Part shown: positions 1 through 64,000 of the stretch, in pieces
Numbering within the stretch: the first letter of the stretch is position 1
Layout of the letters: each line of letters begins with the position of its first letter
Assembly (NCBI GenBank): GCA_913041125.1
Contig: CAJWHM010000007.1
Span: 1 to 64,000, forward strand
Length of the DNA: 64,000 bases
Direction of reading: 5' to 3'
Origin: an uncultured Bacteroidota bacterium
GTDB taxonomy: Bacteria > Bacteroidota > Bacteroidia > Flavobacteriales > Flavobacteriaceae
Position numbers and translations under genes: made by a program
Notes under the pieces: generated by a model
Told to the model about the DNA's origin: nothing
What the model saw: the letters and a program-made list of their open reading frames with translations, nothing else
Databases searched by the model: none

Positions 1-746
1 GCCTTGTTATAGTCGTAATTATTCAAATATTTATTGTGATGTATAATTTCTTTGTATTTATATAAACCTTTAAATATTTTGTTTAAATCGTACCCTTTTG
101 GCAAAAAAACTTTTGCAACATTTCGGCATCCCAAACCAAAATAATGAAGTATGTCATTACCTAAACCGAAAAGATCATCTTCAGTTTCATTTCCATCTAG
201 TATAGCAATACCATTTCTGTTTTTTCTCAAGAGATTTGGATAAGCACTAAAATAGTACTCAAAGTAACGAGCTGAATTATTAGAACCAGTTGCAATTATA
301 GCTTCAAAGTCTAAATTAATTTTAGTAACATAATTAAAACTAGAGCACTTAATTTCATTGTCTAAGAAATCCGTCATATAGGGGAGAAGCACCTCATCTT
401 TTGAAGCGCACTTCACCAAAGCATTGTTCCCAGTAACCCAAACACAAATTATATCATGAAATCCAACCATAGGTATATTTCCTGCAAGAATAAGTCCAAT
501 AACTCGAGGTTTATTTTCAATATATTGATATTTGCTTAACCATTTTTCAATATTTTTTGAATCTAATGTATAAGCCCAACTTTTTAAAGCATTAGTGATA
601 CCTCCTCTAGTAAACCATTTATTTAAAATAATTGACTTTTCAATACAACTGTCCAATTTGGAATATTTTGGATCATTATAAGAATAATTTTTAATGTGAA
701 GCCCAAGATTTATAAGAGCCAAAATTCGTTTTGAGTTAATATTCAT
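1..746 (-). CDS. acyl-CoA reductase, LuxC-like (3' end cut off)
   Basis: The reading frame starts at the ATG at 746 and is still open at the window edge, giving about 248 residues of the N-terminal part. It resembles the LuxC/acyl-CoA reductase family, aldehyde-dehydrogenase-fold enzymes that reduce acyl-CoA to aldehyde with NADPH. Supporting segments are the hydrophobic loop LILAGNIPMVGFHD near residues 86-98, the IIATGSNNSARYFEYYF stretch near 150-166 and GLGCRN near 205-210, where the Cys is a candidate active-site residue. The gene is divergent from a dicluster ferredoxin, a pairing I recall as common in Bacteroidota. I infer a reductase with an iron-sulfur partner; the substrate is unknown. 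The catalytic C-terminal part is outside the window. Confidence 0.8.
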   Translation of the reverse strand, partial: MNINSKRILALINLGLHIKNYSYNDPKYSKLDSCIEKSIILNKWFTRGGITNALKSWAYTLDSKNIEKWLSKYQYIENKPRVIGLILAGNIPMVGFHDIICVWVTGNNALVKCASKDEVLLPYMTDFLDNEIKCSSFNYVTKINLDFEAIIATGSNNSARYFEYYFSAYPNLLRKNRNGIAILDGNETEDDLFGLGNDILHYFGLGCRNVAKVFLPKGYDLNKIFKGLYKYKEIIHHNKYLNNYDYNK

Positions 747-751
747 TTGTC

Positions 752-782
752 TTGTTCAAGAAAAATTAAGGTCTTATTTTTG
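752..782 (+). promoter_or_regulatory. promoter for the ferredoxin gene
   Basis: A -33 TTG lies at 752-754 and a -7 box TATTTTTG at 775-782, separated by 20 nt. This matches the Bacteroidota primary sigma factor consensus (TTG, 17-23 nt, TAnnTTTG). The ferredoxin ATG follows 26 nt after the box. Confidence 0.6.
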
Positions 783-808
783 CACAAATGTAATGAAAGA
801 ATATCGCT

Positions 809-1162
809 ATGGCTATCATTATTACTGACGAATGTATTAATTGCGGAGCATGTGAACCTGAATGTCCTAACACAGCTATTTATGAGGGGGCGGAGGATTG
901 GCGATATCAAGATGGAACTTCATTGTCTGGTGACGTAATATTACCAAACGGTAAAAATATTAACGCAGATGTTTTTCAAGAGCCGGTATCAGACGAAATC
1001 TATTTTATTGTGCCAGATAAATGTACTGAGTGTAAAGGATTTCATGATGAACCGCAGTGTGCTGCGGTTTGCCCTGTTGATTGTTGTGTTCCAGATAATG
1101 ATATTCAAGAATCTGAGGAAACATTACTTGGAAAACAAAAGTTCATGCATCCAGATAGTTAA
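809..1162 (+). CDS. 4Fe-4S dicluster ferredoxin
   Basis: A 117-residue soluble electron carrier. The N-terminal cluster motif has Cys9, Cys12, Cys15 and Cys19 (CxxCxxCxxxC). The second motif has Cys72, Cys75, Cys84 and Cys88, with an eight-residue insert between the second and third Cys, as in Bacteroidota-type dicluster ferredoxins. The start MAIIITDEC is fixed by the conserved N-terminus and by the promoter 26 nt upstream. It is transcribed away from the acyl-CoA reductase gene, so it may donate electrons to that enzyme; this is inference from position. Its last 20 bases overlap the 3' end of the convergent deacetylase gene. Confidence 0.93.
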
Positions 1163-1988
1163 GTATAATTGGGCTTTTCCAATTTATTAGTTCAATTGAA
1201 TTTTCTTTTAGCTTTTTTTTACATTTTTCACTTGTAAAATAACTGTAATCTTTTGATCTCCAGTCTGAACCAAAGTTTGGATGATCTAATGCAATCTGGT
1301 CCATTTCATCAGTTTTTAATGCAGGGTGAATCAATAAAAATGAAATACCTTCAGCTAATTCATCTATAACATTATCATAAAAACTAAAAAGACCTTTACT
1401 TTGGAAAATATCATACGAACCCATAAAAACTGATTCAAAGCAAGTCGACTCAGGTAAAACAAATTTATTTGGATCTTCACCTACAAGTTTGATTAATTTT
1501 TTGCTTAAAAAAATGGGTAATTTATATTCTTTGCCAAGCTTAATATAAATATCAATTAAATCTTGTCTCAAGCCTAAAGTAAACATATGCGAATCTAGGT
1601 GGGAAGGCTTTAAGCCCATATTTAAAACTATTTCAATTTGTGTTTTTAGTTCTATATATACCTCATCTGCTTTGGCATTTTTTTTTATTAAATCTCTCTT
1701 CGGGTATAAATATCCATTTTCATTAACTAAAGAACTTACTTTACTAGGGGCTGCACATGGTTTAAATGGGTAGTTTTTCCATTCCCCCGTTAAAGTGAGG
1801 TGTATTCCATAGTCTAATTCAGGGTTTGAAAGACAAAATTTTGCCATATCGAAGTACCAAGGGCATGGCACCATAAGACTAGTTGAGCTTATACTACCAT
1901 TTATCATTCCTAGTTGAGTAGCTTTATTTTCTGCCCATGATAGACCAGCATCGTCAGCATGGATCATTAAATATTTTTTTGATTTCAT
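1143..1988 (-). CDS. YdjC/ChbG-family carbohydrate deacetylase
   Basis: A 281-residue cytoplasmic protein of the YdjC-like family, metal-dependent TIM-barrel-like enzymes that remove acetyl groups from sugars (ChbG acts on chito-oligosaccharides). Metal-binding and catalytic elements are visible: HADDAGLS at residues 10-17 (Asp12, Asp13), [11 protein letters not shown] around His63, and SHLDSHM with His130 and His134. No signal peptide is present. Its 3' end overlaps the ferredoxin gene by 20 bp, and its 5' end is divergent from ychF with about 70 bp between them. Family assignment is solid; the real substrate cannot be read from the sequence. Confidence 0.87.
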
Positions 1989-2038
1989 TTTTTGTTTTGC
2001 TCTTTAATAGAAAAATAAAAATAACAAAAAAGAAAACC

Positions 2039-2046
2039 TATTTTTG
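2039..2046 (+). promoter_or_regulatory. -7 box of the ychF promoter
   Basis: TATTTTTG fits TAnnTTTG and sits 13 nt before the ychF ATG, implying a 5' leader under 10 nt. No TTG is found at the right distance upstream. Confidence 0.45.
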
Positions 2047-2059
2047 CAAAAAAAAATAT

Positions 2060-3154
2060 ATGAAAGCTGGTATAGTGGGTCTGCCAAATGTTGGAAAATC
2101 AACACTATTCAATTGTTTGTCAAGTGCGAAAGCACAAAGTGCAAATTTTCCTTTTTGTACAATTGAACCAAATTTAGGTGTAGTAAATGTTCCTGATCCA
2201 CGACTCGAAACTTTAGAACGGTTGGTAAAACCTGAGAAAGTTCAGCCTGCTACTGTTGAAATTGTCGATATTGCAGGTTTGGTAAAGGGGGCGAGTAAAG
2301 GAGAAGGACTAGGGAATCAATTTTTGGCAAATATCCGTGAAACCGATGCTATTATTCATGTTTTACGCTGTTTTGATAATGACAATATTGTTCATGTAGA
2401 TGGTTCAGTGGATCCAATAAGAGACAAAGAAACCATAGATATTGAATTACAATTAAAGGACCTTGAGACTGTAGAAAAAAAACTTGAAAAGACGGGTCGT
2501 TCGGCTCGAACAGGAAATAAAGAAGCTCTTAAAGAGCAAGAAGTATTAGAAGTAGTTAAAAGTGCTTTGGAATCTGCTAAAAATGTGAGGAGTCTGGAAC
2601 TAAAAGAAGAGGTTCGTCTTAAATTTATCAAACCCTTACAGTTGATTACTGATAAACCTGTACTTTATGTTTGTAATGTAGATGAAGGCTCTGCAAAGAC
2701 TGGTAATAATTATGTAGAACAAGTTAAAAATGACCTAACAGAAGAATCAGCAGGTTTATTATTACTCGCAGTAAGTACAGAGGCTGATATAAATGAATTA
2801 GAAAGCTTTGAAGAACGCCAAATGTTTTTAGAAGATTTAGGACTTGAAGAAGCAGGGGCTCCAAAGTTAATTAGAGCGGCCTATACCTTACTAAATCAGC
2901 AAACATACTTTACAGCAGGAGAAAAAGAAGTTCGGGCTTGGACTATACCTATTGGTAATACAGCCCCCCAGGCAGCTGGTGTTATTCATACTGATTTTGA
3001 AAAGGGATTTATTAGAGCAGAAGTAATAAGTTATTCAGATTATGCTCATTACGGCTCAGAAAATAAAGTTAAAGAAGCAGGTAAAATGCGTATAGAAGGG
3101 AAAGACTATATCGTTAAAGATGGAGACGTTATGCACTTTCGTTTTAACGTTTAG
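2060..3154 (+). CDS. ychF: redox-regulated ATPase YchF (OLA1 family)
   Basis: 364 residues, the normal length of this universally conserved P-loop NTPase, which binds ATP rather than GTP and associates with ribosomes. The P-loop GLPNVGKST is at residues 7-15, the switch region EIVDIAGLVKGASKGEGLGN follows, and the C-terminal TGS domain contains the family segments AYTLLNQQTYFTAGEKEVRAW and KDYIVKDGDVMHFRFNV. I chose the ATG at 2060 because the family begins MKAGIVGLPNVGKST. The open frame extends 41 codons upstream, but that stretch is low-complexity and overlaps the divergent gene and the promoter. Confidence 0.97.
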   Translation: MKAGIVGLPNVGKSTLFNCLSSAKAQSANFPFCTIEPNLGVVNVPDPRLETLERLVKPEKVQPATVEIVDIAGLVKGASKGEGLGNQFLANIRETDAIIHVLRCFDNDNIVHVDGSVDPIRDKETIDIELQLKDLETVEKKLEKTGRSARTGNKEALKEQEVLEVVKSALESAKNVRSLELKEEVRLKFIKPLQLITDKPVLYVCNVDEGSAKTGNNYVEQVKNDLTEESAGLLLLAVSTEADINELESFEERQMFLEDLGLEEAGAPKLIRAAYTLLNQQTYFTAGEKEVRAWTIPIGNTAPQAAGVIHTDFEKGFIRAEVISYSDYAHYGSENKVKEAGKMRIEGKDYIVKDGDVMHFRFNV

Positions 3155-3162
3155 AAATTATT

Positions 3163-3801
3163 ATGCTGCTTTCTCATTCTCAATTCAGAATACTGATTTT
3201 CATAATTGGGTTTACAGCAATAGTTGCAGATATTATAAACACCTTTGCCTTTTTTATACTTAAGCCTTTTTGTTCTGCAACAATAATGGTCTATTCACTT
3301 TCTTGTAGGAATCCAACTTTAAAGAAATATCCTTTACAAATAAGTATTGGATTATTTTTTTGTCTTTTAGGTGACATTTTTTTGCTTTTAGAAATCTTTT
3401 TTATCTACGGATTAGTCTCTTTTTTAATTTCACATTTGATTTTTCTTTTTGCTTTCATTAAAAGACAAGGGTGGCAATGGCGACCTAAAATTATTTTAGT
3501 TTTACTTCCCATTGCTGCGGCTATTTTTATTTTCATTTCAAAGGATTTAGGTGATCTATACATCCCTGTAATGATTTATCTAATCGTTATTTTACTTATG
3601 AGTTGGCAAGGGTGGGCAATGACTTTAAATCCAAAATTAAAACAGCATCGCTTTTTGGGCTTGGCTGTTTCACTTTTTTTATTTTCTGATGCATTAATTG
3701 CAATCAATAAATTTTCTTACAATTTATCATTTTCAGGTGCTTTGATCCTTTCTAGTTATTGGCTATCAATTTACCTTATAGCCGATTCCGCTACACGATA
3801 A
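3163..3801 (+). CDS. lysoplasmalogenase (YhhN/TMEM86 family membrane protein)
   Basis: A 212-residue integral membrane protein with about seven or eight hydrophobic segments and little soluble sequence. Family hallmarks are the LLGDIFLLLE segment near residue 67, and FSDALIAINKF plus the final LILSSYWLSIYLIADS near the C-terminus. The YhhN/TMEM86 family hydrolyses the vinyl-ether bond of lysoplasmalogens in studied members; the bacterial substrate is uncertain. It begins 8 nt after the ychF stop codon on the same strand, so the two are probably co-transcribed. It ends 6 nt before the convergent hydrolase gene. Confidence 0.78.
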   Translation: MLLSHSQFRILIFIIGFTAIVADIINTFAFFILKPFCSATIMVYSLSCRNPTLKKYPLQISIGLFFCLLGDIFLLLEIFFIYGLVSFLISHLIFLFAFIKRQGWQWRPKIILVLLPIAAAIFIFISKDLGDLYIPVMIYLIVILLMSWQGWAMTLNPKLKQHRFLGLAVSLFLFSDALIAINKFSYNLSFSGALILSSYWLSIYLIADSATR

Positions 3802-3807
3802 ATAAAT

Positions 3808-4959
3808 TTAATTCTCATTAGTAGGGCTATCCTTCAAAATTGTTTTTAAAAAAGTAATTTCTTCTTTTGAAAATGGACTTTTATCTTTGTTATATATATC
3901 ATGATGCCAAACTTTAGGCATAGAGTCAAAGGAGGTAGTCCAAGAGGACCAAGGAAATATAGTATTGGTTTTTCCTGCTACAAAACCCCAATTAATGGCA
4001 TGAATTTCATTTTCTTTAAATAATGGGAGAATTGAATCAAAAGTACTGCCAAAAGAACGTGCTAAATATTCGGTACAGATTATTGGCCGGTTATATTTTT
4101 TTAATTCCTTGATTTTAATTTGTGTGACCTTGGGATTGTCATAGCTATGAAATGAAATAATATCTGAATTTTCAACCATAAACCGTTCAAGAGGTCTCAT
4201 TTTTTCTGGTGTTCCCCAAAGTTCAGGATCACCTTTCCAGAGTCCTATAGTAAGGGGTTGTGAAGGATTCACTTCACGTGCCCAACGGACTACCTTTTTT
4301 AACAAAGCAAATGTGTAGGTATATTTGTCTTTTAATTCCAGTTCTGCATACTCAGGTTGAGTAGCGACATTATCAGGCTCATTATACAAATCCCAGCCAA
4401 TGACACGTGAGTCCTGAGCAAAATGACTTACAACACCTTTGATATAATTTTTTAGTTCGTGGTGTCGGAGAGAATCTCCTAAAATTAATGCCCCTGGCGC
4501 TTGCACCCATCCTGAATTGTGAACGAATGGAGTGGGATCAGGTTGTTTTCCTAATTTAGGTAAAGGATGCCATACATCATCGAGTAGTACGAATAAGGTT
4601 TTAATTTTGTATTTGTCAGCAGTATCTAAATAAGTGTTTAATCTATTCAAAAACCCTAAAGAGTCTTGATCCCATAATAAATTATGGAGGTAAACACGAT
4701 GCATTTTCATACCTAATTCAGCTGACCAGCTCAATTCTTTTTCTATAGTACTTAGATCATATGTGGCTTCTTGAAAGAATTCAAGCTGATTTACTGCTGT
4801 ACTTGGATTAAAATTAGTTCCCGCCATCCAGCCTTCATTTTTATGCCATTCCCAGGCTTTTTCTTCAGACCATCTCTTGCCATAGGGTTGTTTGATTGTT
4901 TTTTGGCATTGTATAAAAAATAGAGTAAAGGGAGCGAGTATTAAAAAAATATTTTTCAT
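3808..4959 (-). CDS. secreted glycoside hydrolase, GH5-like (clan GH-A fold), lipoprotein
   Basis: A 383-residue protein with an N-terminal hydrophobic signal ending in the lipobox FIQC (Cys18), so probably anchored to a membrane outside the cytoplasm. The (beta/alpha)8 glycosidase signature is clear: GWDLYNEPD with acid/base Glu194, HSYDNP near 271, and ICTEYLARS with nucleophile candidate Glu297. The overall pattern resembles Bacteroidota enzymes annotated as cellulase-family or beta-xylanase; the polysaccharide is unknown. It is downstream of the Dabb gene by 14 bp on the same strand. No SusC/D pair or other polysaccharide-utilisation genes are nearby, so it is an isolated hydrolase here. 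Confidence 0.78.
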   Translation of the reverse strand: MKNIFLILAPFTLFFIQCQKTIKQPYGKRWSEEKAWEWHKNEGWMAGTNFNPSTAVNQLEFFQEATYDLSTIEKELSWSAELGMKMHRVYLHNLLWDQDSLGFLNRLNTYLDTADKYKIKTLFVLLDDVWHPLPKLGKQPDPTPFVHNSGWVQAPGALILGDSLRHHELKNYIKGVVSHFAQDSRVIGWDLYNEPDNVATQPEYAELELKDKYTYTFALLKKVVRWAREVNPSQPLTIGLWKGDPELWGTPEKMRPLERFMVENSDIISFHSYDNPKVTQIKIKELKKYNRPIICTEYLARSFGSTFDSILPLFKENEIHAINWGFVAGKTNTIFPWSSWTTSFDSMPKVWHHDIYNKDKSPFSKEEITFLKTILKDSPTNEN

Positions 4960-4973
4960 GATTTATAGTTTTT

Positions 4974-5318
4974 TTAGGAAAGGGAGAGAGAATCATTTAC
5001 TAAAACACGTTCCCAAAGATGAGCAGCTTCCTTAATAAATAATTGGTGTGTAGGATCGTTTTGATATTTATTCTGTGCTTCTATATCGGGAAAACTCATA
5101 GTGTAACAGTAAGTAAAAGAGTTGTCTATAACTTCTCTTTTTTCCGTATTGGCAGGAATCCCCAGATGATTTGAAATAGCTTGTGGGTTGGTTGTGATTA
5201 ATTTTTTAAGAGCAGTTTCAAATTCATCTCTATGAGCTTTATTATTTGGTTCTTTAAGCCAAAATAAAACAATATGTAATAAAGGACCAGTTGTGTTTTC
5301 AATAGAGGAGTTTGCCAT
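4974..5318 (-). CDS. Dabb (stress-responsive alpha/beta barrel) protein
   Basis: A 114-residue protein with the dimeric alpha/beta barrel pattern: LLHIVLFWLKEPNN near residues 13-26, and a C-terminal DPTHQLFIKEAAHLWERVLVND segment. This ferredoxin-like fold is used by small dimeric enzymes and stress proteins of mixed function. It precedes the glycoside hydrolase by 14 bp and probably shares its transcript. The biochemical role is unknown; a link to the sugar hydrolase is inference from position only. Confidence 0.8.
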   Translation of the reverse strand: MANSSIENTTGPLLHIVLFWLKEPNNKAHRDEFETALKKLITTNPQAISNHLGIPANTEKREVIDNSFTYCYTMSFPDIEAQNKYQNDPTHQLFIKEAAHLWERVLVNDSLSLS

Positions 5319-5462
5319 AAAATTGTTTCAACTTTTTATAGTTAGTAATGTATTTAATTAAAATTAAACTTTTTAACAAAATAAGTCTAATAATTGTTGA
5401 TTTCTTGCTGTATTCGCATCTGTTTTTAAGAGTTCAATCTCCTATATTAGCTCATTATACTT

Positions 5463-7331
5463 ATGAAAGGAACAACCACCTACACTGAAGAAAATATACG
5501 TTCTCTCGATTGGAAAGAACATATCCGAATGCGTCCAGGTATGTATATTGGAAAGTTGGGTGATGGCTCTTCTCCAGATGATGGAATTTATATCCTTTTA
5601 AAAGAAGTTCTAGATAATTGTATTGATGAATTTGTCATGGGCGCTGGAAAGACTATTGAAATAAAAATAAAAGAAAATACCGTTACTGTTCGAGATTTTG
5701 GAAGAGGTATACCACTTGGGAAAGTTGTCGATGTAGTTTCTAAAATGAATACAGGAGGTAAATATGATTCAAGAGCATTCAAAAAATCTGTAGGGCTTAA
5801 TGGGGTTGGAACAAAAGCTGTAAATGCACTATCTGAAATTTTTATTGTAGAATCAAATAGAGATAAAGAAACTAAAAAAGCAAAATTTGAATATGGTGAT
5901 TTGATTGATGATTCTCCAATTGAGGCCTCTAGCAAAAGAAGAGGAACAAAGGTTTTTTTTATACCTGACGGGAAAATATTTAAAAATTATAAATATAGAA
6001 GGGAATATGTTGAGCGCATGATTAAAAATTATGTGTATCTAAACCCTGGTCTTACAATTGATTTTAATGATGACAAATTTTATTCTGAAAATGGTTTAAA
6101 AGACCTATTAATGGATCATACAAATGAAAATGATTTATTATACCCAATTATACATTTAAAAGGTGATGATATAGAGGTTGCAATTAGTCATAGTAAAACA
6201 CAATATAGTGAGGAATATCACTCTTTTGTGAATGGACAACACACTACACAAGGAGGAACTCACCAGGCAGCATTCAGAGAAGGATTAGTAAAAACAATAA
6301 GAGAGCATTTTGGAAAAAATTATGAGGCCTCAGACATAAGAAAATCTATAATATCCGCAATTAGCATAAAAGTGATGGAGCCTGTTTTTGAATCACAAAC
6401 TAAAACAAAATTAGGGTCAACTGACATGGGTGGAGGAATGCCCACTGTAAGGTCTTATATTATAGACTTTCTAGGCACACAATTAGATAATTTTTTACAT
6501 AAAAATACGGCAGTATCTGAATTAATTCAAAGAAAAATTATACAGGCTGAAAAAGAGCGAAAAGAATTATCCGGTATACGCAAATTGGCGAAAGAGCGAG
6601 CAAAAAAGGCAAGCTTACACAATAAAAAACTTCGAGATTGTAGAGTTCATCTGCCTGACTTAAAGAAGGATCGCCGTTTAGACTCTACTTTATTTATTAC
6701 AGAGGGAGACTCAGCTAGTGGTTCAATTACCAAGTCTAGAGATGTAAATACCCAAGCTGTATTTAGTTTACGAGGCAAACCATTAAACAGCTTTGGGATG
6801 AGTAAAAAAATCGTATATGAAAATGAAGAGTTTAATTTACTTCAAGCTGCTTTAAATATTGAAGAAAGTTTGGAGGATTTACGTTATAATAATATTGTAA
6901 TAGCCACAGATGCCGATGTTGACGGCATGCATATACGTTTACTTCTTATAACCTTCTTTCTACAATTTTTCCCAGAGCTTATTAAAGAAGGACATCTTTA
7001 TATACTACAAACTCCATTATTTAGAGTTAGGGATAAAAAAGAAACAATCTACTGTTATAGTGAAATTGAGAGGAAAGATGCTATGGAAAAACTTAAAGGA
7101 AAACCAGAAATAACCAGATTCAAAGGATTAGGTGAAATTTCACCTGATGAGTTTAAATATTTTATAGGAGATGATATTCGACTAGATCCTGTAATGTTAG
7201 ACAAGAACACAACCATTGAAGAGTTATTATTATTCTACATGGGTAAAAATACTCCAGAAAGACAAAAATTTATTATAAATAATCTTAAAGTAGAACTAGA
7301 TTTCATTGAGAATGAAATGTCATTATCATAG
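5463..7331 (+). CDS. parE: DNA topoisomerase IV subunit B
   Basis: A 622-residue GHKL ATPase/TOPRIM subunit of type IIA topoisomerase. In order: ATPase domain with RMRPGMYIG (about 21-29), [12 protein letters not shown], the glycine-rich [14 protein letters not shown], then the transducer, then TOPRIM with ITEGDSASG (Glu414) and [11 protein letters not shown] near 483. It pairs with parC, which starts 3 nt after its stop codon, forming the A2B2 enzyme that decatenates chromosomes. I assign ParE rather than GyrB because of the length, the absence of the long GyrB insert and the adjacency to an atypical ParC. A second pair elsewhere in the genome would be expected to encode gyrase. Confidence 0.93.
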
Positions 7332-7334
7332 TAA

Positions 7335-9917
7335 ATGAACGAGGAAGAAGAACTTATTGATTTACAAACGAGTGATTCATTAAAGCGGGTAACAGGCATG
7401 TATAAAGACTGGTTCCTGGATTACGCTTCATATGTAATTCTCGAAAGGGCAGTGCCTGCAATTGAAGATGGATTGAAGCCTGTTCAACGCCGAATCCTTC
7501 ATTCAATGAAGGATCTAGACGATGGGCGTTATAATAAAGTTGCAAATATTGTTGGCCATACAATGCAATATCATCCTCATGGTGATGCAAGTATAGGAGA
7601 TGCTATGGTTCAAATTGGTCAAAAAGAGTTGCTAATTGATATGCAAGGAAATTGGGGGAATATATTTACGGGTGATAGTGCTGCTGCCTCTAGATATATA
7701 GAAGCTCGACTCTCTAAATTTGCCTTAGAAGTAGTATTTAGTCCTAAAGTAACAGATTGGCAATTATCATATGATGGAAGAAAAAAAGAGCCCGTTCATT
7801 TACCTATTAAATTTCCTTTATTACTAGCTCAGGGAGCAGAAGGTATAGCTGTAGGGTTATCAACAAAGATCTTGCCTCACAATTTTAATGAGCTTTTAAG
7901 TAGTAGTATTCAACATTTGAAGGGAAAAAAAATTTCGATTTATCCTGATTTTCAAACAGGAGGAATCATTGATGTTCAAAATTATAATGATGGGCAAAGA
8001 GGGGGAAAAATTCGAGTAAGAGCAAGAATTAATCAATTAGATAAAAAGACTTTAGTTATTAATGAAATTCCTTTTGGAACAAATACATCCTCATTAATTG
8101 ATAGTATTTTAAAAGCTAATGACCAAGGTAAAATTAAAATCAAGCGCATTGAAGATAATACTTCTTCCCAAGTTGAAATTTTAATACATCTGCCAAATGA
8201 TATTTCTCCTGATAAAACCATTGACGCACTTTATGCCTTTACTGGTTGTGAAACTTCATTATCCCCTTTAGGCTGCCTTATTATAGACAATAAGCCAAAT
8301 TTCATGGGAGTAACTGAAATGTTGAAAATTTCTACAGATCATACGGTACAATTATTAAAAAGAGAACTTGAAGTTCAGCTTAAAGATTTGGAAAACCAAT
8401 GGCATTATTCTTCACTTGAGAGGATATTCATAGAAAATAAAATTTATCGTGATATTGAATTAGCTGAAACTTGGGAAGAAGTCATCTCTTTTATTTCTAA
8501 AGGATTACAACCTCACATTGGTGATTTAAAACGTGAAATTACTAATGATGATATCGTAAAGCTTACTGAAATTAAAATAAAGCGAATTTCTAAGTTTGAT
8601 TTAGATAAAGCTCAACAAAAAATAGAGTCACTTGAAGCTGACATATCAGAGGTTAAAAACAATTTGAAACACCTAATTGATTTTGCAATTCGATATTTCA
8701 CACATTTAAAGAAAACCTATGGTAGTGACAAAGAGCGTAAATCTGAAATTCGGATATTTGATGATGTTGATGCAAAAAAAGTAGTTGTAAGAAATCAAAA
8801 ACTTTATGTAAATAGAGTGGAAGGGTTCATTGGCACAACCCTTAGAAAGGACGAAATGGTTTGTGAATGTTCCGATATTGATGACATTATTGTTTTTACA
8901 GAAGAAGGTAAAATGTTGGTAGTTAAGGTTGATAGTAAAGTTTTTGTAGGTAAAAATATTATTCATGCTGCAGTTTTTAAAAAGAAAGACCAGCGCACTA
9001 TTTACAACATGATTTATAGAGATGGTAAAGGGGGCACTTCTTATATCAAGCGTTTTGCTGTTACTGGAGTAACACGAGAAAAAATTTATGATTTAACCCA
9101 AGGTAAACCTCAATCTAGTGTTTTATATTTTTCTGCGAATCTTAATGGGGAAGCAGAAATAGTCACTATTCTTTTAAGAAATAATGGCAATATTAAAAAA
9201 CTTAAATGGGACTTAGATTTCGCTGATCTTCAAATTAAAGGGAGAGCGGTCAGAGGAAACACTGTGACAAAATATTCAATTAGAAAAGTTGAATTAAAAG
9301 AGAAGGGCGTATCAACCCTAAAACCAAGAAAAATTTGGTTTGATGAAACAATTAGAAGGTTAAATTTAGAAGAGAGGGGTAAGTTACTCGGAGCATTCAA
9401 AGGAGATGATAAATTATTAATTTGTAGTTGTCAAGGCACAATAAAGGCTGTTACTCCTGAGTTGAGTCTCCATTTTGATGATAATATTTATCATATAGAA
9501 AAGTGGAATCCAAAAAAGCCTTTAACTGCAATTTATTTTGACATTGATAAGCAACGATATTTTATCAAACGATTTGTAATTGAGAATTCAGACAAAGAAG
9601 ATAGTTTTATAAAAGAAAATGGAGAGCTGGTATATTTTGTCTCTGAATGGAGACCTGTTATTAAAATCATATTCGAAAAACCAAGAGGAAAATCCCACTT
9701 AAAACCATTAGAAGTTAATGCTGAAGAATTCATATCCGTAAAAGGATTTAAAGCTTTGGGAAATCAAATCACGTCAAATAAAATAAAAAGAGTTGAGCTA
9801 AAGGAGGCCTTAGACTATAAAGAGGAAGAAATAGAAAATCCATTAGAGATAGAAGTAAAACAAAACGAGATTGTAAGTGGTCTTGATGATCAAAATCAAA
9901 TAAAAATTGATTTTTAG
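7335..9917 (+). CDS. parC: DNA topoisomerase IV subunit A
   Basis: An 860-residue DNA breakage-reunion subunit. The N-terminal winged helix carries DGLKPVQRRILHSM near residues 46-59, QYHPHGDASIGDAM near 76-90, and ASRYIEARL with catalytic Tyr121. A central coiled coil is visible around 330-460 and the C-terminal half is a beta-propeller-like DNA-wrapping domain without an obvious GyrA box, which supports ParC. The very acidic tail ends EIEVKQNEIVSGLDDQNQIKIDF. It is co-transcribed with parE (3 nt gap) and ends 3 nt before a convergent small gene. Confidence 0.93.
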   Translation: MNEEEELIDLQTSDSLKRVTGMYKDWFLDYASYVILERAVPAIEDGLKPVQRRILHSMKDLDDGRYNKVANIVGHTMQYHPHGDASIGDAMVQIGQKELLIDMQGNWGNIFTGDSAAASRYIEARLSKFALEVVFSPKVTDWQLSYDGRKKEPVHLPIKFPLLLAQGAEGIAVGLSTKILPHNFNELLSSSIQHLKGKKISIYPDFQTGGIIDVQNYNDGQRGGKIRVRARINQLDKKTLVINEIPFGTNTSSLIDSILKANDQGKIKIKRIEDNTSSQVEILIHLPNDISPDKTIDALYAFTGCETSLSPLGCLIIDNKPNFMGVTEMLKISTDHTVQLLKRELEVQLKDLENQWHYSSLERIFIENKIYRDIELAETWEEVISFISKGLQPHIGDLKREITNDDIVKLTEIKIKRISKFDLDKAQQKIESLEADISEVKNNLKHLIDFAIRYFTHLKKTYGSDKERKSEIRIFDDVDAKKVVVRNQKLYVNRVEGFIGTTLRKDEMVCECSDIDDIIVFTEEGKMLVVKVDSKVFVGKNIIHAAVFKKKDQRTIYNMIYRDGKGGTSYIKRFAVTGVTREKIYDLTQGKPQSSVLYFSANLNGEAEIVTILLRNNGNIKKLKWDLDFADLQIKGRAVRGNTVTKYSIRKVELKEKGVSTLKPRKIWFDETIRRLNLEERGKLLGAFKGDDKLLICSCQGTIKAVTPELSLHFDDNIYHIEKWNPKKPLTAIYFDIDKQRYFIKRFVIENSDKEDSFIKENGELVYFVSEWRPVIKIIFEKPRGKSHLKPLEVNAEEFISVKGFKALGNQITSNKIKRVELKEALDYKEEEIENPLEIEVKQNEIVSGLDDQNQIKIDF

Positions 9918-9920
9918 TAA

Positions 9921-10292
9921 TTATTTTAATTTTTCAATCTTACCTCTTCTTTTATTCTTTATATCACCTACAAGTGAATATTCAAATTCATATGAGTTTT
10001 CATCAGTGCTTAAAATTTTGATTTGTATAGGTCTTTTTTCTTGATAATTTTTAGGATTTAATTTAGTAAGAATACACTCGCAATCACTAACCCAATTAAT
10101 TCTAGCGGTATCAGTTTTATTTTCAAAAATTTCTATTTCATATAAACTATCTCTCTTGAAATAAGATGTTTTCATTTCACCGCCCATAATTTGAGAGAAT
10201 TTAAATTCACCTAAATGAAAAGATTTGCAATCTCTTTTCAATTCATAACAAGAAAATAGGATAAATAATATAAAAAATAGAATTTTGCGCAT
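9921..10292 (-). CDS. small predicted lipoprotein, function unknown
   Basis: A 123-residue protein with a hydrophobic N-terminus ending in the lipobox LFSC (Cys15) followed by a beta-rich, Lys-rich body containing CDCEC-like cysteines (SDCECIL near 69-75). I do not recognise a domain. It follows the XRE regulator by 8 bp on the same strand and is convergent with parC. Similar small proteins next to flavobacterial parC are, as I recall, sometimes labelled topoisomerase by neighbourhood; nothing in this sequence supports that. The location is probably the periplasmic face of a membrane. Confidence 0.65.
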   Translation of the reverse strand: MRKILFFILFILFSCYELKRDCKSFHLGEFKFSQIMGGEMKTSYFKRDSLYEIEIFENKTDTARINWVSDCECILTKLNPKNYQEKRPIQIKILSTDENSYEFEYSLVGDIKNKRRGKIEKLK

Positions 10293-10300
10293 AATCTAAT

Positions 10301-10699
10301 TTACTTAGTTCTAGGTAAAAAGGTTTTAAAACTACCATCTTTATAAAATTTTATAACCTCAGTAACCTCATTTGAACTGTCAAAATTTTCATCATTATTC
10401 GGTGTAACATATGACTCATCCTTTGAATCATTCAATGCGTATTTATCTATTTCATCCAAATAGGCTAGTGGTTTTATCACTTTAGAGGGTTCTTCTGACA
10501 GTAACCAGTCTAAGGTTACTTCACTAAAAGAATTATTTATTTTTAAAATAAAATCTAAGCTTGGTTTATTTCGTTTTGATAAAATGTGAGAAACTGATGA
10601 TCGTTGAACACCTATTCGTTCAGCAAAAGCTGCAGCACTTAATTGATTTTTTTCCATTATAATTTCTAACCTCGAAATAAAATTATCAGTGTTTAACAT
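10301..10699 (-). CDS. XRE-family helix-turn-helix regulator
   Basis: 132 residues from the ATG at 10699; a TTG three codons upstream is possible but less likely. The N-terminal 65 residues form an XRE/Cro-type HTH with LSAAAFAERIGVQRSSVSHI as the two DNA-reading helices and NKPSLDFILKI after them. The C-terminal tail is acidic and ends in VIKFYKDGSFKTFLPR, a short strand pattern I recall from flavobacterial regulators of this type. It heads an operon with the small lipoprotein. The intergenic region upstream has repeated TACAwwTGTA palindromes that could be its operators (inference). Confidence 0.85.
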   Translation of the reverse strand: MLNTDNFISRLEIIMEKNQLSAAAFAERIGVQRSSVSHILSKRNKPSLDFILKINNSFSEVTLDWLLSEEPSKVIKPLAYLDEIDKYALNDSKDESYVTPNNDENFDSSNEVTEVIKFYKDGSFKTFLPRTK

Positions 10700-10722
10700 T
10701 GTAAACAATTAAGAATTACTTG

Positions 10723-10730
10723 CAAATATA
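10723..10730 (-). promoter_or_regulatory. -7 box of the XRE regulator promoter
   Basis: On the minus strand this reads TATATTTG, matching TAnnTTTG, 23 nt before the ATG at 10699. No clear -33 TTG is present. Confidence 0.4.
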
Positions 10731-10840
10731 CAAATCAAATTTATATTATAAAACAGATAAAAAAATTAAACTTATAAATTAAACATGATCTTTAATTGCT
10801 TGATTATTATATAATTATAATTGATTTTAATTTTTTTGTT

Positions 10841-10850
10841 TACAAATGTA
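10841..10850. promoter_or_regulatory. palindrome TACAAATGTA (site 1)
   Basis: A perfect inverted repeat TACA-AA-TGTA between the XRE regulator and the carboxypeptidase gene. It is the first of three copies of TACAwwTGTA in about 100 bp. The reverse strand also reads TACATTTG, a -7 box match, so it could be an operator, a promoter element or both. Confidence 0.45.
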
Positions 10851-10891
10851 TATGTTTTAAAAAATTGTAAATCACTTACGACTACTTTTTG

Positions 10892-10916
10892 TTCACTTTT
10901 GTGAATTACATTTGTA
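10892..10916. promoter_or_regulatory. inverted repeat TTCAC-4-GTGAA with adjoining palindrome (site 2)
   Basis: TTCAC at 10892-10896 and GTGAA at 10901-10905 form an inverted repeat with a TTTT spacer. The perfect palindrome TACATTTGTA follows at 10907-10916. TTGTATACAA at 10912-10921 is another perfect 10-bp palindrome overlapping it. This density of dyads suggests protein binding. Confidence 0.4.
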
Positions 10917-10930
10917 TACAATATGTTGTT

Positions 10931-10940
10931 TACATTTGTA
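10931..10940. promoter_or_regulatory. palindrome TACATTTGTA (site 3) / -7 box of the carboxypeptidase gene
   Basis: The third TACAwwTGTA copy, 24 bp after the second. Its first eight bases TACATTTG match the -7 consensus on the plus strand and end 14 nt before the ATG at 10953. A TTG at 10912-10914 lies 16 nt upstream. A regulator bound here would block this promoter. Confidence 0.45.
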
Positions 10941-10952
10941 TTTTTAAAAAAG

Positions 10953-12044
10953 ATGTCAAAAAAAAGATATTTCCCCCCTGAATTGCTTGAAAAAGCGATA
11001 ACGAAATTTGATGGGTCCATTGAAAAGTATGAAATAGGTCGTTCAGTTAAAGGTTTGCCCATAATTGAATTAAAAATTGGAAATGGGAAAAAAAATATTT
11101 TTATGTGGTCGCAAATGCATGGTAATGAGACAAGCACAACCAGAGCCATATTTAAATTAATACCTTGGCTATTAAATACTTCACAATCAGAATATTTAAA
11201 AACTTTTAGTATATATATAATACCTCAACTTAATCCTGATGGTTCTAAACTTTATACCCGACATAACGCTAATAATATTGATCTAAATAGGGATGCAATG
11301 ACTCTAAGTGAACCCGAGAGTGTAGTTTTAAATAAAGCAATTAAACGAATATCACCATATCTTGCTTTGAATCTTCATGGCCAAAGAACTATATATGGCG
11401 CTGGAAATAGTGGAAAGCCTGCTACTCTCTCTTTCCTTGCACCATCAGCTGATGAAGATAGATCAATAACACCAGCTCGAGAAAAAGCAATGAAGATAAT
11501 CATAGATATAAAAAAAGGTTTAAGCAAAGAACTTCCTTATGGTATTGCTAGATACAATGATGTTTATAATCCTAATTGCGTAGGAGATTCATTTACATCT
11601 TCAGAAATACCAACAATTCTATTTGAGGCAGGCCACTACCCAAATGATTATGATAGAACTATAGTAACAAATTATATATTTAAAGCTTTTAAACTACTAT
11701 TAAAATCACTGGTTAAAAAATCAAACAATAATAGTACAGATGAATATTTTAAAATACCAGAAAACACTGAAAGCTATACTGATTTATTGATTTCAAATGT
11801 TGATATAGTTTATGATGAAAAGGTTTTTAAAAAACAGCAACTAGCAGTACAATATCTTGAAAAGCTCGATAGAAATAAGATTAATTTTGTGCCAATATTT
11901 ATAAAATTTGATAATAATTTACCATATAAAGCACATCGCCATATTGACCTGAAAGGTGAGAGGGCAAAAATATCATTTATACTCAATGGAGAAGTAAAAA
12001 ACTCAAAGTACAATAAATTATTTTCATTAAAAACGAATAATTAA
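10953..12044 (+). CDS. M14-family zinc carboxypeptidase
   Basis: 363 residues from the ATG at 10953; an upstream TTG in frame overlaps the promoter and was rejected. The zinc and catalytic residues are visible: MHGNE with His56 and Glu59, NNIDLNRD near 107-114, NLHGQ with His142, and LFEAGH with general-base candidate Glu225. There is no signal peptide, so it probably acts in the cytoplasm on peptides or conjugated amino acids. A C-terminal extension of about 100 residues has no recognised domain. It lies between the palindrome-rich control region and an Lrp-type regulator. Confidence 0.85.
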   Translation: MSKKRYFPPELLEKAITKFDGSIEKYEIGRSVKGLPIIELKIGNGKKNIFMWSQMHGNETSTTRAIFKLIPWLLNTSQSEYLKTFSIYIIPQLNPDGSKLYTRHNANNIDLNRDAMTLSEPESVVLNKAIKRISPYLALNLHGQRTIYGAGNSGKPATLSFLAPSADEDRSITPAREKAMKIIIDIKKGLSKELPYGIARYNDVYNPNCVGDSFTSSEIPTILFEAGHYPNDYDRTIVTNYIFKAFKLLLKSLVKKSNNNSTDEYFKIPENTESYTDLLISNVDIVYDEKVFKKQQLAVQYLEKLDRNKINFVPIFIKFDNNLPYKAHRHIDLKGERAKISFILNGEVKNSKYNKLFSLKTNN

Positions 12045-12078
12045 GAGATTATTCTCAATAAAATTCAATTTTTTGGAT

Positions 12079-12086
12079 TAATTTTG
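12079..12086 (+). promoter_or_regulatory. -7 box of the Lrp-type regulator promoter
   Basis: TAATTTTG matches TAnnTTTG and ends 26 nt before the ATG at 12113. No good -33 TTG is visible. Confidence 0.45.
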
Positions 12087-12112
12087 CATCCTAATCAAAA
12101 ATTATCAAACAA

Positions 12113-12595
12113 ATGAATAAAGTTAATTTAGATGAAATTGATCACCAGATATTAGATATTTTAATAGACAATACCCGAGTTCCATTTACAGATATCTCTA
12201 AGCGATTATTAATTTCAGCTGGAACAGTTCATGTAAGAGTAAAAAAAATGGAAGAGGCAGGAATCATAAAGGGTTCTTCCTTAAATTTAGATTATGTGAA
12301 ACTTGGTTATTCATTTATAGCGTACGTTGGTATTTTTTTGGAAAAAACAAGCGCTACAGAGCAAGTCCTTGAATCTTTAAAAGCTATTCCATTCATAACA
12401 GTTGCACATATTACAACAGGTAAGTTTAATGTGTTTTGTAAAGTTCGAGCTAGGGATACACATCATGCCAAGGATATAATTTTTATGATTGATGATGTTG
12501 CTGGAGTATCTAGAACTGAAACAATGATTTCTCTTGAAGAAAGTATAAATGATAAAAAGCGTCTTATGCATCATATTTTTAATGAATTGAACTAA
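12113..12595 (+). CDS. Lrp/AsnC-family transcriptional regulator
   Basis: 160 residues with the two-domain Lrp layout. The N-terminal winged HTH runs from about 6 to 60 (LDEIDHQILDILIDNTRVPFTDISK..., with GTVHVRVKKMEEAGII as recognition region). The C-terminal RAM/ligand-binding alpha-beta domain covers about 70-150. Such proteins form octamers that sense amino acids or other small ligands. It lies 3 nt upstream of the PEP carboxylase gene and is probably co-transcribed with it, so it might tune anaplerotic flux in response to amino acids; that link is inference. Confidence 0.9.
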   Translation: MNKVNLDEIDHQILDILIDNTRVPFTDISKRLLISAGTVHVRVKKMEEAGIIKGSSLNLDYVKLGYSFIAYVGIFLEKTSATEQVLESLKAIPFITVAHITTGKFNVFCKVRARDTHHAKDIIFMIDDVAGVSRTETMISLEESINDKKRLMHHIFNELN

Positions 12596-12598
12596 ATA

Positions 12599-15187
12599 AT
12601 GGCTCGAAAACCAAAAATTGAAAGGTTTAATGAAAAAATTCTTTCTCGATTTCAAATTTATAATAGCTTATTTTTAACTCTCCCTTTTAAAGGTATAAAG
12701 CAGACTTCAATATTAATGCCATTATTTGCTGATCATTGTAGAAAGCAATATGAAAATAATGTCAATCCAAATGAAATTGTCATTTCTTTTTTTAAAAAAT
12801 ATGCTCCAGAATTTGATACAATTAAAAAACAAGACTTAATTTTTAGCTTCATTCAGTACATTGAACGTCAAGTTGTTCTCTTTGATGCAATTGAAGACGC
12901 AGGATTTTCTTATGTGAATAATATGCATGGCAGAGGAACACTAAGAAATATGAAAGAAGAGGCAGAAAACAAACAATTAAAAAAGGCTCTTAGTGAATAT
13001 GTTAATCGATTTAAAGTAAGAATCGTACTCACAGCCCATCCAACACAGTTTTATCCGGATAATGTTCTTGTTATTATTAATGAGCTATCTAAGTCAATTG
13101 CAGAAGATAATCTAGATAATATCAAAAAACTTTTGGTCCAACTAGGAAAAACTCCTTTTTACAAGAAAAAAAAGCCAACTCCATATGACGAGGCTGTAAG
13201 TCTTGTATGGTTTCTTGAAAATATTTTCTATCACTCAGCTAGTACAATATATAATTATATAGCAGAACATATTACCGATTCTAATGATCTAAAAAATTCT
13301 ATTTTTGATTTTGGATTTTGGCCTGGGGGCGATCGCGATGGCAATCCTTTTGTAACTCCAGAAATTACATTAAAAACTGCAAAACGATTAAAGTTTTCAA
13401 TTCTTAGAAATTATTACAGAGATTTGCGCAAACTCAAGAGAAAAATTACATTTCCTGGACTGGAAGACAGAATTGAAGCCCTTGAGGAATTAGTTTTTAA
13501 TGAGCTTTTTTATCCAAAAAAGAATAAACTTTTTTCAATAAATTATATAACCTCAGAACTAGAGTTTGTTTTAGATGGGTTAACTAAAGATCATGACAAT
13601 TTATATAGGAATGAGGTTTTAGACTTAATCCACAAACTTAGATTATTTGGTCTTCACTTTGCAAGTTTAGATATACGTCAGGATTCAAGAATACATCACA
13701 ATGTTTTTATTGATATAATCTCTCATTCGAAAATAAATGAGTATTTAGAGGGTTTACCAAAAGATTATTTAAAATTAAATGATAAAGAAAGATGTAAAGT
13801 ACTTTTAGATTTGAAAGGTGATTTACCACCAAAGATTTTCAAAAATGAAATGACATATCATACTTTAAAAAGTATTAGAGCCATTAAAAAGATCCAAAAA
13901 AATAATGGAGAAAGAGGCTGTAACCGATATATAATTAGTAATTGTCAATCATTGGAAAATATTCTTGAACTTTTTGCGATGTGTCGCTTAAGTAATTGGG
14001 AAAAGCCAAATGTAGATTTTATCCCTTTATTCGAAACTATTCCAGATTTAAAAGAAGCAGGAAATGTGATGAGAGCTCTTTTCAGAAATAGTGAATATAA
14101 AAATCATTTAGAGAGAAGAGACATGAAGCAGACAATAATGCTTGGTTTTTCTGATGGAACTAAGGACGGTGGTTATTTTATGGCAAATTGGAGTATTTAC
14201 ACAGCCAAGGAGACACTAAGCAAATTGGGGAATGAATTTGGTATTCAAATTGCATTTTTTGACGGAAGGGGTGGGCCACCAGCAAGAGGGGGTGGAAATA
14301 CTCATGAATTTTATGCATCAATGGGAGACACAATACAAAGTGATGATATTCAACTTACAATTCAAGGTCAAACAATAAGCTCAAATTTCGGAACGTTAGA
14401 TTCTTCGCAATATAATCTTGAACAATTATTAAGCTCTGGTATTGAGAATCAAATTCTTAGCCCAGGTAAAAATAACCTTTCAAACGATGACAGGAAATTA
14501 ATGGAACAAATAGCAACAATTAGTTACAAATCATATCAAGATTTCAAGGAACACCCAAATTTTATTCCATATTTAGAAAAAATGTCTACTTTACCATTTT
14601 ACTCTAAAACTAATATTGGTAGTCGTCCATCTAAACGAGGAAAATCTTCAACTTTAAAATTTGAAGATCTTAGAGCAATTCCTTTTGTTGGAAGTTGGAG
14701 TCAATTAAAGCAAAATGTTCCGGGATTTTTTGGGCTTGGTACTGCATTGGATACTATTATTGAGCAGGGAAGGATTGAAAATTTGAAAACTCTTTATAAG
14801 AATTCACGATTTTTTCGAACCTTAATTTTTAATAGTATGATGAGTTTATCAAAATCATTTTTTCAATTGACTTCGTACATGGAGAATGACAAGGAATTTG
14901 GTTCATTTTGGAAATTAATATTTAGTGAATATAAACTAACAAAAATGGTACTATTAAAAATTAGTGACTTTCAATCTCTTATGGAAAATGAACCTTCTGG
15001 AAAGGCATCAATTAATGCAAGGGAAGAAATTGTACAGCCATTATTGACCATTCAACAATATGCTTTAATGCAATTGCAAAAAATAAAAAGAAACGATAAA
15101 GACAATGTTAAAAAAATAGAAACACTAGAGGCTATTGTAACGCGATCTCTTTTTGGAAATATAAATGCAAGTAGGAATTCTGCCTAA
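12599..15187 (+). CDS. ppc: phosphoenolpyruvate carboxylase, Bacteroidota-type
   Basis: 862 residues, close to the usual PEPC length; it carboxylates PEP to oxaloacetate to feed the TCA cycle. Recognisable blocks are LTAHPTQ (His147, but Gln where most enzymes have Glu), FWPGGDRDGNPFVT near 240, LHFASLDIRQDSR, GFSDGTKDGG (Lys522) and FFDGRGGPPARGGG. In that last block the canonical FHGRGG histidine is Asp555. The QGQTISSNFGT and FVGSWSQLKQNVPGFFGLGTAL segments fit the C-terminal half. Family membership is clear; the altered catalytic motifs look lineage-wide from memory but make the exact activity less certain. Its stop overlaps convergent aroB by 4 bp. Confidence 0.88.
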   Translation: MARKPKIERFNEKILSRFQIYNSLFLTLPFKGIKQTSILMPLFADHCRKQYENNVNPNEIVISFFKKYAPEFDTIKKQDLIFSFIQYIERQVVLFDAIEDAGFSYVNNMHGRGTLRNMKEEAENKQLKKALSEYVNRFKVRIVLTAHPTQFYPDNVLVIINELSKSIAEDNLDNIKKLLVQLGKTPFYKKKKPTPYDEAVSLVWFLENIFYHSASTIYNYIAEHITDSNDLKNSIFDFGFWPGGDRDGNPFVTPEITLKTAKRLKFSILRNYYRDLRKLKRKITFPGLEDRIEALEELVFNELFYPKKNKLFSINYITSELEFVLDGLTKDHDNLYRNEVLDLIHKLRLFGLHFASLDIRQDSRIHHNVFIDIISHSKINEYLEGLPKDYLKLNDKERCKVLLDLKGDLPPKIFKNEMTYHTLKSIRAIKKIQKNNGERGCNRYIISNCQSLENILELFAMCRLSNWEKPNVDFIPLFETIPDLKEAGNVMRALFRNSEYKNHLERRDMKQTIMLGFSDGTKDGGYFMANWSIYTAKETLSKLGNEFGIQIAFFDGRGGPPARGGGNTHEFYASMGDTIQSDDIQLTIQGQTISSNFGTLDSSQYNLEQLLSSGIENQILSPGKNNLSNDDRKLMEQIATISYKSYQDFKEHPNFIPYLEKMSTLPFYSKTNIGSRPSKRGKSSTLKFEDLRAIPFVGSWSQLKQNVPGFFGLGTALDTIIEQGRIENLKTLYKNSRFFRTLIFNSMMSLSKSFFQLTSYMENDKEFGSFWKLIFSEYKLTKMVLLKISDFQSLMENEPSGKASINAREEIVQPLLTIQQYALMQLQKIKRNDKDNVKKIETLEAIVTRSLFGNINASRNSA

Positions 15188-16239
15188 TCGGATAAATAAA
15201 AATTGAATGCATCTTCAAATAAATCTTCAGGAACTTGAACATCAATTTTAGGCTTACCAATTGAGCTTATCAGCACGAAATTTATTTTATCCCCTATGTT
15301 CTTTTTATCATGTTTAAGAAGCTTTACAATTTCTTTCTTATCATCGGAGCTAAATTCAATTTTTTTAAAACTTTTTAAAAAAGTAGTTTTAATATCTTTA
15401 GCAACTTCAATCTTTAATCCAGCACAATGAATTGAAAGGTAACTTTCAAGTATCATTCCAATTACTATTGCTTCTCCATGCAATAATTTATTTTTGTTGA
15501 GATTAATTAAAAAGTAAGACTCAATTGCATGGCCTAGTGTATGGCCAAAATTTAAAATTTTTCTTAAATTTTTTTCTCTTGGATCTTTTAAAACTACCTC
15601 CTTTTTTATTTTAACAGATGGCTTTATAAACTCTTTTAATGTTGAGACTCTTAAATCAGTCAATTCTTTAAGTGTTTGCCAATATTTTTTACTGGATATA
15701 ATTCCATGTTTTAGCATCTCTGCAAATCCACTACGTATTTCATTTTTCGGTAAGGTTTCTAGCCATATAGGATCTATAATTACTTGTTTAGGTTCCTCAA
15801 TAACACCTATTTGATTTTTTAGTGAACCTAAATCAATTCCTGTTTTGCCACCAACTGAAGCATCAACCATAGCTAGTAGAGTAGTGGGTATGTTATAAAA
15901 GTCAATTCCTCTCTTGAATGTACAAGCAACAAATCCACCTAAGTCAGTAACTACACCACCACCAAGATTTATTAATACTGAATTACGATCAGCACCCTTA
16001 TTAGATAAATTTTTCCACAAATTTTCACAAGTTTGTAAATGTTTATTTTCTTCACCAGCCTCCATAATTAATATCTCTGCTTTGTCAAAACCTGTTATAG
16101 AAATAAAATCAGATAAGCAGAACTTATTAGTATTGTTATCAACTAGTATGAAAACACGACTATATTTTTTTTCAGAAAACTTCTTTGGTAATTTGGAAAA
16201 TGCTGATTTACCGAAAGTAATGTTAATTTTGTTTTGCAT
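15184..16239 (-). CDS. aroB: 3-dehydroquinate synthase
   Basis: 351 residues; converts DAHP to 3-dehydroquinate in the shikimate pathway, using NAD+ and a divalent metal. The NAD-binding segment INLGGGVVTDLGGFVA (about 86-101), NIPTTLLAMVDASVGGKTGIDLG (about 115-137), ending in the substrate-binding Lys-rich loop, and the metal ligands in RSGFAEMLKHG and NFGHTLGHAIES are all present. It is convergent with ppc (4 bp overlap). PEP is a shikimate precursor, so the ppc neighbourhood is metabolically sensible but not evidence of co-regulation. Confidence 0.96.
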   Translation of the reverse strand: MQNKINITFGKSAFSKLPKKFSEKKYSRVFILVDNNTNKFCLSDFISITGFDKAEILIMEAGEENKHLQTCENLWKNLSNKGADRNSVLINLGGGVVTDLGGFVACTFKRGIDFYNIPTTLLAMVDASVGGKTGIDLGSLKNQIGVIEEPKQVIIDPIWLETLPKNEIRSGFAEMLKHGIISSKKYWQTLKELTDLRVSTLKEFIKPSVKIKKEVVLKDPREKNLRKILNFGHTLGHAIESYFLINLNKNKLLHGEAIVIGMILESYLSIHCAGLKIEVAKDIKTTFLKSFKKIEFSSDDKKEIVKLLKHDKKNIGDKINFVLISSIGKPKIDVQVPEDLFEDAFNFYLSD

Positions 16240-16303
16240 ATAAGAGTGGTTACTTAAAAATATGAATATATTATTTCTCTTGAATTATCATTTATTTTAA
16301 AAT

Positions 16304-16768
16304 CTAACCTTTATTAAATTTTTTCTTGATTCGATCCAAAGTTCTTTTATTATCTCGGTCCTTAATGACCTCTCTTTTGTCATAAAGTTTTTTCCCTTTT
16401 GCTAAAACAATTTTTAGTTTGGCAAGACCTTTTTCATTTATAAATAAATTAATAGGTACAATAGTTAAACCGTTAATTTTGACCTCTTTGTGTAATTTTT
16501 TGAGTTCTTTTTTATTTAAAAGTAGTTTTCTTTGTGCTTTTGGGCGATGATTAAATCGGGTACCAAATCTATATTCTTCAATTTGCATATTAACAGTAAA
16601 TAATTCTCCATTCTGATTAAATTCGCAAAAACTTTCTGAAATTGAAGCTTTGCTATTACGAAGTGATTTTATTTCTGTTCCAGTCAATACAATGCCGGCA
16701 GTATACTCCTCTATAAATTTATATTCAAACTTGGCACGTTTATTTTTTATGTTGATTTTTTTTTGCAC
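16304..16768 (-). CDS. smpB: SsrA-binding protein SmpB
   Basis: 154 residues, the normal length. SmpB binds tmRNA and brings it to stalled ribosomes for trans-translation. The conserved core includes GIVLTGTEIKSLR (about 25-37), SISESFCEF, RPKAQRKLLL, NGLTIVPINLFINEKGLAK and the basic tail AKGKKLYDKREVIKDRD. The start codon is GTG at 16768: the family begins M-QKKINI in this frame, and the ATG two bases further upstream is out of frame. The -7 box ends only 4 nt before the GTG, so the mRNA is probably leaderless. The tmRNA gene itself is not in this window. Confidence 0.95.
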   Translation of the reverse strand: MQKKINIKNKRAKFEYKFIEEYTAGIVLTGTEIKSLRNSKASISESFCEFNQNGELFTVNMQIEEYRFGTRFNHRPKAQRKLLLNKKELKKLHKEVKINGLTIVPINLFINEKGLAKLKIVLAKGKKLYDKREVIKDRDNKRTLDRIKKKFNKG

Positions 16769-16772
16769 ATAG

Positions 16773-16780
16773 CAAATATA
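16773..16780 (-). promoter_or_regulatory. -7 box of the smpB promoter
   Basis: Reads TATATTTG on the minus strand and ends 4 nt before the GTG start, so transcription would begin at or within the start codon. Confidence 0.45.
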
Positions 16781-16803
16781 ATATTAATGTGAGCTTTTCT
16801 CTT

Positions 16804-19389
16804 TTAAGTATTTCTAAAAATAAAATGTTCTTCTATTACATCAAATAAAATTTGTTTTTTTAGATCTAAATTTGATGAGAGTAACTCTTTACTTAATGAA
16901 TTTAAAAGATGTGACTGTAAAACTCTCCTTACAGGTCTTCCACCATACTCTGGTTCAAAACTAAGTTTAGCTATTTTTGATTTTGCTTCATCTGAGATGA
17001 TTAATTCAATTTGTTGGTTTTTAATTCTTTCTTGAATAGCCTTAATTTGTATGTTAACGATTTTTTGAATTTCATTTCTTGTTAAGGGGGAGAAGAGTAC
17101 AATTTCATCAATCCTATTTAAAAATTCAGGTCTAATTTGAAGCTTTAGAATATTCATAACTTCATTTTTTGCTATTTGTTCTGCTTTTTCAAAAGATTGA
17201 TTTGATTCAAATGCTTTTTTTATTTCAAGACTTCCAATATTAGAAGTCATAATTATAATGCTGTTTTTGAAGTCAGCAACTCTTCCTTTGTTATCTGTTA
17301 ATCTACCTTCGTCTAATACTTGAAGAAGAATATTAAATGCATCTGGATGTGCTTTTTCTATTTCATCCAATAAAATTACCGAATATGGTTTTCTTCTAAC
17401 GGCTTCAGTTAGTTGTCCGCCTTCCTCGTAGCCTATGTAACCTGGAGGTGCACCAATTAATCTGCTTATTGAATTTTGTTCTTGATATTCACTCATATCA
17501 ATACGTGTAATATTATTTTCATCGTTAAATAAAACCTCAGCAAGTGCTTTAGCTAATTCTGTTTTTCCAACACCAGTGGTTCCCAAAAATAAAAAACTAC
17601 CTACTGGTCTATTTTGGTCTTGAAGACCAGATCTACTTCTTCGAATCGAGTCACTAATTGAAGAAACAGCTTTTTCTTGCCCAACAATCCTATTATGAAG
17701 TATTGATTCTAAATTTAATAGTTTCTCTTTATCTGACTCTAGCATTTTAGATACTGGAATTCCAGTCCATTTAGATATCACTTCGCTTATATCGTCATAA
17801 GTTACTTCTTCTTTAATTAAATTGTCTGATGATTGAGAGTTAACAAGCTTTAATTGTAGTTTTGACATTTTTTCCTCCGCCTCTTGAAGTTTCCCATATC
17901 TTATCTCAGCTACAGCAGCATAATCTCCATCTCTTTCATATCGATCAGCTTGATTTTTTAATTCTTCTATCTCTGATTTTGATTGTTGAACCGAATCAAC
18001 AACATCTTTTTCTTTTCTCCATTGAGCATATAAAGAATCTCTTTTTTCTTTAAAATTTCTAAGCTCTTGATTTATTGAGTTAACCTTGTTTTTATCTTTT
18101 TCACGTTTTATTGCTACCAATTCAATTTCTAATTGTCTAACTCTTCTGTCTAGCTTATCTAACTCTTCGGGTTTTGAATTAATTTCCATTCTTAATTTAG
18201 AGGAAGCTTCGTCAATTAAATCTATAGCTTTATCAGGTAAAAAGCGATTGGTAATATATCTAGTCGATAATTTTACGGCTCCAATTAAAGCATCGTCTTT
18301 TATTATCACCTTGTGATGGTTTTCATATTTTTCTTTTAGTCCTCTTAAGATTGAAATTGCACTCTCTTCGTCAGGTTCAGTAACATGAACTTTTTGAAAT
18401 CTTCTCTCCAAAGCCTTGTCTTTTTCAAAGTATTTTTGATATTCATCTAGTGTGGTTGCGCCAATAGCTCTTAATTCTCCACGAGCTAGAGCAGGTTTTA
18501 AGATATTAGCAGCATCCATTGATCCCTGCCCCCCACCAGCACCAACCAAGGTGTGAATTTCATCAATAAAAAGAACAAGATTACCCTCGCTTTGGGATAC
18601 TTCTTTAATTACACTTTTAAGGCGCTCTTCGAACTCACCTTTATATTTTGCACCAGCAATTAACGCTCCCATATCTAAAGTAAAAATTAATTTATCTTTT
18701 AAGTTTTCAGGAACATCACCTTCTATAATTCTATGAGCCAATCCCTCAGCAATGGCTGTTTTGCCAGTTCCGGGTTCACCAACTAATATTGGATTATTTT
18801 TAGTTCTTCTACTCAATATTTGAAGCAACCTTCTTATCTCTTCATCTCTTCCAATTACTGGATCTAATTTTCCATTAGTGGCTAAAAAATTTAAATTTTT
18901 TGCATACTTTTCAAGAGCATTATAATTTCCCTCAGCATTTACTGATGTTATCTTTTCACCTTTACGAAGTTTATCAATAGCATTCTTAAGGTTTTGCATG
19001 GTAATTCCATTATCCAGCATTATTTTAGAAACTGAGCTAGAGGAATCTAATAATGAAATAAGTAAATGTTCAGCAGCTACGAATTCATCCTTTTGTTTCT
19101 TGGCTATTGATACGGCATTCATAAGTGTTTTAGATGCTTTTTGTGAAATCATTTGTGTGCTACCCTCAACTTTAGAAAATTTATCAAGTGATTTACTGTT
19201 TAATCCTTTGAGTATTTCTATATCCACATCAAGTTTATTAAATAAAAAAGGAACCACGTTACGATCCACTTCAAGCAATCCATAAAATAGATGTTCATCT
19301 TCAATTTGTGGATGTTTTTTTTCAAATGCATACTGTTGAGCTGTTTGTATTGCCTCTTGGGTTTTTAATGTAAGATTGTTTAGATTCAT
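16804..19389 (-). CDS. clpB: ATP-dependent chaperone ClpB
   Basis: 861 residues, a full-length Hsp100 disaggregase that works with DnaK to pull apart protein aggregates. In order: Clp N-domain (1-145, two repeats), NBD1 with Walker [10 protein letters not shown] near 206 and [15 protein letters not shown], the long coiled-coil middle domain (about 405-525, rich in Lys, Glu and Arg) and NBD2 with [12 protein letters not shown] near 608 and DEIEKAHPD. The middle domain distinguishes it from ClpA/ClpC. It ends [12 protein letters not shown]-like without a ClpP-binding loop. The 230 bp between it and divergent glyA should carry its promoter; I see no clear -7 box or heat-shock operator there. Confidence 0.97.
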
Positions 19390-19621
19390 TACAATTTTTT
19401 ATTTGAACATTTCAAAACTTATTCCAATTATCTAAATATGACTAAATGGCATGAAAAGCTTAATTAATAAAGACATAATGACTTATAAATTAACTAGATT
19501 TATAATAAAATTATTAAATATTAACTTGTTAATTACTATTGAATAATTTGAAAAAAATCAAATATTAAGTAATAGAATAGAAGAAGTAAGATTATTATTT
19601 TTGTTATATAAAATAATGCCT
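19390..19621. other. divergent intergenic region clpB/glyA
   Basis: A very AT-rich gap of about 230 bp. It contains the glyA -7 box near its right end and a small perfect hairpin ATTAAC-TT-GTTAAT at 19520-19533. I see no RNA gene, riboswitch fold or coding sequence. Confidence 0.5.
19596..19603 (+). promoter_or_regulatory. -7 box of the glyA promoter
   Basis: TATTTTTG matches TAnnTTTG and ends 12 nt before the ATG at 19616 and 18 nt before the ATG at 19622. Confidence 0.45.
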
Positions 19622-20896
19622 ATGAAGCGAGATGAAATAATTTTTAATCTACTGGAAAAAGAGAGAGCAAGACAATCAAACGGGATTGAACTTATTGCCT
19701 CTGAAAATTTTACTAGTCCAGCTGTTATGGAAGCGTGTGGATCAGTACTTACAAATAAATACGCAGAGGGTTATCCTGGTAAAAGATACTATGGTGGATG
19801 TGAAGTAGTTGATGAAGTTGAAAATATTGCTATTGAGCGAGCTAAATCATTGTTTGGGGCATCTTATGCAAATGTTCAACCTCATTCTGGATCTCAGGCA
19901 AACACAGCTGTTTTTCATGCATTTTTAAAGCCTGGGGATAAAATTTTAGGCTTTGATTTGTCTCATGGAGGTCATTTAACCCATGGCTCTCCAGTAAATT
20001 TTTCTGGTCGATTATATGAAGCACATTTTTATGGTGTTGAAAAAGAATCAGGAAAATTAAACTATCGTGATATACTATCTATTGCTAAAAAAGTAAAACC
20101 ACAAATGATTATTGCTGGAGCTTCAGCATATTCAAGAGATATAGATTTTAAAAAATTTAGAGAAATAGCTGATAATGTAAACGCTTTTCTATTAGCAGAT
20201 ATTTCACACCCATCAGGTATGATTGCTACAGGTTTACTGAGTGACCCTATTCCTCATTGTCATGTTGTTACAACGACAACTCATAAAACTTTAAGAGGAC
20301 CAAGAGGAGGTTTAATTTTAATGGGTAATGATTTTGAAAACCCCTTTGGTTTAGTTCTCAAAAGTGGTAAACCACAAAAAATGTCACATTTGATTAATAT
20401 GGCTGTGTTCCCTGGTAACCAGGGAGGCCCACTAATGCACGTAATAGCTGCTAAAGCAATTGCCTTTAAAGAAGCTCAAGAACCTGAATTTAAAAATTAC
20501 ATGATACAAGTTAAAACTAACGCTCAGGCAATGGCTAATGCGTTTATTGAACTTGATTACAATCTAATATCAGGTGGTACAGATAATCATATGATGTTAA
20601 TTGATCTTAGGAACAAAAACATTACAGGTAAAGACGCTGAAACAGCACTAGTTAAGGCAGAAATTACTGCAAATAAAAATATGGTTCCTTTTGACGATAA
20701 ATCTCCATTTGTGACTTCAGGTATTCGTATTGGAACAGCAGCTATTACAACCCGAGGTTTAAAAGAATACGACATGAAAACTATCGTTAGTTTAATTGAT
20801 AAAGTGATTTCAAATTATACTAATGAATCAGTAATTAATAATGTAGCGAATGAAGTTAATCAACTAATGGAAGGTAGATTACTTTTTAATATTTAA
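19622..20896 (+). CDS. glyA: serine hydroxymethyltransferase
   Basis: 424 residues from 19622. A PLP enzyme interconverting serine and glycine while charging tetrahydrofolate with a one-carbon unit. Conserved blocks include [37 protein letters not shown], and [14 protein letters not shown] with the PLP-binding Lys222. I prefer the ATG at 19622 because the family starts M-x-x-D before IFxL; the ATG at 19616 would add two residues, and a TTG at 19601 overlaps the promoter and was excluded. Its 3' end overlaps the convergent thioesterase gene by 11 bp. Confidence 0.96.
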
Positions 20897-21293
20897 TATC
20901 CGAAATGGTTAATAAGTCTAATACTTCTTTTGGTATCCTTTCTAAATTAAAAGAAGTTTTGTTTACGTAACACCATATTGTGTTACATCGAGTAATAACC
21001 TCCTTATTTTTCTTAAGTAATATATTTACTACTCTTTCTGATGTATAATTTTTGCATTCTTTCACGTAGGTTTCCAACAGTAGTTGATCACCTAATTTTG
21101 CTTGTTTTTTATAGACTATATTATGACTCCTTACAATCCAAATTTGAAATTCAAAATTTTTTCTTGTAATTAATTTATTCCAATGCTTTTTAGAAATTTC
21201 CTGAATCCAGTTTAAGTACTGAATATTGTTGACATGTTTTAAGTCGTCGAGGTGGTCGGAAAGAACCTCTTGTTCCTGAGTGAATCTATTCAA
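20886..21293 (-). CDS. acyl-CoA thioesterase, hot-dog fold (YbgC/FadM-like)
   Basis: 135 residues with the 4-hydroxybenzoyl-CoA thioesterase-type hot-dog pattern: [18 protein letters not shown] near residues 13-30, where the Asp and His line the usual active site, then [15 protein letters not shown] and [10 protein letters not shown]. It probably hydrolyses short acyl-CoA esters in the cytoplasm. The start is TTG at 21293, in a TTGA overlap with the stop codon of the preceding cyclotransferase gene; no in-frame ATG lies near. The 3' end overlaps glyA. Confidence 0.82.
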
Positions 21294-22315
21294 ATTTTGG
21301 GAGTGATTTTAACTTCAAATAACTTATTCCAGTTTTTTCCAGTTACAAATAATGTTTTACGTTTTTTATGATAGGCTATTCCATTTAAGACATTTAATTC
21401 TTTATGTTGTTTTACTTTTTCTTTTAGTCCAGAAAAATCAATAACACCTTCAACTGCTCCATTTTTTGGGTCTATAATGACTACTACATCTTTATTAAAT
21501 TGATAAGTGTTTGCATAAATTTTACCTTCAACCCATTCTAATTCGTTTAGATTTTTTAAAGAGGTTTTATTTGTCATTACTTGAATTTTATCGACTTCAT
21601 TATAATTTTCTGGATCTAAAATCCATATAAAATGAGTTCCATCTGACTTATATAAGTATTTATTATCGTTGCACAGTCCCCAGCCCTCTTTACTTTCTTG
21701 ATAAGAAAAAGATTTTTCAATTTTCATATCATTTTTACTATAAATAAATCCTTTTTTGGATCTCCAAGTTAGTTGAATGATCTTATCATCAAATAAAGTT
21801 AAACCTTCTCCAAAGAAGGATTCATTTAAATTTATAGAATTCAACACTTCACCTTTGAAATAATCAATTTTTCTCAAAGATGACTTTCCATTAAGACCCG
21901 TGCTTTCATAAAGAATTTCGTTATCAAATTCTAAACCCTGCGTGTATGCTTCAATATCATGTGGGTAAATGTTTATTATCTGATAGGTGTAAAGATTTGG
22001 AGATTTTGAAGCTAGTAAAGTAAATTTTACTGTGCTTTGATAACTTTTATTATCTTTTTTAATCAATGCTTTAATTTTATAATCTCCTAATTGATCTGAA
22101 AGAGAGAATTGATAATCTTCTTTGATAGGTTTATCATTTAAAAAATATGTTACTTGATAATCTTTTTCTAGAGAAGTAACCACACTTAGTTTTAGTGTGT
22201 CTCCTGGTATAGCAATATTTGCTTTATGACCAGTTTTTACTTTTATTTTAGGTGATTTTGAACCATCACACGTTAGAAGCACGAGTGCACCAAATAATGA
22301 AAATAAAATTTTCAT
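21290..22315 (-). CDS. glutaminyl-peptide cyclotransferase (glutamine cyclotransferase family)
   Basis: 341 residues. The N-terminus is a hydrophobic signal with a lipobox-like LLTC (Cys15), so the protein is probably exported. A beta-sandwich-like region covers about 25-105. A five-bladed propeller of the plant-type glutamine cyclotransferase family follows, with the signature HDIEAYTQGLEF near 120, ESTGLNGKSSLRKID, EGLTLFDDKIIQLTW and NELEWVEGKIYANTY. It converts N-terminal Gln to pyroglutamate. N-terminal pyroglutamate on exported proteins is known in Bacteroidota, which fits an enzyme outside the cytoplasm. It is translationally coupled to the thioesterase gene by a 4-bp overlap. Confidence 0.87.
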   Translation of the reverse strand: MKILFSLFGALVLLTCDGSKSPKIKVKTGHKANIAIPGDTLKLSVVTSLEKDYQVTYFLNDKPIKEDYQFSLSDQLGDYKIKALIKKDNKSYQSTVKFTLLASKSPNLYTYQIINIYPHDIEAYTQGLEFDNEILYESTGLNGKSSLRKIDYFKGEVLNSINLNESFFGEGLTLFDDKIIQLTWRSKKGFIYSKNDMKIEKSFSYQESKEGWGLCNDNKYLYKSDGTHFIWILDPENYNEVDKIQVMTNKTSLKNLNELEWVEGKIYANTYQFNKDVVVIIDPKNGAVEGVIDFSGLKEKVKQHKELNVLNGIAYHKKRKTLFVTGKNWNKLFEVKITPKI

Positions 22316-22365
22316 GATACTTATAATAGAGTTTAATTAGGCAAATTAAGAATTTAAAATGATTG

Positions 22366-22393
22366 TTGAAATCAACTTAACGAATTATATTTG
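22366..22393 (+). promoter_or_regulatory. promoter of the SRP RNA
   Basis: TTG at 22366-22368, 17 nt spacer, then TATATTTG at 22386-22393: a full match to the Bacteroidota promoter. The RNA 5' helix begins at about 22399, which places the start site near 6 nt after the -7 box. Confidence 0.65.
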
Positions 22394-22398
22394 TTCTA

Positions 22399-22496
22399 GG
22401 GCAAGTCCTACACAACCAGCTCCTGTTGAATCCCCCAGGGTGGGAACGCAGCAAGGGTAGACGGTCGTAGCGGTGTGATGTATACAGCTTGCCCTT
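22399..22496 (+). ncRNA. ffs: bacterial small signal recognition particle RNA (4.5S type)
   Basis: About 98 nt. The ends pair: GGGCAAG at 22399-22405 with CTTGCCC at 22488-22494. The conserved domain IV is obvious: CCCAGG, a short stem GTG/CGC closed by the GGAA tetraloop at 22443-22446, then AGCAAGG, the Ffh-binding symmetric and asymmetric loops. It is the RNA scaffold of the SRP that binds Ffh and targets nascent membrane and secreted proteins. A full Bacteroidota promoter precedes it, and a T-rich tract after the closing helix probably terminates it. It sits between the cyclotransferase gene and an SDR gene. Confidence 0.93.
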
Positions 22497-22509
22497 TTAT
22501 AATTTTTAA

Positions 22510-23313
22510 ATGCAAAAAGTAGTTTTAATCACTGGTGCTTCTTCTGGTTTAGGCCTTGCTACAGCATTACATCTCTCAGAAAAAGGATTTAATGTTTTTG
22601 GAACTAGTAGGGATCCAAAAAAATATAAAGAGAAACTACCTTTTGATTTACTACCATTAGAAATTACAGATAGAGACTCAATCAATAAATGTGTAAATGA
22701 GGTTATAAATCGTTCAAACAAAATTGATATTTTGATAAATAATGCAGGAAGAGGAATAACTGGCCCTATTGAGGAAATTAATCATGATGCTGTTATTGAT
22801 AATTTTAAAACAAACTGTTTCGGACCAGTAAATATCTGTCAGGCAGTTTTGCCACACATGAGAAGTCAATCCTCTGGATTAATTGTTAACATTACATCCA
22901 TAGCAGGCCATACGGGTTTACCATTTAGGGGTATTTATTCGGCTTCTAAGAGTGCTCTTTCAATAATTACCGAAAGCCTTAGAATGGAAGTTAAAAAATT
23001 TGGCATTGATGTTTGTAGTGTTGCTCCAGGCGATTTTGCAACAGATATCGCTTCTAGACGATATCACTCACCAATTATTAAAAATTCCCCCTACAAAAAA
23101 TATTTTGATAGTTTAAATACGATGAACTCTCACGTAGATAAAGGAAACCCTCCAGATCAAGTTGCTAAGCTTATTGAAAGAATTATAACAAAAAGGAAAA
23201 CTAGTGTACATTATCAAGTAGGACCTTTCATTCAGAAGCTTACAAAAACGTTAAAAAAAATCCTTCCTAGTCGTATATTTGAATACCTAATTATGAACCA
23301 TTATAAATTATAA
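22510..23313 (+). CDS. SDR-family oxidoreductase
   Basis: 267 residues, classical short-chain dehydrogenase. NAD(P)-binding TGASSGLGLA at residues 8-17, NNAGRG near 79-84, catalytic Ser in ITSIAGHTG and YSASK near 146-150. The Arg in TSRDPKK after the second strand suggests NADPH preference. The substrate is unknown. It starts 13 nt after the SRP RNA end, with no clear promoter of its own, so some transcripts may read through from the RNA promoter. The transaldolase gene follows 5 nt after its stop. Confidence 0.88.
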   Translation: MQKVVLITGASSGLGLATALHLSEKGFNVFGTSRDPKKYKEKLPFDLLPLEITDRDSINKCVNEVINRSNKIDILINNAGRGITGPIEEINHDAVIDNFKTNCFGPVNICQAVLPHMRSQSSGLIVNITSIAGHTGLPFRGIYSASKSALSIITESLRMEVKKFGIDVCSVAPGDFATDIASRRYHSPIIKNSPYKKYFDSLNTMNSHVDKGNPPDQVAKLIERIITKRKTSVHYQVGPFIQKLTKTLKKILPSRIFEYLIMNHYKL

Positions 23314-23318
23314 CTAAT

Positions 23319-23972
23319 ATGAAATTTTTTATAGATACTGCAAACTTAGATCAAATTCGTGAAGCTCAATCCTTGGGAGTATTAGATGGTGTTACCACGA
23401 ATCCATCTTTAATGGCTAAGGAAGGAATCACTGGAGAGAAAAACATAATTGAGCATTATGTTAAAATATGTGAATTAGTCGATGGTGATGTATCTGCTGA
23501 AGTCATAGCAGTTGATTTTGCGGGGATGGTAAAAGAAGGAGAACACCTTGCTTCATTACACCCACAAATCGTAGTTAAGATTCCAATGATTGAAGAAGGA
23601 GTGAAAGCTTTAAAATATTTTTATGATGCAGGAATTAAAACTAACTGCACACTTGTTTTTTCTACAGGTCAAGCTCTACTTGCGGCTAAAGCTGGTGCTA
23701 CTTATGTATCGCCTTTCATAGGTCGTCTTGATGATAATTCAACTGATGGTTTAGAATTAATTGAAGATATTCGATTAGTGTTTGATAATTATTCCTACGG
23801 CACTGAAATATTGGCTGCTTCTGTTCGTCATACTATGCATATTGTAAACTGTGCAAAGATTGGTGCTGATGTTATGACAGGTCCACTTTCAGCAATTAAA
23901 GGTTTACTCAATCATCCTTTAACTGATATTGGATTAGAAAAATTTTTATCGGATTACAGAAAAGGGAACTAA
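23319..23972 (+). CDS. fsa: transaldolase / fructose-6-phosphate aldolase, small class
   Basis: 217 residues, the compact TalC/FSA-type Schiff-base aldolase. MKFFIDTANLDQIREA at the start, GVTTNPSLMAKEG near 24-36, and VVKIPMIEEGVKAL with the Schiff-base lysine near residue 88. Also visible are NCTLVFSTGQALLAAKAGATYVSPFIGRLDD and ILAASVRH near the end. It interconverts pentose phosphate pathway sugars or cleaves fructose 6-phosphate; sequence alone does not separate the two activities. It is co-directional with the SDR gene (5 nt gap) and overlaps the convergent lipoprotein gene by 4 bp. Confidence 0.92.
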   Translation: MKFFIDTANLDQIREAQSLGVLDGVTTNPSLMAKEGITGEKNIIEHYVKICELVDGDVSAEVIAVDFAGMVKEGEHLASLHPQIVVKIPMIEEGVKALKYFYDAGIKTNCTLVFSTGQALLAAKAGATYVSPFIGRLDDNSTDGLELIEDIRLVFDNYSYGTEILAASVRHTMHIVNCAKIGADVMTGPLSAIKGLLNHPLTDIGLEKFLSDYRKGN

Positions 23973-25351
23973 GACTTTTTTAAAACTTTTTCAAATTCCA
24001 TATCATAAAAATTCCCGAAACCCTCCAATATATATCCATTTCTATCAAGAATTATACTCTTATTTAGTAAAGTTAGAACCCAAGATTTACTTGCTTTTTC
24101 AAAATCAACTAAAGCAAATTGTTCATTTAAGTTGAGTTCCATCATTTTTTGAACTTGGTCAACTAGTGAATTAAATGGCTGGATACAAATACCTATAAAT
24201 TTAATTTTGGGATATTTTTTTTGTAAATCTGAGATACGATCTAATGTATTTCTATACTGATTCATTTGAGTTTGTGACCAAAAATATAGGACCGTTTTAT
24301 TTCCAAGCTCTAATGATGCACTATTTATTACATCTCTTTTTGAATTTTGTAATTTAACCTTAGGAAGAGGCTTTCCTATACTCATCTTATTTATGTCGTT
24401 GTGTAAATCCAATACCTCAGCTAAATATAATGGTGAATTATTTACAGTAGCATAATATTGTAAAAAGGGATCATGCTCACTATGATTCTCAAACTTTAAT
24501 AACTCTTCAAAAGCAATTGCACGCGCTAAATTATTTCTAAGTAATTTTCCATTAATTTCTTTATCCAAAGTTTTTAAGCGTCTAATGTTGAAGTCAGTAG
24601 TTTCTTTTGCCTTAAAATATGATTCATTAGGTTTTAGTGATTTTTGGCTTATAAAATTTAAAATATAATTAACATAAGGGTCAAAAAAGGAAAGATCATT
24701 GTCTTTATAATTTAAAAAATCTCTAAAGCTAAAAAACAAACTATCCTCCTGAGGTGTCCATTTAGCACCTCTTAAAAGAGCATATCTTTCTCGAATATTT
24801 GCATAATGATATATATATGCTGCTTGTGTAACTTTTTGTGCAATTGGGCTTAGTTTATTTAGTGAATCCATTTTAATCCACAATTGTTTTTTTTCAATGA
24901 CAAGGGAATCAATTATTTCTTTGAATTCTGTCTTATTACTTGAATACTTTGTAGCCAAAAAATTATTCTCATTTTCTTGTTGTAAATACAGATTAATTAA
25001 AAAATTATTTTTCATAGCACCTCTTCCTGAAAATACAATAGATTCGTCAAAAGTTGTGGCATTGATTCTAACCCAAAGGCTGTCTTTTTCTTCTAAAAGT
25101 AATGTCTGGTATTCTGGAAGATGTTCAAGTTTATAAATTCCACTCGTAAGCGAATCGTATTTTTTCTGAAAACGAAGGTTTTCGTCGAGCAGAAACATTT
25201 CTAGTGGACGAGTACCCTTATAAAGAGTTACATTACGAGATGTAGGGTTCACTATTTGACCACCTAAAAAAATTCCTGAATAATCGTCCTTCCTTAAAGA
25301 GCAACTTGATAATGTTAAACTACAAATAAAAAAAATGTAAAATTTTATCAT
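23969..25351 (-). CDS. thioredoxin-fold (TlpA-like) lipoprotein lacking the CxxC motif
   Basis: 460 residues. The N-terminal signal ends in the lipobox LSSC (Cys16). The middle is a helical region with a DUF4369-like beta start (IFLGGQIVNPTSRNVTLYKG). The last 130 residues have the TlpA/AhpC-like thioredoxin layout: IGKPLPKVKLQN, VLYFWSQTQMNQYR, IKFIGICIQP and NKSIILDRNGYI. Where active members have WCxxC, this protein has WSQTQM at about 358-363, so it cannot be a dithiol oxidoreductase by the usual chemistry. It is probably anchored in the periplasm or outer membrane with a binding or structural role. Confidence 0.75.
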   Translation of the reverse strand: MIKFYIFFICSLTLSSCSLRKDDYSGIFLGGQIVNPTSRNVTLYKGTRPLEMFLLDENLRFQKKYDSLTSGIYKLEHLPEYQTLLLEEKDSLWVRINATTFDESIVFSGRGAMKNNFLINLYLQQENENNFLATKYSSNKTEFKEIIDSLVIEKKQLWIKMDSLNKLSPIAQKVTQAAYIYHYANIRERYALLRGAKWTPQEDSLFFSFRDFLNYKDNDLSFFDPYVNYILNFISQKSLKPNESYFKAKETTDFNIRRLKTLDKEINGKLLRNNLARAIAFEELLKFENHSEHDPFLQYYATVNNSPLYLAEVLDLHNDINKMSIGKPLPKVKLQNSKRDVINSASLELGNKTVLYFWSQTQMNQYRNTLDRISDLQKKYPKIKFIGICIQPFNSLVDQVQKMMELNLNEQFALVDFEKASKSWVLTLLNKSIILDRNGYILEGFGNFYDMEFEKVLKKS

Positions 25352-25422
25352 GAGATAATAAAAATAACATTTTTACTAATCAAAAATTTTGTTTTCAATA
25401 AAATTCAATAGAAGGATTTTTA

Positions 25423-25430
25423 TAGTTTTG
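25423..25430 (+). promoter_or_regulatory. -7 box of the ABC-F gene promoter
   Basis: TAGTTTTG matches TAnnTTTG and ends 16 nt before the ATG at 25447. No well-spaced TTG upstream. Confidence 0.4.
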
Positions 25431-25446
25431 CTGCAAAAATTAAATT

Positions 25447-27072
25447 ATGTTATCTGTTTCAAATTTATCGGTACAGTATGGTAAAAGAGTATTGTTTGAT
25501 CAGGTGAATGTAAGTTTTACACCAGGAAATTGTTATGGTATAATAGGAGCCAATGGTGCAGGTAAGTCGACTTTTTTAAAAATAATTTCAGGAAAGCAAG
25601 AGGCAAATTCAGGAAATGTTTTTCTAGAGCCGGGAAAAAGACTTTCAGTACTTGAACAAAACCACAATGCTTATGATCAATATTCTGTTTTAGATTCAGT
25701 ACTAAGGGGAAACAAAGTATTCTATGATATAAAATCAGAAATGGATTCGCTATATGCAAAAGAAGACTTTTCTGAACAAGACGGTGAGCAAGTTGGATTA
25801 TTACAGGTGAAGTTTGAAGAGATGAATGGGTGGAATGCAGATAGTGAAGCAGCATCATTATTATCAAATCTTGAAATACCAGAAGCCCTTCATTTTACTA
25901 AAATGTCAGAATTAGACGGTAAACAGAAAGTTAGAGTTTTATTAGCACAAGCTTTATTTGGAAATCCAGATGTTTTAATTATGGATGAACCGACAAATGA
26001 TTTGGATTATGATACAATTATGTGGTTGGAACAATTTCTTGCGAATTATGAAAATACTGTAATAGTTGTATCTCATGATCGTCATTTTCTTGATTCAGTT
26101 TGTACTCATATTTCTGATATAGATTTTGGAAAAATAAATCATTACACAGGAAATTATTCATTTTGGTATGAGTCCAGTCAATTAGCTGCAAGACAGAGAG
26201 CTCAACAAAATAAAAAATCAGAGGAAAAGAAAAAAGAACTTCAAGAATTCATTGCTCGTTTTTCAGCGAATGTTGCAAAATCAAAACAGGCTACATCCAG
26301 AAAAAAAATGATTGATAAATTAGATATCGAAGAGATAAAGCCTTCAAGTAGAAGATATCCTGCAATTATTTTCGAACAAGAAAGAGAAGCAGGTGATCAG
26401 ATTTTAAATGTTGAAAATCTTTCATCATCATTAAATAATGAACTATTATTTAACAATGTTGATTTGAACTTAGCTAAAGGAGATAAAGTAATTGTATATG
26501 CCAAGGATTCAAGAGCTATTACTGCATTCTATGACATACTAATGGGAAGAATAAAGCAAAAAAATGGAAGTTTTTCATGGGGTATAACAACAAACCAAGC
26601 ATATCTTCCTGTCGATCACGACTATTTTTTTGATACATCAATATCTCTTGTTGAATGGTTAAGACAGTATTCTAAAACTGAAGAGGAGCGCGAAGAAGTA
26701 TTCATAAGAGGTTTTCTAGGAAAGATGCTTTTTAGTGGAGATGAAGCTTTAAAGAAATCAAATGTATTATCAGGGGGTGAAAAAGTGCGTTGTATGTTAT
26801 CAAAAATGATGATGGAACGCGCTAATGTTCTACTGCTAAATGAACCAACAAACCACCTTGACTTAGAGTCCATTACAGCATTTAACAATTCACTTAAGAA
26901 CTTTAAGGGAACTCTTCTTTGTAGTACAAGTGATCACACTTTTTCTCAATCATTAGGAACGAGAATCGTGGAATTGACCCCTAAGGGTTCTATTGATAGA
27001 CATATGACTTTTGATGAATATATGACAGATCCAAAAATAAAAGAGTTAAGATCTAAAATGCATTCAAATTAA
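25447..27072 (+). CDS. ABC-F family ATPase (YbiT-like), second site degenerate
   Basis: 541 residues, two fused ABC ATPase domains joined by a charged linker, with no membrane segments; ABC-F proteins bind the ribosomal E site. NBD1 is intact: Walker A GIIGANGAGKST (31-42) and Walker B LIMDEPTNDLD with Asp180/Glu181; its signature is the SELDGKQKVRV variant. NBD2 keeps the signature LSGGEKVRC. However, its Walker A region reads IVYAKDSRAITAF with no GKS/T, its Walker B has Asn465 (LLLNEPTNHLD), and its H-loop His is Ser495. The FLGKMLFSGDEALKKSNVLS block is typical of YbiT-type members. Assignment to ABC-F is firm; the subgroup is by resemblance. Confidence 0.9.
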   Translation: MLSVSNLSVQYGKRVLFDQVNVSFTPGNCYGIIGANGAGKSTFLKIISGKQEANSGNVFLEPGKRLSVLEQNHNAYDQYSVLDSVLRGNKVFYDIKSEMDSLYAKEDFSEQDGEQVGLLQVKFEEMNGWNADSEAASLLSNLEIPEALHFTKMSELDGKQKVRVLLAQALFGNPDVLIMDEPTNDLDYDTIMWLEQFLANYENTVIVVSHDRHFLDSVCTHISDIDFGKINHYTGNYSFWYESSQLAARQRAQQNKKSEEKKKELQEFIARFSANVAKSKQATSRKKMIDKLDIEEIKPSSRRYPAIIFEQEREAGDQILNVENLSSSLNNELLFNNVDLNLAKGDKVIVYAKDSRAITAFYDILMGRIKQKNGSFSWGITTNQAYLPVDHDYFFDTSISLVEWLRQYSKTEEEREEVFIRGFLGKMLFSGDEALKKSNVLSGGEKVRCMLSKMMMERANVLLLNEPTNHLDLESITAFNNSLKNFKGTLLCSTSDHTFSQSLGTRIVELTPKGSIDRHMTFDEYMTDPKIKELRSKMHSN

Positions 27073-27099
27073 AAAATTGATTTTTAAGAAATACTAAAT

Positions 27100-28761
27100 T
27101 TACCAGAAAAATGCGTAAATAAATGCCAAAATTATCATTAAAACAAAGGATCCAACATTGTATAATGATGAAGTTTTAAAAATATCATTATCTAAATTAA
27201 TTCCCTTACTATCGTCTTTATTTTTATTTTCATTCATACTTACAATTACTATTACTATCATTGATAGTATTGCCGTAATTCCCATTTGATCAAGAAAAGG
27301 AAGTGTTGGGAAAAAACCTCCTATCGAAGACCCTGAAAGCCATCCTTTAGGTCCAACTTTGAAAAATAAAGCTATTGGTATAGATGCAAGTGCTCCATAT
27401 ATAGCACCCTTGTTTGAAGCTTTTTTCCAAAATAAACCTAAAACAAATACAGATAATATACCTGGACTTACAACTCCTGTATATTCTTGGATAAATTGAA
27501 AGGCTTGATCAATTCCACCTAATAGTGGAGCCATTATTGTTGCAATAATTAAGGATATAAATGCGGAAAGGCGTCCTATGTTGATGGTTTTAGATTCGCT
27601 TGCATTTTTATTAATAAGTTGTTTATAAATGTCCATAGTAAAAATTGTAGCTGTTGAATTAAGCATAGAAGCTAAGGATGATACTATAGCAGCTGCTAAA
27701 GCTGCTACAGCGATACCTTTCAATCCTGAAGGTAAAAACTGCATTAACCAAGGGTAAGCTTTGTCAGCCTGACTTTTAGTTGGTAAATTTTCCAAACCAG
27801 CATCACCTAGAGTTCCAATAAGATTTGGGTCATTAACTATTACATAAGCAGCTATTCCTGGGATTACAACGATTAAGGGAATTATCATTTTTAATCCTGC
27901 TGCAAATAAAATTCCTTTTTGAGATTCTTCAAGAGATTTTGCAGCAAGGGTTCTCTGAATAATGTATTGATTGAATCCCCAATAGTAAATATTTGCTATC
28001 CACATTCCACCAATCAGTACTCCAATTCCTGGTAAATTCATATACTCAGGATTACTTTTCTCTAAAATCATATCGAATCGTTCAGGAACAGCATTATAAA
28101 TGTCTACTAAACCGCTTAAAAACCCGTCACCACCCGATACAGTATCTAAGGCTAAATATGTGGTTATTAATCCTCCTAAAACTAACACTACTACTTGTAT
28201 TATATCAGTCCAGGCCACAGCAGAAAGTCCGCCATAAAGAGAATATGCTGCTGCGAAAGAAGCCAGTCCAATAACTGCTGTAAGCATATCTATACCTAGA
28301 ATAGTTTCAAGTGCTAGACCACCTAAATATAGAACTGAAGCTAGATTTACAAAAACATATAATCCAATCCAAAAAACAGCTAAAATCGTTTTTAATTGAC
28401 TAGAATATCTTTGTTCTACAAACTCAGGAATTGTATAAATCTTTTTCTTAATGAATATGGGAAGAAAAAATTTACCAACTACGATTAATGTCAAAGCAGC
28501 CATCCACTCATATGTTGCAATGGCTAATCCACCTGCAAAGCCTGAGCCAGACATACCAATTAGTTGTTCTGCAGAAATATTAGCAGCAATAAGTGATGCA
28601 CCAATAGCCCACCAAGGAAGTGATTTACTTGCTAAAAAATAATCTTCAGAACTTTTTTCTACTCCATCCTTATTTCTTGAAACCCACAAACCAACTCCTA
28701 AAATGATTAAAGCATAAAGGCCAAAAACAATATAATCGAGTGTTGCAAAATTATTATTCAT
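27100..28761 (-). CDS. sodium/solute symporter (SSS family, SGLT-type)
   Basis: 553 residues with about 14 hydrophobic helices. The N-terminal segment SSEDYFLASKSLPWWAIGAS near 36-55, followed by NISAEQLIGMSGSGF, is typical of SGLT-like transporters such as the Vibrio sodium/galactose carrier. The AAAIVSSLASMLNSTATIFTMDIYK motif around 355-379 is the conserved sodium-site region. The substrate is probably a sugar or related compound; it cannot be fixed from sequence. It stands alone on the minus strand with no sugar-catabolic genes beside it. Confidence 0.88.
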   Translation of the reverse strand: MNNNFATLDYIVFGLYALIILGVGLWVSRNKDGVEKSSEDYFLASKSLPWWAIGASLIAANISAEQLIGMSGSGFAGGLAIATYEWMAALTLIVVGKFFLPIFIKKKIYTIPEFVEQRYSSQLKTILAVFWIGLYVFVNLASVLYLGGLALETILGIDMLTAVIGLASFAAAYSLYGGLSAVAWTDIIQVVVLVLGGLITTYLALDTVSGGDGFLSGLVDIYNAVPERFDMILEKSNPEYMNLPGIGVLIGGMWIANIYYWGFNQYIIQRTLAAKSLEESQKGILFAAGLKMIIPLIVVIPGIAAYVIVNDPNLIGTLGDAGLENLPTKSQADKAYPWLMQFLPSGLKGIAVAALAAAIVSSLASMLNSTATIFTMDIYKQLINKNASESKTINIGRLSAFISLIIATIMAPLLGGIDQAFQFIQEYTGVVSPGILSVFVLGLFWKKASNKGAIYGALASIPIALFFKVGPKGWLSGSSIGGFFPTLPFLDQMGITAILSMIVIVIVSMNENKNKDDSKGINLDNDIFKTSSLYNVGSFVLMIILAFIYAFFW

Positions 28762-28856
28762 TCTTTTTTGTTTAAGTGAATGAAATTAATCCAATTGCAT
28801 TGATAAGGAAAAAAACATTCAATCTGATTTTTTTGCAAAATAAAAAATATAGAATC

Positions 28857-29087
28857 TTAAAAAAACTCTTTGATTATTTTTTTGCCTTTCTCTATTTCAT
28901 CTTCATGAAGATAAATTTCTTGAATTAGAGGAGTTGTATTTCCAAATCCAGCTAGACGAGCAGATTCACCTTGATCTTTAATTACTGGTTTAATTTTCAA
29001 TTCATCTAATAAACTTATTATTGACAGGACTTCAACTGATGGACCTGTGAAAAGGTGGTGATATTTTTCTTTTGAATTATTTACCAC
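28857..29087 (-). CDS. DUF2007 domain protein
   Basis: 76 residues, a ferredoxin-like PII-resembling fold of the DUF2007 putative signal-transducing family. Typical features are FTGPSVEVLSIISLLDELKIKPVIKD at the start and EIYLHEDEIEKGKKIIKEFF at the end. The start codon is GTG at 29087, directly abutting the stop codon of the upstream 226-residue membrane protein, so the two are certainly in one transcript and probably translationally coupled. The role is unknown. Confidence 0.82.
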   Translation of the reverse strand: MVNNSKEKYHHLFTGPSVEVLSIISLLDELKIKPVIKDQGESARLAGFGNTTPLIQEIYLHEDEIEKGKKIIKEFF

Positions 29088-29768
29088 CTAAGATTTGTTA
29101 TACTTATTATTCCAAATAGCAGGATTAAAATTTTTACCTAACGCAAATCCAAAATATAATACAACTGAAGCAATAGCTTTAAACATAAAAAACAAAAGCA
29201 TCCAATAAGATGAAGTGTTGGGAGTTTTTGTAAATAGAGTAAGTGGAGTTATTTCAGTAACAAGAAAGCTAAATAACAAAATAGTAAATAATAAATTCCA
29301 AATATTTTTGAATGGCCACATAATTAGTTTGCGAAAAGGGTGCAAATCATTACCCCATTTATGAACTAGATAGTAATAATTATTACCTAAGGGGACAAAC
29401 AATAAAGGATCATCTGTTTTTTCTAATCTGAATAGGGCAGAGGGTGCCATTATTTTGAAGTCACCAATATTTGTATTGTGTGTTTTTTCTAAACTTTTTA
29501 TTTTTTGAAAAACTTCATTGGGTAGTTTATTTTTGAAATATTTAATATCTAAAAATCTTAATCTGTAATCGATACAAACACTTTTTATAGTGTTAATACT
29601 ATATATTTTATTAGAGTCTAGTTTTTCAAAATCAAAAGAATTAAAAGAATTAATATTTAAATGATTAATTAAATTTTTTAATTCTTTTTCATGTTGATCA
29701 ATGTTTTTGGTTTTTAATCTGTTAAGAGATTCTTCAATATTGGTTCTTGGTAGTAAATTCACTTTCAT
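29088..29768 (-). CDS. conserved-looking membrane protein, function unknown
   Basis: 226 residues. A soluble, Lys- and Asn-rich region (1-150) contains SALFRLEKTDDPLLFVPLGN near 115-134 and HKWGNDLHPFRKLIMWPFKN before the membrane. Two hydrophobic helices follow, about 150-172 and 186-208, with a short Thr/Pro/Ser-rich loop between them. There is no signal peptide, so the N-terminal domain should face the cytoplasm. I do not recognise a family. The abutting DUF2007 gene suggests a shared function, possibly ligand sensing at the membrane; that is speculation. A -7 box lies 19 nt upstream. Confidence 0.7.
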   Translation of the reverse strand: MKVNLLPRTNIEESLNRLKTKNIDQHEKELKNLINHLNINSFNSFDFEKLDSNKIYSINTIKSVCIDYRLRFLDIKYFKNKLPNEVFQKIKSLEKTHNTNIGDFKIMAPSALFRLEKTDDPLLFVPLGNNYYYLVHKWGNDLHPFRKLIMWPFKNIWNLLFTILLFSFLVTEITPLTLFTKTPNTSSYWMLLFFMFKAIASVVLYFGFALGKNFNPAIWNNKYNKS

Positions 29769-29787
29769 AATTCAAACACATTTATAA

Positions 29788-29795
29788 CAAAAATA
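29788..29795 (-). promoter_or_regulatory. -7 box upstream of the membrane protein/DUF2007 pair
   Basis: Minus-strand TATTTTTG ends 19 nt before the ATG at 29768. Confidence 0.4.
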
Positions 29796-29822
29796 TAAAT
29801 AAAAAAATCAATTTTAGTTTTA

Positions 29823-32228
29823 TTATCGTAATTCTGCATTAAACTCATCAACAAATTTTTGTCTTAATTTACCCATTACTTTATCAACTTGTTTATCTGT
29901 CAATGTTTTGTTTTCATCCTGAAATAAAAAACTTATACCATATGATTTTTTATTTTCTGATATATTATTTCCTTCATAAACGTCAAATAATTCAACTGAT
30001 TTCAAGATTTTATTATCAGTTTTTAGCGCAACTCTTTTAATATCATCAAATAATAAATTTTTATCAAGTAACAAAGCAAAATCCCTTTTCGTAGAAGGAA
30101 ATTTTGGTGTATTTTTGAATGTAACGGGTTCTATAAATGATTTTTTTGTTATTTGAGACCAGTTTAATTCTGCAATATATACTTCCTGATCAATATTAAA
30201 TTCATTAGAATAATTTTTCGATATTACTCCGAAAATACCATAAAGTTCATTTTTAAAAATTAACTCAAAACATAATTCAAAGTTAGATTTTTGAATTTCA
30301 TTAAAGTTGATTTCAAACCCAAGTGATTTAAAAAGATCTTTAACTATGCCTTTTAAATAAAAAAATGAATTTGGAGGTTTGTTAAGATCCCAAAATGTCT
30401 TTAGAGAATTTCCTGTATGATATATACACAGACGTTTTTCTTCAACAAATTTATCTTCATTTTTTCCATAAATAGTTCCAAATTCGAATAATTTTAAATT
30501 TTTATTCTGTCTATTTATATTAAACGATAATACTTCTAAAGCATTTGGTATTAAAGATTGTCTTAATTCAGAAAGCTCTTTTCCCAGTGGATTTAAAATT
30601 TTCACAGAATCAAAAAAAGGAAATGACTCTTGATGACTTGTAAGAGAATTGTTGATAGTCTCTAAAAAACCGAGCCCTGTAAGTTTTAATGAAATTGATT
30701 CTTCAATTTTAAAGTTATCGTTCCACTTGTATGGTGGTTTAGCTTGAAATAATAATGGTTTATTGTTTATGTTGTTGTATCCATAAACCCTTAAAATTTC
30801 TTCGATAACATCAGCTGGACGTGTTACATCAACTCTATATCTTGGAATAACAACATCTACACCCTTATCTGTCTGGCTATCAATTTTAATATCTAATGAA
30901 TTTAAAATTGTAATTATATCTTTTTTATTTATTGGTTGTCCTATTGTTTTATGGATTGAATCATAAGAGAGAAAAAATTTTGGATTTTGTTTTAATGATT
31001 GAGAGAATTTTTGAATTTCACTTGTAATAATACCCCCTGATAAATCACATATAAGTATCGCTGCTCGTTTTAGAGCAGTTATACCAATTTCAGGATCTAT
31101 CCCTCTCTCAAATCTAAATGAAGCATCCGTATTTAATCCATGGCGCTTCGATGTTTTTCTTATACTTACAGGATTAAAATAAGCGCTTTCAAGAAATACA
31201 TTATTTGTTTTATTATTTACTCCTGATTTTTCTCCACCAAAAATTCCAGCTATACAATGAGCTTCTTTATTGTCACAAATCATTAAATCTTCAGCGTGTA
31301 AAATTCTTTCTACTCCATCAAGTGTTTTGAATTTTGTATTCTCTTTACATGTTTTAACGACAACATCTCCAATCAATTTATCAGCATCAAATGCATGTAA
31401 TGGTTGTCCAAGCTCATGCAAAACGTAATTCGTTACATCGACAACATTGTTTTTTGGAGTAATTCCAATAGAATTTAATTTGTTAGTTAGCCAATTAGGA
31501 GAGGAGCTAACCTTTACATTTGATATTGATAAACCATAATAGTGTATACAACGTTTTTTATCAATTACATTTACTTTTATTGTGTTTTTTTCATTTTCAA
31601 CTTTAAAGGATGAAATATTTGGAAAATTCCATTTAAAAGGGATGTTTTTAAATGTACAAACGGCTTTTAGATCTCTTGCAACTCCCATATGACTCATTGC
31701 ATCAGCCCTGTTTGGAGTTAATCCTATTTCAAAAATAAAATCACTTTCTACTTCAAAAATACTTGAAGCTGGTGTTCCTGATTTGTAAATATTTTCTAGT
31801 ACAATTATCCCGCTATGGTCTTTTCCCAAACCTAGTTCATCTTCAGCACAAATCATACCTTCGCTGACTTCACCACGTATTTTACCTTTTTTAATTTTTA
31901 ATATTTTCTCATCATTAGTGTGAAGTGTTGTGCCAATAGTAGCTACTAAAACATTCTGTCCTTTATCCACATTTGGTGCTCCACAGATAATGGATAAATT
32001 CTCTTTTTCTCCAATATCGACCTCAGTAATTTTGAGTCTATCAGCATTTGGATGTTTGATGCAATTTAATATTTTACCTACCACAACTCCTTTCAAACCA
32101 CCTTTTACACTTTCAAATTTCTCTATTCCTTCTACTTCTAGCCCCAAGTCAGTAAGTAGAACTGAAATTTCCTCTGGAGTAAGTTCAAGTTTAATAAATT
32201 GTTGTAACCATTTATTGGAGATTTTCAA
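29823..32228 (-). CDS. pheT: phenylalanine--tRNA ligase beta subunit
   Basis: 801 residues, full length. The N-terminal B1 region MKISNKWLQQFI, then the tRNA-binding (EMAP-like) domain with GVVVGKILNCIKHPNADRLKI and CGAPNV (about 45-150), B3/B4 editing domain, B5 with SLDIKID and RVDVTRPADVIEEILRVYGYNNI. The catalytic-like core and the C-terminal ferredoxin-fold anticodon-binding domain with FPSTKRDFALLLD follow. It forms an alpha2-beta2 enzyme with PheS, which is not in the window. The start codon is TTG at 32228, fixed by the conserved MKIS N-terminus. I looked for a Phe-rich attenuator leader in the 47-bp gap upstream and found none. Confidence 0.96.
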   Translation of the reverse strand: MKISNKWLQQFIKLELTPEEISVLLTDLGLEVEGIEKFESVKGGLKGVVVGKILNCIKHPNADRLKITEVDIGEKENLSIICGAPNVDKGQNVLVATIGTTLHTNDEKILKIKKGKIRGEVSEGMICAEDELGLGKDHSGIIVLENIYKSGTPASSIFEVESDFIFEIGLTPNRADAMSHMGVARDLKAVCTFKNIPFKWNFPNISSFKVENEKNTIKVNVIDKKRCIHYYGLSISNVKVSSSPNWLTNKLNSIGITPKNNVVDVTNYVLHELGQPLHAFDADKLIGDVVVKTCKENTKFKTLDGVERILHAEDLMICDNKEAHCIAGIFGGEKSGVNNKTNNVFLESAYFNPVSIRKTSKRHGLNTDASFRFERGIDPEIGITALKRAAILICDLSGGIITSEIQKFSQSLKQNPKFFLSYDSIHKTIGQPINKKDIITILNSLDIKIDSQTDKGVDVVIPRYRVDVTRPADVIEEILRVYGYNNINNKPLLFQAKPPYKWNDNFKIEESISLKLTGLGFLETINNSLTSHQESFPFFDSVKILNPLGKELSELRQSLIPNALEVLSFNINRQNKNLKLFEFGTIYGKNEDKFVEEKRLCIYHTGNSLKTFWDLNKPPNSFFYLKGIVKDLFKSLGFEINFNEIQKSNFELCFELIFKNELYGIFGVISKNYSNEFNIDQEVYIAELNWSQITKKSFIEPVTFKNTPKFPSTKRDFALLLDKNLLFDDIKRVALKTDNKILKSVELFDVYEGNNISENKKSYGISFLFQDENKTLTDKQVDKVMGKLRQKFVDEFNAELR

Positions 32229-32248
32229 TTATCTAAATTTTAATGATA

Positions 32249-32256
32249 CAAATATA
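32249..32256 (-). promoter_or_regulatory. -7 box of the pheT promoter
   Basis: Minus-strand TATATTTG ends 20 nt before the TTG start at 32228. Confidence 0.42.
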
Positions 32257-32275
32257 GTAATCTATAAACCTAATT

Positions 32276-34378
32276 TTAACTTATGAAATTCCAAAAATTT
32301 GATTCAAAATAATTTGATGAGAGTGTTCGTTTAATAATCTGGTTTTCATTATTTTTAAGTTCAGGATCTTTGATTAAAAGAGATTTTGCTTCATCTCTAG
32401 CAACTTTAAGTAATTCTTGATCTTTTACTAAATCTGCAATTTTTAATTTTAGAATACCACTCTGTTGGGTCCCCATTAAATTTCCAGGACCTCTAAGTTC
32501 TAAATCGGCTTCCGCTATCTTAAATCCATCATTTGTCTTAACCATAGTCTCCAGCCTTTTAATTCCATTTGTTGAAATTTTTGAGCTACTCATCAAAATG
32601 CAGAAACTTTGCTCATTACCCCTTCCTACACGTCCTCTTAATTGATGTAATTGTGATAAACCAAAGCGTTCAGCACTTTCTACAATCATAACGGATGCAT
32701 TTGGAATATTCACTCCAACTTCAATAACAGTAGTTGCTACCATAATTTGTGTTTTTCCTTTTTTAAAGCGTTCCATCTCGTAAGACTTATCTTCTGATTT
32801 CATTTTTCCATGAACTATACTAATTTGATAATTTGGTAAAGGAAAGCTTCGAGTAATACTTTCATAACCATCCATTAAATCTTTGTAGTCTAATTTTTCT
32901 GATTCTTTTATCAGTGGATATACTATATAAACTTGTCTGCCTTTTTTAATTTGTTCTTTTAAAAAAGCAAATACACTTAGTCTTTTATTATCAAATCTAT
33001 GTAAGGTTTTTATTGGTTTTCTACCAGGTGGAAGTCTATCAATTATTGAAATATCTAAATCACCATAAAGACTCATCGCAAGTGTCCTAGGTATAGGAGT
33101 AGCAGTCATCACTAAAATATGTGGAGGTATTTTATTTTTTACCCACAGACTGGATCTTTGAGCAACACCAAAACGATGTTGCTCATCTATTATCGCAAGA
33201 CCTAAATTTTTAAATTTTACATTGTCTTCAAATACAGCATGTGTTCCAATTAGTATGTGCAGCTCACCATTTTTTAACTTTTCATGAATAATTTTCCTTT
33301 TTTTTAAATTAACACTTCCAGTAAGTAATTCTATACTAACTCCAACAGATTTTTTCAATAAATATTGAATTGACTCAAAGTGTTGTTGTGCTAAAATTTC
33401 TGTTGGCGCAACAAGGCATGACTGAAATCCATTATCAATTGCAATAAGAATTGATAATAAAGCTACAATGGTTTTTCCAGATCCAACATCTCCTTGCAAT
33501 AATCGATTCATTTGCCTTCCTGATCCTAAGTCCCTTCTAATTTCCTTTACAACTCTTTTCTGGGCTGTAGTTAATTCAAAAGGAAGATGTAGGTCAAAAA
33601 ATGACTTAAAGGTTTGGCCTATAAGAGGAAAAACATATCCTTTTATTTTAGATTTTCTTTGAAAGTTTTTTAAAATTAGCTGAATCTGAATGTAAAAAAG
33701 TTCTTCAAATTTTAATCTTGATTGTGCTTTACTTAAACTGTTTTGTGATACGGGAAAATGCACTTCTTTAAGTGCTTCATTTTTTGATATTAACTTGTAT
33801 TTATCTAAAATATATAAGGGTAGAGTTTCGGAAAACAATGGTCCGCCTTTCTCTATTAGATGTTCCATTAAATTTTGAATTACTTTCTGAGAAATACCCT
33901 TATTAACAAGTTTTTCGGTTGAAGGGTAGATAGGATAGAAGGATCTTTTTATTTTATTTTTAAAAGTAGATTCAAGTTCCATTTCAGGGTGAGGAATACT
34001 TGCTCTACCCTTAAACCAATTTAATCTTCCAAACACCACATAAGTTTTATTAATTATAATGGAATCTTTAATCCATTGATGACCTCTAAACCATACTAGG
34101 TTAACAAATCCAGTTTCATCAGAAAATTCTGCAACTAATCTTTTACCTCGTTTTTGTTGAATAGTATTTATGCTAGTTATTCTCCCTTTTAGTTGAATTT
34201 CTGAATTATTTTTTGGTAATTCATCTGTCCTATAAAATTTAGTTCTGTCAATATATCTGTTTGGAAAAAATTGCAGAAGCTGTTCAAAAGTGCTAATCTT
34301 AAGCTCTTCATTGAGTAGTCTAGCCCTTTCTGGACCAACTCCTTTTAAGTACTCAATTGATGTTCGCTTTCTAGACAT
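32276..34378 (-). CDS. recG: ATP-dependent DNA helicase RecG
   Basis: 700 residues. N-terminal wedge/OB domain with YLKGVGPERARLLN at the start and LKGRITSI near 63. Superfamily 2 helicase motifs follow: LLQGDVGSGKT near 292-302, APTEILAQQH, AIIDEQHRFGV, VMTATPIPRTLAMS, the C-terminal helicase domain with ATTVIEVGVNIPNASVM, and QLRGRVGRG. The LELRGPGNLMGTQQSG motif near the end is the TRG wedge. RecG remodels stalled replication forks and Holliday junctions. It lies 23 bp downstream of the amidohydrolase gene on the same strand. Confidence 0.96.
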   Translation of the reverse strand: MSRKRTSIEYLKGVGPERARLLNEELKISTFEQLLQFFPNRYIDRTKFYRTDELPKNNSEIQLKGRITSINTIQQKRGKRLVAEFSDETGFVNLVWFRGHQWIKDSIIINKTYVVFGRLNWFKGRASIPHPEMELESTFKNKIKRSFYPIYPSTEKLVNKGISQKVIQNLMEHLIEKGGPLFSETLPLYILDKYKLISKNEALKEVHFPVSQNSLSKAQSRLKFEELFYIQIQLILKNFQRKSKIKGYVFPLIGQTFKSFFDLHLPFELTTAQKRVVKEIRRDLGSGRQMNRLLQGDVGSGKTIVALLSILIAIDNGFQSCLVAPTEILAQQHFESIQYLLKKSVGVSIELLTGSVNLKKRKIIHEKLKNGELHILIGTHAVFEDNVKFKNLGLAIIDEQHRFGVAQRSSLWVKNKIPPHILVMTATPIPRTLAMSLYGDLDISIIDRLPPGRKPIKTLHRFDNKRLSVFAFLKEQIKKGRQVYIVYPLIKESEKLDYKDLMDGYESITRSFPLPNYQISIVHGKMKSEDKSYEMERFKKGKTQIMVATTVIEVGVNIPNASVMIVESAERFGLSQLHQLRGRVGRGNEQSFCILMSSSKISTNGIKRLETMVKTNDGFKIAEADLELRGPGNLMGTQQSGILKLKIADLVKDQELLKVARDEAKSLLIKDPELKNNENQIIKRTLSSNYFESNFWNFIS

Positions 34379-34401
34379 AATAAATTGTCAAAGCAATTTA
34401 T

Positions 34402-35670
34402 TTATTTATTTTTTAAATAGTCTTTTGCCATTGCAGTAAGTACATTTACTCCATATTCTAAAGATGAATCATCAACAAAAAACTCAGGTGTATGATGAGA
34501 TGGAGCGTCAGCTTCAGGAGTATTTAGAGGCGTGCCTCCTAGAAAAAAATAAAAACCGGGTATTTTTAATTGGAAATATGAAAAATCTTCAGCTCCTGTT
34601 ACAGCATCAATAAATTCAACGTTTTCTTTACCTAAAACCCTTTCTATAGTTGGCACCATTTGGTTTGTAAGTTTTGGATCATTAAAGGTAATAGGTGCAC
34701 CATCTTGAATTTTTACAGTTGCCTTTCCACCATATGCTTCTGCTATTGACGGAACTAAAGTATTCAAGCGCTGACGAATAATTTCTTTCATTTCTGAATC
34801 TAATGTTCTTATGGTGCCAATTAACTGAGCTGTTTCCGGTATTATATTGAATCTAATCCCAGATTGAATTGATCCAACAGATATTACAGCAGCTGCTTTC
34901 GTTAGGTCTGAGTTTCTACTAATTATACTTTGAAGCCCATCTATTATTTTTGCAGAGATCAATATTGGATCTACACTCATCCATGGCCTTGCTCCGTGTG
35001 CTTGTTTTCCTTTTACATCGATTACAAAACGTTGTGAAGAAGCCATAATTCCTTTGGTTCGATAACGTACTTTTCCTACGTGAGTTCCAGAATTTATATG
35101 AAGTCCAAAAATAGCATCCACTTTAGGATTTTCTAAAACCCCTTCTTCAATCATTAGATCTGCTCCTCCTTCTTCTCCATCAGGAGCACCCTCTTCAGCC
35201 GGTTGAAAAATAAATTTTATAGTACCTGGAAAATTATTGTTTTTTGACATATATTCAGCTACACCCATTAAAATTGCTACATGTGTATCATGGCCACATG
35301 CATGCATTACTCCAGTTTCTTTTCCATTGTATTTTGACTTAACTTTAGATCTAAAATCTAAATTATTTTTTTCAGTAACAGGTAGTGCATCCATGTCAGC
35401 TCTTAATGCTAAAACCTTTCCAGGTTTAGTTCCTTTAAGTATTCCTACAACTCCTGTTTTAGCAATTTCCCTTTGAACTTCTATTCCTAGGGATTTTAAA
35501 TGACTTTCAACTAGAAGAGCTGTTTTGTATTCTCTATTTGAAAGTTCTGGATTTTGATGTATATGGTGTCGCCATTTAATAACTTTATTTTTTAGTGAAT
35601 TTGAAATTTTTTGAGCACTTGATGGTATAAATATCAACATAAATAAAGCATAAAGAATTTGTTTTTTCAT
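34402..35670 (-). CDS. exported M20-family amidohydrolase (IAA-amino acid/hippurate hydrolase type)
   Basis: 422 residues with a cleavable signal peptide (about 1-19, ending SSAQ), so probably periplasmic. M20D metal ligands are visible: VMHACGHDTHVAILMG near 120-135, FQPAEEGAPDGEEGGAD near 155-171, GLHINSGTHVG near 193, and GAEDFSYF near 365. These enzymes hydrolyse amide bonds of N-acyl amino acids. It is upstream of recG with a 23-bp gap. The substrate is unknown. Confidence 0.9.
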   Translation of the reverse strand: MKKQILYALFMLIFIPSSAQKISNSLKNKVIKWRHHIHQNPELSNREYKTALLVESHLKSLGIEVQREIAKTGVVGILKGTKPGKVLALRADMDALPVTEKNNLDFRSKVKSKYNGKETGVMHACGHDTHVAILMGVAEYMSKNNNFPGTIKFIFQPAEEGAPDGEEGGADLMIEEGVLENPKVDAIFGLHINSGTHVGKVRYRTKGIMASSQRFVIDVKGKQAHGARPWMSVDPILISAKIIDGLQSIISRNSDLTKAAAVISVGSIQSGIRFNIIPETAQLIGTIRTLDSEMKEIIRQRLNTLVPSIAEAYGGKATVKIQDGAPITFNDPKLTNQMVPTIERVLGKENVEFIDAVTGAEDFSYFQLKIPGFYFFLGGTPLNTPEADAPSHHTPEFFVDDSSLEYGVNVLTAMAKDYLKNK

Positions 35671-35750
35671 GATTTAAATTTGAGTATAATTGTGAATATA
35701 CAATGTTTATATTTAAAGATTAAAAAATTAATCTTGTTTACATAATTACC

Positions 35751-35758
35751 TAATTTTG
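35751..35758 (+). promoter_or_regulatory. -7 box of the uvrD promoter
   Basis: TAATTTTG ends 7 nt before the ATG at 35766; transcription would start within a few bases of the start codon. A TTG at 35734-35736 lies 14 nt upstream, closer than usual. Confidence 0.42.
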
Positions 35759-35765
35759 ATTGTAA

Positions 35766-38087
35766 ATGAATGACGATTTAAAATCGAGTTTTAATACATT
35801 AAATGACGCCCAAAAAGGACCAACTTTTCATAAAGATGGGCCTTTAATTGTTATTGCTGGAGCTGGATCTGGTAAAACACGTGTATTAACTTATCGTATT
35901 GCTTTTTTAATGTCTGAAGGGATTGATCCTTTTTCAATTTTAGCATTAACCTTTACTAATAAAGCCGCTAGGGAAATGAAGCATCGTATAGGTCAATTAG
36001 TAGGGGAAAGCGAAGCAAAAAATCTTTGGATGGGAACTTTTCATTCTGTTTTTGCTCGTATATTAAGATCTGAGGCCGATAAATTAGGATTTCCATCGAA
36101 TTTTACAATTTATGATACCCAAGACTCTGATAGGTTAATATCTTCTATAATTAAAGAAATGGGACTTGATAAGGATATCTACAAGTATAAACAAATTAGA
36201 AATCGAATTTCAGCATTTAAAAACAGTTTAATTACTGTGAAAGCTTATTATTCAAATTCTGAATTGCAAGAAGCTGATGCTATGTCCAGACGTCCTAAAC
36301 TAGGTGAAATATATAAAGAATATGTTTCTCGATGTTTTAAGGCTGGTGCAATGGATTTCGATGATTTATTATTAAAAACAAACGAATTATTAAATACACA
36401 TCCCGATGTATTAGCTAAATATCAAGAACGCTTTCGTTATATATTAGTTGATGAGTATCAAGACACAAATCATTCACAATATTTGATAGTTAAGGCATTA
36501 GCAGATCGCTATCAAAATATTTGTGTTGTTGGGGATGATGCTCAAAGTATATATGCCTTTAGAGGTGCAAATATTAATAATATTTTAAACTTTCAAAAAG
36601 ACTATCCAGATGTCATACTTTATCGCTTAGAGCAAAACTATCGTTCAACTAAAACAATAGTTAATGCAGCAAACTCTATAATTAGTCATAATAAAAATAA
36701 AATAGATAAAGTCGTTTGGACATCTAATGATTTGGGATCACCGATTCAAATCAATAGACTCGTAACAGATTCTGACGAAGGGCGTCATGTAGCCTCAAGT
36801 ATTTTTGAGTTTAAAATGTCTGAACAAAAAAAGAATTCTGATTTTGCTATATTATATAGAACTAATGCTCAATCAAGAGCAATGGAAGATGCTTTAAGAA
36901 AAAGAGATATTCCTTATAAAATATTTGGAGGACTTTCATTTTATCAACGTAAAGAAATTAAAGATATTTTAGCTTATCTAAGACTAGTTGTAAATGACAA
37001 AGATGAAGAAAGCCTTAAGAGGATTATAAATTACCCATCTAGGGGAATAGGACAGGCAACTATAGATAAGATTGTAATTGCAGCAAGGAATTACAAAGTT
37101 TCTCTATTTGAGATCATAACTAGAGCCGAAGAACTCGAATTAAAAATAAATTCGGGCACACTTAGTAAGCTCAGTAAATTTTCAAGATTAATTAAACGTT
37201 TTCAAATTGAAAATGAAAAACTAAATGCTTTTGAGATTGCAGATCTAATTATAAAAAATGTTGGATTTGTTATAGAATTGAAAAAGGATGCAACTCCTGA
37301 AGGTGTTGCGCGGATTGAAAATGTTGAAGAATTGCTGAACGGGATAAGAGATTTTACTGAAGGTCAAAAAGAAATTGTTGACGCATCAGGAAATCTTGAT
37401 GAGTTTCTACAAGATATAGCATTAGCAACTGACTTAGATAGTAAGGAAAATTATGACAACTTTGATAGAGTTTCCTTAATGACTATCCATTTAGCCAAAG
37501 GACTTGAATTTCCATTTGTTTTTATTGTTGGATTAGAAGAAGATTTGTTCCCTTCTGCAATGAGTATGAATACTCGAAGTGAATTAGAAGAGGAGAGGCG
37601 ATTATTTTATGTTGCCTTAACACGGGCAAAACAAAGAGCATTTTTATCCCATACAATTTCTAGATATAGATGGGGGAAACTTATAGACTCTGAGCCAAGT
37701 AGATTCATTGAAGAAATAGATTCCAAATATGTGCATCACATAGTTTCAACTGATGAATATAATTTTAAGCCTCTTATAGATAATTCCATTTTTGATTCGC
37801 CAAAAACATTAAATCCAAGAAAGAATCAAATTAAGGAGAATTTAATTTCAAATCCGTCACCAAAAAAGATAAATAGACTTAAAAGTCTAAATGAATATAA
37901 TTCAAAGAATAATAAAATTGAAGTTGTAGACCTTATGGTAGGAACTGAAGTCGAGCATGCAAGATTTGGAAAAGGTATAGTGGAGAAAATAGAGGGAAAG
38001 GGTGTTGATAAAAAAGCAATAATTAATTTCAATGTGCATGGATCAAAAAACTTATTATTGCGTTTTGCTAAATTGAAAGTTTTATAA
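35766..38087 (+). CDS. uvrD: UvrD/PcrA-type DNA helicase
   Basis: 773 residues, superfamily 1A helicase for nucleotide excision and mismatch repair. Motifs in order: AGAGSGKTRVL at 31-41, FTNKAAREMK, DEYQDTN at 229-235, VVGDDAQSIYAFRGA, QNYRST, LMTIHLAKGLEFPFVFIVGLEEDLFPS and YVALTRAKQR. The C-terminal tail has the Tudor-like module GTEVEHARFGKGIVEKIEG, which in PcrA/UvrD contacts RNA polymerase. The stop codon overlaps the tsaC start by 1 bp (TAATG). Confidence 0.95.
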   Translation: MNDDLKSSFNTLNDAQKGPTFHKDGPLIVIAGAGSGKTRVLTYRIAFLMSEGIDPFSILALTFTNKAAREMKHRIGQLVGESEAKNLWMGTFHSVFARILRSEADKLGFPSNFTIYDTQDSDRLISSIIKEMGLDKDIYKYKQIRNRISAFKNSLITVKAYYSNSELQEADAMSRRPKLGEIYKEYVSRCFKAGAMDFDDLLLKTNELLNTHPDVLAKYQERFRYILVDEYQDTNHSQYLIVKALADRYQNICVVGDDAQSIYAFRGANINNILNFQKDYPDVILYRLEQNYRSTKTIVNAANSIISHNKNKIDKVVWTSNDLGSPIQINRLVTDSDEGRHVASSIFEFKMSEQKKNSDFAILYRTNAQSRAMEDALRKRDIPYKIFGGLSFYQRKEIKDILAYLRLVVNDKDEESLKRIINYPSRGIGQATIDKIVIAARNYKVSLFEIITRAEELELKINSGTLSKLSKFSRLIKRFQIENEKLNAFEIADLIIKNVGFVIELKKDATPEGVARIENVEELLNGIRDFTEGQKEIVDASGNLDEFLQDIALATDLDSKENYDNFDRVSLMTIHLAKGLEFPFVFIVGLEEDLFPSAMSMNTRSELEEERRLFYVALTRAKQRAFLSHTISRYRWGKLIDSEPSRFIEEIDSKYVHHIVSTDEYNFKPLIDNSIFDSPKTLNPRKNQIKENLISNPSPKKINRLKSLNEYNSKNNKIEVVDLMVGTEVEHARFGKGIVEKIEGKGVDKKAIINFNVHGSKNLLLRFAKLKVL

Positions 38088-38713
38088 TGCATCAATCAAA
38101 CAAGATTAGAACATTTTATTCTAATATCCCTAATTATAAATTTCTAAAGGAAGCAGTTAATGTATTAGAAAGTGCTGGAATGATAATTTTTCCAACTGAC
38201 ACTGTATATGCAATAGGATGCTTGTCAAATCAAAGTGAGCGTCTAAAAGATCTTGCAAAAATAAAGGGAGTTAAATTAGAACATGCACCTCTAAGTTTTA
38301 TTTTTAAAGATATCAGAGATTTATCAGAATTTGTCTCACCTATGAATTCAAAAGTGTTTAGATTAATTAAACGCATCTTACCAGGTCCTTATGCTTTAAT
38401 TATGCAGTCTGCAAATAAACTCCCAAAGCCATTTCAAAAAAGAAGATCAATTGGTGTTAGAATACCTAGCCATCCAATTTTAATGAAACTTCTTCCTCTT
38501 TTAAGCGCTCCTTTGGTAAGCACATCAATTCATGATACAGATAAAATTTTGGATTACACTACCAATCCTGATGTCTTATTAGAAAAATGGGATGCCCAAA
38601 TAGATTTAATGTTATCAGATGGATTTGGCAGGAATATACCTTCAACAGTAATAGACTTGACAAAAAATCCTTTTGAAATTATTAGGCAAGGTTTAGGTAA
38701 GAATCCTTTATAA
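38087..38713 (+). CDS. tsaC: L-threonylcarbamoyladenylate synthase (TsaC/YrdC/Sua5 family)
   Basis: 208 residues with the YrdC fold: GMIIFPTDTVYAIGCLSNQSE near 32-52, LAKIKG, HAPLSFIFKD, PGPYALIMQ, RRSIGVRIPSHP near 124-135, and APLVSTSIH. It makes threonylcarbamoyl-AMP from Thr, bicarbonate and ATP, the first step of t6A modification at position 37 of ANN-decoding tRNAs. It is coupled to uvrD by a TAATG overlap. TsaE, another protein of this pathway, is encoded 3 kb away in this window. Confidence 0.9.
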   Translation: MHQSNKIRTFYSNIPNYKFLKEAVNVLESAGMIIFPTDTVYAIGCLSNQSERLKDLAKIKGVKLEHAPLSFIFKDIRDLSEFVSPMNSKVFRLIKRILPGPYALIMQSANKLPKPFQKRRSIGVRIPSHPILMKLLPLLSAPLVSTSIHDTDKILDYTTNPDVLLEKWDAQIDLMLSDGFGRNIPSTVIDLTKNPFEIIRQGLGKNPL

Positions 38714-38715
38714 AT

Positions 38716-39675
38716 TTAAATACATTCCATTATCTTTTTTGCAACCTCAAGTGCACGTGCACCGTCCAGCAATGAAACTTTAGGTTTTTGATTCTCTAAA
38801 ATACAATGGTAAAAATCTTCAAGCTCTTTCTGTATTGAATTATGTTTTGTTATGATTGGGTTTTCTATAACTATTTTTTTTCGCTTACCCTCTGCATTAG
38901 TGACAAGTATTGATAAATCGTCTTTAACTTTTGGAATGTCTTTAACTTTAACTATTTCTACATTCTGGGTTAAATAATCTATTGCAACATATCTATTTTT
39001 TAAAAAAAATCTTGTTTTTCTTATTTTTTTTAAAGAAACTCTATTCGCAGTTAAATTAGCAACACACCCATTTTTAAATATTATACGAGCATTACAAATG
39101 TCTGGTGTTTCAGAAATTACTGAAAAACCAGATGCATCAACTTTTTCAATCTCTGATTTTACTACGCTCAATACTATATCAATATCATGAATCATTAAAT
39201 CTAAAACAACAGAAACATCGGTACCTCTTGGATTAAACTCAGCAAATCTTTGGGCTTCAATAAATTGGGGTGAACCTATTGAAGATTTTATTGCTTCAAA
39301 GGCCGGATTAAATCTTTCAACATGACCAACTTGCCCAAACACTTTATTTTTATCTTCTAGGTCAATTAATTGATATGCTTGTTCAACTGTACTACAAATT
39401 GGCTTTTCAATGAAAACATGTTTTTTTGCTTTTATTACTTTTTTTGCTAAATCAAAATGGGAAAGAGTAGGGGTAACTATAATAATGATATCAGTGGCGT
39501 CTATTAGACTATCAATTTGATCAAATGAAACATAATTTGAATTTTTTGAGAGATTTTCTTTCGTGTTTTCATTTTCATCATAGAAACCTATAAGATCAAA
39601 AAAAGAGGAATTTTCGACGATCTTTAGGTGTTTTTTTCCAAGATAACCAGCTCCAATTACACCAACTTTTAGCAC
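38716..39675 (-). CDS. Gfo/Idh/MocA-family oxidoreductase
   Basis: 319 residues. N-terminal Rossmann fold with GVIGAGYLGKKHL (about 5-17) and the HVFIEKPICSTVEQA motif near 90-104, then the C-terminal alpha/beta sheet domain with GHVERFNPAFEA and DLMIHDIDIVLSVV. These enzymes oxidise or reduce sugars and related polyols with NAD(P). The substrate is unknown; the sequence resembles members associated with UDP-sugar or cell-envelope metabolism only weakly. The start codon is GTG at 39675. It is convergent with tsaC (2 bp gap) and divergent from pcm. Confidence 0.87.
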   Translation of the reverse strand: MLKVGVIGAGYLGKKHLKIVENSSFFDLIGFYDENENTKENLSKNSNYVSFDQIDSLIDATDIIIIVTPTLSHFDLAKKVIKAKKHVFIEKPICSTVEQAYQLIDLEDKNKVFGQVGHVERFNPAFEAIKSSIGSPQFIEAQRFAEFNPRGTDVSVVLDLMIHDIDIVLSVVKSEIEKVDASGFSVISETPDICNARIIFKNGCVANLTANRVSLKKIRKTRFFLKNRYVAIDYLTQNVEIVKVKDIPKVKDDLSILVTNAEGKRKKIVIENPIITKHNSIQKELEDFYHCILENQKPKVSLLDGARALEVAKKIMECI

Positions 39676-39705
39676 AAAATTATATTTTAATTTACAATGT
39701 AAACT

Positions 39706-39713
39706 TAAATTTG
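39706..39713 (+). promoter_or_regulatory. -7 box of the pcm promoter
   Basis: TAAATTTG matches TAnnTTTG and ends 27 nt before the GTG start. Confidence 0.38.
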
Positions 39714-39740
39714 TAATTAAACTAACTTATTTTTATTGCT

Positions 39741-40382
39741 GTGAAAGATACTCCAAAATACCAAGGATTAAGGAAACAGTTAGTTGAAAAACTTAGATCC
39801 AAAGGAATTACATCTAATAAAGTTTTAAAGGTAATTGAAAATACACCTAGACATTATTTTATGGACCAAGGTTTGCTAAATTATGCCTACGAAGACCAAG
39901 CCTATCCTATAGATGCAGATCAAACAATTTCTCAACCTTACACTGTAGCTTTCCAAACTCAAATTTTAGATGTAAACATTAATGATAGAATATTAGAAAT
40001 TGGAACTGGCTCAGGTTATCAAACCGCTATCCTTCTTGGATTAAGTAAAAATATTTTCACAATTGAAAGACAGCACAAGTTATTTAAAAAAACACAAAGA
40101 CTTTTAAAAGATTTAAATTTAAGGCCAAAGAAAATTATTTTTGGAGATGGATACAATGGACTACCTGAAAATGCTCCATTTGAAAAAATTTTGGTTACAG
40201 CAGGAGCACCCGAAGTTCCAAAAGAATTATTAAAACAGTTAAAAGTAGGAGGTAAATTAGTTATACCTGTAGGAATAAATGAACAAGAGATGACATGTTT
40301 TACTAGAACTTCAATAAAAACATTTAATAAAGAGACTTTCGGGAAATTTAAATTTGTTCCTCTATTGAATAATAAGATTTGA
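39741..40382 (+). CDS. pcm: protein-L-isoaspartate O-methyltransferase
   Basis: 213 residues. S-adenosylmethionine-dependent repair enzyme that methylates isoaspartyl residues in aged proteins. DQTISQPYTVAFQTQ near 55-69 is the substrate-site motif. ILEIGTGSGYQTAIL near 82-96 is the SAM-binding motif I, followed by IERQHKLFKKTQRLL and the FEKILVTAGAPEVPKELLKQLKVGGKLVIPVG region. The start codon is GTG at 39741, fixed by the N-terminal helix of the family. It is divergent from the oxidoreductase gene. Confidence 0.94.
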   Translation: MKDTPKYQGLRKQLVEKLRSKGITSNKVLKVIENTPRHYFMDQGLLNYAYEDQAYPIDADQTISQPYTVAFQTQILDVNINDRILEIGTGSGYQTAILLGLSKNIFTIERQHKLFKKTQRLLKDLNLRPKKIIFGDGYNGLPENAPFEKILVTAGAPEVPKELLKQLKVGGKLVIPVGINEQEMTCFTRTSIKTFNKETFGKFKFVPLLNNKI

Positions 40383-40435
40383 AACTAATCTCACTTTTAT
40401 TATAAAAATATAAAACTTTTGTTTTTATTTAATTT

Positions 40436-41605
40436 ATGAATTTTGAAAATACTGAACATGCCTATAAGCTTAAATCAAATAGGGAATTATTCAGGGCTCT
40501 TTATTTATTTAAATTGATTTCTAATCAAAGATTGGTAGCATTTTTAACGAAATTTGCAATACTAGCCATAAAATTTAAATTACCAATTAGTTTCTTGTTC
40601 AAATACACTGTATTTAAGCAGTTTTGTTCTGGAATTTCCGAAAAAGACTCAATAGATGAAGTTGATCGCTTAGCTTCTTACAATGTTAAATCATACATGC
40701 ACTATGCATCGGAGAGTCAAAAATCTGAAGTTGGTATGGATGAATCATTGACTAAAATTTTAGATACTCTCAAATTTTCTAGTGGAAAATCAGCTCTGCA
40801 ATTTACTGTTTTTAAAGCAACAAGTTTAGGGCCTATTGATTTATTTGAAAAAGTAAGTGCTGGAATCGGTTTAAACTATGAAGAAAAGAATATTTGGAGA
40901 CGAGTTCTAAAAAGAATAGAGGTTTGTTGTAAAACTGCTAGGAGTTTAAATGTTAAAATTTTTATTGATGCTGAAGAATCATGGATCCAGTCTGCAATTG
41001 ACGATATTGCAGAATCAATGATGGCTAAATTTAACACAAACAAAGCATACGTATTTACAACAATTCAAATGTATCGAATAGATAGGCTGGCATATTTAAA
41101 AAAAATAATTGATAAAGCAGAAGAAAAAAAATTTTTAATTGGAGTGAAACTTGTAAGAGGAGCCTATATGGAAAAAGAAAATATAAGAGCCAAAAATCTG
41201 GGAATATCATCGCCTATTTGTAAAAATAAAAAAGCAACAGACTTAAATTTTGATAAAGCACTTGAGCATATAATAGATAAGGTTCACATATGTAATCTTT
41301 TTATTGGATCACATAATGAAGAAAGCATTATCAAAGCGACAAAGCTAATGAATAAGTATAAATATAAAAATAATCATCCGTTCATTTGGTTTTCTCAACT
41401 TTATGGAATGGCTGATCATATTTCATTCAATTTAGCATTAGAAGGTTACCAAGTTGTAAAGTATGTGCCTTTTGGACCTGTTAAAGAAGTAATTCCCTAT
41501 TTGATAAGAAGAGCAGAAGAAAATACATCAGTTAGTGGTCAGACACCAAGGGAGCTAAATCTTATTAAAAAAGAAATTAGAAGACGAAAAATTAATTCGG
41601 TGTAA
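40436..41605 (+). CDS. proline dehydrogenase
   Basis: 389 residues, a monofunctional FAD-dependent PRODH barrel of the Bacteroidota type. Visible signatures are NVKIFIDAEESWIQSAIDD near 178-196, KFLIGVKLVRGAYMEKE near 233-249, LFIGSHNEESI near 286, and YVPFGPVKEVIPYLIRRAEENTSV near the end, with the substrate-binding Arg pair. It oxidises proline to pyrroline-5-carboxylate, feeding electrons to quinones. No P5C dehydrogenase gene is adjacent. Its 3' end overlaps the convergent DUF4258-like gene by 14 bp. Confidence 0.92.
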   Translation: MNFENTEHAYKLKSNRELFRALYLFKLISNQRLVAFLTKFAILAIKFKLPISFLFKYTVFKQFCSGISEKDSIDEVDRLASYNVKSYMHYASESQKSEVGMDESLTKILDTLKFSSGKSALQFTVFKATSLGPIDLFEKVSAGIGLNYEEKNIWRRVLKRIEVCCKTARSLNVKIFIDAEESWIQSAIDDIAESMMAKFNTNKAYVFTTIQMYRIDRLAYLKKIIDKAEEKKFLIGVKLVRGAYMEKENIRAKNLGISSPICKNKKATDLNFDKALEHIIDKVHICNLFIGSHNEESIIKATKLMNKYKYKNNHPFIWFSQLYGMADHISFNLALEGYQVVKYVPFGPVKEVIPYLIRRAEENTSVSGQTPRELNLIKKEIRRRKINSV

Positions 41606-41954
41606 TATTTTTCAGTTCTATTATTTTTGAACAATTAATAACTTCAAAATTTAATATATTTTTTTTACTTAGATTAAAAAAATAAGTTTTACAAGAATCA
41701 AGTTTAACGTTACTTCTTGAAAAATCAATTTTTCCATTTCTTATATAATTTTTAATAAGACTTTCATCTAAAAATGGATATTTATTCCTCAATTCTTGAG
41801 AAATAAATATTTCTTTTTTTTCTAAGTTTCTTTTAACTCTAGCTGAAGGACTGTAATTACAACTAGTTTTCTTGCCACTAAAAATAAACGTCAAAAATAT
41901 AAGGCCAACTGAAAAACCTATAAAATAATATCCTAAACGATATAATAAATTCAT
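41592..41954 (-). CDS. membrane-anchored DUF4258-like protein
   Basis: 120 residues from the ATG at 41954; a TTG two codons upstream would also work. One N-terminal membrane helix (about 7-26) is followed by GKKTSCNYSPSARVKRNL. A small domain follows with YIRNGKIDFSRSNVKLDSCKTYFF, which resembles DUF4258 proteins of Flavobacteriia from memory. It lies 7 bp after tsaE and is the last gene of the porX-tsaE operon. The function is unknown; the soluble part probably faces the periplasm. Confidence 0.65.
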   Translation of the reverse strand: MNLLYRLGYYFIGFSVGLIFLTFIFSGKKTSCNYSPSARVKRNLEKKEIFISQELRNKYPFLDESLIKNYIRNGKIDFSRSNVKLDSCKTYFFNLSKKNILNFEVINCSKIIELKNITPN

Positions 41955-41961
41955 TTTCAAA

Positions 41962-42366
41962 TTAATTCTTAGTTAACTTTCTTAAATCATTACTTATAAC
42001 TTCTAAATTAAAATGATCATAGTCTTCAGGAAGGTGAGGAGTTATTTTTTCAGCCCATTCTAAAAAACAAAAATGACCAGAATCTAAATAATCTTCTAAA
42101 CCAAAGTCATAAACTTCGTTTGAGTTTTTAAGACGATAAAAATCAAAGTGATAAACTGGTCCTTTAGGAGAGGAATATGTGTTTACTATAGAAAATGTTG
42201 GGCTTGATATTTCGTCTTGAATATTTAAATGTTTACATGCACTAGAAATTAATGTTGTTTTTCCTGATCCCATAATCCCATCAATTCTAATGATTTTAGT
42301 TGATAAGCTATAAATCAAATTTTTAGCTACTGAATCTAACTCGGACAGATTAAATAAAGATTTCAT
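41962..42366 (-). CDS. tsaE: tRNA t6A biosynthesis ATPase TsaE
   Basis: 134 residues, the usual small P-loop protein. Walker A GIMGSGKTT at residues 30-38, SSPTFSIVNTY near 53-63, YHFDFYRL near 72-79, and the LEWAEKI motif near 99. TsaE binds the TsaB-TsaD complex and its ATPase activity regenerates the threonylcarbamoyl transfer cycle. It follows porX by 9 bp and precedes the DUF4258-like gene, so all three are probably one operon. TsaB and TsaD are not in this window. Confidence 0.93.
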   Translation of the reverse strand: MKSLFNLSELDSVAKNLIYSLSTKIIRIDGIMGSGKTTLISSACKHLNIQDEISSPTFSIVNTYSSPKGPVYHFDFYRLKNSNEVYDFGLEDYLDSGHFCFLEWAEKITPHLPEDYDHFNLEVISNDLRKLTKN

Positions 42367-42375
42367 AGAAATAAA

Positions 42376-43926
42376 TTAGCGAGGACTTAAAACTATAATT
42401 GGAACAATCATTTCTTCAAGTGAGACTCCGCCATGTTGAAAGGTATTCTTGAAAAAATTTGCATAATGGTTAAAATTATTTTTATACACAAAATAATTTG
42501 TATTTCTTGCAAAAATATATCTACTATTTAATGATACAGCTGGTAGGCTGTATTCTTCTGCTTTTGGCGAGATAATGACATCTTTATTTTCATAAGTTAG
42601 ACTTTTCCCTGTTTTGTATCTGAGATTTAAACTAGAGTCTTTATCACCTATGACAGGGCTCGGTTTATCAACATTTATTGTCCCATGATCTGTTGTTAAA
42701 ATTAGTTGAAAACCTATTTCAGATGCTTTCTTAATTAGTTTTATTAAAGAACTATTTTTAAACCAACTTAATGTTAATGACCTGTACGCTTTATTATTTG
42801 GAGCTAATTCTTTTATCATTTCCATTTCAGTTTTAGCATGCGAAATCATGTCAATAAAATTATAAACAACAGCAGTAAGCCCATTACTTTTTTCGTTATT
42901 GAGACTTTTTATAAAATTATCACTTTCATTAAGCTTTGTAATTTTATGATAACTAATTTCACGGCTTATTCTTAGTCGTTTACACTGTTCTTTTAGCAGC
43001 TCTTTTTCATAAATATTTTTACCTCCTTCTTCATGATCAAATTTCCACCAATTTGGAAATTGTTTCTTAATTTCTAGGGGAGTTAGACCGGCAAAAAATG
43101 AATTTCTTGCATACTGAGTAGCAGTTGGTAAAATACTGAAATAAACAGATTCGTTTTCGATTGTAAAGTATCTATTGATATCTTCTTTTATGATTTTCCA
43201 CTGATCAAGCCTTAAATTGTCTATCATAAGAAGAAGTGTGGGTTGATGTTGCTTGATTTTAGGCAGTACCTTGTGTTTAAATATTTGATGTGACAATAGA
43301 GGTCCCTCACCAGTATTATTTATCCAATTTTCATAGTTTTTTTCAATAAATTTGGCAAAAAGATGATTTACTTCAAGTTTTTGAGATTCAAGTATTTCCA
43401 ACATACTTGAATCCTCTAATGCTTCAAGTTCAAGCTCCCAATAAATCAATTTTTCATAATATTTTGTCCAATCCTGGTGTGTTTTTAAATTATTACATTT
43501 TTCTGCTAATTTCCCAAATTCCTTTTGATAATCTCTAGAGGTTTTTTCAGCAATCAAATCTCTATTTTTTAGTATTTTTTTCAGAGAAAGTAATATTTGA
43601 TTTGGATTGACAGGCTTAATTAAATAATCAGTTATTTTTGACCCTATTGCCTCTTCCATGATTTGCTCTTCTTCATTTTTAGTAATCATTACAATTGGGA
43701 TTAAGGGTTTGTAATTTTTTATCTCCTGTAATGTTTCTAATCCATTTAAACCAGGCATATTTTCATCTAATAGAATTACATCAAAATTATTAGATTTAAT
43801 AATTTCTATTGCGTCTTGACCATTCGAACAAGGAGTTGTTTGATACCCACGCTCCTCTAAAAAAAGGGAATGAGATTTTAGCAAATCAATTTCATCGTCT
43901 ACCCATAAAATTTTGAACCGATTCAT
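42376..43926 (-). CDS. porX: PorX-type response regulator with PglZ phosphatase domain
   Basis: 516 residues from the ATG at 43926, which gives the canonical MNRFKILWVDDE start; an upstream in-frame start was rejected. A receiver domain (1-120) has Asp10/Asp11, phosphoacceptor Asp54, Thr82 and Lys104. A helical linker leads to a PglZ/alkaline-phosphatase-superfamily domain (about 205-510) with MIDNLRLDQWK, ATQYARNSFF and LILTTDHGTINV metal-site segments. The length matches PorX of Porphyromonas gingivalis, which controls type IX secretion with the kinase PorY and a sigma factor, and whose PglZ domain hydrolyses cyclic and linear oligonucleotides in published work. No kinase gene is adjacent. 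Confidence 0.92.
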   Translation of the reverse strand: MNRFKILWVDDEIDLLKSHSLFLEERGYQTTPCSNGQDAIEIIKSNNFDVILLDENMPGLNGLETLQEIKNYKPLIPIVMITKNEEEQIMEEAIGSKITDYLIKPVNPNQILLSLKKILKNRDLIAEKTSRDYQKEFGKLAEKCNNLKTHQDWTKYYEKLIYWELELEALEDSSMLEILESQKLEVNHLFAKFIEKNYENWINNTGEGPLLSHQIFKHKVLPKIKQHQPTLLLMIDNLRLDQWKIIKEDINRYFTIENESVYFSILPTATQYARNSFFAGLTPLEIKKQFPNWWKFDHEEGGKNIYEKELLKEQCKRLRISREISYHKITKLNESDNFIKSLNNEKSNGLTAVVYNFIDMISHAKTEMEMIKELAPNNKAYRSLTLSWFKNSSLIKLIKKASEIGFQLILTTDHGTINVDKPSPVIGDKDSSLNLRYKTGKSLTYENKDVIISPKAEEYSLPAVSLNSRYIFARNTNYFVYKNNFNHYANFFKNTFQHGGVSLEEMIVPIIVLSPR

Positions 43927-43931
43927 TATAT

Positions 43932-43939
43932 TATATTTG
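43932..43939 (+). promoter_or_regulatory. -7 box of the HD-domain gene promoter
   Basis: TATATTTG ends 16 nt before the GTG at 43956. A TTG at 43913-43915 lies 16 nt upstream, inside the 5' end of porX, so the divergent promoters would be intertwined. Confidence 0.48.
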
Positions 43940-43955
43940 ATAAAATTCAAAAAAA

Positions 43956-45167
43956 GTGCTCAAAAAAAACACCATTTTTAATGATCCAATTTATGGATTT
44001 ATTACAATAGAAAGTGATTTGATTTTACAACTTATTAACCATCCCTATTTTCAACGTTTAAGACGTATTTCACAGATGGGTTTATCAGTACTTGTTTATC
44101 CTGGTGCTCATCACACTAGATTTGAACACGCTATAGGAGCAATGCATGTTATGCAAAAAGTAATTAATGTATTAAAAAGAAAAAATATTAAAATATCTAA
44201 TCACGAAAGTGAAGCATTGCAAATTGCCATTTTGTTACATGATATTGGCCATGGTCCATTTTCACATGCAACTGAAAATATTATACTTAAAGGGGTAGAT
44301 CATGAATATATTTCATTAAAAATTATTGAAAAGCTTAATGATATTTTTGAAAAAAAACTGGCTTTAGCCCTAAAAATAATTAAAAATGAATATCACAGAA
44401 AATTCATGTATCAGCTAATTTCAGGACAAATAGACGTAGATCGTTTAGACTTCTTAAAACGAGATAGTTTTTATACTGGCGTCACTGAAGGGAACATAAA
44501 TTCTGAAAGAATTATAACAATGATGGATGTTAAAAATGAAAATCTTGTTTTTGAATATAAGAGTATACATTCCATAGAAAAGTTTCTTCTTGCAAGACGT
44601 TTAATGTATTGGCAGGTGTATTTACACAAAACTAGTTTAGTTGCGGAATTATTATTAGTAAAGATTTTGGAACGTTATAGAGAGTTGATAAATAGTAAAA
44701 AACAAAAAATAGACACTAATCACCCATTAGAATTACTAATGTATGATAATGTAAATGAGAATTTTAATAAAGTTTTATTAAATAAATACTTGAAATTAGA
44801 AGATTTAGATATTTTCTATTTAATAAAAATAATGAGGAAAAGTTCTGATAATGTTTTAAGAAAACTCTGCAATCAGATTATTGATAGAAAGCTACCCAAA
44901 ATACAAGTACAGGAAATTCCATTTAGTGATAAAGATGTTTCAACAATAAAAAAAGATTTTTATAATAAATATCCAAATTTGGATTTAAATTTTTTTGTGT
45001 ACACTGGTAACATTTCCAATCAGATGTATAAAACTGAGCATTCACAAATATTAATCAAAACTAAAACTGGAGAAATTATTCCGTTATCTAATACTATCGA
45101 TTACCTTGATTTTGATCATTTTTCAAAGCCTATTTTCCAACATTATTTATGTTATCCAAAAGAATAA
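43956..45167 (+). CDS. HD-superfamily phosphohydrolase (COG1078 type)
   Basis: 403 residues. HD metal-site motifs: HTRFEHAIGAMH with His53 and His58, ILLHDIGHGPFSH with His95/Asp96 and His99, and ISGQIDVDRLDFLKRDSFYTGV near 153-173. The pattern resembles deoxynucleotide triphosphohydrolases and related nucleotidases. The start codon is GTG at 43956. It is divergent from porX and precedes lpxD by 30 bp; this order looks conserved in Flavobacteriia from memory. The physiological substrate is unknown. Confidence 0.87.
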   Translation: MLKKNTIFNDPIYGFITIESDLILQLINHPYFQRLRRISQMGLSVLVYPGAHHTRFEHAIGAMHVMQKVINVLKRKNIKISNHESEALQIAILLHDIGHGPFSHATENIILKGVDHEYISLKIIEKLNDIFEKKLALALKIIKNEYHRKFMYQLISGQIDVDRLDFLKRDSFYTGVTEGNINSERIITMMDVKNENLVFEYKSIHSIEKFLLARRLMYWQVYLHKTSLVAELLLVKILERYRELINSKKQKIDTNHPLELLMYDNVNENFNKVLLNKYLKLEDLDIFYLIKIMRKSSDNVLRKLCNQIIDRKLPKIQVQEIPFSDKDVSTIKKDFYNKYPNLDLNFFVYTGNISNQMYKTEHSQILIKTKTGEIIPLSNTIDYLDFDHFSKPIFQHYLCYPKE

Positions 45168-45197
45168 CCTTTCTTTATAAATCACTATTTTTACTCC

Positions 45198-46214
45198 ATG
45201 AATTCAACAGCGTTAGAAATCGCTCATAAATTTAATGGCAGTGTAGAGGGGGACTCTAATGTCATTTTGACTACTTTATCAAAAATTGAAGATGCCTCTG
45301 AGGGCTCTCTTTCTTTTTTAAGTAATCCAAAATATATTCCATTTTTAAAAAACACAAACGCTAGCGCTATATTAGTCCCAAATGACCTTAAGATTAATGA
45401 AACACTAAATACTACATTAATCAGGGTTAAAAACCCCTACAATGATTTCTCAAAATTATTAACCGAGATTTCTAATGAAAAAAAAATAGGTATAAGTGGT
45501 ATTCATCCTAGTGCTATATTAGGAAAAAATGTTACTATTGGAAAAAATGTTTATGTTGGACCAAATGTAATTATTGATGATAACACAATTATTGAAAATG
45601 ATATCCATTTAAGTTCTAACTGTTCAATAGGTGATAATGTAATTATCAAAGAAAAATCATTTGTTTTTACAAATGTTAGTATTTTAAGTAAAACAGAGAT
45701 AGGGAAAAATTGTGTTATCCACAGTGGTGCAGTTATAGGTTCAGATGGATTTGGTTTTACTAAAAATAAGAGTGGAAAAAATAATAAAATACCACATTTA
45801 GGCAATGTTATAGTATGTGACAATGTCGAAATTGGTGCTAATACAACTATTGATAGAGCAACTCTAGGTTCAACAAAAATAGGATATGGAGTGAAATTGG
45901 ATAATCTAGTTCAAATTGCACATAATGTAGAAATTGGAGAATATACCATGATTGCTGCTCAGACGGGTATTGCTGGTTCCACTAAGATAGGTTCTCGTTG
46001 TAAAATTGGTGGTCAAGTAGGAATAGGAGGACACTTAATCTTAGGAGATGATATTCAAATTCAAGGCCAAACAGGAGTTACAAGAAATATTAAAACTGGA
46101 AGTGTAATACAAGGTACACCATCTTTAGATTTTAATTCTTATTATAGGTCCTTTTCCTTATTTAAAAAACTTCCAGACTTATATAAAAGAATTATAAAGT
46201 TAGAAAAATTATAA
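45198..46214 (+). CDS. lpxD: UDP-3-O-acylglucosamine N-acyltransferase
   Basis: 338 residues. An N-terminal uridine-binding domain (1-100; [16 protein letters not shown] near 36-51) is followed by a left-handed beta-helix with many hexapeptide repeats (I-G-x-N/D-V-x type) and a C-terminal helix. The catalytic His242 sits in [11 protein letters not shown]. It adds the second acyl chain in lipid A synthesis. It begins a gene run lpxD-lpxC/fabZ-lpxA with gaps of 4 bp each, so the three enzymes are made together. Confidence 0.94.
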
Positions 46215-46218
46215 TCTT

Positions 46219-47619
46219 ATGATTGCAAAAAAGCATCTTCAAAAAACATTATCAAAAGAAATTAGTTTTGAAGGAATTGGTTTACATACAGGGTTAAAAA
46301 CAAAAATAAAATTATTACCAGCCGATGAAGATACAGGGATTATTTTTAGAAGGATAGACTTAAAACCAAATGTAGAAATTCCCGCATTGGCTTCCTATGT
46401 TGTTAATACTGATAGGGGAACAACACTTGGAAAAGAAAATGCCTTTATAAAAACAACTGAACATATTTTAGCATCTATTACAGGGTGTGGAATAAACAAT
46501 TGTATTATTGAAGTTCATGGTGAAGAAATTCCAATAATGGATGGGTCTTCAAAAAAGTTCGTTGATGCAATAAATAAGGTAGGTTTAAAAGAACAAAAAA
46601 TTTTTCAAGATGTATTTGTTATAGAAAAAAATATAACTATTCGGGATGATGAGAGTGGTTCAGAAATTATTTTTGTTCCAAATCAAAAACTTTCGATTAC
46701 AACATTAATTGATTATGAAACTAAAGCATTAGGATCACAAAATGTAATATTGAAAGATTTTGAAGATTTTTCATCTGAAATTGCTTCATCAAGAACTTTT
46801 AGTTTATTAAGTGAATTAGAAACACTATTAAATCAAAATTTAATTCAAGGAGGCAATTTAGATAACTCTGTTGTTTATGTTGATAAGCTAATTGATAACA
46901 CTAGTATAGATAAGCTTAAAAATTTATTTAATCAAGAAAAGCTTATTATTAATGAAAATGGAATTGTTAATAATGTAGTGCTAAACAATTCAAATGAGGC
47001 TGCAAGACATAAATTACTAGATTTTATAGGTGACATTTCATTAATTGGAATGCCAATACAGGGTAAAATAATTGCCAATAAACCTGGACATAAGATAAAT
47101 GTGAATTTTGCAAAAGAAATTTTAGGTCTAATAAAAGAGAGAAAAAAATCAAATTATCCTTCTATTGACTTAACTAAGCCGCCTATTATGGATATAAACC
47201 AAATAATGGCTATGCTGCCACATAGACCCCCATTTTTATTGGTAGACAAAATACTTGAACTTTCTGAAAAACATGTCGTAGGTTTAAAAAACGTAACCAT
47301 GAATGAATCTTTTTTTCAGGGACATTTTCCTGGTGCACCAGTTATGCCTGGTGTATTACAAATAGAATCTATGGCACAAGCAGGAGGTGTTTTAGTTTTA
47401 AGTACAGTTCCAGACCCGGAAAACTACCTAACTTTTTTTATGAAAATAGATAATGTGAAATTTAAACGTCCTGTTTATCCAGGTGATACTTTAATATTTA
47501 AATTAGAGCTATTGACTCCGATACGTCGTGGAATTTGTAACATGAAAGGTTATGGATTTGTTAACGGCCAAATTGTAAGTGAAGGAGAATTAATGGCTCA
47601 AATTTCTAAAAGAAAATAA
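46219..47619 (+). CDS. lpxC: bifunctional LpxC deacetylase / FabZ dehydratase
   Basis: 466 residues, a natural fusion. The N-terminal LpxC half (1-305) has SFEGIGLHTGLK, TTEHILASITGCGINN and ARHKLLDFIGD with the zinc histidines; it deacetylates UDP-3-O-acyl-GlcNAc, the committed lipid A step. The C-terminal FabZ half (about 320-466) has MLPHRPPFLLVDKI and GHFPGAPVMPGVLQIESMAQAG with catalytic His369; it dehydrates beta-hydroxyacyl-ACP for fatty acid synthesis. The fusion is a known Bacteroidota arrangement that joins the two branches competing for hydroxyacyl-ACP. Confidence 0.96.
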   Translation: MIAKKHLQKTLSKEISFEGIGLHTGLKTKIKLLPADEDTGIIFRRIDLKPNVEIPALASYVVNTDRGTTLGKENAFIKTTEHILASITGCGINNCIIEVHGEEIPIMDGSSKKFVDAINKVGLKEQKIFQDVFVIEKNITIRDDESGSEIIFVPNQKLSITTLIDYETKALGSQNVILKDFEDFSSEIASSRTFSLLSELETLLNQNLIQGGNLDNSVVYVDKLIDNTSIDKLKNLFNQEKLIINENGIVNNVVLNNSNEAARHKLLDFIGDISLIGMPIQGKIIANKPGHKINVNFAKEILGLIKERKKSNYPSIDLTKPPIMDINQIMAMLPHRPPFLLVDKILELSEKHVVGLKNVTMNESFFQGHFPGAPVMPGVLQIESMAQAGGVLVLSTVPDPENYLTFFMKIDNVKFKRPVYPGDTLIFKLELLTPIRRGICNMKGYGFVNGQIVSEGELMAQISKRK

Positions 47620-47623
47620 GTAA

Positions 47624-48406
47624 ATGTTAACCATACAAAATTTTACTGCAATCCATCCTGAAGCAAAAATAGGGGACAATGTTCATATTGACCCTTTTAC
47701 TACTATTCATAAAAATGTTGAAATAGGGGATGATACATGGATAGGTTCTAACGTAACAATTATGGAAGGAGCTAGAATAGGAAAAAACTGTAAAATTTTT
47801 CCAGGCGCTGTAATTTCTGCAATTACTCAAGATTTAAAATTTAAAGGTGAGGAATCATATGTTGTAATCGGAGATAATACAACAATAAGAGAGTATGTTA
47901 CAATAAATAGAGGCACTGCAGAGTTTGGAATTACAACAATAGGCAATAATTGTAATATTCTAGCATATTCTCATGTAGCACATGACTGTTCCATTGGAAA
48001 TAATACGGTCTTATCAAATAACACAACTTTAGCAGGGCATGTAATTATTGGTGAAAATGTTGTTATTTCTGGGCTTACTGCTATAAATCAGTTTTCCATT
48101 ATTGGCGATTATGCATTTATTGCTGGAGGTTCTCAAATACGAAAAGACATACCCCCATATATCAAAGCTGGGAGAAATCCTCTATGCTATTTAGGTATCA
48201 ATAATGTAGGTCTCAGGAGAAATGGTTTTTCAGAAAATCTTATTAAAAATTTACAATCTATTTATAAAATTATTTTTCAGAATAAAATGAATGTTACTCA
48301 GGCAATTGATATTTTGGAAAATAAATTTGAAAAAATTAATGAGAAACAAAAAATAATTGAATTTATAAAGAAATCTGAACGAGGAATACTAAAAGGATAC
48401 AACTAA
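47624..48406 (+). CDS. lpxA: UDP-N-acetylglucosamine acyltransferase
   Basis: 260 residues, normal length. A left-handed beta-helix of hexapeptide repeats covers 1-190 (VHIDPFTTIHKNVEIGDDTWIG) with catalytic His120 in SHVAHDCSIGNN, then a C-terminal helical domain with AGRNPLCYLGINNVGLRRNGF. It catalyses the first acylation of UDP-GlcNAc in lipid A synthesis. It starts 4 nt after the lpxC-fabZ stop codon and precedes efp by 20 nt. Confidence 0.96.
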   Translation: MLTIQNFTAIHPEAKIGDNVHIDPFTTIHKNVEIGDDTWIGSNVTIMEGARIGKNCKIFPGAVISAITQDLKFKGEESYVVIGDNTTIREYVTINRGTAEFGITTIGNNCNILAYSHVAHDCSIGNNTVLSNNTTLAGHVIIGENVVISGLTAINQFSIIGDYAFIAGGSQIRKDIPPYIKAGRNPLCYLGINNVGLRRNGFSENLIKNLQSIYKIIFQNKMNVTQAIDILENKFEKINEKQKIIEFIKKSERGILKGYN

Positions 48407-48412
48407 AAAATT

Positions 48413-48420
48413 TATTTTTG
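48413..48420 (+). promoter_or_regulatory. -7 box of the efp promoter
   Basis: TATTTTTG ends 6 nt before the ATG at 48427, so an efp mRNA from this promoter would be leaderless or have a one-base leader. No TTG is seen at -33. Confidence 0.4.
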
Positions 48421-48426
48421 AATTTT

Positions 48427-48993
48427 ATGGCGACAACATCAGATATAAGAAAAGGTTTGTGTATAAAGTATAACAGCGATATTTTTAAAATTATAGAATT
48501 TTTACATGTAAAACCTGGTAAAGGTCCAGCTTTTGTAAGGACGAAGCTTAAAAGTGTAACAACAGGTAAAGTAATTGATAATACATTTTCTGCTGGTCAT
48601 AAAATAGATGCGATTCGAGTTGAAACTCACAAATACCAATACTTATATAGAGAAGGAGATCAATATCATTTTATGAACAATGATGATTACAATCAAATTA
48701 GTATTGATAAAGCTATTCTTGACTCACCTGAACTAATGAAAGAAGGAGAGCTAGTTTCTATATCAATAAATACAGAAGACGGTATGCCCTTGTCAGCTGA
48801 TATGCCTGCAAGTGTAATTTTGGAAATAACTCACACAGAGCCAGGAGTGAAAGGTAATACTGCGACAAATGCAACAAAACCTGCAACTGTTGAGACAGGA
48901 GCTAAAATTAACGTTCCACTATTCATCAATGAAGGAGATAAAATTAAAGTTGATACTGATAAAGGAAATTATATTGAGAGAATAAAAGAATAA
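48427..48993 (+). CDS. efp: translation elongation factor P
   Basis: 188 residues from the ATG at 48427, the standard EF-P length; a TTG three codons upstream falls in the -7 box. KOW-like domain I carries the tip loop VKPGKGPAF with Lys32, the residue that is modified in many bacteria. Two OB domains follow, the last ending INEGDKIKVDTDKGNYIERIKE. EF-P relieves ribosome stalling at polyproline. It sits in the lpxA-efp-sucD run; it may have both read-through and its own transcript. Confidence 0.96.
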   Translation: MATTSDIRKGLCIKYNSDIFKIIEFLHVKPGKGPAFVRTKLKSVTTGKVIDNTFSAGHKIDAIRVETHKYQYLYREGDQYHFMNNDDYNQISIDKAILDSPELMKEGELVSISINTEDGMPLSADMPASVILEITHTEPGVKGNTATNATKPATVETGAKINVPLFINEGDKIKVDTDKGNYIERIKE

Positions 48994-49016
48994 TTCCAAA
49001 TTAAAATTTAAACAAA

Positions 49017-49892
49017 ATGAGTGTACTTGTAAATAAGGAATCAAAAATTATAGTTCAAGGTTTTACTGGAGGTGAAGGCACTTTTCATTCAACCCAAATG
49101 ATTGAATATGGAACTAATATAGTGGGTGGTGTAACGCCAGGTAAAGGAGGACAAATACATCTTGATAAGCCTGTATTTAATACAGTTAAAGATGCAGTAA
49201 TAAATGTTGGCGCGGATACTTCTATAATTTTTGTTCCACCTGCATTTGCAGCTGATGCTATAATGGAAGCTGCAGAAGCTGGTATTAAGGTTATAATTGC
49301 TATAACAGAGGGAATTCCAGTAAATGATATGACGAAAGCATACCAATATGTAAATCAAAAAGGAGTCACTCTTGTAGGACCGAACTGTCCTGGAGTTATC
49401 ACTCCAGAAGAGGCGAAAGTTGGAATTATGCCTGGTTTTGTTTTTAAAAAAGGTAGAGTAGGAATTGTATCTAAATCAGGAACACTAACTTATGAAGCTT
49501 CAGATCAAGTAGTTGCTATGGGATTAGGAATTTCAACGGCAATAGGTATTGGTGGTGACCCAATAATTGGAACAACTACAAAAGATGCTATTGAGTTATT
49601 TATGAATGATGAGGAAACAGATTGTATAGTAATGATTGGTGAAATTGGTGGGCAATTAGAGGCTGATGCTGCAAGATGGATTAGAGAAAAAGGAAACAAG
49701 AAACCAGTTATTGGGTTTATTGCTGGTGAGACAGCACCAAAAGGAAGAACAATGGGCCATGCTGGGGCAATTGTTGGAGGAAGCGACGATACAGCTGAAG
49801 CGAAAAAAAGAATAATGAAAGAGTGTGGGATTCATGTAGTAGATTCACCAGCACAAATTGGAAAAAAAGTTGCTGAAGTACTCTCTAACTAA
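49017..49892 (+). CDS. sucD: succinate--CoA ligase alpha subunit
   Basis: 291 residues. CoA-binding Rossmann domain with [17 protein letters not shown] near 13-29 and GGVTPGKGG, then the ligase domain with GPNCPGVI near 122-129 and the phosphohistidine loop GHAGAIVGG (His248). It converts succinyl-CoA and NDP to succinate and NTP in the TCA cycle with SucC. The sucC gene is not adjacent, as is common in Bacteroidota from memory. It lies 23 nt after efp and 6 nt before fabG. Confidence 0.96.
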
Positions 49893-49898
49893 AAAAAA

Positions 49899-50642
49899 AT
49901 GAAATTATTAGATAATAAAATAGCAATTATAACTGGAGCTAGTAGGGGTATAGGTAAAGGTATAGTAAGGTCGTTTATAGATCAAGGCTGCTCAGTAGCG
50001 TTTACATATAGCCGTAATAAAGAAGCTGCCGAAGATCTACTAAAAGAATTCAGTTCAAAAGTCAAAATTAAATGTTATCAGAGTGATGCATCTGATTTTC
50101 AATCAGCACAAAACCTTGTTGAAAAAGTAATTGATGATTTTGGAAATATTGATATTTTAGTAAATAATGCAGGAGTAACTAAAGATAACCTCCTTATGAG
50201 AATGGGTGAGGATGATTTTAACCATGTTATAAAAACAAATCTTAATTCGGTATTCAATATGACTAAAGCAGTTCAACGAACTCTTTTAAAACAAAGAAGT
50301 GGCTCAATAATTCATATGAGTTCTGTTGTTGGTGTGAAAGGAAATGCTGGACAATCAAATTATGCTGCTTCAAAAGCTGCTATAATTGGTTTTTCTAAGT
50401 CCATTGCTTTGGAGTTAGGATCTCGTAATATACGCTCTAATGTAATTGCACCAGGATTTATTGAAACTGAAATGACGTCAAAGTTACCTGAGGATGTTGT
50501 TCAGGGTTGGAGAGATGGAATTCCTCTAAAAAGAGGTGGATTACCGGAAGATGTTGCAAATACTTGCGTATTTTTGGCATCAGATTTATCAAATTATATA
50601 ACTGGACAAGTACTAAATGTAGACGGAGGGATGTTAACTTAA
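49899..50642 (+). CDS. fabG: 3-oxoacyl-ACP reductase
   Basis: 247 residues, classical SDR with TGASRGIGKG at 12-21, NNAGVTKDNLLMRM near 87-100, catalytic Ser in HMSSVVGVKGNAGQ, and Tyr155/Lys159 in NYAASK. The C-terminal segment NVIAPGFIETEMTSKLPE and TGQVLNVDGGM are strongly FabG-like. It performs the NADPH-dependent reduction step of fatty acid elongation, fitting its place near lpxC-fabZ. It follows sucD by 6 nt. Confidence 0.92.
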   Translation: MKLLDNKIAIITGASRGIGKGIVRSFIDQGCSVAFTYSRNKEAAEDLLKEFSSKVKIKCYQSDASDFQSAQNLVEKVIDDFGNIDILVNNAGVTKDNLLMRMGEDDFNHVIKTNLNSVFNMTKAVQRTLLKQRSGSIIHMSSVVGVKGNAGQSNYAASKAAIIGFSKSIALELGSRNIRSNVIAPGFIETEMTSKLPEDVVQGWRDGIPLKRGGLPEDVANTCVFLASDLSNYITGQVLNVDGGMLT

Positions 50643-50652
50643 AATAAAAATT

Positions 50653-51471
50653 ATGCAGAAATTACCTAAAATTGGATTACCAGTAGTGTTACTATCTATT
50701 GTAATATTAATATTCGTTTCAAAATCTTCAATTAATATTGGATATGGAGAGGCAGGTGTTTTATTTAAAACTTTTGGTGGGGGTGTTGTTACTGATGACG
50801 CTCCATTGGGAGAAGGATTTCATATTATAGCACCATGGAATAAGGTGTTTATTTATAACGTAAAGCAACAAGAATTTTTTGAGGGGAATATGCAAGTACT
50901 CTCATCAAATGGACTTGAAATATCATTAGACGTTTCAGTTTTATATCAGCCTAAATACAATGAATTAGGATTATTACACAAGACAAAAGGAGAGAATTAT
51001 GTGAATATTGTTTTAATACCTCAAATTCGTGCTGTTGCAAGATCAGTTGTTGGAAGATACACTCCTGAACAATTATATTCTACAAAAAGAGATGCAATTC
51101 AAAATGAAATATTTGAGGAAACTGTAAAAAATGTGGAATCCCAACATATACAAGTAAATGCTGTACTTGTAAGAGACGTTACCCTACCAATGGCAATTAA
51201 GGAAGCTATTGAACGTAAACTACGTCAAGAACAAGAAGCTTTAGAATATGAGTTTAGATTGGAAAAAGCAAAACAAGAAGCTGAACGCCAACGTATAGAT
51301 GCAGAGGGTAAAGCTACTGCAAACCGCATTTTAAGTGCATCATTAACCGACAAAATACTTCAAGAAAAAGGAATTGAAGCTACTATCAAGCTATCTGAAT
51401 CTCCAAACTCAAAAGTAATTGTTATAGGAAGTGGGGACGGAGGGCTACCAATTATTCTTGGGAACCAATAA
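50653..51471 (+). CDS. SPFH/prohibitin-family membrane protein
   Basis: 272 residues. An uncleaved N-terminal helix (about 9-24) anchors an SPFH/band 7 domain (25-190: GYGEAGVLFKTFGGGV, VSVLYQPKYNELGLL, VGRYTPEQLYSTKRDAIQNEI). A coiled-coil segment follows, rich in Glu, Arg and Ala (about 195-225: RLEKAKQEAERQRIDAEGKA). This is prohibitin-like architecture; such proteins form large membrane rings that influence proteases and membrane domains. No NfeD partner is adjacent. It follows fabG by 10 nt; the his promoter begins just after its stop. Confidence 0.87.
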   Translation: MQKLPKIGLPVVLLSIVILIFVSKSSINIGYGEAGVLFKTFGGGVVTDDAPLGEGFHIIAPWNKVFIYNVKQQEFFEGNMQVLSSNGLEISLDVSVLYQPKYNELGLLHKTKGENYVNIVLIPQIRAVARSVVGRYTPEQLYSTKRDAIQNEIFEETVKNVESQHIQVNAVLVRDVTLPMAIKEAIERKLRQEQEALEYEFRLEKAKQEAERQRIDAEGKATANRILSASLTDKILQEKGIEATIKLSESPNSKVIVIGSGDGGLPIILGNQ

Positions 51472-51473
51472 GT

Positions 51474-51502
51474 TTGTTAATCAAATATTTTAAATATATT
51501 TG
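51474..51502 (+). promoter_or_regulatory. promoter of the histidine operon
   Basis: TTG at 51474-51476, an 18-nt spacer and TATATTTG at 51495-51502: a full Bacteroidota promoter. Applying the spacing seen at the SRP RNA puts the start site at about 51506-51508, immediately before the leader peptide ATG at 51509. Confidence 0.68.
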
Positions 51503-51508
51503 CACTTT

Positions 51509-51565
51509 ATGAAACAAAAAAAACATCATAATCATCAAAATTTAAATTACTCAAACGTGATTTAG
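51509..51565 (+). CDS. hisL: histidine leader peptide (18 residues)
   Basis: An ATG-to-TAG frame encoding MKQKKHHNHQNLNYSNVI. Codons 6, 7 and 9 are all CAT (His), three within four codons. The gene sits directly after the his promoter and before an intrinsic terminator that precedes hisG. The antiterminator strand is codons 14-17 of this same gene, where a ribosome finishing translation would mask it. The ATG is within a few nt of the predicted transcription start, so translation of the leader would begin without a 5' untranslated region. It has no expected function as a protein; its translation is the sensor for charged tRNA-His. It is too short for routine gene calling. Confidence 0.82.
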   Translation: MKQKKHHNHQNLNYSNVI

Positions 51566-51590
51566 GTAGATGTATTATGTTCTTACACAA

Positions 51591-51620
51591 AACCCGTTTG
51601 AGTGATCAAACGGGTTTTTT
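51591..51620 (+). terminator. intrinsic terminator / attenuator before hisG
   Basis: A perfect 11-bp stem (51591-51601 with 51606-51616), GTGA loop at 51602-51605 and a run of T at 51615-51620, all 12 nt before the hisG ATG. Its upstream arm is shared with the antiterminator. Confidence 0.85.
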
Positions 51621-51631
51621 AATTTAAAATT

Positions 51632-52483
51632 ATGATTAGACTAGCTATACAAAAATCAGGGAGACTTAATAACGATTCTTTAACTCTATTAAAAGATTGT
51701 GGTATTAATATTGAAAATGGAAAAGATCAGCTTAAAACATCTGCTACAAACTTTCCTGTTGAGGTGTTTTTTTTAAGGAATGGTGACATTCCTCAATATT
51801 TAAGGGATGGTGTGGTTGATTTAGCTATTGTTGGAGAAAACTTATTGGAAGAAAAAGGATCTGACTTAGAGATAATTGAGAAATTAGGTTTTTCAAAATG
51901 TAGAGTTTCAATTGCTTTTCCTAAAGAAGTTGAGTTTAAAAGTATAAGTGATCTTAATGGTAAGAGAATTGCAACATCTTATCCAAATACAGTTAAAACA
52001 TTTTTAAAGGAAAATAAAATAAATGCTGAAATACATGTCATTAATGGTTCTGTTGAAATAGCCCCAAATATTGGATTAGCAGATGCAATATGTGATATTG
52101 TTTCTAGTGGCAGTACCTTGTTTAAAAATAATTTAAAAGAGGTTTTGTTAATTGCAAAATCACAAGCTGTATTAGTTAAATCAAATGAATTAACAAATGA
52201 TCAAATTGAAATAGTAAATAAGTTACTTTTTAGGTTAAAATCAGTACTTCGAGCAAAAAAGTCAAGATATATTTTACTTAATGCACCTAATGAAAAAATT
52301 AATGCAATAAGTTCAATTTTACCTGTATTGAAAAGCCCTACAGTACTACCCTTAGCTCAAAAAGGGTGGAGTTCAATGCATTCTGTTATTAATTCAGAAG
52401 ATTTTTGGGAAGTAATTAATCAACTTAAAGAAAATGGAGCAGAAGACATTTTAGTTTGTCCAATAGAAAAAATGGTTCTTTAA
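51632..52483 (+). CDS. hisG: ATP phosphoribosyltransferase, long form
   Basis: 283 residues, the long HisG with a C-terminal ACT-like regulatory domain that usually binds histidine. MIRLAIQKSGRLNNDS at the start, VDLAIVGENLLEE near 62-74, the PRPP loop ADAICDIVSSGSTL near 150-163, and the regulatory domain from about 205 on (APNEKINAISSILPVLKSPTV). It makes phosphoribosyl-ATP, the first step of histidine synthesis. It is the first structural gene after the attenuator; hisD follows with no gap. Confidence 0.96.
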   Translation: MIRLAIQKSGRLNNDSLTLLKDCGINIENGKDQLKTSATNFPVEVFFLRNGDIPQYLRDGVVDLAIVGENLLEEKGSDLEIIEKLGFSKCRVSIAFPKEVEFKSISDLNGKRIATSYPNTVKTFLKENKINAEIHVINGSVEIAPNIGLADAICDIVSSGSTLFKNNLKEVLLIAKSQAVLVKSNELTNDQIEIVNKLLFRLKSVLRAKKSRYILLNAPNEKINAISSILPVLKSPTVLPLAQKGWSSMHSVINSEDFWEVINQLKENGAEDILVCPIEKMVL

Positions 52484-53776
52484 ATGAGAAAAATATTAAA
52501 TCCAAAAGCTGAAAGTTGGGATGAAATAATTAAACGCCCATCTGTAAACTATGAAAATTTACTAGCCTTAGTTTCGGAAGTTTTTGACGAAATTCAAAAA
52601 GTAGGTGACAAAGCAATTTTTGATTACACTAAAAGATTTGATCAAATTCAAATTGAAAACTTAAATGTAACGGAAAATGAAATATCACAAGCTAACAAAT
52701 CAGTACCTAAAAAACTAAAAAAAGCTATTAAGCAGGCTAAGAAAAATATAGAAATATTTCATAAATCTCAGAAAACAAAAACTATTAAGGTTGAGACAAC
52801 TAAGGGTGTAATGTGTTGGCAAAAAAAATATGGAATCGATAAGGTAGGGTTATATATACCGGGAGGTTCAGCCCCTTTATTCTCATCTATTTTAATGTTA
52901 GCAATTCCTGCTAGAATAGCTGGATGTAAAGAAATAATAATATGCTCACCTCCAAATAAAAAAGGAAGTCTACCGGCTGAAATTTTGTATACAGCAAAAC
53001 TTTGTGGAATAAGTAAAATTTTCAAAGTGGGTGGAATACAAGCTATTGCCGGCATGACATTTGGAACCCAAAAAATTCCAAAAGTTTTTAAAATATTTGG
53101 CCCTGGGAATCAATATGTAACTGCAGCAAAGCAACTAGCAACTAAATTCAATGTAGCAATAGATTTACCAGCTGGCCCAAGTGAATTACTTATAGCTGCT
53201 GATGAAACAGCTGACCCTGATTTTATAGCATCAGATCTTTTGTCTCAAGCGGAACATGGATCAGATAGTCAAGTAATTTTAGTAACTACTAAAGAAAGTA
53301 TTATCGAAAAAGTGAACAAATCTATTGCCAAACAATTGGAAAATTTACCAAGAAAAAAAATAGCTGAAAAAGCATTAGCTAATTCCAAAATGATTGTCTT
53401 TAAAAATGATGAAACTGCCACGAGCTTTATCAATGATTACAGCCCGGAACATTATATTATTTGTGTAAAAAATGAATCATACTATCTTAACAGGGTTAGA
53501 AATGCAGGATCTGTATTTATCGGTAATTACACCCCAGAGAGTGCAGGAGATTATGCTTCCGGAACAAATCACACCCTTCCAACAAATGGCTTTGCTAAAC
53601 AATTCAGTGGTGTAAATTTAGATAGTTTTTGTAAAACAATAACTTTTCAAAAAATTTCCAAAACGGGAATAAAAAATTTAGGTGAAAGTGTGGAATTAAT
53701 GGCTGAAGCAGAGGGTTTAATTGCTCATAAAAATGCAATAAGTGTTCGATTAAAAAAAATAAGAGATGAAAACTGA
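52484..53776 (+). CDS. hisD: histidinol dehydrogenase
   Basis: 430 residues. Zinc-dependent enzyme that oxidises histidinol to histidine in two NAD+ steps. Family blocks: GLYIPGGSAPLFSSILM near 123-139, KVFGPGNQYVTAAK-like KIFGPGNQYVTAAKQ near 203-217, DLPAGPSELLI, ASDLLSQAEHGSDSQV with the active-site Glu/His region near 255, NDYSPEHYI, and YASGTNHTLPTNGFAKQFSG near the end. It begins directly after the hisG stop codon and overlaps hisC by 11 bp, indicating tight translational coupling. Confidence 0.97.
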   Translation: MRKILNPKAESWDEIIKRPSVNYENLLALVSEVFDEIQKVGDKAIFDYTKRFDQIQIENLNVTENEISQANKSVPKKLKKAIKQAKKNIEIFHKSQKTKTIKVETTKGVMCWQKKYGIDKVGLYIPGGSAPLFSSILMLAIPARIAGCKEIIICSPPNKKGSLPAEILYTAKLCGISKIFKVGGIQAIAGMTFGTQKIPKVFKIFGPGNQYVTAAKQLATKFNVAIDLPAGPSELLIAADETADPDFIASDLLSQAEHGSDSQVILVTTKESIIEKVNKSIAKQLENLPRKKIAEKALANSKMIVFKNDETATSFINDYSPEHYIICVKNESYYLNRVRNAGSVFIGNYTPESAGDYASGTNHTLPTNGFAKQFSGVNLDSFCKTITFQKISKTGIKNLGESVELMAEAEGLIAHKNAISVRLKKIRDEN

Positions 53777-54815
53777 TATTTCTAAATTTTTTAGAGCAAG
53801 TTTATTAAAACTAAACCCGTATAAATCTGCTCGTGAAGAATATTTAAGCGAGGGACGTGATATGATTTTAATAGATGCAAATGAAAATCCTTTTCAATCC
53901 TCTACGAACAGATATCCTGATCCCTTACAAGGAGAATTGAAACAAAAAATATCTAAATGGAAAAATGTTAATCCGAACCAATTGTATTTAAGTAATGGGA
54001 GTGACGAATTTATAACACAAATTATAATGGCTTGTTGTGAACCAGGTAGGGATGAGATAATGATAGTTCCCCCTACATTTGGCATGTACAAAGTTTCAGC
54101 TCAAATATTAGGTATTGGTATTATTGAAGTTCCTTTGAAGCCAGATTTTAAATTAAATACAAAAGCAATAATAGATTCAGCTAAAGAAAATACCAAATTA
54201 ATATTTATTCCAACCCCAAATAATCCAACAGCAAACAATTTTGATCCAATTGAAATAAAAAAAATTATTAAGTCATTCAATGGAATAGTTGTGATCGATG
54301 AAGCATATATAGAATTTTCAAATCATGAATCATTCACAAAACTTTTAGAATATTACCCCAATTTAGCTGTATGTCAAACATTTTCAAAAGCACAAGGTAT
54401 GGCAGGAGCAAGACTAGGCATGGCATTTGCAAATCCAGACCTTATCAATTACCTAAATAAGTTTAAAGCTCCATATAATTTGAATTCTTTAACTATAAAT
54501 GCTGCATTGAAGAGAATTAATGAACAAGTTCTAGTTAAGAATCAGGTAAAAATTATATTAAAAGAGCGTAAAAAATTAGAAATTTCACTTCGTAAAATTA
54601 AATTCGTTGAATCAGTTTTCCCTTCAGATGCAAATTTCATTCTGATTCGTGTTGATAATAGTTTAAAGCGTTATAAGCAATTATTAGATTATGGCATCGT
54701 TGTAAGGAATTCATCTAAAAATATTTTTTGTGAAAACACATTGCGAATAACCGTAGGTCTAAAAGATGAAAATGAAAAACTACTTTTTGTAATGAGAAAA
54801 ATGGAAAACTTATGA
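53766..54815 (+). CDS. hisC: histidinol-phosphate aminotransferase
   Basis: 349 residues, fold-type I PLP aminotransferase. [11 protein letters not shown] near 35-45, LSNGSDEFI near 76, [11 protein letters not shown] near 148-158, [10 protein letters not shown] near 175, [15 protein letters not shown] with PLP-binding Lys208, and [14 protein letters not shown] near the C-terminus. It transfers an amino group to imidazole-acetol phosphate. It overlaps hisD by 11 bp and hisB by 4 bp (ATGA). Confidence 0.96.
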
Positions 54816-55939
54816 AAAAAATACTTTTTATAGACAGAGACGGAACTCTGGCATTAGAGCCAGAAAATTATCAACTAGATTCATTTGACAAGTTAATTTT
54901 TTATCCTGGAGTTTTTAAATCTTTAGGAAAAATATCAAGAGAATTAGATTTTGAATTGGTAATGGTAACTAACCAAGACGGTTTAGGTACTCCAAGTTTT
55001 CCTGAAAATACATTTTGGCCAACACATAGATTTCTGCTGAAGTGCTTTGAAAATGAAGAAATTATTTTTGATGATATATATATTGACAAAAGCCTTCCTA
55101 GTGATAATGCTCCAACAAGAAAACCTGGAATAGGACTATTAAAAAAATACATTAATAATAAAAACTATGACTTGGCGAATTCATATGTCATAGGGGATCG
55201 ATTAACAGACATGGAACTCGCGTTAAACCTTGGTGCTAAAGGAATTTTTATTTCTAATGATGATAAATTAGTTGAAATGGAAATAAGTGAAAATTTAAAT
55301 AATTCGATATCATTAAAAACTACAAAATGGAATGATATTTATTCTTTTCTAAAATTAAAACAACGTGTAGTTACAAAAAAAAGGGTAACTAATGAAACTA
55401 AGATAAATTTAGTTCTAAATTTAGACGGTAATGGTGAAAGTGATATAAATACAGGCATAGCATTTTTTGATCATATGTTAAATCAAATTGCTCGTCATGG
55501 TAATATGGATATTAAGTTGTCGGTTCATGGAGATTTAGAGGTTGACGAGCACCACACTATTGAAGACACAGCCATTATCCTAGGTGAGGCATTCTATTCA
55601 GCATTAGGAGAAAAAATAGGAATAGAAAGATACGGTTTTTCACTACCAATGGATGATTGCCTAGCAAAAGTATCAATTGATTTTGGAGGGAGGAATTGGT
55701 TAGTCTGGGAAGCAGATTTCAAACGTGAAATGATTGGAAAAATGCCAACAGAAATGTTTATGCATTTCTTTAAATCATTTAGTGATGGAGCTAAAGCAAA
55801 CATAAATATTAAAGCCGAAGGGAGTAATGAGCATCATAAAATTGAAGCTATTTTTAAGGCTTTTGCCAAAGCAATAAAGTTTGCTATTAAGCGTGATCCA
55901 AATAAAATGATATTACCAACAACCAAAGGGAGCTTGTAA
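54812..55939 (+). CDS. hisB: bifunctional histidinol-phosphatase / imidazoleglycerol-phosphate dehydratase
   Basis: 375 residues, HisB fusion. The N-terminal HAD phosphatase (1-170) has FIDRDGTL with Asp8 and Asp10, MVTNQDG near 51, TRKPGIGLL near 102 and [12 protein letters not shown]. The C-terminal dehydratase (about 180-375) has [56 protein letters not shown] with the manganese-binding histidines. In the phosphatase loop where E. coli HisB has a zinc site (Cys, His, Cys, Cys before RKP), the equivalent residues here are Asp92, Ser94, Ala100 and Thr102, so no zinc is bound there. Overlaps hisC by 4 bp. Confidence 0.96.
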
Positions 55940-55944
55940 TTAGT

Positions 55945-56523
55945 ATGGTAGCAATCGTTGATTATAACGCTGGAAATACTCGAAGTCTACAATTTGCATT
56001 AGACCGACTTGGTGTAAATAGCTCACTTACATCTAATATTGAGGAGATTCAAAGTGCTGAAAAAATTATTTTCCCAGGACAAGGTGCTGCCTTAAATGCT
56101 ATGCAAAATCTTAAAAAAAAAGGATTAGATAAAATAATACCAAATTTAAAACAACCTGTTTTAGGTATTTGCCTTGGAATGCAACTTTTATGTCGATCAA
56201 CTGAAGAAGGAAACATAGACTGCTTAGACATAATTTCAACAGATGTAAAAAAAATATCAAATAAGGTTAAAGTACCACATATGGGATGGAATAATATTTC
56301 AAATTTAAAATCACAACTTTTTAATAATGTTATTGATAATGAATTTATGTATTTAGTACATTCTTTTTACGTTCCAATAATACCTGAAACAATTGCTGAA
56401 AGCAATTACAATGGGTTTTTTAGTGTAGCAATACAAAAAAACAACTTTTATGGTGTACAATTCCATCCTGAAAAAAGCAGCAAACCTGGAATTAAAATTT
56501 TAGAAAATTTTTTAACAATATGA
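55945..56523 (+). CDS. hisH: imidazole glycerol phosphate synthase, glutaminase subunit
   Basis: 192 residues, class I glutamine amidotransferase. [14 protein letters not shown] at the N-terminus, IIFPGQGA near 41-48, GICLGMQLL with nucleophile Cys76, and VQFHPEKS with His174 and Glu176 of the triad. It supplies ammonia to HisF. The stop codon overlaps the hisA start by 4 bp (ATGA). Confidence 0.96.
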
Positions 56524-57245
56524 AAATAATTCCAGCAATAGATATTATAGATGGGAAATGCGTTCGTCTTTCAAAAGGAAATTATAATTCACAGATTACA
56601 TACAATCAAAATCCATTAGAAGTTGCAAAAACTTACGAAGACCATGGTATTGAGTTTTTACATTTAGTAGATTTAGATGGAGCTAAATCAAATCATATTA
56701 TAAACTATAGTATTTTAGAGATTATAGCTTCTAAAACGAATTTAAAAATTGACTTCGGTGGTGGTATCAAAACTGAAAATGACGTAAACTTAGCTTTTAA
56801 TTCTGGTGCAAATCAAGTTACATGTGGAAGTGTTGCTGTAAAACAACCAGAGATATTTTGTGATTGGATCTTAAATTATGGGTCTGAAAAAATTATATTA
56901 GGTGCTGATGTTAGAGGTAAGTACGTTGCAACTGATGGTTGGATTAATACATCAAATCAAACAATCTTTGATTTTATAAATTTTTATAAAAACAAAGGTA
57001 TAGAGACGGTAACTTGCACAGATATAAGTAAGGATGGTATGTTGGAAGGACCCTCATTTAAATTATATAGTAAAATTATTGATGCTTACAATATAAATCT
57101 TGTAGCATCAGGAGGAGTTTCAGAATATGATGACATACTAAAACTTGATGATATGGGTTGTTATGGAATTATAATAGGGAAAGCCATATATGAAAATAAA
57201 ATTAGTTTAAAACAATTAGAAAATTTTATTTTAAAACAAAAGTGA
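56520..57245 (+). CDS. hisA: ProFAR isomerase
   Basis: 241 residues, TIM barrel of the HisA type. [17 protein letters not shown] with catalytic Asp8, [12 protein letters not shown] near 48-58, [12 protein letters not shown] near 78, LGADVRGK with catalytic Asp130, [14 protein letters not shown] near 162, and [11 protein letters not shown] near 195. It isomerises ProFAR to PRFAR. It overlaps hisH by 4 bp and the following DinB-like gene by 1 bp. Confidence 0.95.
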
Positions 57246-57751
57246 TGAGTGATTTCATTTATGAATTCAAAAAAAACGCAGTATTTCGAATAAAAGAAGG
57301 TCAAAGAATGGTTCATTTAACATTTGAAAAGACTATAGAGGAGCATATTTGGAAGTTACCTATTTCAAATGGTATTTCATTGGGAAACCAAATTTTACAT
57401 ATAAATGGTAACATGACCCAGTATATCATATCTTCTTTGGGAGAGAATATAGATTATAGAGACCGCGATAAGGAGTTTGAGATAAATAAAAAATATAATA
57501 AAAAAGAATTATTAAAAAAGTTAGACGCTACAATTATTAGCTCTTTAAATGTTATTGATTCAGCAGAGTCTTCAAATTATCTAAAAGTACGTGAAGTACA
57601 AGGGTATAAGCTTTCTGGTATTGGCGTATTATTACATGCCGTAGAACATTTTTCTTATCATGTGGGTCAAATTGCATTTTGGGTTAAATTTCTTACAAAG
57701 ACAGATTTGGAATTTTATAAAGATCAAGATCTAAATCAAAAAAACAATTAA
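57245..57751 (+). CDS. DinB-like protein (DUF1572 family) inside the his operon
   Basis: 168 residues from the ATG at 57245, in a TGATG overlap with the hisA stop; a GTG one codon upstream is possible. It has the four-helix DinB/YfiT-like fold pattern with metal-binding histidines: [11 protein letters not shown] (His52) and [18 protein letters not shown] (His131, His135, His139). DinB-fold proteins include thiol-dependent S-transferases, but the DUF1572 group has no known reaction that I can name. It lies between hisA and hisF (1 nt gap to hisF) with no break in the operon. I recall DUF1572 genes in his operons of related genomes, which would argue for a histidine-linked role. Confidence 0.83.
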
Positions 57752-57752
57752 T

Positions 57753-58508
57753 ATGTTAACCAAAAGAATTATTCCATGCTTAGATATAAAAGATGGACGC
57801 ACAGTTAAAGGAGTAAATTTTAAAAATCTCCGTGATGCAGGAGATCCTGTAGAACTTGCTGAGAAATATGCTAATGAAAAAGCAGACGAATTAGTCTTTT
57901 TGGATATATCTGCAACCGAACAAAAAAGAAAAACATTGTATAAACTCGTTCTAGATGTTGCTGCTTCCTTAGATATACCATTTACTGTAGGTGGAGGAAT
58001 TAAATCAATAAAAGATGTATCTCTTCTTTTAAAAAATGGTGCAGATAAAGTTTCAATAAACAGTTCTGCTGTTTATCGTCCTGAATTGATTAATGAAGTC
58101 TCTACCCATTATGGAAGTCAGTGTCTAGTGGTAGCAATAGATGCAAAAAAAATTAACAATAAATGGAAAGTGCATTTAGTAGGAGGCAAGGTTTCAACAG
58201 ATATTGACCTTTTCAAATGGGCAAAAGAAGTAGAAAGCAGAGGAGCTGGAGAAATACTATTTACCTCAATGGATAATGATGGAACTAAAAATGGATTTGC
58301 TAATGATGCTATAGCTAAATTATCAAATCAACTGAATATTCCTATTATTGCATCGGGAGGAGCTGGTACTGAGGAACATTTTAAAGAAACATTTACAGTT
58401 GGAAAAGCAGATGCAGCTCTTGCGGCAAGTGTTTTTCACTTTGGTAAAATCAGTATTCCTTCATTAAAAAATAAATTAAAAAGACAGAATATTGCTGTAA
58501 GAATCTAA
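57753..58508 (+). CDS. hisF: imidazole glycerol phosphate synthase, cyclase subunit
   Basis: 251 residues, TIM barrel. [19 protein letters not shown] with Asp11, [13 protein letters not shown] near 48, [14 protein letters not shown] near 77, VVAIDAKK with Asp130, [15 protein letters not shown] near 168, and [13 protein letters not shown] near 195. It uses ammonia from HisH to make imidazole glycerol phosphate and AICAR. It starts 1 nt after the DinB-like gene and is followed by hisIE after 5 nt. Confidence 0.97.
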
Positions 58509-58513
58509 CAAAT

Positions 58514-59110
58514 ATGAAACTAAATTTTTCAAAATCACTTGACAAGTTAATACCCGCCATTATACAAGATAATACAACAAAAAAAGTTTTAATGCTCGGA
58601 TATATGAACGATGAAGCTCTCAACATAACAAAAAAAACAAAAAAAGTAACCTTCTATAGTAGATCAAAAAAAAGATTGTGGACAAAAGGTGAGGAGAGTG
58701 GAAATTACTTGAAGCTTATTACACTGAAGGAAGATTGTGATAAGGATGCATTATTAATTCAAGTTGAACCAATAGGTCCAACGTGTCACACGGGAAATGA
58801 TACATGTTGGGGAGAGTTAAATAATAGTCATTTTGGATTTTTTTCAGAATTAGAAAATATAATTTCCAATCGTAAAACATCAAATCTAGATAGCAGCTAT
58901 ATTTCTTCATTATTTAATGAGGGTATAAATAAAATTGCTCAAAAAGTCGGAGAAGAAGCAGTTGAAACAATTATTGAAGCTAAAGATGATAATACAGAGC
59001 AGTTTTTAAACGAAAGTGCGGACTTATTATTTCATTTGTTGGTTTTGCTTCAAGCAAAAGGATTTAAACTTAATGACATTGAAAGAATATTATTAAATAG
59101 AAAAAAATAA
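58514..59110 (+). CDS. hisI: bifunctional phosphoribosyl-AMP cyclohydrolase / phosphoribosyl-ATP pyrophosphatase
   Basis: 198 residues, the HisIE fusion. HisI part (1-105): MLGYMNDEAL near 27-36, TFYSRSKKRLWTKGE near 46-60, the magnesium/zinc site DCDKDA (Cys75, Asp76, Asp78), and PTCHTGNDTCW with Cys91 and Cys98. HisE part (about 110-198): a MazG-like helical domain with KVGEEAVETIIEAKDDN near 147-163 and NESADLLFHLLVLLQAKG. It carries out the second and third steps of the pathway and closes the operon. No terminator hairpin is evident downstream. Confidence 0.96.
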   Translation: MKLNFSKSLDKLIPAIIQDNTTKKVLMLGYMNDEALNITKKTKKVTFYSRSKKRLWTKGEESGNYLKLITLKEDCDKDALLIQVEPIGPTCHTGNDTCWGELNNSHFGFFSELENIISNRKTSNLDSSYISSLFNEGINKIAQKVGEEAVETIIEAKDDNTEQFLNESADLLFHLLVLLQAKGFKLNDIERILLNRKK

Positions 59111-59181
59111 ATCTTCATAACTTCAATAATTATCTTCTTATATCCATTAGTTATCTTGATTTTTAAAATCATAAATAGCAT

Positions 59182-60105
59182 ATGAAATTCAAACTAATAC
59201 CATTTATTGTTTTAATTATTTTTTCAACTCTAAAAGGGATATCACAAAATCAAGAAAATAAAATTCCAATTATTATTGATGCTGACACCGCTAACGAAAT
59301 AGACGATTTATTTGCATTAGTTAGGGCTATTGGTGAACCTAAATTTGATTTGAGAGGAATTACAGCTTCTCAATTCCATACATCTCCGTATGCATCAAAA
59401 AATACAGCTCTTGAAAGTCATTTAATGAATCAGAAACTTTTGAATTTATTACCGAAATATGATATTCCCTTATTTTTAGGTAATTCAAAACCAATTTCAG
59501 AAATAGCTAATCCAAATTTATCTGATGCAAGTAAATTCATTATTGAACAAGCATTATCAATACCTAAAGAAAAAAAACTTCATGTTGTAATTTTAGGTTC
59601 ATGTACTAATGTCGCCACAGCTCTAAAATATAATCCCGAAATAGCATCTAAATTAATTGTTTATTATATTGGCTTTTGGCATGACCCTTATTTAAATATA
59701 TATGATAAAAACGAATTTAACACTCGAAATGATCAATTAGCGACCAATTTTCTTTTAAATTCAAAAAATTTAAATTTTAATGTGATGACTGCAACTACAT
59801 GTCAAAATTTACAATTTGATAAAGCCAATACTTTCAGAAATTTCAAAAAAGATTCTCTTGGATATTTTCTTGCAAATCGTTGGGAGAATTATAAAAGATG
59901 GTGGACTTCTATTGATCCTGATCAGAAAAAATGGATAATGTGGGATTTGTCAATAATAGAGGCAATAATTCACCCTGAATGGGCAACAAAAAAAATATTC
60001 AAAACACCCAAAGACAATTTACAGCGTGATATTCAAGTTTATACTTCAATCGATTCATCAATGATGAAAAAAGACTTTTGGGAACATTACAATAAACTAA
60101 ATTAA
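59182..60105 (+). CDS. exported nucleoside hydrolase-family protein
   Basis: 307 residues. An N-terminal signal peptide (about 1-21, ending KGISQ) suggests export. The calcium-binding nucleoside hydrolase signature is present as IIIDADTANEIDDLFAL with Asp33, Asp35, Asp41 and Asp42; VVILGSCTNVATAL near 132-145 and NTRNDQLATNFLL near 180 also fit. It would cleave ribonucleosides to base and ribose. The next gene, 16 nt downstream, is a methylthioribose-kinase-like phosphotransferase, suggesting salvage of the sugar product (inference). A first gene of this run; no clear promoter box. Confidence 0.85.
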   Translation: MKFKLIPFIVLIIFSTLKGISQNQENKIPIIIDADTANEIDDLFALVRAIGEPKFDLRGITASQFHTSPYASKNTALESHLMNQKLLNLLPKYDIPLFLGNSKPISEIANPNLSDASKFIIEQALSIPKEKKLHVVILGSCTNVATALKYNPEIASKLIVYYIGFWHDPYLNIYDKNEFNTRNDQLATNFLLNSKNLNFNVMTATTCQNLQFDKANTFRNFKKDSLGYFLANRWENYKRWWTSIDPDQKKWIMWDLSIIEAIIHPEWATKKIFKTPKDNLQRDIQVYTSIDSSMMKKDFWEHYNKLN

Positions 60106-60121
60106 GTTACCATTTTAATAT

Positions 60122-61084
60122 ATGGTTGTTGATATAAATATTGCATATGATGAATTAACTAGTTATCTAAAACAAAAAAATATTTTTTTGGAGGAGGATG
60201 AATACGTTGAAAACATTGAAATTGCTGGTGAAGGTAATATGAATGTTGTGCTAAGGGTGTTTTCAAATAAAAATACTTTCATATTAAAACAGTCACGTCC
60301 ATTTGTTAGAAAGTATCCTAATATACAAGCGCCTTTAGAAAGAATTAATGTCGAGTATAATTTCTATAAGCATGTAAGTAAGAATTCATTTTTACCAAAA
60401 TTGAAAGGTTATATTCAGGACGATTATATTTTAATATTGGAAGATTTAGGAAAAGGGGAGGACATGACATTTATTTATGACAACCGTGATATATCAAAAA
60501 ATGTAATTAAGGATTTTATACTTGCTTTGTCTGATATACATATTCAAAATTTTGATAAAGGCTTTCCTGAAAACAAAGAATTAAGAAAATTGAATCATCA
60601 ACATATTTTTGTTTTACCATTTTTAGAAAATAATGGTTTTTCATTAAATAAAGTTCAAGAGGGTTTAGAAGACCTTGCAAAACCATTTAAGCAAAATAAA
60701 AAACTTATAAAAAAACTAAAATATTTAGGGAATAATTATATGTCAAAGGGAGACACTCTTATTCATGGTGATTATTATCCAGGTAGTTGGCTCTATGCAA
60801 ATGAAAAAAGATTTATTATTGATCCTGAATTTAGTTTTATTGGCCCAAAAGAATTTGATTTAGGAGTTATGGCTGCACATTTAGTTTTAACAACTGGAAA
60901 TAAAACAGCTATAGATTATATTTTTGAATACTATCCAAACTCATTTAATAGAGATCTTATGAGTCAGTATTGTGGTGCTGAAATGATAAGAAGAATAATT
61001 GGTATTGCCCAGCTGCCAATGAAACGAGAAATAAATGAGAAAAAAGAATTACTTCATCTAGCTCTTAAATTTATATTAGATTAA
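60122..61084 (+). CDS. phosphotransferase, methylthioribose-kinase-like (APH fold)
   Basis: 320 residues of the protein-kinase-like APH/ChoK fold. The glycine-rich loop GEGNMNVVLRV is at 36-46, the ATP-contacting lysine FILKQSRPFVRKYP at 53-66, the catalytic LIHGDYYPGSWLY has Asp217, and IDPEFSFIGPKEFDLG near 233-248 closely matches the DPEF-GP-FDIG motif of MtnK. The substrate is probably a ribose-type sugar such as 5-methylthioribose. No other methionine-salvage gene is nearby. It follows an exported nucleoside hydrolase gene by 16 nt. Confidence 0.83.
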   Translation: MVVDINIAYDELTSYLKQKNIFLEEDEYVENIEIAGEGNMNVVLRVFSNKNTFILKQSRPFVRKYPNIQAPLERINVEYNFYKHVSKNSFLPKLKGYIQDDYILILEDLGKGEDMTFIYDNRDISKNVIKDFILALSDIHIQNFDKGFPENKELRKLNHQHIFVLPFLENNGFSLNKVQEGLEDLAKPFKQNKKLIKKLKYLGNNYMSKGDTLIHGDYYPGSWLYANEKRFIIDPEFSFIGPKEFDLGVMAAHLVLTTGNKTAIDYIFEYYPNSFNRDLMSQYCGAEMIRRIIGIAQLPMKREINEKKELLHLALKFILD

Positions 61085-61149
61085 TTTATTAAGTTTAATT
61101 TAGTTTATTCTCAGAGTTAATAAATACACATAATTTAATTAATGTTTTT

Positions 61150-61821
61150 ATGAATAAAATTGATCCTGATGTTTTTACTTTTTATAAAGAATTAACAAAA
61201 AATAATAATCGTAATTGGTTTGAACATCAGAAAGAACGTTTCAAAAAACTCGAGTTTGATGTAAAAAAATTTGCAGAAAATATAAAGTTAGGTTTAGACA
61301 CAGCTGACGATATTGAAAAAGTTAAATTATTTCGTATTTATAGAGATGTTCGTTTTTCTAAAGATAAAACACCTTACAAAACACATTTTGGTATAGCTTT
61401 TCATAGAAAAAAACCTGAATTAAGAGGTGGATATTATATTCATATATCACCAAATAATAGTTTTATAGCCTCGGGCTTTTGGGATCCTTCGCCATCTGAC
61501 TTGTTAAGAATTAGAAAAGAATTAGAAATTGATGCACAAGAATTAATAGACATAATAGATGTTTCTAAATTTAAAAAAAAATGGGGCCATCTTGTTGGGG
61601 AAGAATTAAAAACAGCTCCTAGAGGATTTGATAAAAGTCATCCCCAGATAAATTTAATTAGAAAAAAACAATTTTTATTTATTAAAAAATTTAACGATAA
61701 AGATGTAATTTCGTCTGATTTTCAAAAAAAAGTAATTTTTGCTTTCAAAGATATTAGACCTTTTTTTGATTATATGACAAACGTATTAACAACAGATTTG
61801 AATGGAGTTTCGTTGTTATAA
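61150..61821 (+). CDS. DUF2461 domain protein
   Basis: 223 residues, typical length for DUF2461. The conserved features are FYKELTKNNNRNWFEHQKERF near 10-30, LFRIYRDVRFSKDKTPYKTHFGIAF near 58-82, RGGYYIHISPNNSFIASGFWDP and LKTAPRGFDKSHPQINLIRKKQF. No signal peptide. The biochemical role of the family is unknown to me. It lies between the kinase-like gene (65 bp upstream) and an M61 peptidase gene (13 bp downstream), and probably shares a transcript with the latter. Confidence 0.88.
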   Translation: MNKIDPDVFTFYKELTKNNNRNWFEHQKERFKKLEFDVKKFAENIKLGLDTADDIEKVKLFRIYRDVRFSKDKTPYKTHFGIAFHRKKPELRGGYYIHISPNNSFIASGFWDPSPSDLLRIRKELEIDAQELIDIIDVSKFKKKWGHLVGEELKTAPRGFDKSHPQINLIRKKQFLFIKKFNDKDVISSDFQKKVIFAFKDIRPFFDYMTNVLTTDLNGVSLL

Positions 61822-61834
61822 ATTTTAAAAAAGA

Positions 61835-63721
61835 ATGAAAAATATAAATTTTATATATATAACTGCAGTTGTTTTATTTTTTGGATGTGCAACCTTAAAA
61901 AATGATACTTCAAAAAAACAAAGTTTTATCGAAGCCAGTGTTGACCTAATTAACGTAGAAAACGACAAGGTTAAAATAATAATCAATCCACCAAAAATTA
62001 CTCAAGAAGAAATAATATTTTATATACCTCAGATTGTTCCAGGTACATATGAATATTCAAATTTTGGTCGTTTTATTGAAAATGTAAAAGCTTTAGATGA
62101 TAAAGGTAAATCGTTAAAAGTAGAAGCAATTGACGAAAATTCCTGGAAGATATTTGATGCAAAAAAATTAGATAGGGTGACCTATTATGCAAACGACACT
62201 TTTGATGGACCTGAGGGAAAAGATATTTATCCTATGGGAGGTACTAATTTTAAAGAAGAAGAAACTTTTCTTTTAAATTTGCATAGCATGATTGGTTATT
62301 TTGAAGGTTTTAAAGAATCTTCTTATAATTTGAGTATTACCTCACCAAAAAACTTAAAACCTTTTACATCGCTTCCTGCTATATCAAAAAGTGATAGTAT
62401 TGATGTTTTTTCAGCAAAAAGATACTTTCATATAATTGATAATCCCATTTTATATAGTGTTCCAAATGCAGTTTCTTTTGATTTAGACAATATAAAAGTG
62501 GGTTTAGCTATTTATTCTCCATCTGGTACTCACAGTGCAGAAACTTATAAACCTGCTATTGAAGAAATGATGATAGCGCAAAAACAATTTCTTGGTGCTG
62601 CTAATAAAACTCCATCATATGATATTTTACTTCATTTAATGGGGATGGATGATCTTCAATATTTTGGAGGTATGATGGGAGCTTTAGAACACCATACATC
62701 AACAACTGTTGTTTTTGTAGATCAAATGCAAAAGCAAGAACTTACTCAAAGTTTAGTAGATGTTGTTTCTCATGAATTTTTTCACACTTTGACTCCATTA
62801 AACATCCATTCTGAAGAAATACACAATTTCGAATACAATACGCCATTGATGTCAAAACATTTGTGGATGTACGAAGGCACAACTGAATATTTTGCAAATC
62901 TTTTTCAAATAAATCAAGGATTAATTGGTGAGCAAAATTTCTATAATCGAATGCTTGAAAAATTAAACTTTTCTCAACGATATGACGATAAAATGTCATT
63001 TACAGAGATGAGTGCTGGAATCGTTGATGAGCCCTATCAAACAAATTATGGAAATGTATATCAGAAAGGGGCACTAATTAATATGTGTTTGGATATAATT
63101 ATTCGAGAAGAAAGTAAAGGAGAAAAGGGAATACTTTGGGTAATGCAAAATCTAGCAAAAAAATACGGGAAAGAAAAACCTTTTAAGGATGATGAGTTAA
63201 TTAACGAAATTGTTGAAATGACATATCCTAAAGTAAATGATTTTTTCAAAAATCATGTAGAAGGCAATACACCAATAAATTACATGGATTATTTTGCAAA
63301 AGTTGGATTAACTATGGGTGACACAGAAGTGCCACTGCCAAGTATTCTTTTCAAGGATAATAAAAATCCTTTTTTTATTCCAAATCCTGATGAGAGTGGA
63401 ACAGTTAGATATATTGTAGATGGTTTAAATTCAAGCATTGAAAAAATGGGTCTTAAAGTTGGTGACATTTTTTTAGGGTTAGATGGTAAAATGCTACCTG
63501 AAATAAAAAAAGAAAATGCAAGTCAAATAAACGAAGTTTTTGCTCCAAGTTTTATGTGGGATAATGACAAGGAATTTACTATAACTATTGAACGAAACAA
63601 TGAAATTATTACTTTATCAGGTATTACAGGATCTCCTAAGGCAAAGGTTACTGGAATAGTTGAAGATATTAATGCTGATGATTATTCAATAAAACTTCGT
63701 AATTCATGGCTTAAAAATTGA
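61835..63721 (+). CDS. M61-family metallopeptidase lipoprotein with PDZ domain
   Basis: 628 residues. A signal peptide with lipobox FFGC (Cys18) suggests a membrane-anchored exported protein. A beta-sandwich N-terminal domain (about 30-200) leads to the zinc peptidase domain with VSHEFFHTLTPLN (HExxH, His313 and His317) and LWMYEGTTEYFANL near 343-356, whose Glu is the third ligand. A PDZ-like domain occupies the C-terminus (PSILFKDNKNPFFIPNPD..., GLKVGDIFLGLDGKMLP). The M61 family cleaves N-terminal Gly or Ala residues in studied members. The peptide substrate here is unknown. Confidence 0.9.
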   Translation: MKNINFIYITAVVLFFGCATLKNDTSKKQSFIEASVDLINVENDKVKIIINPPKITQEEIIFYIPQIVPGTYEYSNFGRFIENVKALDDKGKSLKVEAIDENSWKIFDAKKLDRVTYYANDTFDGPEGKDIYPMGGTNFKEEETFLLNLHSMIGYFEGFKESSYNLSITSPKNLKPFTSLPAISKSDSIDVFSAKRYFHIIDNPILYSVPNAVSFDLDNIKVGLAIYSPSGTHSAETYKPAIEEMMIAQKQFLGAANKTPSYDILLHLMGMDDLQYFGGMMGALEHHTSTTVVFVDQMQKQELTQSLVDVVSHEFFHTLTPLNIHSEEIHNFEYNTPLMSKHLWMYEGTTEYFANLFQINQGLIGEQNFYNRMLEKLNFSQRYDDKMSFTEMSAGIVDEPYQTNYGNVYQKGALINMCLDIIIREESKGEKGILWVMQNLAKKYGKEKPFKDDELINEIVEMTYPKVNDFFKNHVEGNTPINYMDYFAKVGLTMGDTEVPLPSILFKDNKNPFFIPNPDESGTVRYIVDGLNSSIEKMGLKVGDIFLGLDGKMLPEIKKENASQINEVFAPSFMWDNDKEFTITIERNNEIITLSGITGSPKAKVTGIVEDINADDYSIKLRNSWLKN

Positions 63722-63820
63722 TTTAAATAAAAAACGATAATTTATGTTATGTAAAATAGAATTTTTATTAATTATATTCCCTCCCTGTTTCATAATTAAA
63801 CTTAAGTTAATATAAATAAA
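63722..63820. other. intergenic gap before the YbjQ gene
   Basis: About 100 bp, AT-rich. No clear -7 box, RNA or hairpin is seen; it must contain either a weak promoter for the YbjQ gene or an unrecognised terminator. Confidence 0.4.
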
Positions 63821-64000
63821 ATGATAATTGTAAACACACCAAGTATTCCAAACAAAACTATAATTGAAGTATTAGGTATTGCAAGGGGCAGCACTGTTAG
63901 AGCTCGTAATGTAGGTCAAGATATTTTTGCTGGATTGAAAAACATAATTGGCGGCGAAATTTCAGAATACACAAAATTACAAGCACAATCTCGTGAGCAA
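63821..64000 (+). CDS. YbjQ/UPF0145 heavy-metal-binding-like protein (3' end cut off)
   Basis: The ATG at 63821 opens a frame that continues to the window edge (60 codons). The sequence IIEVLGIARGSTVRARNVG (15-33) and FAGLKNIIGGEISEYTKLQAQSREQ (36-60) match the YbjQ/UPF0145 family, small proteins of about 100-110 residues that form pentamers and were proposed to bind metals. The C-terminal half is outside the window. Confidence 0.88.
   Translation, partial: MIIVNTPSIPNKTIIEVLGIARGSTVRARNVGQDIFAGLKNIIGGEISEYTKLQAQSREQ

Follow-up and report, generated by a model that had tools for sequence, protein, structure and literature searches.

A probable ribosome-mediated histidine attenuator ahead of the his operon in Flavobacteriaceae and its conservation among related bacteria

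The his operon in the 64,000-nucleotide stretch of flavobacterial DNA analysed here (hereafter, the window) is preceded by a leader that is very probably a ribosome-mediated transcription attenuator, a function that we infer from sequence comparison and RNA folding. The window contains clustered codons for the cognate amino acid, a terminator, a mutually exclusive antiterminator pairing, a spacing that suits a ribosome, and the cognate biosynthetic operon. The mechanism originally predicted for this locus, in which a His leader peptide, a terminator, and a competing antiterminator would act together, is well supported by the comparison of sequences among relatives.

Organization of the leader and the his operon

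The leader gene MKQKKHHNHQNLNYSNVI is located on the forward strand at positions 51509–51565 and has 18 codons, from the ATG at 51509–51511 to the TAG stop codon at 51563–51565. Its codons 6–9, CAT CAT AAT CAT (51524–51535), are the regulatory codons, with three His in four. Direct reading bears out the original prediction on this point, and also on the 9-nt exact complementarity between a strand inside the leader gene (S2, ACTCAAACG, 51549–51557), the 5′ strand of the antiterminator, and the stretch CGTTTGAGT at 51595–51603; a T–G pair (51548/51604) lengthens this complementarity from 9 to 10. The 5′ arm of the terminator, S3 (51589–51601), pairs over 13 bp with the 3′ arm, S4 (51606–51618); S3 also pairs with S2 over 51595–51603, for which the adjoining loop base(s) up to 51603 are included. 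In both the sequence and the fold, the terminator hairpin (51589–51618) is a perfect 13-bp stem with the loop GTGA, and a run of six T follows at 51615–51620. The terminator had been described as perfect and as ending 11 nt before hisG, which is correct (the T-run ends at 51620, and the hisG ATG begins at 51632), but its stem is 2 bp longer than the 11 bp claimed. Two further strands are tentative and were taken from the predicted fold without a ribosome: S1, the His-codon region (51527–51536), and its possible partner S1′ (51569–51579), with a bulge at 51573. Among 2000 dinucleotide-preserving shuffles of positions 51472–51631, four contained a short ORF with three His among four codons, whereas none contained a perfect stem of at least 11 bp with a T-run, and none (0/2000) contained both the His cluster and the stem. 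The fold energy of positions 51508–51620 had a z value of −6.7 relative to shuffles.

The first gene of the presumed operon, hisG (51632–52483, forward strand; Pfam HisG and HisG_C), starts 66 nt after the leader stop codon. It is followed on the same strand (52484–59110) by hisD, hisC, hisB (a HAD–IGPD fusion), hisH, hisA, a DUF1572/DinB-like gene, hisF, and hisIE, identified as ORFs and, except for hisIE, with Pfam. The names hisC and hisH and the split between hisA and hisF are presumed from domain and gene order, and the last gene (58514–59110) is presumed to be hisIE. The DUF1572/DinB-family gene (57242–57751), which has a GTG start, sits between hisA and hisF. Upstream of the leader, an SPFH/Band 7 gene ends at 51471. 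Elsewhere in the window, a small SRP RNA (RF04183, 22392–22498, 107.4 bits) was the only match listed at the Rfam gathering level.

Conservation of the leader among relatives

To the best 30 hisG loci of a family search, which found hisG in 250 of 299 genomes, we added the best 80 loci among the matches listed in a scan of named genome contigs and 20 further hand-picked family loci. The 80 loci were placed in the family by their high identity and their titles, which were mostly Flavobacteriaceae and in some cases just 'Bacteroidetes' or 'Flavobacteriales'. After 12 duplicates were removed, 118 distinct upstream regions remained, which are referred to here as close relatives. The order set comprised 19 regions, hand-picked as 20 from 52 non-family genomes with hisG and reduced by one duplicate, and the class set comprised 40 regions hand-picked from 62 genomes of other orders. 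An alignment (A1) with misoriented or misplaced rows (L003, L004, L009, and L067) was kept out of the counts.

The leader was defined, at a lenient threshold, by a short ORF with two or more His among six codons and, behind it, a terminator-like hairpin. This combination was present in 117 of the 118 close relatives, in 18 of the 19 order regions, and in 30 of the 40 class regions, the latter two sets being hand-picked. The original prediction had named hisG upstream regions without His codons as evidence against it; among the close relatives, the His ORF by itself was found in all 118 distinct regions, and in L012, the sole region in which the combination was missed, the hairpin was present in an earlier, differently built search. 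At greater distances, the His ORF was absent from one order region and five class regions, and five class regions had the ORF and no hairpin; some of the class-level matches may have arisen by chance. The value of 18/19 overstates the order as sampled, because a family with 0.6-Mb genomes (f15), which makes up 19 of the 52 order genomes, is represented just by L120, the one f15 locus examined, where hisG is present and no His leader was found. The His codons in the close relatives were 274 CAT vs. 26 CAC (89 of 117 loci scored). In other classes of the phylum, an ORF with at least three His in six codons was detected in 11 of 20 loci picked out of the 128 matches from a 148-genome search; family f82, which contributed 30 of those 128 matches, was represented by one locus, which had no such His-rich ORF.

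Some individual loci showed deviating arrangements. The leaders of L153 and L159 are His-rich and have no terminator by the hairpin test, and their last codons (TCCTCT and TCCTCC, respectively) have their complement in a GGAGGA that lies at the stop codon or immediately behind it; these leaders are perhaps a translational variant. Inverted repeat-like inserts were found between the terminator and hisG in L024 / L087 and L178, with the attenuator intact.

A covariance model was constructed from the sequences and terminator pairs of 30 close-relative leaders and run on 120 genomes of the family, each from a different genus and some of them also the origin of training rows (match: E ≤0.001). This search across relatives, which had been proposed together with the original prediction, matched the leader element in 107 of the 120 genomes, mostly tracking hisG. 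Among the 13 genomes without a model match, 12 had no hisG match in the hisG search (eleven were listed without hisG, and G122 was absent from the hisG list), and G666 was outside that search. A model match without a hisG match was seen in four of the 107 genomes, namely G027, with an apparent relic, and G105, G116, and G128, with weak matches; G027 and G105 were listed without hisG, and G116 and G128 were missing from the hisG list. In eight genomes compared by eye (G001, G011, G020, G032, G052, G096, G102, and G131), the match was directly upstream of hisG. Several genomes had a second model match, mostly weak and in some cases the opposite strand of the same hairpin, and in the window's own genome the window element was the only strong match. 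On the minus strand of L217 (G027, ~2200–2530), a his attenuator was recognized by eye, with a hisG behind it that breaks off after approximately two dozen codons; from its sequence, this attenuator is apparently a relic left after the loss of hisG. In L218 (G052, ~500–680), a GCCCGTTTGA hairpin with no His ORF occurs behind an SPFH gene, the place taken by the attenuator in the window, and the hisG of G052 is on another contig. This hairpin is possibly a relic that remained after the operon moved.

Predicted promoter and near-leaderless leader gene

A −7 promoter box, TATATTTG, with the consensus TAnnTTTG is located at positions 51495–51502 of the forward strand, and the TTTG at 51473–51476, 18 nt before the box, is a candidate −33 element. 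In Flavobacterium psychrophilum, the box consensus extends from −12 to −5 (PMC9723704), so transcription in the window is predicted to start at 51507. The leader gene would then be near-leaderless, with a predicted 5′ UTR of ~2 nt. For comparison, the median 5′ UTR reported for F. psychrophilum is 24 nt, and leaderless mRNAs account for 5.5% (PMC9723704). A recognizable −7 box preceded the leader in 91 of the 118 close relatives, with a predicted 5′ UTR of ≤5 nt in 63 of the 91 and a longer one in 28; a box at near-leaderless spacing is expected by chance in ~0.8% according to simple shuffles. Among the more distant loci with a box, a 5′ UTR of ≤5 nt was predicted for 3 of 15 in the order and 9 of 25 in the class.

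Inspection by eye of the window's own genome revealed two other leaders of this general appearance. One, on the minus strand of contig C2 (L191; 94942–95691 and upstream), consists of a Trp leader, MKNYNVKSWWHNNDS, and a terminator before a chorismate-binding (trpE-like) gene, with a TAnnTTTG 6 nt before its ATG, a spacing equal to that of the his leader. The other, on the minus strand of contig C11 (L194; 44770–45303 and upstream), is a short ORF rich in Phe and Tyr, MNNTNLFYSNYFYFFLEVKGDL, with a terminator-like hairpin behind it; this ORF and its hairpin precede a prephenate dehydratase gene and may be compared with the pheA element named in PMC9723704.

Covariation of the antiterminator and the terminator

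In the swap test of the S2:S3 antiterminator across 48 order and class loci, the own partner scored 16.8 and swapped partners 12.6 (z = 10.0; decoys 0.2–2.7), and the close relatives gave a z value of 3.4 (decoys −1.7 to −0.4). No signal was obtained within the window clade (29 loci, z = −1.7), because S2 and S3 scarcely vary there. Among the order and class loci, the hairpin sequence differs between lineages, and the competing pairing that had been predicted changes in step, which it does not do measurably within the window clade. A fixed-structure count over 30 rows found 95.3% paired cells for S2:S3, with double changes not in excess (202 of 500 shuffles were as high), and 99.4% paired cells for the terminator. 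The swap test of S3:S4 yielded z values of 20.8 and 18.7. In the per-locus shuffle test of S2:S3, p was ≤0.05 in 88 of 117 close, 13 of 18 order, and 16 of 30 class loci. RNAalifold applied to 26 window-clade rows recovered the terminator, and when the rows were cut before S4, it recovered the S2:S3 antiterminator helix. A candidate extension helix, formed by the segments flanking S2 and S3, had a z value of 7.0 in the close relatives but with a decoy at 3.8, and its z value of 4.4 in the order and class loci was below a decoy at 6.6, so it is not claimed.

The position of S2 relative to the leader reading frame is not fixed. A motif search placed S2 in 89 of the 117 close-relative loci (the other 28 were not placed), of which 31 had it in frame 0, 54 in frame 2, and two in frame 1; in the remaining two it lay past the stop codon. 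This difference in frame between lineages points to selection on S2 as RNA.

These data bear on another possible reading of the locus, namely that the hairpin simply ends transcription of the SPFH/Band 7 gene upstream and that the His-rich ORF is coincidental. Such a role would fit the end of that gene at 51471 and the similar hairpin in G052, which follows an SPFH gene with no His ORF present, hisG being on a different contig. However, the −7 box and the His ORF separate the SPFH gene from the hairpin in the window, the ORF is present in 118 of 118 close relatives, including L062, where no SPFH gene end was seen by eye in the flank. Moreover, S2:S3 covaries in distant loci, and 0 of 2000 shuffles contained both parts. 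We consider a coincidental ORF before an SPFH terminator extremely improbable, and the hairpin is discussed below as the terminator of a his attenuator.

Ribosome geometry and proposed mechanism

Across the 89 loci, the start of S2 lies at a median distance of 16 nt (5–95%: 11–18) downstream of the first base in the final His codon and 10 nt (10–13.6) upstream of the stop codon. This tight spacing is as expected if S2 is left free by a stalled ribosome and masked by one that has reached the stop codon. When the window RNA was folded with a ribosome masking any of the three His codons, 9 of 9 S2:S3 pairs formed before S4 was made, in contrast to 0 of 9 with the ribosome at the stop codon or absent. 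In the 117 close relatives, at least six S3 bases paired back into the leader in 112 loci with the ribosome at the first His codon vs. 12 with the ribosome at the stop codon; the corresponding differences were weaker in the order (15/18 vs. 6/18) and the class (18/30 vs. 4/30). At equilibrium, the full-length window RNA adopts the terminator fold even with a stalled ribosome, and antitermination must therefore be kinetic.

The proposed mechanism is as follows. RNA polymerase would start ~2 nt ahead of the leader ATG, and a ribosome would start translating the leader gene nearly at the 5′ terminus of the transcript. When charged tRNA-His is scarce, the ribosome would stall on the CAT codons, leaving S2 (51549–51557) free to capture S3, the 5′ arm of the terminator, as it emerges, and the polymerase would continue into hisG. 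When histidine is plentiful, the ribosome would reach the stop codon and cover S2, the S3:S4 terminator would form, and transcription would stop near 51620; the leader would thus respond to histidine through the position of the ribosome. If the leader is not translated, termination is predicted in the window via the His-codon hairpin S1:S1′, which is the least certain step.

In the trp attenuator, the 1:2 hairpin favours the terminator when the leader is untranslated. In the minimum free energy fold of the window without a ribosome, S1:S1′ forms 10 of 10 pairs and S2 is enclosed in the hairpin. The swap test of S1:S1′ gave z values of 6.5 in the close relatives and 5.0 in the order and class loci, with its own decoys reaching 2.2; in the swap tests of other strand pairs, decoys came to 5.4 for reversed S3:S4 and 6.6 for the extension helix, and a z value near 5 is therefore no proof. 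The window clade gave a z value of 0.1 and the window alone a p value of 0.48, and RNAalifold found nothing in the 26 window-clade rows cut before S3, and hence no His-codon hairpin. The per-locus shuffle test had p ≤0.05 in 9 of 117, 7 of 18, and 4 of 29 loci (20 of 164 in all). Furthermore, S3 still pairs with the leader without a ribosome (an equilibrium antiterminator) in 83 of 117 close relatives, which means that a protector hairpin is not generally effective. A His-codon protector hairpin is plausible for the window, and its generality is uncertain.

The region upstream of hisG might also be a histidine- or tRNA-binding RNA (a T-box or riboswitch) in which the ORF is incidental, and the his genes of Firmicutes are indeed described as being under His T-boxes (PMC9413887). 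However, neither kind of element was among the Rfam matches at the gathering level or among the 18 matches at E ≤10 on 51450–51700, all of which were under their gathering scores, and the His ORF and the spacing of S2 suit a ribosome. The probability of a ligand-binding RNA is therefore very small, and attenuation by a translating ribosome remains our reading. The Rfam family His_leader (RF00514) likewise had no match at gathering or at E ≤10 on 51450–51700, and a sub-threshold Trp_leader match on the same stretch reached 15.9 bits (gathering 41; E = 0.93).

Attenuation needs a ribosome close behind RNA polymerase. Shine–Dalgarno sequences are reported to be lacking in these bacteria (PMC9723704), so the element provides a direct test of transcription–translation coupling without Shine–Dalgarno sequences on a predicted nearly leaderless RNA.

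A further strand near the hisG start in relatives

In relatives, a further strand (S5), which in most matches is located 13–24 nt upstream of the hisG start, pairs over ~8–12 bp with the 5′ arm and loop of the terminator, and its sequence varies together with that of the loop. With spacers of at least 30 nt, the close relatives had S5 (at least 8 bp, with both the arm and the loop) in 36 of 61 loci, the order in 7 of 14, and the class in 2 of 13. Three extra matches in short spacers (L031, L054, and L074) are probably chance. The per-locus shuffle test of pairing with the arm and loop, at any spacer length, had p ≤0.05 in 32 of 117, 10 of 18, and 2 of 30 loci. The swap test gave z values of 11.9 (57 close relatives) and 5.9 (26 order and class loci), with its own decoys up to 2.2, and the loop part of S5 formed 3.15 of 4 pairs vs. 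2.24 when permuted (z = 9.4; 66 anchored loci). The closeness of the S5 helix to the region where ribosomes would enter hisG is suggestive of translational control. It is conceivable, although we rate it at slightly less than an even chance, that part of the lineage uses a three-partner switch, in which S3 would choose among the antiterminator, the terminator, and an S5 helix at the hisG ribosome entry site, adding translational control. No S5 strand was found in the window, where just 11 nt lie between the T-run and hisG; if the three-partner switch exists, the window would have lost, or never had, the translational layer.

Another possible reading is that the leader peptide acts mainly on hisG translation, by translational attenuation or reinitiation, rather than on transcription termination. 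The five of 40 class loci that have a His ORF without a terminator by the hairpin test, and the pairing of the strand near hisG with the switch in relatives, are in its favour. Yet the window hairpin has the standard form of an intrinsic terminator, including six T, the leader stop codon is 66 nt from hisG, and the terminator is kept in 117 of 118 close relatives. A mainly translational action is accordingly quite improbable, if a shade less so than the two explanations weighed above, and transcription attenuation remains the preferred reading for the window.

Comparison with known systems

The enterobacterial his leader consists of a leader peptide with His codons, a competing antiterminator, and an intrinsic terminator before hisG. 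The window leader resembles it in having a His-codon leader peptide and an antiterminator set against a terminator ahead of hisG, and differs in having three His codons and a leader gene predicted to be near-leaderless. In contrast to the enterobacterial layout, S2 in the window is inside the His-codon hairpin, not an arm, in the predicted fold without a ribosome. In mycobacteria, leaderless cysteine attenuators have a leader gene whose translation begins directly at the RNA 5′ end. In this they resemble the leader predicted for the window, whereas the amino acid, the gene, and the phylum differ. A comparative study by Vitreschak and colleagues (2004, FEMS Microbiol Lett) reportedly mentions candidate attenuators in Bacteroidetes/Chlorobi in its abstract.

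The His_leader family RF00514 is listed in a 2013 survey, which suggests that such attenuators may stem from gamma-proteobacteria with very few transfers (PMC3766115). A 2010 paper adds Firmicutes to Proteobacteria and Actinobacteria, until then the only groups in which, as far as its authors knew, leader-peptide systems had been demonstrated (PMC2965389). In Firmicutes, candidate His attenuators have been described in the Bacillus cereus group, Eubacteriales, and Erysipelotrichales (PMC9413887); like the window, these have a His leader peptide and a terminator/antiterminator before the his operon, in another phylum. For Bacteroidota, one source describes possible leader peptides in Bacteroides, with no mention of hisG in the portions available (PMC7366714), and another treats the his genes of the phylum, with no leader mentioned in the corresponding portions (PMC8305728).

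The closest precedent is the 2021 transcriptome paper on F. psychrophilum, which gives strong clues for leader-peptide attenuation upstream of amino acid operons and includes hisG among structured 5′ elements that are conserved in other genera of Flavobacteriaceae and have no Rfam match (PMC9723704). This element resembles that of the window in the gene concerned, in occurring in a flavobacterium, and in the absence of an Rfam match, and the available portions of its main text specify neither His codons nor strands nor a mechanism for hisG (PMC9723704). The two elements are likely identical. Beyond this paper, no description of a hisG mechanism in Bacteroidota was found in the open-access literature searched. 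The suggestion in the original prediction that the attenuator could be new for the lineage thus stands for its anatomy, extent, and covariation, but not for attenuation or the hisG element as such, which had already been noticed in F. psychrophilum (PMC9723704). His-codon attenuation appears to be widespread before hisG in a group often omitted from surveys of attenuation, and a covariance model is now available for an element unmatched in Rfam 15. In sum, attenuators of this kind are known, and their presence in the lineage had been suspected before; what is added here to the known systems is the anatomy and its extent beyond the family, the covariation, the predicted near-leaderless leader gene, the tentative protector pairing, and the S5 strand in relatives.
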